13,080 nucleotides of DNA, from the NCBI GenBank assembly GCA_024691465.1, contig JAILNO010000025.1, positions 1 to 13,080 of the forward strand, read 5' to 3'. Positions 1 to 13,080 of this stretch are shown piece by piece; positions within the stretch are counted from its first letter, which is position 1; each line of letters opens with the position of its first letter. Origin of the DNA: Pseudobutyrivibrio sp. Its GTDB lineage: Bacteria > Bacillota_A > Clostridia > Lachnospirales > Lachnospiraceae. Under the pieces are notes generated by a model, which saw nothing but the letters and a program-made list of their open reading frames with translations, searched no databases and was not told where the DNA came from. Made by a program: the position numbers and the translations under genes.

Positions 1-155
1 AAGAACGAATCCTGTACAAGAAGCAGTCTCACAAGCTACACGGCTCATTGGATCCTCTGCCATACAAGCATCAAGGATGGCATCAGATACGGCATCACAT
101 ACCTTATCTGGATGGCCTTCTGTTACTGACTCTGAAGTAAAAAGTAACTTTTCCA
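1..155 (-). CDS. metK: S-adenosylmethionine synthetase, N-terminal part (cut by window edge)
   Basis: The first 51 residues of methionine adenosyltransferase, which makes S-adenosylmethionine from methionine and ATP in the cytoplasm. Read from the ATG at 155, the protein starts [20 protein letters not shown] and continues with AVSDAILDA. This is the very conserved MetK N-terminus; the GHPDK segment carries the ATP-binding histidine of the family. The C-terminal seven eighths lie left of base 1. Upstream of the ATG is a purine-rich AGAAAGAGAG stretch that can act as a modest ribosome-binding site. The gene is transcribed away from the HD-GYP gene at 367. Identification is secure; completeness cannot be judged. 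Confidence 0.96.
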
Positions 156-207
156 TTTTTTGACTCTCTTTCTGTAAAATGAATAAATTATTTGCCTAAG
201 CTTATTT

Positions 208-236
208 AGTATATCGTCATTTAACCTTTTTCTCAA
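208..236 (-). promoter_or_regulatory. Sigma-A-type promoter of metK
   Basis: On the minus strand TTGAGA (231-236) and TATACT (208-213) are separated by exactly 17 bases. This predicts a start near 201 and a leader of about 46 nt. That is too short for a SAM riboswitch, so metK here does not appear to use the leader control common in Firmicutes. Seen by eye only. Confidence 0.7.
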
Positions 237-261
237 TATACATATTAATCTAACTGTTTTG

Positions 262-325
262 TTTACACACATTTCTAAAATAGGTGTAAAAGTAACTAAA
301 ATCTTGTGTTTGCTAGGGTTTACAC
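262..325. repeat. Three copies of a TTTACAC/GTGTAAA heptamer, possible operator
   Basis: TTTACAC occurs at 262-268, its inverse GTGTAAA at 284-290 and TTTACAC again at 319-325. The first two form an inverted repeat with a 15-base spacer. The third lies in the spacer of the HD-GYP promoter, touching its -10 box. All sit between the divergent metK and HD-GYP promoters, as expected of binding sites for a shared regulator. The region is AT-rich, so chance is possible, and I do not recognise the regulator. Confidence 0.35.
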
Positions 326-332
326 GTATAAT
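304..332 (+). promoter_or_regulatory. Sigma-A-type promoter of the HD-GYP gene
   Basis: TTGTGT (304-309), a 17-base spacer and a perfect TATAAT (327-332) predict a start near 339. The -10 box lies inside a small palindrome (326-342: GTATAA, five bases, TTATAC). The gene's ribosome-binding site AGGGGA is at 353-358, eight bases before the ATG at 367. Confidence 0.7.
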
Positions 333-366
333 AATTTTATACAATCAATTTTAGGGGAATAGCACT

Positions 367-1488
367 ATGACACTTACAGTAGACAAATTAAAACAAGGCA
401 TGATTGTGGCTGAACCTATCGTTACCAAACGAGGCCAGACCATCTCTAAACCAGGTGAGGTGCTTACTCACCAATTAATAGCTAAGCTTACTTTTTATAA
501 GATTGAGTCTGTAACAGTGGAGGACCCTGAGCCAGAGCCAGAGCCAGTTCCCGAACCTGCTCCAGCACCTGCTCCTACTAAGAAGGAATCTACTGTCAGT
601 GATCAGATTACATATACTCAGCGTCTTAAGGCTTCTCCTAAGTTCCAGAAGTTCCAGTCTGACTATGCTCTTAATATTGCATACCTTAAGGAGAATTTCG
701 AAGCAATTATAGCTGGTGGCGGAGCCGAGTGTTCTGACCTGATGCTTGAGAATTGCGAGATGCTTTTTAAGTCTAAGACATCCCTAGAGCTATTTAACAT
801 GCTCTACAGCATGCGGAATCTAGAGGATCCTATATACAGTCATTCTCTTAATGTAGCACTTATCTCTCGCTCTATTGGTAAGTGGCTCCATTTTTCTAAA
901 GAGGATCTCAATGTCCTTACATTAGCAGGTCTGCTGCACGATATAGGTAAGACCCAGATTCCAGAGGACATCCTTAATAAGCCTGGCAAGTATACCGATG
1001 AGGAATTCGCCACCATGAAGACCCATCCTCTCCTAGGCAAGAAGATTCTCAACAACAAAGGTTTCGATTCTCGTATCCTTTCTGCCACTCTGCAGCATCA
1101 CGAGCGTAGCGACGGCAGCGGCTATCCTAGAGGACTTATGGAGGACGAGATTGATGATTTCGCCAGCATAGTTGCTATTGCCGATGTATACGATGCTATG
1201 ACTAGCGCCAGAGCGCATCGTGATCCTCTATGCACATTCCAGGTTATTTATGAATTCGAGCAGGAGGGCTTACAGAAGTACCATACCAAGTTCGTACTCA
1301 CTTTCCTAGAGCGCATCGCCAACACTTATAATAACAGTCGTATAATGCTTAACAACGCAAAAACAGGCCGCGTTGTCTATATTAATAAGAGCAACTTATC
1401 ACGACCTGTTATTCAAATGGACAACGGAGATATTATCAATCTAGCCGATACTGTCCACAAGGATTTATTTATTAAATCTGTACTCTAA
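367..1488 (+). CDS. HD-GYP domain protein, probable cyclic-di-GMP phosphodiesterase
   Basis: A 373-residue cytoplasmic protein with no membrane segment. HD-GYP enzymes hydrolyse cyclic di-GMP and so tend to favour motility over surface attachment. Residues 1-50 form a small N-terminal domain of the type often found before HD-GYP (starting with a K-x-G-M-x-V-A-x-P pattern). Residues 53-70 are a Pro/Glu then Pro/Ala linker. The catalytic domain, about 155-325, has its metal ligands: H159, HDIGK at 191-195, H220, HHE at 244-246, GSGYP ending at 254, and D273 in IADVYDAMTS. The last 45 residues form a small C-terminal extension. The start is fixed by AGGGGA at 353-358. The gene converges on recD2, and their 3' ends overlap by 17 bp with no terminator hairpin visible. 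Activity is inferred from intact motifs; the substrate could also be another cyclic dinucleotide. Confidence 0.9.
   Translation: MTLTVDKLKQGMIVAEPIVTKRGQTISKPGEVLTHQLIAKLTFYKIESVTVEDPEPEPEPVPEPAPAPAPTKKESTVSDQITYTQRLKASPKFQKFQSDYALNIAYLKENFEAIIAGGGAECSDLMLENCEMLFKSKTSLELFNMLYSMRNLEDPIYSHSLNVALISRSIGKWLHFSKEDLNVLTLAGLLHDIGKTQIPEDILNKPGKYTDEEFATMKTHPLLGKKILNNKGFDSRILSATLQHHERSDGSGYPRGLMEDEIDDFASIVAIADVYDAMTSARAHRDPLCTFQVIYEFEQEGLQKYHTKFVLTFLERIANTYNNSRIMLNNAKTGRVVYINKSNLSRPVIQMDNGDIINLADTVHKDLFIKSVL
529..576 (+). repeat. Hexamer repeat encoding the Pro-rich linker
   Basis: Three exact GAGCCA hexamers (529-546) are followed by five degenerate ones (547-576: GTTCCC, GAACCT, GCTCCA, GCACCT, GCTCCT). 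They encode the Glu-Pro then Ala-Pro linker of the HD-GYP protein. Such in-frame hexamers can gain or lose units by slippage without breaking the frame, so linker length may vary between strains. Confidence 0.7.
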
Positions 1489-3709
1489 AGGCTTCTTCGA
1501 TTCGGTCTCTTAAGCCCGAATAGCGCTTAGCCTGAGAGGTATTATCTACCATTGAATAGAACACATCTGCGTCGCCTACCATGGTGACGCATTTTTTTGC
1601 CCTAGTGATAGCTGTGTATAGGATGTTTCTGTTCATAAGCATCCTAGGGCCATCCATAATAGGCATAACCACTGCAGGATATTCGGAACCCTGAGACTTA
1701 TGAATGGTAATGGCATAAGCCAATTCAAGCTCATCTAGGCCAGCGAAGGGATACACCACCTTGCGACCTTCTTCATATTCAACGGTAAGACTCTTAGCCC
1801 AATCATTAATATCCTTAATGATTCCCACATCACCATTGAACACTCCCACGCCCTTTTCTACAGTGATATTATATCCACCAGTAACTTCCCACTCCAGCTG
1901 GTAGTCATTGCGTATCTGCATGACCTTGTCACCTTCTCTGAATAGTCTGGTGTCGCCCTTCCATTCTTTCTTCTCAGGAGAGGCAGGATTCAGGAAATTC
2001 TGAAGAATTCCATTGAGACGCTCCACTCCAATCAGTCCCTTTCTGGTAGGAGTAAGCACCTGTATCTCGCTAATACCAGCATCTACATACTTAGGCATCT
2101 TATCTCTGACTAAAGTAAGCATCACACTGATTATGGTATCTGCATCATTCCTCTTAAGGAAGAAGAAGTCTTTAGATTTATTATCTAGCTCCACATGCTC
2201 GCCCTGATGGATCTTATGTGCATTAACTACGATATCACTCTCTTGCGCCTGGCGGAAAATCTTCTCGAGAGTAACTGCTGCAAAATGTCCTGATGACAAT
2301 ATATCCTTCAGCACATTACCAGGGCCCACGCTAGGCAGCTGGTGCTCATCACCCACAAGAATAAGTCTGGTACCAGGTGATATAGCCTTAAGCAATGAAT
2401 ACATCAGCGAAACATCTACCATAGACATCTCATCGATAATAATTACATCGCACTCTAGAGGATTCTCCTCATTCCTATCGAATCTAGCAAAAGAACTACC
2501 GCCCTCATCATCATTAATATTGCCAGTGACCTCCAACATACGGTGAATAGTCCTGGCTTCGTATCCTGTAGCCTCGCTCATACGCTTAGCCGCACGGCCT
2601 GTAGGAGCCCCCAGGAATATATTGTATCCCTGCTCCTCAAACATATGAATCATAGTGGTGATAGTGGTGGTCTTACCTGTTCCAGGCCCTCCAGTAAGGA
2701 TAAACAGTCCACGCTTAGCTGCGCTGATTACCGCCTCCTTCTGAAGCTCGTCCAGTTCCAGATTCTCTTCCAATTCAATCCTTCTGACTGTATTGGATAA
2801 CTCGGCATCATCCGCTTTGTATGTTACATCCAGTTCCTTAAGCATACCTGCGATGCTTTCTTCCATTCTGAAAAAGCTACGAGAATACACTTGTCTTTGG
2901 CCTTCCGTATCTTTTTTCATAATAAGCTTGCTATCCATAACCAGATTCATAATCTGAGCTTCAATAGCGGCCTCATCTACCTTGAGTAAGTCTCTAGACA
3001 TCTGCTCAAGTGTATCAACTGGCAGATATGTATGCCCCATACCAGCAGCTTGAGTGAGAACATACTGTATACCGCCCTTAATTCTAAACTCCGAGTCTAC
3101 CTTGATTCCGACCTGACTGGCAATCTCATCTGCAGTCTTGAAACCAATTCCTGATATCTCATCCGCTAGCTTGTAAGGATTACTCTGAATTATATTGTAT
3201 ATCTCGTTACCAAAACGAGTATAAATCTTAATGGCTGTATTACCGTGGATTCCGTACTTATCTAAGAATATGATAGCATTACGAATATCTTTAGCACCTA
3301 CTATCTGATCTGATATCTCCATGGCCTTGCCAATAGAAATACCCTTGACCTCTGCTAGGCGCTCAGGTTCATCCTCTATAATTCTGAAGGTATCAGCACC
3401 GAACTTCTTAACTATCCTGGCTGCAAGCTTAGGACCTATTCCCCTAATAGCTCCCGAACCCAAGTATCGTTCCATAGATAATTCATCAGCTGGAGCCTCC
3501 ACATCATAGCTGGCCACCTTGAACTGTCTACCATATGTAGGATGATCAGTAAAATCCCCTCTCAAAAGAAGATTCTCCCCCTCGCCCACTACTGGAAATA
3601 GCCCTGTGCATGTAATTAATTCCTCATCCGAAATAAAATCCAGCACAGTATATCCATTATCTGTATTTCTAAAAATTATGTTTTCTACGTAACCAGTTAA
3701 TTCTTCCAT
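1472..3709 (-). CDS. recD2: ATP-dependent DNA helicase RecD2
   Basis: A 745-residue superfamily 1 5'-3' DNA helicase of the RecD2 (YrrC) type, found in bacteria without or independent of RecBCD and linked to DNA repair and replication-fork maintenance. The order matches the family: an N-terminal OB-like region (1-70), helix-hairpin-helix segments (about 86-135 and 183-200), then the helicase core. Visible motifs are Walker A GGPGTGKT (340-347), Walker B with IIDEMSMVD (424-432), motif III VGDEHQLPSVGPG (452-464), the UvrD-like AITIHKSQGSEYP (666-678) and motif VI LYTAITRAKK (697-706). Length is normal. The ATG at 3709 is the only plausible start, because the family's N-terminal signature (GYVENIIFRN) begins at residue 6. 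It has no properly spaced Shine-Dalgarno sequence, only AAGG one base before the ATG. The 3' end overlaps the convergent HD-GYP gene by 17 bp. Confidence 0.95.
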   Translation of the reverse strand: MEELTGYVENIIFRNTDNGYTVLDFISDEELITCTGLFPVVGEGENLLLRGDFTDHPTYGRQFKVASYDVEAPADELSMERYLGSGAIRGIGPKLAARIVKKFGADTFRIIEDEPERLAEVKGISIGKAMEISDQIVGAKDIRNAIIFLDKYGIHGNTAIKIYTRFGNEIYNIIQSNPYKLADEISGIGFKTADEIASQVGIKVDSEFRIKGGIQYVLTQAAGMGHTYLPVDTLEQMSRDLLKVDEAAIEAQIMNLVMDSKLIMKKDTEGQRQVYSRSFFRMEESIAGMLKELDVTYKADDAELSNTVRRIELEENLELDELQKEAVISAAKRGLFILTGGPGTGKTTTITTMIHMFEEQGYNIFLGAPTGRAAKRMSEATGYEARTIHRMLEVTGNINDDEGGSSFARFDRNEENPLECDVIIIDEMSMVDVSLMYSLLKAISPGTRLILVGDEHQLPSVGPGNVLKDILSSGHFAAVTLEKIFRQAQESDIVVNAHKIHQGEHVELDNKSKDFFFLKRNDADTIISVMLTLVRDKMPKYVDAGISEIQVLTPTRKGLIGVERLNGILQNFLNPASPEKKEWKGDTRLFREGDKVMQIRNDYQLEWEVTGGYNITVEKGVGVFNGDVGIIKDINDWAKSLTVEYEEGRKVVYPFAGLDELELAYAITIHKSQGSEYPAVVMPIMDGPRMLMNRNILYTAITRAKKCVTMVGDADVFYSMVDNTSQAKRYSGLRDRIEEAFRVQI

Positions 3710-3716
3710 GCCTTAA

Positions 3717-3745
3717 ATCATATCACATCGACAATTCTAACTAAA
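3717..3745 (-). promoter_or_regulatory. Extended -10 promoter of recD2, possibly giving a leaderless mRNA
   Basis: On the minus strand TATGAT (3717-3722) is preceded by TGA (3723-3725), an extended -10 arrangement. A weak -35-like TTTAGT lies 17 bases further upstream (3740-3745). Only seven bases separate the -10 box from the recD2 ATG, so transcription should start at or within one base of that ATG. The missing Shine-Dalgarno fits this. Inference from sequence only. Confidence 0.45.
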
Positions 3746-3759
3746 TAGGACATTCACAT

Positions 3760-3804
3760 AAAAAAACGCCACACTGCTACCACTAATTTGGTAACAGCAT
3801 GACG
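3760..3804 (-). terminator. Rho-independent terminator of the flagellar rod operon
   Basis: A 16-base stem (3767-3782 with 3789-3804; 12 Watson-Crick pairs and four G-T wobbles in the minus-strand RNA) has a six-base loop. It is followed in the minus-strand transcript by a run of seven T's (3760-3766). It lies 17 bases after the flgJ-type stop codon and separates that operon from recD2. There is no T-run on the plus strand, so it is one-directional. Confidence 0.88.
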
Positions 3805-3820
3805 CTTATCTCATAATATA

Positions 3821-4276
3821 TTATGCCTGCACTTGAGTGACTGTAGATGCATTGGTCTGAGCAATATCCTCAGATACTGTAGCCGCATCATCGGCGACAC
3901 TATCTGTCTGGGCACTGGTGGTACCAGTGATTCCATAATTGCGCATAATCTGCTCTACAAAATCATCAGTAATATCTCCGCCTATCTGGTCAACCAGCTG
4001 AGAAGCAATCTCTGAAATCGCTGTATCCATATACAAATCCTTGTACATAGATATATTAGATTCCTCATCCTCGTCCTCATTGACGAAGGATTCCTTCATC
4101 TGCTTAATTACCTGCTCCATCATGTAGGTCTCGAAATCCTTGACTGCATCTTCGATATCCTCACGTGATGAATCTGACGAAATCTTACTAACTGAATTAG
4201 TCGCATTCGTTGCTGCGGCTGTTGCTTGATTTGTGTACTGCGTCTGCAGATACGTATTCATACTCGTTAAATCCAT
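3821..4276 (-). CDS. flgJ: FlgJ-type flagellar rod-assembly protein, rod-binding domain only
   Basis: A 151-residue protein resembling the rod-binding N-terminal domain of FlgJ, which caps or guides assembly of the flagellar rod. The core is at residues 38-115: an AVKDFETYMMEQVIKQMKES helix, a Glu/Asp-rich stretch (67-73), then a Y-x-D-L-Y-x-D-x-A-ISEIAS segment typical of this domain. The C-terminal peptidoglycan hydrolase domain of proteobacterial FlgJ is absent, as is usual for Firmicutes. The tail (116-151) is low-complexity Thr/Ser/Ala/Asp. I chose the ATG at 4276 because AGGGGG stands seven bases before it; a 12-residue longer reading from 4312 has no good ribosome-binding site. It is the last gene of the rod block and is followed by a strong terminator. 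Context with two rod genes supports the call. Confidence 0.82.
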   Translation of the reverse strand: MDLTSMNTYLQTQYTNQATAAATNATNSVSKISSDSSREDIEDAVKDFETYMMEQVIKQMKESFVNEDEDEESNISMYKDLYMDTAISEIASQLVDQIGGDITDDFVEQIMRNYGITGTTSAQTDSVADDAATVSEDIAQTNASTVTQVQA

Positions 4277-4348
4277 TTTCCATCCCCCTATTTGACAGTT
4301 GGTATACCGCATTACCTATTCCATCAACTAGTTAAACTATGTGAGCTA

Positions 4349-5167
4349 TTATCTCTTAAGGTTATTAGCCTGCTCCAGCATAGTATCTGAAGTAGTAATA
4401 GCCTTAGAATTCATTTCATATGCACGCTGAGAAATGATTAAGTTAACCATCTCATCGGCTACATTAACATTAGAACCCTCTAAGTAGTTCTGAGCAATCT
4501 GACTTCTGGTCACTCCATTGGTATTCCACTCTGATAGAGGCTCTCCAGATGCATCTGTCTCATCGTAGAGATTCTCTCCTATCTTGTTAAGACCAACCTT
4601 GTTAGTAAACTGATATAAAGCTATAGACTGACCAGTTGCAACATATACACCCTGGTCATTCCTGTATGAAATAGAACCATCGTCTATATTAACTGAGAAT
4701 CCTTCTGTTCCAGCTGTATTAGGAAGTGTGATAGGCTGTCCAGCCTGATCAAGCACCTTGTATCCCTCTGCTGTTGTAAGTACTCTAGCACCTGTTGCAT
4801 CAAGAGCCCAGGTGAAATTACCATTCCTGGTGTAGTGAGTCTCCTCACCATCCTGTACTGCGAAGAATCCCTCGCCTATAATACACATAGCTGTGTTGCT
4901 ATCGTTAGCAAGCTGTGGTCCCTGTGTAAAATTAGCATTGATAGATGCAACTCTAGTTCCTAGTCCAACCTGTGCGCTGGTAGGCTTAGTCTCGCCCTCT
5001 GCATTAGTACTGGTAGCTTCAAGTGTCTGATATAGTAGAGTCTTGAACTGTGTACTCTGTGCCTTATATGCTGTTGTGTTAACATTCGCTAAGTTGTTAG
5101 CTATCGTGTCTACTGATGTCTGCTGGCCCTTCATGCCTGAAGCCGCAGCCCAAAGAGATCTCATCAT
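4349..5167 (-). CDS. flhP: Flagellar rod protein of the FlgG/FlhP family
   Basis: A 272-residue flagellar basal-body rod protein, exported by the flagellar type III apparatus and assembled into the distal rod. The N-terminus (MRSLWAAASGM, then ANNLANVNTTAYK at residues 23-35) is the rod/hook signature and closest to FlgG. The C-terminal 44 residues (from LEGSNVNVADEM, with ISQRAYEMNSKAI) are the matching D0 coiled-coil segment. A central D1-type region contains GEGFFAVQDG and the tyrosine-plus-RNGNF motif. Two adjacent ATGs occur; the first (5167) is placed ten bases from a perfect AGGAGG. It lies 31 bp after flhO, and the pair downstream of mbl matches mbl-flhO-flhP of Bacillus subtilis. It may equally be called flgG. 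Confidence 0.92.
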   Translation of the reverse strand: MMRSLWAAASGMKGQQTSVDTIANNLANVNTTAYKAQSTQFKTLLYQTLEATSTNAEGETKPTSAQVGLGTRVASINANFTQGPQLANDSNTAMCIIGEGFFAVQDGEETHYTRNGNFTWALDATGARVLTTAEGYKVLDQAGQPITLPNTAGTEGFSVNIDDGSISYRNDQGVYVATGQSIALYQFTNKVGLNKIGENLYDETDASGEPLSEWNTNGVTRSQIAQNYLEGSNVNVADEMVNLIISQRAYEMNSKAITTSDTMLEQANNLKR

Positions 5168-5198
5168 AAGCTAATTACCTCCTAGTACTAACCGCTAA

Positions 5199-6002
5199 TT
5201 ATACCTGACCCACCTGATTAACTGTCTTATCAAGTGTAGAATCTTCTGTCTGAATCATCTTCTGTCCTGCTTCATAAGCTCTGGCTATCTGAATCATGCT
5301 AACCATCTCGTCAACTACATTGACATTGGATGCTTCAAGCATACCCTGTTCCATATAGCCCTCACTCTCAACAATCTCACCACCGTCAATAAGTGTGTAG
5401 AGATTCTCGCCATATTTATTTATGTAATCGTAATCTGCAATATCAATAAGTCCGATGGTATCAACCTCCTCACCATTCTGAGTGATAGTACCATCCGTTG
5501 CGATAGCATATTCATAATTAGGATCAATCTGAACCCTATAGCCATCACCATACTCTGTATTAAGAGCACCATCAGAATTAAGCACGTACTCACCATTAGA
5601 TGTCCTGAGGTATCCCTCACTATCTACTGTAAAAGCTCCATCTCTAGTGTACATAACTGATGTCTCACCAGCCTTGTTAGTGTACTCAATAGCAAAGAAG
5701 CCCTTGCCAGCTATAGCAACATCAGATGGTGTATCTGTAATCTGCATAGCCCCCTGGTCCCAATTAGTGTAGGTCTCGCCTACCTTAGTTCCAAGGGAAA
5801 TATAACCAATTGACTCAGGTCTGTTAGCTAAAGCAGATGTATCCTTAATCTTGATTGCTAATCTATCATCAAAAGACTGTGCTACCATAGCTTCCTTCTT
5901 GAAACCAGTGGTGCTAGAATTAGCTAGATTATTGGTCATAACGTCCATACGTTTCTGCTCGTTAATCATGCCTGTATAGGCTGTATATAATCCTTTTACC
6001 AT
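5199..6002 (-). CDS. flhO: Flagellar rod protein of the FlgF/FlhO family
   Basis: A 267-residue flagellar basal-body rod protein, probably of the proximal rod. The N-terminus carries LYTAYTGM and TNNLANSSTTGFKK (23-36), and the C-terminus LEASNVNVVDEMVSMIQIAR followed by AYEAGQKMIQTED (222-254). These are the two conserved halves of the D0 domain shared by rod and hook proteins. The middle contains AGKGFFAIE and MYTRDGAF, the D1 signature. An AAGGGAG ribosome-binding site stands five bases before the ATG at 6002. A sigma-D-like promoter (6049-6075) starts this operon, so it can be transcribed with other late flagellar genes independently of mbl. The FlgF versus FlgG assignment rests on synteny, since the families are close paralogues. 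Confidence 0.9.
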   Translation of the reverse strand: MVKGLYTAYTGMINEQKRMDVMTNNLANSSTTGFKKEAMVAQSFDDRLAIKIKDTSALANRPESIGYISLGTKVGETYTNWDQGAMQITDTPSDVAIAGKGFFAIEYTNKAGETSVMYTRDGAFTVDSEGYLRTSNGEYVLNSDGALNTEYGDGYRVQIDPNYEYAIATDGTITQNGEEVDTIGLIDIADYDYINKYGENLYTLIDGGEIVESEGYMEQGMLEASNVNVVDEMVSMIQIARAYEAGQKMIQTEDSTLDKTVNQVGQV

Positions 6003-6048
6003 GGAGTCTCCCTTCTTCGAGATATGGTTATACTACTCTCCATCTCTT

Positions 6049-6075
6049 TTATCGGTTATTTAGAAATAAAATTAA
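6049..6075 (-). promoter_or_regulatory. Sigma-D (sigma-28) type flagellar promoter for flhO-flhP-flgJ
   Basis: On the minus strand TTAATTTT (6068-6075), an 11-base gap and ACCGATAA (6049-6056) match the flagellar consensus TAAAGTTT-N11-GCCGATAA at 6 of 8 and 7 of 8 positions, with exact spacing. Start predicted near 6042, giving a leader of about 40 nt to the flhO ATG. The match and the flagellar genes downstream support each other. Confidence 0.72.
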
Positions 6076-6125
6076 CCCCTCTACGGAAAAAAATTATTTC
6101 TCATAATTATTTTCCTATAAAGGGG
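6076..6125 (-). terminator. Hairpin terminator of mbl
   Basis: An inverted repeat with an outer stem of five pairs (6076-6080 with 6121-6125, CCCCT/AGGGG), a small internal loop and an inner stem. The inner stem has six pairs, one mismatch and six pairs (6085-6097 with 6103-6115), around a five-base loop. In the minus-strand transcript it is followed by a T-rich stretch (TTAATTTTATTT), as in an imperfect intrinsic terminator. The tail overlaps the -35 region of the flhO promoter. It may terminate only partly. Confidence 0.65.
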
Positions 6126-6145
6126 CTACAAATTCAATATAAAAC

Positions 6146-7129
6146 TTAGTCACCAGCTAAAAGTTCAACATAACGACCTGTACCAATAGCTACACAAGTC
6201 ATTGCCTCATCAGCTGTCATGGTATTAATACCTGTGCGATCCTCGATAAGCTCCTCAAGACCACGAAGAAGTGCACCACCACCTGTAAGAACGATTCCTC
6301 TATCAGCTACATCGGCTGCAAGCTCTGGTGGAGTCTTCTCCAGTACTGAGTGAATAGCCTCAACGATCTGCATAGTAGATTCCTTGAGAGCTTCCTCTGT
6401 CTCCTCAGAAGAAACTGTAATAGTCTTAGGAAGTCCTGAAACCAGGTTACGTCCTCTGACATCCATAGTCTCTGCCTCACCAAGTGGGAAGCAACGGCCA
6501 ATCTTAATCTTAATATCCTCGGCTGTACGCTCACCGATAAGAAGATTATGCTTCTTACGCATGTAACGAACGATAGCCTCATCGAAATCATCACCAGCAA
6601 CCTTAATAGATGTGCTGACTACAGAACTACCAAGTGAAATGACAGCGATATCTGCTGTACCACCGCCGATATCAACAATCATATTACCCATTGGAAGCGA
6701 GATATCAATACCTGCTCCGATAGCTGCTGCGATAGGCTCCTCGATAATAGAAACCTCACGAGCGCCTGCTGCAAAAGCTGCGTCCTCAACGGCACGCTTC
6801 TCAACCTCAGTAGCTCCAGAAGGAACACATACTGCAATACGAGGCTTGCGATAGCTCTTCTTGCCCATAGCCTTCTGAACGAAGTACTTGATCATCTTCT
6901 CTGTAACTGTATAGTCAGAGATAACACCCTGACGAAGTGGACGAACTGCCACAATATTACCAGGAGTACGTCCGATCATAAGACGTGCCTCCTCACCAAT
7001 TTCCTTAATCTTGTTAGTATCTCTATCAAAAGCCACTACTGATGGCTCTTTTAAAACAACGCCCTTGCCCTTAGCATATACGAGGACACTCGCTGTACCT
7101 AAATCTATTCCGATATCTGATGCTGCCAT
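6146..7129 (-). CDS. mbl: MreB-family cell-shape protein (Mbl-like)
   Basis: A 327-residue bacterial actin that forms membrane-bound filaments guiding side-wall peptidoglycan synthesis in rod-shaped cells. It has the actin-fold nucleotide motifs: phosphate-1 loop IGIDLGTAS (6-14), connector segment with IEEPIAAAIGAG (129-140), phosphate-2 loop VDIGGGTADIAV (152-163) and adenosine motif LTGGGALLRGL (281-291). Length is typical (330-345). The ATG at 7129 has AAAGGA nine bases upstream. I call it Mbl-like rather than MreB because it is followed by flhO and flhP, as mbl is in Bacillus subtilis, and no mreC/mreD follow; sequence alone does not separate the paralogues securely. It has a strong own promoter (7208-7235) and a hairpin terminator after the stop. 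Confidence 0.93.
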   Translation of the reverse strand: MAASDIGIDLGTASVLVYAKGKGVVLKEPSVVAFDRDTNKIKEIGEEARLMIGRTPGNIVAVRPLRQGVISDYTVTEKMIKYFVQKAMGKKSYRKPRIAVCVPSGATEVEKRAVEDAAFAAGAREVSIIEEPIAAAIGAGIDISLPMGNMIVDIGGGTADIAVISLGSSVVSTSIKVAGDDFDEAIVRYMRKKHNLLIGERTAEDIKIKIGRCFPLGEAETMDVRGRNLVSGLPKTITVSSEETEEALKESTMQIVEAIHSVLEKTPPELAADVADRGIVLTGGGALLRGLEELIEDRTGINTMTADEAMTCVAIGTGRYVELLAGD

Positions 7130-7169
7130 GATAAATAATCCTTTCCATTAACTAATATGTAGTATATAA

Positions 7170-7185
7170 ATGCCCATTTGGGCAT
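7170..7185. repeat. Short inverted repeat in the mbl leader
   Basis: ATGCCCA, two bases, TGGGCAT. It lies about 15-30 bases into the predicted mbl transcript, roughly 40 bases before the start codon. The two-base centre is too tight for an RNA hairpin without opening a pair, and it fits a protein-binding dyad equally well. Its role is unknown. Confidence 0.45.
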
Positions 7186-7207
7186 AAAATCGCAATTTCA
7201 CGTTTCT

Positions 7208-7235
7208 ATTATAAACTAAAATCCCTAAGATTCAA
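7208..7235 (-). promoter_or_regulatory. Sigma-A-type promoter of mbl
   Basis: On the minus strand TTGAAT (7230-7235), a 16-base spacer and a perfect TATAAT (7208-7213). Start predicted near 7201, leaving a leader of about 70 nt that includes the 7170-7185 dyad. Confidence 0.72.
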
Positions 7236-7249
7236 GAGTGTTTTCATAG

Positions 7250-7503
7250 CTATAGATTCTTGTTTTTCATCTGAAAAACAGGAATCGTCTCTGACCAACT
7301 TTTACATGTAATGGAAAAGTTGTCCTGCGAAGCAGGATTCTTGCGGGAGTTTTCATTATTTTCCCGCAAGAAGTCATGACTTCTTGTGGGCAACTTAAGG
7401 AAAATGCCCACAAGAACTTGGCTTTGCCAAGCAATATTTTCTTTCAGAAAATATTGGTCTGTGTCCGGTTTTTGATTTTCTGATGAAAATCAAAAACCTA
7501 TAG
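7250..7503. repeat. 254-bp hairpin-array element with overall twofold symmetry
   Basis: No open reading frame fills this stretch; it is almost entirely inverted repeats. In order: 7255-7269 with 7272-7286 (14 of 15 pairs); 7293-7303 with 7315-7324 (one bulge); 7323-7328 with 7332-7337; 7338-7348 with 7362-7372 (11 of 11); a perfect 18-bp palindrome AAGAAGTCATGACTTCTT at 7368-7385; 7381-7392 with 7405-7416 (12 of 12); 7417-7422 with 7426-7431; 7433-7442 with 7446-7455 (10 of 10); 7467-7480 with 7485-7498 (14 of 14). The whole is also a diverged inverted duplication. The plus strand of 7250-7376 and the minus strand of 7503-7377 are both 127 bases, both begin CTATAG and both end AAGAAGTCA. They share a G-A-C-C-A-A stretch after the first hairpin and TTCTTG-x-GGG in the fourth. 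It occupies most of the mbl/purM gap. No transposase is nearby. It could be a MITE- or BIME-like repeat, a structured RNA in the purM leader, or a DNA-level element; I do not recognise it. Confidence 0.85.
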
Positions 7504-7539
7504 ATTATTAATCAACTATAAGATTTAAAGGAGAGAAAC

Positions 7540-8565
7540 ATGGATTACAAGAGTTCAGGAGTTGATATCGAGGCAGGTTATGAGTCAGTAGAGCTCATGA
7601 AGAAGTTTGTTAAGGGTACTATGAGACCAGAGGTACTTGGCGGACTTGGTGGTTTTTCGGGAGCATTTGACTTAAGTGCTATCAAGAATATGGATGAGCC
7701 AGTCCTTCTGTCTGGTACAGATGGTTGTGGCACTAAGGTTAAGCTTGCCTTCCTTATGGACAAGCACGATACAATCGGTATCGATGCAGTTGCAATGTGT
7801 GTTAACGATGTAGCATGCGCTGGTGGCGAGCCACTATTTTTCCTTGATTATATTGCATGCGGTAAGAATATCCCTGAGAAGATTGCCACAATCGTTAGTG
7901 GTGTAGCTGAGGGATGTAAGCAGTCTGGCTGCGCACTTGTAGGTGGTGAGACAGCTGAGCACCCAGGCCTTATGCCTGAGGAAGAGTACGATCTTGCTGG
8001 ATTTGCAGTAGGCATCGTTGATAAGAAGGATATTATCACAGGTGCTGATCTTAAGGATGGGGATGTCCTCATCGGTATGGCATCTACTGGTGTTCATTCT
8101 AATGGTTTCTCTCTTGTTCGTAAGATTTTCGATATGACTAAAGAAAGTCTTGATAAATATTATGATGAATTAGGTTGCACTCTCGGCGAGGCACTTATTG
8201 CTCCTACACGTATCTATGTTAAGGCTCTCAAGGCTGTTAAGGATGCAGGTGTTAGAGTTAAGGCTTGCTCACATATTACAGGTGGTGGCTTCTATGAGAA
8301 TATTCCACGTATGCTTCCAGAGGGCAAGCGTGCAGTAGTTGAGAAGGATTCTTATGAGGTTCCTGCTATCTTTAAGCTCATGGCTAGAGAGGGTAATGTA
8401 TCAGAGCAGATGATGTACAACACCTACAATATGGGTATTGGTATGATTGTTGCAGTTGATCCCGCTGATGTAGATAAAACCATGGAGGCTATGCGCTCTG
8501 CTGGAGATACTCCTTATGTAGTTGGTAAGATTGTAGACGGCGACAAGGGTGTAGACTTAGTTTAG
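7540..8565 (+). CDS. purM: Phosphoribosylformylglycinamidine cyclo-ligase (AIR synthetase)
   Basis: A 341-residue cytoplasmic enzyme of de novo purine synthesis that closes formylglycinamidine ribonucleotide to aminoimidazole ribonucleotide using ATP. Conserved segments are in order: DGCGTK (61-66; the family usually has DGVGTK), CVNDVACAGGEPLFFLDY (87-104), LVGGETAEHPG (133-143), STGVHSNGFSLVR (182-194), HITGGGFYENIPR (245-257) and TYNMGIGM (295-302). Length is normal. The ATG at 7540 follows AAAGGAGAG (7527-7535) at proper spacing. It is first in purM-purN-purD, with purN starting eight bases after its stop. No clear sigma-A promoter lies in the short gap between the 254-bp hairpin element and the gene, so the element may be transcribed as part of its leader. 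Confidence 0.97.
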   Translation: MDYKSSGVDIEAGYESVELMKKFVKGTMRPEVLGGLGGFSGAFDLSAIKNMDEPVLLSGTDGCGTKVKLAFLMDKHDTIGIDAVAMCVNDVACAGGEPLFFLDYIACGKNIPEKIATIVSGVAEGCKQSGCALVGGETAEHPGLMPEEEYDLAGFAVGIVDKKDIITGADLKDGDVLIGMASTGVHSNGFSLVRKIFDMTKESLDKYYDELGCTLGEALIAPTRIYVKALKAVKDAGVRVKACSHITGGGFYENIPRMLPEGKRAVVEKDSYEVPAIFKLMAREGNVSEQMMYNTYNMGIGMIVAVDPADVDKTMEAMRSAGDTPYVVGKIVDGDKGVDLV

Positions 8566-8573
8566 GAGTAGAG

Positions 8574-9197
8574 ATGAAGATTGCAGTATGCGTATCTGGA
8601 GGTGGAACTAATCTCCAGGCTATTATAGATAAGATTAATTCTGGTGAGATTCACAATACTGAGATAGCTGTAGTAATAGCTAACAATAAGAATGCTTATG
8701 CACTAGAGCGAGCTAAGATGGCAGGCATCGAAGGTATCTGCGTAAGCCCTAAGGATTATGCTACACGTGATGAGTTCAATAGAGCCTTCCTTGAGAAGCT
8801 CAATTCATATCATGTGGATCTGGTGGTATTAGCTGGATTCTTGGTGGTTATTCCTGAGGAGATGATTAAGCAGTATCGCAACAGGATTATCAATATCCAC
8901 CCATCCCTTATACCTAGCTTCTGTGGCACAGGCTATTATGGTCTCAAGGTACATGAGGGAGTACTAGCACGTGGGGTAAAAGTAACTGGCGCCACATGTC
9001 ACTTTGTAGATGAAGGTACAGACACAGGCCCTATTATCTTACAGAAGGCGGTTGAGGTACAGGATGATGACACACCTGAGGTTCTGCAGCGCCGCGTAAT
9101 GGAAGAGGCTGAGTGGATTATTATGCCACGAGCTATTGACCTGATTGCCAGAGGTTGCGTATCAGTGGTGGATGGTAGAACAGTGATATCAGAATAG
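8574..9197 (+). CDS. purN: Phosphoribosylglycinamide formyltransferase
   Basis: A 207-residue enzyme that transfers a formyl group from 10-formyltetrahydrofolate to glycinamide ribonucleotide, the third step of purine synthesis. The N-terminal phosphate-binding loop is VSGGGTNLQAI (7-17). The catalytic triad is present: N107 and H109 in INIHPSLIP (106-114) and D150 in DEGTDTGPI (146-154). The segment SFCGTGYYGLKVHE (115-128) is the substrate-side loop in the form common in clostridia. It is translationally close to purM: the ribosome-binding site AGGAG overlaps the purM stop codon, and the ATG follows eight bases after that stop. This suggests coupled translation. Confidence 0.96.
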   Translation: MKIAVCVSGGGTNLQAIIDKINSGEIHNTEIAVVIANNKNAYALERAKMAGIEGICVSPKDYATRDEFNRAFLEKLNSYHVDLVVLAGFLVVIPEEMIKQYRNRIINIHPSLIPSFCGTGYYGLKVHEGVLARGVKVTGATCHFVDEGTDTGPIILQKAVEVQDDDTPEVLQRRVMEEAEWIIMPRAIDLIARGCVSVVDGRTVISE

Positions 9198-9220
9198 TAA
9201 CTATTAGGAGGATAATTATT

Positions 9221-10486
9221 ATGAAGGTTCTTATAGTAGGTAGCGGCGGCCGTGAGCATGCCATCGCCCTTGCAGTTTCTAAGAGCAAGAGAGTTGATAA
9301 GATATATTGCGCACCAGGCAATGCAGGTATTGCTGAGCTTGCAGAGTGCGTTGATATTAAGGCTATGGAGTTCGATAAGCTGGTAGCTTTTGCCAAGGAG
9401 CAGTCTATCGATCTCACCATTATCGGTATGGATGATCCACTAGTAGGTGGAATCGTAGATAAGTTTGAGGAGGCTGGCTTACGTTGCTTCGGCCCTAAGA
9501 AGAATGCAGCTATCCTTGAGGGTTCTAAGGCTTTCTCTAAGGATCTTATGAAGAAGTACCATATTCCTACAGCAGGTTATGAGAACTTCACAGATGCAGA
9601 TGCAGCTCTTAAGTATCTTGAGACCTGCAAGTATCCAATCGTACTTAAGGCTGACGGCCTGGCTCTGGGTAAGGGAGTACTTATCTGTGAGACACACGAG
9701 GATGCAGTGGCAGGTGTTGCTGAGATTATGCAGGATAAGAAGTTCGGCGATGCTGGTAATACCATGGTAGTAGAGGAGTTTATGACAGGTCGTGAGGTAT
9801 CAGTTCTCTCCTTCGTAGATGGCAATACAGTCAAGATTATGTCATCAGCACAGGATCACAAGCGCGCTGGAGATGGTGACACAGGCCTTAACACTGGTGG
9901 TATGGGTAACTTTTCTCCATCACCATTCTTTACCAAGGAGGTTGAGGAGTTCTGTCAGAAGAATATCTTCCAGCCTACAGTTGATGCCATGAAGGCAGAG
10001 GGTAGAGAGTTCAAGGGAGTTATCTTCTTCGGCCTCATGCTTACAGAAGAGGGCCCTAAGGTGTTAGAGTACAATGCACGTTTCGGAGACCCAGAGGCTC
10101 AGGTAGTTCTTCCACGTCTTGAGAATGATGTAATCGATGTGATGGAAGCTTGTATCGACGGCAGATTAGATGAGATAAATCTCAAGTTCTCTAATCAGGC
10201 CGCAGTATGCGTAGTACTCGCTTCTGATGGTTATCCAGTTTCTTATAAGAAGGGATTTCCTATTACAGGATTTGATAAGTTCAATAACAAGGATTACTAT
10301 TGCTTCCACGCTGGAACAGCCTTCAATGACAAGGGTGAGATAGTTACAAACGGTGGCCGTGTCCTTGGTATTACAGCTCTAGGAGATACACTTGTTGAGG
10401 CTCGTGCTAAGGCATATGAGGCTACAGAGTGGATTGATTTTGAAAATAAATATATGAGACACGATATTGCAAATGCAATATTATAA
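9221..10486 (+). CDS. purD: Phosphoribosylamine-glycine ligase (GAR synthetase)
   Basis: A 421-residue ATP-grasp enzyme joining glycine to phosphoribosylamine, the second step of purine synthesis and the supplier of PurN's substrate. Visible motifs: GSGGREHA (7-14), the ATP-grasp lysine region KADGLALGKGV (143-153), NTGGMGNFSPSP (224-235) and EYNARFGDPEAQVVLPRL (283-300), which binds metal and phosphate. The segment normally reading GPExPLVxGIVD is GMDDPLVGGIVD here (69-80), a divergence at a usually conserved spot. A perfect AGGAGG lies upstream of the ATG, 23 bp after purN. The purH gene that often sits between purN and purD in Firmicutes is absent. No terminator follows directly, so transcripts probably continue into the small gene at 10571. 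Confidence 0.97.
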   Translation: MKVLIVGSGGREHAIALAVSKSKRVDKIYCAPGNAGIAELAECVDIKAMEFDKLVAFAKEQSIDLTIIGMDDPLVGGIVDKFEEAGLRCFGPKKNAAILEGSKAFSKDLMKKYHIPTAGYENFTDADAALKYLETCKYPIVLKADGLALGKGVLICETHEDAVAGVAEIMQDKKFGDAGNTMVVEEFMTGREVSVLSFVDGNTVKIMSSAQDHKRAGDGDTGLNTGGMGNFSPSPFFTKEVEEFCQKNIFQPTVDAMKAEGREFKGVIFFGLMLTEEGPKVLEYNARFGDPEAQVVLPRLENDVIDVMEACIDGRLDEINLKFSNQAAVCVVLASDGYPVSYKKGFPITGFDKFNNKDYYCFHAGTAFNDKGEIVTNGGRVLGITALGDTLVEARAKAYEATEWIDFENKYMRHDIANAIL

Positions 10487-10492
10487 TTTTAA

Positions 10493-10521
10493 TTGTGTAT
10501 TATCATAAAATGTTATAGAAT
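10493..10521 (+). promoter_or_regulatory. Possible promoter of the small CxxC gene
   Basis: TTGTGT (10493-10498), 17 bases and TAGAAT (10516-10521) predict a start near 10528. The same -35 hexamer and spacing occur at the HD-GYP promoter. Transcripts from here would lack most of the anti-SD strand at 10521-10528, unlike read-through from purD. Confidence 0.45.
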
Positions 10522-10565
10522 ACTCCTTGAGGGTAATTTACCACCCTTTATATAACTAAGGAGTA
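10521..10565 (+). promoter_or_regulatory. Stem that masks the ribosome-binding site of the small CxxC gene
   Basis: TACTCCTT (10521-10528) is fully complementary to AAGGAGTA (10558-10565), which contains the Shine-Dalgarno of the gene at 10571. Inside lies a second small hairpin, AGGGT (10530-10534) with ACCCT (10543-10547) and an eight-base loop. There is no T-run after it, so it is not a terminator. In RNA read through from purD it could lower translation of the small gene. Confidence 0.5.
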
Positions 10566-10570
10566 ATGTT

Positions 10571-10723
10571 ATGGCTTTATACATGTACGTGTGCGAGAGG
10601 TGTCATAAGAAGATATATTTAAATATGAGCGATATGAGGCTATTCATAGCAGGCGGCAGGAGACATGTCTGTCCGACCTGCATGAAGAAGCTACAATCAT
10701 TAGTAAAAAGTGATGTACGATAA
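10571..10723 (+). CDS. Small zinc-ribbon-like protein, two CxxC motifs (50 aa)
   Basis: A 50-residue basic protein beginning MALYMYVCERCHKKIYL. Cysteines at 8, 11, 34 and 37 form C-x2-C-x22-C-x2-C (VCERC and VCPTC), the layout of a small zinc ribbon; metal binding is inferred. There is no signal peptide or membrane segment. Evidence that it is a gene: AAGGAG (10558-10563) sits seven bases before the ATG, the cysteine pairs are symmetric, and its stop codon lies in the loop of a perfect terminator. It follows purD by 84 bp on the same strand and may be co-transcribed with it or use its own promoter at 10493-10521. I do not recognise a named family. Small zinc ribbons may bind nucleic acid or act as regulators, but no function can be assigned. 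Confidence 0.78.
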   Translation: MALYMYVCERCHKKIYLNMSDMRLFIAGGRRHVCPTCMKKLQSLVKSDVR

Positions 10724-10736
10724 GTACATCACTTTT
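10706..10736. terminator. Bidirectional Rho-independent terminator
   Basis: A perfect 13-bp stem (10706-10718 with 10724-10736, AAAAGTGATGTAC/GTACATCACTTTT) with a five-base loop that contains the stop codon of the small gene. The plus strand continues TTTTATTTG after the stem, and the minus strand TTTTTACT. It can therefore end both the pur/small-gene unit and the convergent fliB unit, whose stop is at 10743. Confidence 0.9.
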
Positions 10737-10742
10737 ATTTGT

Positions 10743-11768
10743 TTAATTAAGTTCGTTTTCAAAGAATTCTATCAAGGAATTAACATTAATATCAGAATGC
10801 TCTACCTCTCTAGAATATAGGTAGATAATCTCATTAAGTGGTGTATCCCCATGGGCATCACTAATCATCATAATCCAGATAGTGCTCATGACAGCAATCA
10901 TGGCACTGGCATATATCTGGCCGTCATATATGCTCCCACAGAAGTAAGTGAATAATAATGACTTGAGTATCTTCTCATAGATAATTGAGCTGTGGGAATC
11001 AGGGCAAGTTATATCATGTCCAATCCAGTAATCTCTAGTTGTCATGATATCTTTAGTCCAGGCATCCTCCAGTACTTCCATATCAAGGAGCACATCCAGT
11101 GACTTGATACAGTACTCGGAGGAGAAAGTGACGCTAGAGTCAAGTATGCTTGAGTCTATAGCTACTGAATCCATGCTGAATATATCACCCTCATCATATA
11201 ATTCCTGAAGCTTAAGGGCGGCCTGCTTAATGATAAGCAGACGCTTAAGGAGTGGCAAGCTGTGGTCTGATGCCACCTTAAACAACCTATCTCTACTGTA
11301 TTCTAATTTATCAAAAATCAGGAAATCGAAATCCTCGAATTCCTCTGGTGAGTCTAGCTCATCATCTGACGATTCCTCAATAGTGAAATCATAATCAGGC
11401 TCTAGGAGCATGCGAACTGCTTCAGGGCAGGATAGGGATAGTGAATACTCTCGGATATCCTGAAATTCCTCAGTGTGTCTAGGATATAGTCTGCAAGTGT
11501 CACATAGATAATCCTCTCCTAGTGTGGATTGTAGATCGCATAGCCCATTGTCATTAAGCATGCTGCACCTGGTATTATGCTGTCTGAAGGAGCTCTCTTT
11601 ATAATCTATAGAGTCAGCCAGGCGACTTGAGAAATCACCAGTTACCTCCTGATATCTAAAGAGGCTGTCTTCATCAATCATAATCTGCCAACCGATGCAG
11701 CAGCTCTTAGGACACTTGTCTGCAATACATTTAAAGGAATCGTAATCCTTTTGCTTTCTGTAAATCAA
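10743..11768 (-). CDS. fliB: FliB-type flagellin lysine-N-methylase
   Basis: A 341-residue cytoplasmic protein of the cysteine-cluster family that includes FliB, which methylates lysines of flagellin with S-adenosylmethionine and is thought to use an iron-sulfur cluster. The N-terminus has C14, C19, C23 and C24 (KCPKSCCIGWQIMID), then C68, C77, C89 and C92 (LCDTCRLYPRH) and C114 in SLSCPEA, all in the family order. Residues 132-147 form a very acidic insert. The C-terminal two thirds are helical and poorly conserved. The start is TTG at 11768: AGGAG lies eight bases upstream, an in-frame stop directly precedes it, and the first ATG codon would fall after the first cysteine cluster. It lies 16 bp after a symporter gene, so the two are probably co-transcribed. 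The family call is firm; flagellin as substrate is inferred. Confidence 0.82.
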   Translation of the reverse strand: MIYRKQKDYDSFKCIADKCPKSCCIGWQIMIDEDSLFRYQEVTGDFSSRLADSIDYKESSFRQHNTRCSMLNDNGLCDLQSTLGEDYLCDTCRLYPRHTEEFQDIREYSLSLSCPEAVRMLLEPDYDFTIEESSDDELDSPEEFEDFDFLIFDKLEYSRDRLFKVASDHSLPLLKRLLIIKQAALKLQELYDEGDIFSMDSVAIDSSILDSSVTFSSEYCIKSLDVLLDMEVLEDAWTKDIMTTRDYWIGHDITCPDSHSSIIYEKILKSLLFTYFCGSIYDGQIYASAMIAVMSTIWIMMISDAHGDTPLNEIIYLYSREVEHSDINVNSLIEFFENELN

Positions 11769-11784
11769 TTAAATATCTCCTGGG

Positions 11785-13080
11785 TTAGTTAGTTGCTTTC
11801 TCATCCCAGACTGGCACATCTACTCCCACTACCTTGGAAGTGAAAGGTGTACCGTCGCCTTTCTCGTAATGAAGCTGAGCCTTCTTAACATACTTGAAGC
11901 CTATGTATAGAAGTGGAATGTTGCAGTAAGCGATTAGTATGTTGGCGAAATCTGATAGATCCCAGAGAGCGCCTAAGTCCATACCAACGATAGATGTTAG
12001 CATACCAAAGGAGATTACTGCAATATCGATTATACGAATCACATTAATAAATACAGCACTCTTGCTGATACGGTTGGCACATATCTCGGAGAAAGACATG
12101 AAGCCAAGTAAGCATGTGAAGGCGAACAGACCGAAGCAAAGTGAGATAAGTAAAGTTACGATGCTATTGAAGGCTGTGCCTGGAGTAAGCTCTGCTACAG
12201 AAGCAAGATACTTAGGAAGCTTGCCGAGGTCGAACCAGGCTGCACCAGCATCAGTGAGCCATACTCTACCCATTATTACTACGAAGGCTGTAAGTGTACA
12301 GATTACGATGGTATCTAGGAATACACCGATGGCCTGAACGCAACCCTGATCACAAGGATGGTTGGCATCAGATGCAGCAGCTGGCATGGTGATGGTACCT
12401 TGACCAGCTTCGTTAGACATGAGTCCACGCTTAACACCCTGCATGAGAGCTATACCGAAGGCTCCACCGAACACTGCTTCAGGCTTGAAGGCCTCGGTAA
12501 ATACAGCGTAGAAGAACCATGGAATACGTGTGAAATTAATAAGAATAAGTAATATAACAGTAACCACATATACGATGGCCATGATAGGAACAAGTACATC
12601 TGTAACCTTGGAAATCTTCTTAGTTCCACCGAAAGATACAGCCACTGTAGCTACGATTACTACTACAAACCCAATCCAGTATATGGCGTGGGTAGTAGGA
12701 AGCTCAGTGCCGCTTACAATGCTGGCTATCTGTCCCATGGCAGATACAGTGTTAAATCCCTGAGCAGGGAAACAGAGTATCGCATATACGATATACATCA
12801 ATGATAGAATTACACCTACGATGGCTGAGTTCTTAAGAAGGCGACGACCGTAGAAAGCCATACCACCGATGTACTCGTCGTTTTTCTTCTCCTTAAATAT
12901 CTGTGAGAGTGTGGACTCCACGAAGGCTGTAGCCATTCCGAAGAATGCTGAGATCCACATCCATAGTAATGCTCCAGGTCCACCTACGGATACGGCGCCT
13001 GTTACACCCAAGATATTGCCAGGACCTACGCGCATGGCAGTGGATAAGAAGAATGATGCCAGTGGTGAAATACCAGTCTT
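11785..13080 (-). CDS. Sodium:alanine/glycine symporter, AGCS family (5' end outside window)
   Basis: An inner-membrane secondary transporter that imports alanine, glycine or a related amino acid with sodium. The reading frame stays open to the right window edge, so 431 C-terminal residues are seen and roughly 40-60 are missing; the ATG at 13035 is internal. Family signatures: STAMRVGPGNILGVTGAVSV (visible residues 13-32, the conserved G-x-G-N-x-x-G-V region; the first G-x-G is GPG here), NEAGQGT (223-229) and HPCDQGCVQAIGVFLDT (241-257) leading into ICTLTAF. Around nine hydrophobic membrane segments are visible. The C-terminus is hydrophilic. The next gene downstream is the FliB-type methylase, only 16 bp away. 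Substrate among small amino acids cannot be told from sequence. Confidence 0.9.
   Translation of the reverse strand, partial: KTGISPLASFFLSTAMRVGPGNILGVTGAVSVGGPGALLWMWISAFFGMATAFVESTLSQIFKEKKNDEYIGGMAFYGRRLLKNSAIVGVILSLMYIVYAILCFPAQGFNTVSAMGQIASIVSGTELPTTHAIYWIGFVVVIVATVAVSFGGTKKISKVTDVLVPIMAIVYVVTVILLILINFTRIPWFFYAVFTEAFKPEAVFGGAFGIALMQGVKRGLMSNEAGQGTITMPAAASDANHPCDQGCVQAIGVFLDTIVICTLTAFVVIMGRVWLTDAGAAWFDLGKLPKYLASVAELTPGTAFNSIVTLLISLCFGLFAFTCLLGFMSFSEICANRISKSAVFINVIRIIDIAVISFGMLTSIVGMDLGALWDLSDFANILIAYCNIPLLYIGFKYVKKAQLHYEKGDGTPFTSKVVGVDVPVWDEKATN

Follow-up and report, generated by a model that had tools for sequence, protein, structure and literature searches.

Short palindromic mobile repeats of Bacteria are known mostly as REPs, as ends-only elements of the IS200/IS605 type, and as MITEs with inverted repeats. 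Classic MITEs are short, non-coding, multi-copy, and mobile; ERIC sequences, known from other bacteria, are about 127 bp long, intergenic, and palindromic; and elements of the IS110 type target repeats. One account presents REPs as palindromes of 20-40 bp, and describes REP, BIME, and REPIN as intergenic palindromic repeats, single or paired, which are hypothesised to be moved by a transposase (PMC3733652). The ends-only elements called PATEs have a hairpin at either end, lack terminal inverted repeats, and insert 3' of a short fixed target of four or five bases, without duplication (PMC7290912). In IS200/IS605 elements, the foot of each hairpin is preceded on its 5' side by a guide tetranucleotide that is separate from the cleavage site (PMC6006769), and the elements follow the direction of replication (PMC5371812). 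The four-hairpin family described here had none of these complete signatures in the tests made, yet it looks recently mobile and shared between species. A keyword search of the literature, with subscription journals outside its scope, returned work on REP, RAYT, and IS200, and none on this element.

The window, by which we mean the whole stretch of 13,080 nt that was analysed, carries between mbl and purM an intergenic segment (7250-7503) made of two 127-base halves that lie tail to tail, with four hairpins each. We think it probable that these are two copies of a miniature non-autonomous mobile element. The eight hairpins and two inverted halves had been proposed in an earlier note on this DNA, and they are borne out by alignment and folding: aligned with each other, the halves reach a score of 51.5, whereas 500 dinucleotide shuffles average -1.5 and never exceed 13.5; the 254 nt are predicted to fold at -113.4 kcal/mol, while 200 shuffles give -54.0 +/- 4.5 (z = -13.3). 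Some details of that description had to be revised. The strong alignment of equal-length halves stands, but it needs several one- or two-base gaps where nearly none had been expected; the perfect central palindrome exists, but spans 20 bp (7367-7386) and not 18 bp (7368-7385). The 254 bp had also been taken as the element, whereas the natural unit is one half: most copies read stand alone, and the 254-bp stretch is one arrangement of this smaller unit, two copies joined tail to tail. The unit is about 124 nt long, with the layout AGR-hairpin1-linker-hairpin2-hairpin3-hairpin4-GTCAT. Setting its ends, AGR...GTCAT, by the rule that empty sites reveal (insertion after YAT, see below) places unit 1 at 7254-7377 on the plus strand and unit 2 at 7499-7376 on the minus strand, with the bases AT at 7376-7377 common to both. 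R1, a covariance model built from 18 copies that also reaches relatives with other stems, matches unit 1 at 7251-7376 (125.5 bits) and unit 2 at 7377-7502 on the minus strand (145.4 bits), its training set including the window's halves. The features are the following.

7251..7253, plus strand: target trinucleotide TAT (YAT), 5' of unit 1; from the window sequence and the YAT rule
7254..7377, plus strand: unit 1 (h1 type), AGATTC...GTCAT, 124 nt; from the R1 match and the end rule
7255..7286, plus strand: hairpin 1 of unit 1, 14-bp stem, tetraloop ATCT
7296..7322, plus strand: hairpin 2 of unit 1
7323..7337, plus strand: hairpin 3 of unit 1, TCCTGC-GAA-GCAGGA
7338..7372, plus strand: hairpin 4 of unit 1, followed by GTCAT
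7367..7386, no strand: 20-bp palindrome where the two 3' ends meet, GTCAT/GAC
7376..7499, minus strand: unit 2 (h2 type), AGG...GTCAT, 124 nt; from the R1 match and the end rule
7381..7416, minus strand: hairpin 4 of unit 2
7417..7431, minus strand: hairpin 3 of unit 2, CTTGGC-AAA-GCCAAG
7432..7456, minus strand: hairpin 2 of unit 2
7467..7498, minus strand: hairpin 1 of unit 2, 14-bp stem, tetraloop ATCA
7500..7502, minus strand: target trinucleotide TAT (YAT), 5' of unit 2; from the window sequence and the YAT rule

The earlier note had reasoned that many dispersed copies with empty sites elsewhere would favour a mobile repeat, and conservation restricted to the region upstream of purM a regulatory RNA. 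The search of relatives gave the former and, in 80 purM loci, not the latter. When the 254 bp were searched in ten genomes picked via purM, six had matches, most of the strong ones to one half; the purM records label these six as Pseudobutyrivibrio or Butyrivibrio fibrisolvens 16/4. Within the genus of P. ruminis DSM 9787 (G003), 24 of 29 genomes contain the element (E <= 1e-10). In 80 purM loci from relatives, local BLAST detected no copy, and its sole matches were chance pieces of 15-30 nt (E of at least 0.19). Presence in many genomes and absence from the purM loci identify a dispersed repeat rather than a conserved purM leader, and together with the exact empty sites they support the non-autonomous mobile repeat among the options first listed. 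The carriers of the mobile unit are a group of rumen and gut bacteria. The model gave 63 hits from 53 chosen sources, and 62 were kept after removal of one duplicate; leaving out eight for lack of flank or length, 52 of the 54 copies judged lie between predicted genes, 37 of them between genes of the same direction (21 and 16), 9 where the neighbouring genes diverge, 3 where they converge, and 3 with a single neighbour. An identical 126-nt sequence occupies different sites in four genomes (G001, G003, G012, and G028), which suggests recent movement and spread between species. Reduced forms exist too: at what appears to be the same site, G003 has a full unit (L083 1501-1628) and G011 has hairpin 4 alone (L130 1501-1542), and one-hairpin forms also occur in L095, L103, and L107. 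An origin from phages or plasmids was considered and rejected, since only short pieces matched and the exact motif pattern gave nothing in viral_contigs.

The ends of the unit are kept in most copies. Over 60 full copies, found with a model that itself includes these ends, the left edge Y-A-T/A-G (the slash marks the junction, here and below) is kept in 59, 57, 57, 59, and 59 copies, and the right edge G-T-C-A-T in 58, 60, 57, 54, and 55. We searched 18 joined flanks against the 29 genomes, and the 30 loci collected gave 26 pairs of filled and empty sites, at 8 sites, that span the junction. Six pairs at four sites (L102, L104, L117, and L121) match the predicted YAT/flank exactly over the four bases on either side. 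Among the 20 pairs with no exact match, mostly at diverged sites, two at L125 agree across the cut from YAT onwards and differ at base -4, L084 is off by one T from its closest empty counterpart, and the remaining 17 are diverged at the junction, chiefly at L090 and also at L123. At clean empty sites, the unit thus sits directly 3' of YAT (Y being C or T), with no duplication beyond an ambiguous AT; because this AT is common to both edges, the exact cut inside it cannot be placed.

The target rule also bears on how units become paired. The terminal GTCATA reads TATGAC on the other strand, which is a YAT target, so that a second unit can land tail to tail. Insertion at the GTCAT end gives a direct tandem with the joint GTCAT/AGG, and insertion at the TAT of the other strand gives a tail-to-tail pair with the joint GTCAT/GAC. 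Both forms occur, some with partial partners: direct tandems in L089, L114/L132, L119, L134, and L268, and tail-to-tail pairs in the window, L081, L113, and L118; looser examples are found in L115 and L131. The YAT rule would allow head-to-head dimers as well, but the loci collected had none, and their motif hits were single units or chance. The comparison with a BIME made in the earlier note holds for the arrangement in inverted or direct pairs, and as a likeness only. In the 26 genomes of the genus with matches to both sides, mbl and purM are found on separate contigs or no closer than about 0.6 Mb, so the dimer of the window (region 7130-7540) marks a rearrangement or an assembly join. Compared by eye, relatives have CTAT near the position of unit 1 upstream of mbl. 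Four relatives have, just upstream of purM, a different, GC-rich, structured-looking element, GAGC(T)AGCAC...GTGCTAGCGGA, at about 5800-5980 of their loci (L001, L002, L004, and L005); none was seen in L003, and L002 and L005 gave no Rfam hit for it.

The stems of the unit change in pairs. With 18 copies aligned without use of the structure, 82 cells carry double changes, compared with 29.2 +/- 4.0 after shuffling, and in 19 of 32 pairs both partners have changed, compared with 4-9 in slid controls; another measure of covariation, further pair types, gives a weak signal, with 14 of 500 shuffles attaining it. An alignment of 35 rows, which was fitted to the structure, has 288 double-change cells against 77.7 +/- 8.0 shuffled; in this fitted alignment, three rows of which are probably artefacts, covariation is seen in 31 of the 32 pairs, and pairing is retained in 97.6% of cells. 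Traits shared across families are the loop around ATCA in hairpin 1, the GACCAA or ATGGCA of the linker, a hairpin 3 that is short and has C-G beside its loop, mostly GAA or AAA, and a hairpin 4 before the end. Judging from these alignments, the predicted four-hairpin fold outlives its own sequence.

Relatives of this fold extend beyond the genus. Over 397 genomes of the bacterial family, R1 hit three, including G209, when 8 candidates were scored per genome, and a search that required exact bases hit two. Scoring 150 candidates in the genus of G209 revealed structural relatives in 7 of 17 genomes, some with other ends, e.g., YAT/AGGAT...AACCTAT; given this result of deeper scoring, the spread across the family is probably underestimated. 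In G209 itself, a different dispersed structured repeat hosts 17 copies of the module, always at one position, and also exists without the module in at least eight places. The core of this host repeat (L275-L304), GGGGTAATCTGAGCCCG...GGCGAAGCTAGCGAGAGCGTGCCCC, is conserved, whereas its long arms vary from copy to copy but remain complementary. Other repeats and RNAs were met in these genomes: a dispersed 526-nt repeat with palindromic ends (L199 8868-9393, also at G033 421057 and 1277163), of which the copy tested holds a TwoAYGGAY RNA (RF01731); a repeat of about 43 kb in G033:C1 (1-43275 and 90204-133477), either a duplication or an assembly artefact; and a THF riboswitch (L384 1385-1485) and a Clostridiales-1 RNA (L393 1983-2144) near four-hairpin modules.

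Such covariation could arise at the level of DNA or of RNA. A strand-specific RNA should tolerate G.U and not A.C, and the numbers of G.T and A.C mismatches were used for this reason to tell the two apart (3 of 63 rows and identical rows were dropped, as were 3 of the 35 rows of A2 that the covariation test kept). By cells, the excess of G.T over A.C (56 to 13) leans towards RNA, but a single pair contributes 26 of the 56, and changes are inherited by copies; by distinct states, there are 15 G.T, 9 A.C, and 17 others. Private variants of 45 h2-type copies fall in 22 of 4408 stem cells versus 11 of 1260 unpaired cells (p = 0.14), and those in stems comprise 4 G.T, 4 A.C, 9 other mismatches, and 5 that still pair. 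A pairing constraint is therefore seen between lineages and not clearly in resident copies. This would suit a constraint that acts at movement and on DNA, the numbers being small and the cell count leaning the opposite way; the DNA-level structure that the earlier note had listed is favoured and not proven. The GAA triloop, in the context GCGAAGC, is described in one source as an extraordinarily stable DNA mini-hairpin with a Tm of about 78 C (PMC4686876); this agrees with the DNA reading and proves nothing, and unit 2 has AAA. A structured RNA, either a small RNA or a cis-regulator, acting on purM or the flanking genes would account for the strong predicted fold, the covariation, and the cell count, yet we regard it as very improbable. 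The Rfam check returned no family at or above the gathering threshold for the window and no match on four-hairpin modules; the units occupy many intergenic places with no clear preferred strand; there are exact empty sites; and G.T to A.C falls to 15 to 9 by types and 4 to 4 by private variants. A structured RNA upstream of purM is thus not supported, and cis-regulation of purM, set aside in view of the 80 purM loci without a copy, the dispersal, and the empty sites, is very unlikely. An RNA serving the movement itself is conceivable. The perfection of the hairpins might also come from template-switch repair of quasi-palindromes rather than from selection for movement, a process that would yield mostly double Watson-Crick changes, as dominate here; it leaves unexplained the insertion, the fixed order of four hairpins, and the loops and linker kept across genera, and we find it improbable.

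If the unit is instead kept as DNA for its movement, the question is which enzyme would read it. Y1 transposases (PF01797) occur in 10 of the 29 genomes, all among the 24 with the element and none among the 5 that lack it. None was found in the copy-rich drafts G006, G023, G030, and G031, the seven IS200 copies that were compared, from G209 and G033, do not share the ends of the unit, and the 18 Y1 loci checked have no unit inside; among those compared, several in draft genomes, no Y1 partner with the ends of the unit was found. Hairpin 1 starts 1-3 nt past the cut, depending on its place within the AT, and thus abuts the left end with no room there for the guide tetranucleotide of IS200/IS605. 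Nor does the unit show an overall bias with respect to replication (32 against 36, p = 0.36; 27 against 31, p = 0.69), its direction being read from GC skew, a proxy whose sign was as expected in 266 of 277 test windows of G033. Among h2-like copies, a subset chosen post hoc, the split is 24 to 11 (p = 0.04), the rest lean the opposite way (7 to 16), and 14 of 18 G209 modules lie on one replication strand, but nested in another repeat; we treat both counts as leads only. Across 20 sampled places, the GC skew of G209:C1 falls into four segments of alternating sign rather than two, which suggests inversions or misassembly. A guide-RNA element of the TnpB type is not supported: PF07282 is present in 3 of 8 carriers and was not found in the other 5. 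There is a slim chance that the unit is a four-hairpin relative of REPs whose movement depends on a domesticated Y1 (RAYT) protein from a gene elsewhere. It is short, intergenic, palindromic, and found in pairs and tandems, hairpin 1 of its main family has ATAG at its foot, close to the GTAG of REPs, and Y1 proteins that look RAYT-like by a motif exist in G001, G005, G016, and G026. These are only 4 of 29 genomes, two of the proteins are short, no unit lies beside them, and inverted repeats are few around their genes (L111, L175, L171, and L112, of which L112 and L171 look short); the smaller size of REPs also counts against this reading. A somewhat better, still unlikely, account is a site-specific recombinase with an AT core, IS110/IS1111-like or IS607-like, that would move the unit in trans, the hairpins serving as recognition structure or as source of a guide RNA. 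The change from Y-AT-flank to Y-AT-(unit)-GTC-AT-flank amounts to recombination at a shared AT core, and the absence of an overall strand bias, the nesting of 17 modules at one place in G209, reminiscent of the targeting of repeats by IS110-type elements, and the presence of an IS110 transposase in G033 all speak for it. The three IS110 copies compared in G033, of one family and within 1.6 Mb, have unrelated ends, and the roughly three fixed bases of the target are fewer than a guided recombinase would be expected to read.

The product, the hairpin ends, and the constraint fit single-strand transfer of the IS200/IS605 type, but no matching partner, no guide at the left end, and no overall bias was found, and we therefore commit to a non-autonomous element that is read as folded DNA. 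Its life would involve 1) movement of the gene-less unit in trans by an enzyme that recognises folded DNA; 2) cutting after YAT and after the terminal GTCAT, and joining of the ends to a new YAT; 3) mobility restricted to copies with hairpins that still pair, so that stems would change in pairs between lineages; 4) accumulation in resident copies of private changes with no clear sign of pairing constraint; and 5) creation by each inserted copy of new YAT sites at its own 3' end, which would lead to tandems or tail-to-tail pairs. Our tentative choice for the chemistry, and the likeliest one, is HUH-type transfer of a single strand, with a site-specific recombinase that uses an AT core as the alternative. 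An autonomous copy with the two ends of the unit 1-3 kb apart was not noticed in the hit lists, which were read by eye. The filled and empty sites and the simple target rule offer a direct way into the recognition and movement of hairpin DNA in Clostridia. The family bears on how structure may be kept for mobility alone, and it is a warning that strong covariation by itself need not mean a functional RNA.

Compared with the systems described so far, the unit resembles several and coincides with none. Like REP, BIME, and REPIN, it is intergenic, palindromic, and single or paired, but it has about 124 nt, four ordered hairpins, a YAT target, and a GTCAT end; its main family lacks the GTAG or CGTC tag of REPs, and the loci checked have no adjacent RAYT. 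With PATEs and other ends-only IS200/IS605 elements, it has in common hairpins at both ends, the lack of terminal inverted repeats, and insertion 3' of a fixed target without duplication, this target being of three bases with an ambiguous AT at both edges; it differs from PATEs in its four hairpins, in that no parent with the same ends was found, and in having no overall replication-strand bias. It shares the general traits of classic MITEs but, unlike these DDE-associated elements, has neither terminal inverted repeats nor a target duplication beyond the ambiguous AT. Its likeness to ERIC is one of length and nature, by description only. It is possible, though we hold this with some doubt, that the family represents a new class: gene-less DNA with an ordered four-hairpin fold that is kept while the stems turn over almost completely, moved in its folded state by an enzyme that belongs to none of the known partnerships (Y1, TnpB, and DDE), and capable of nesting at one set position in another structured repeat.
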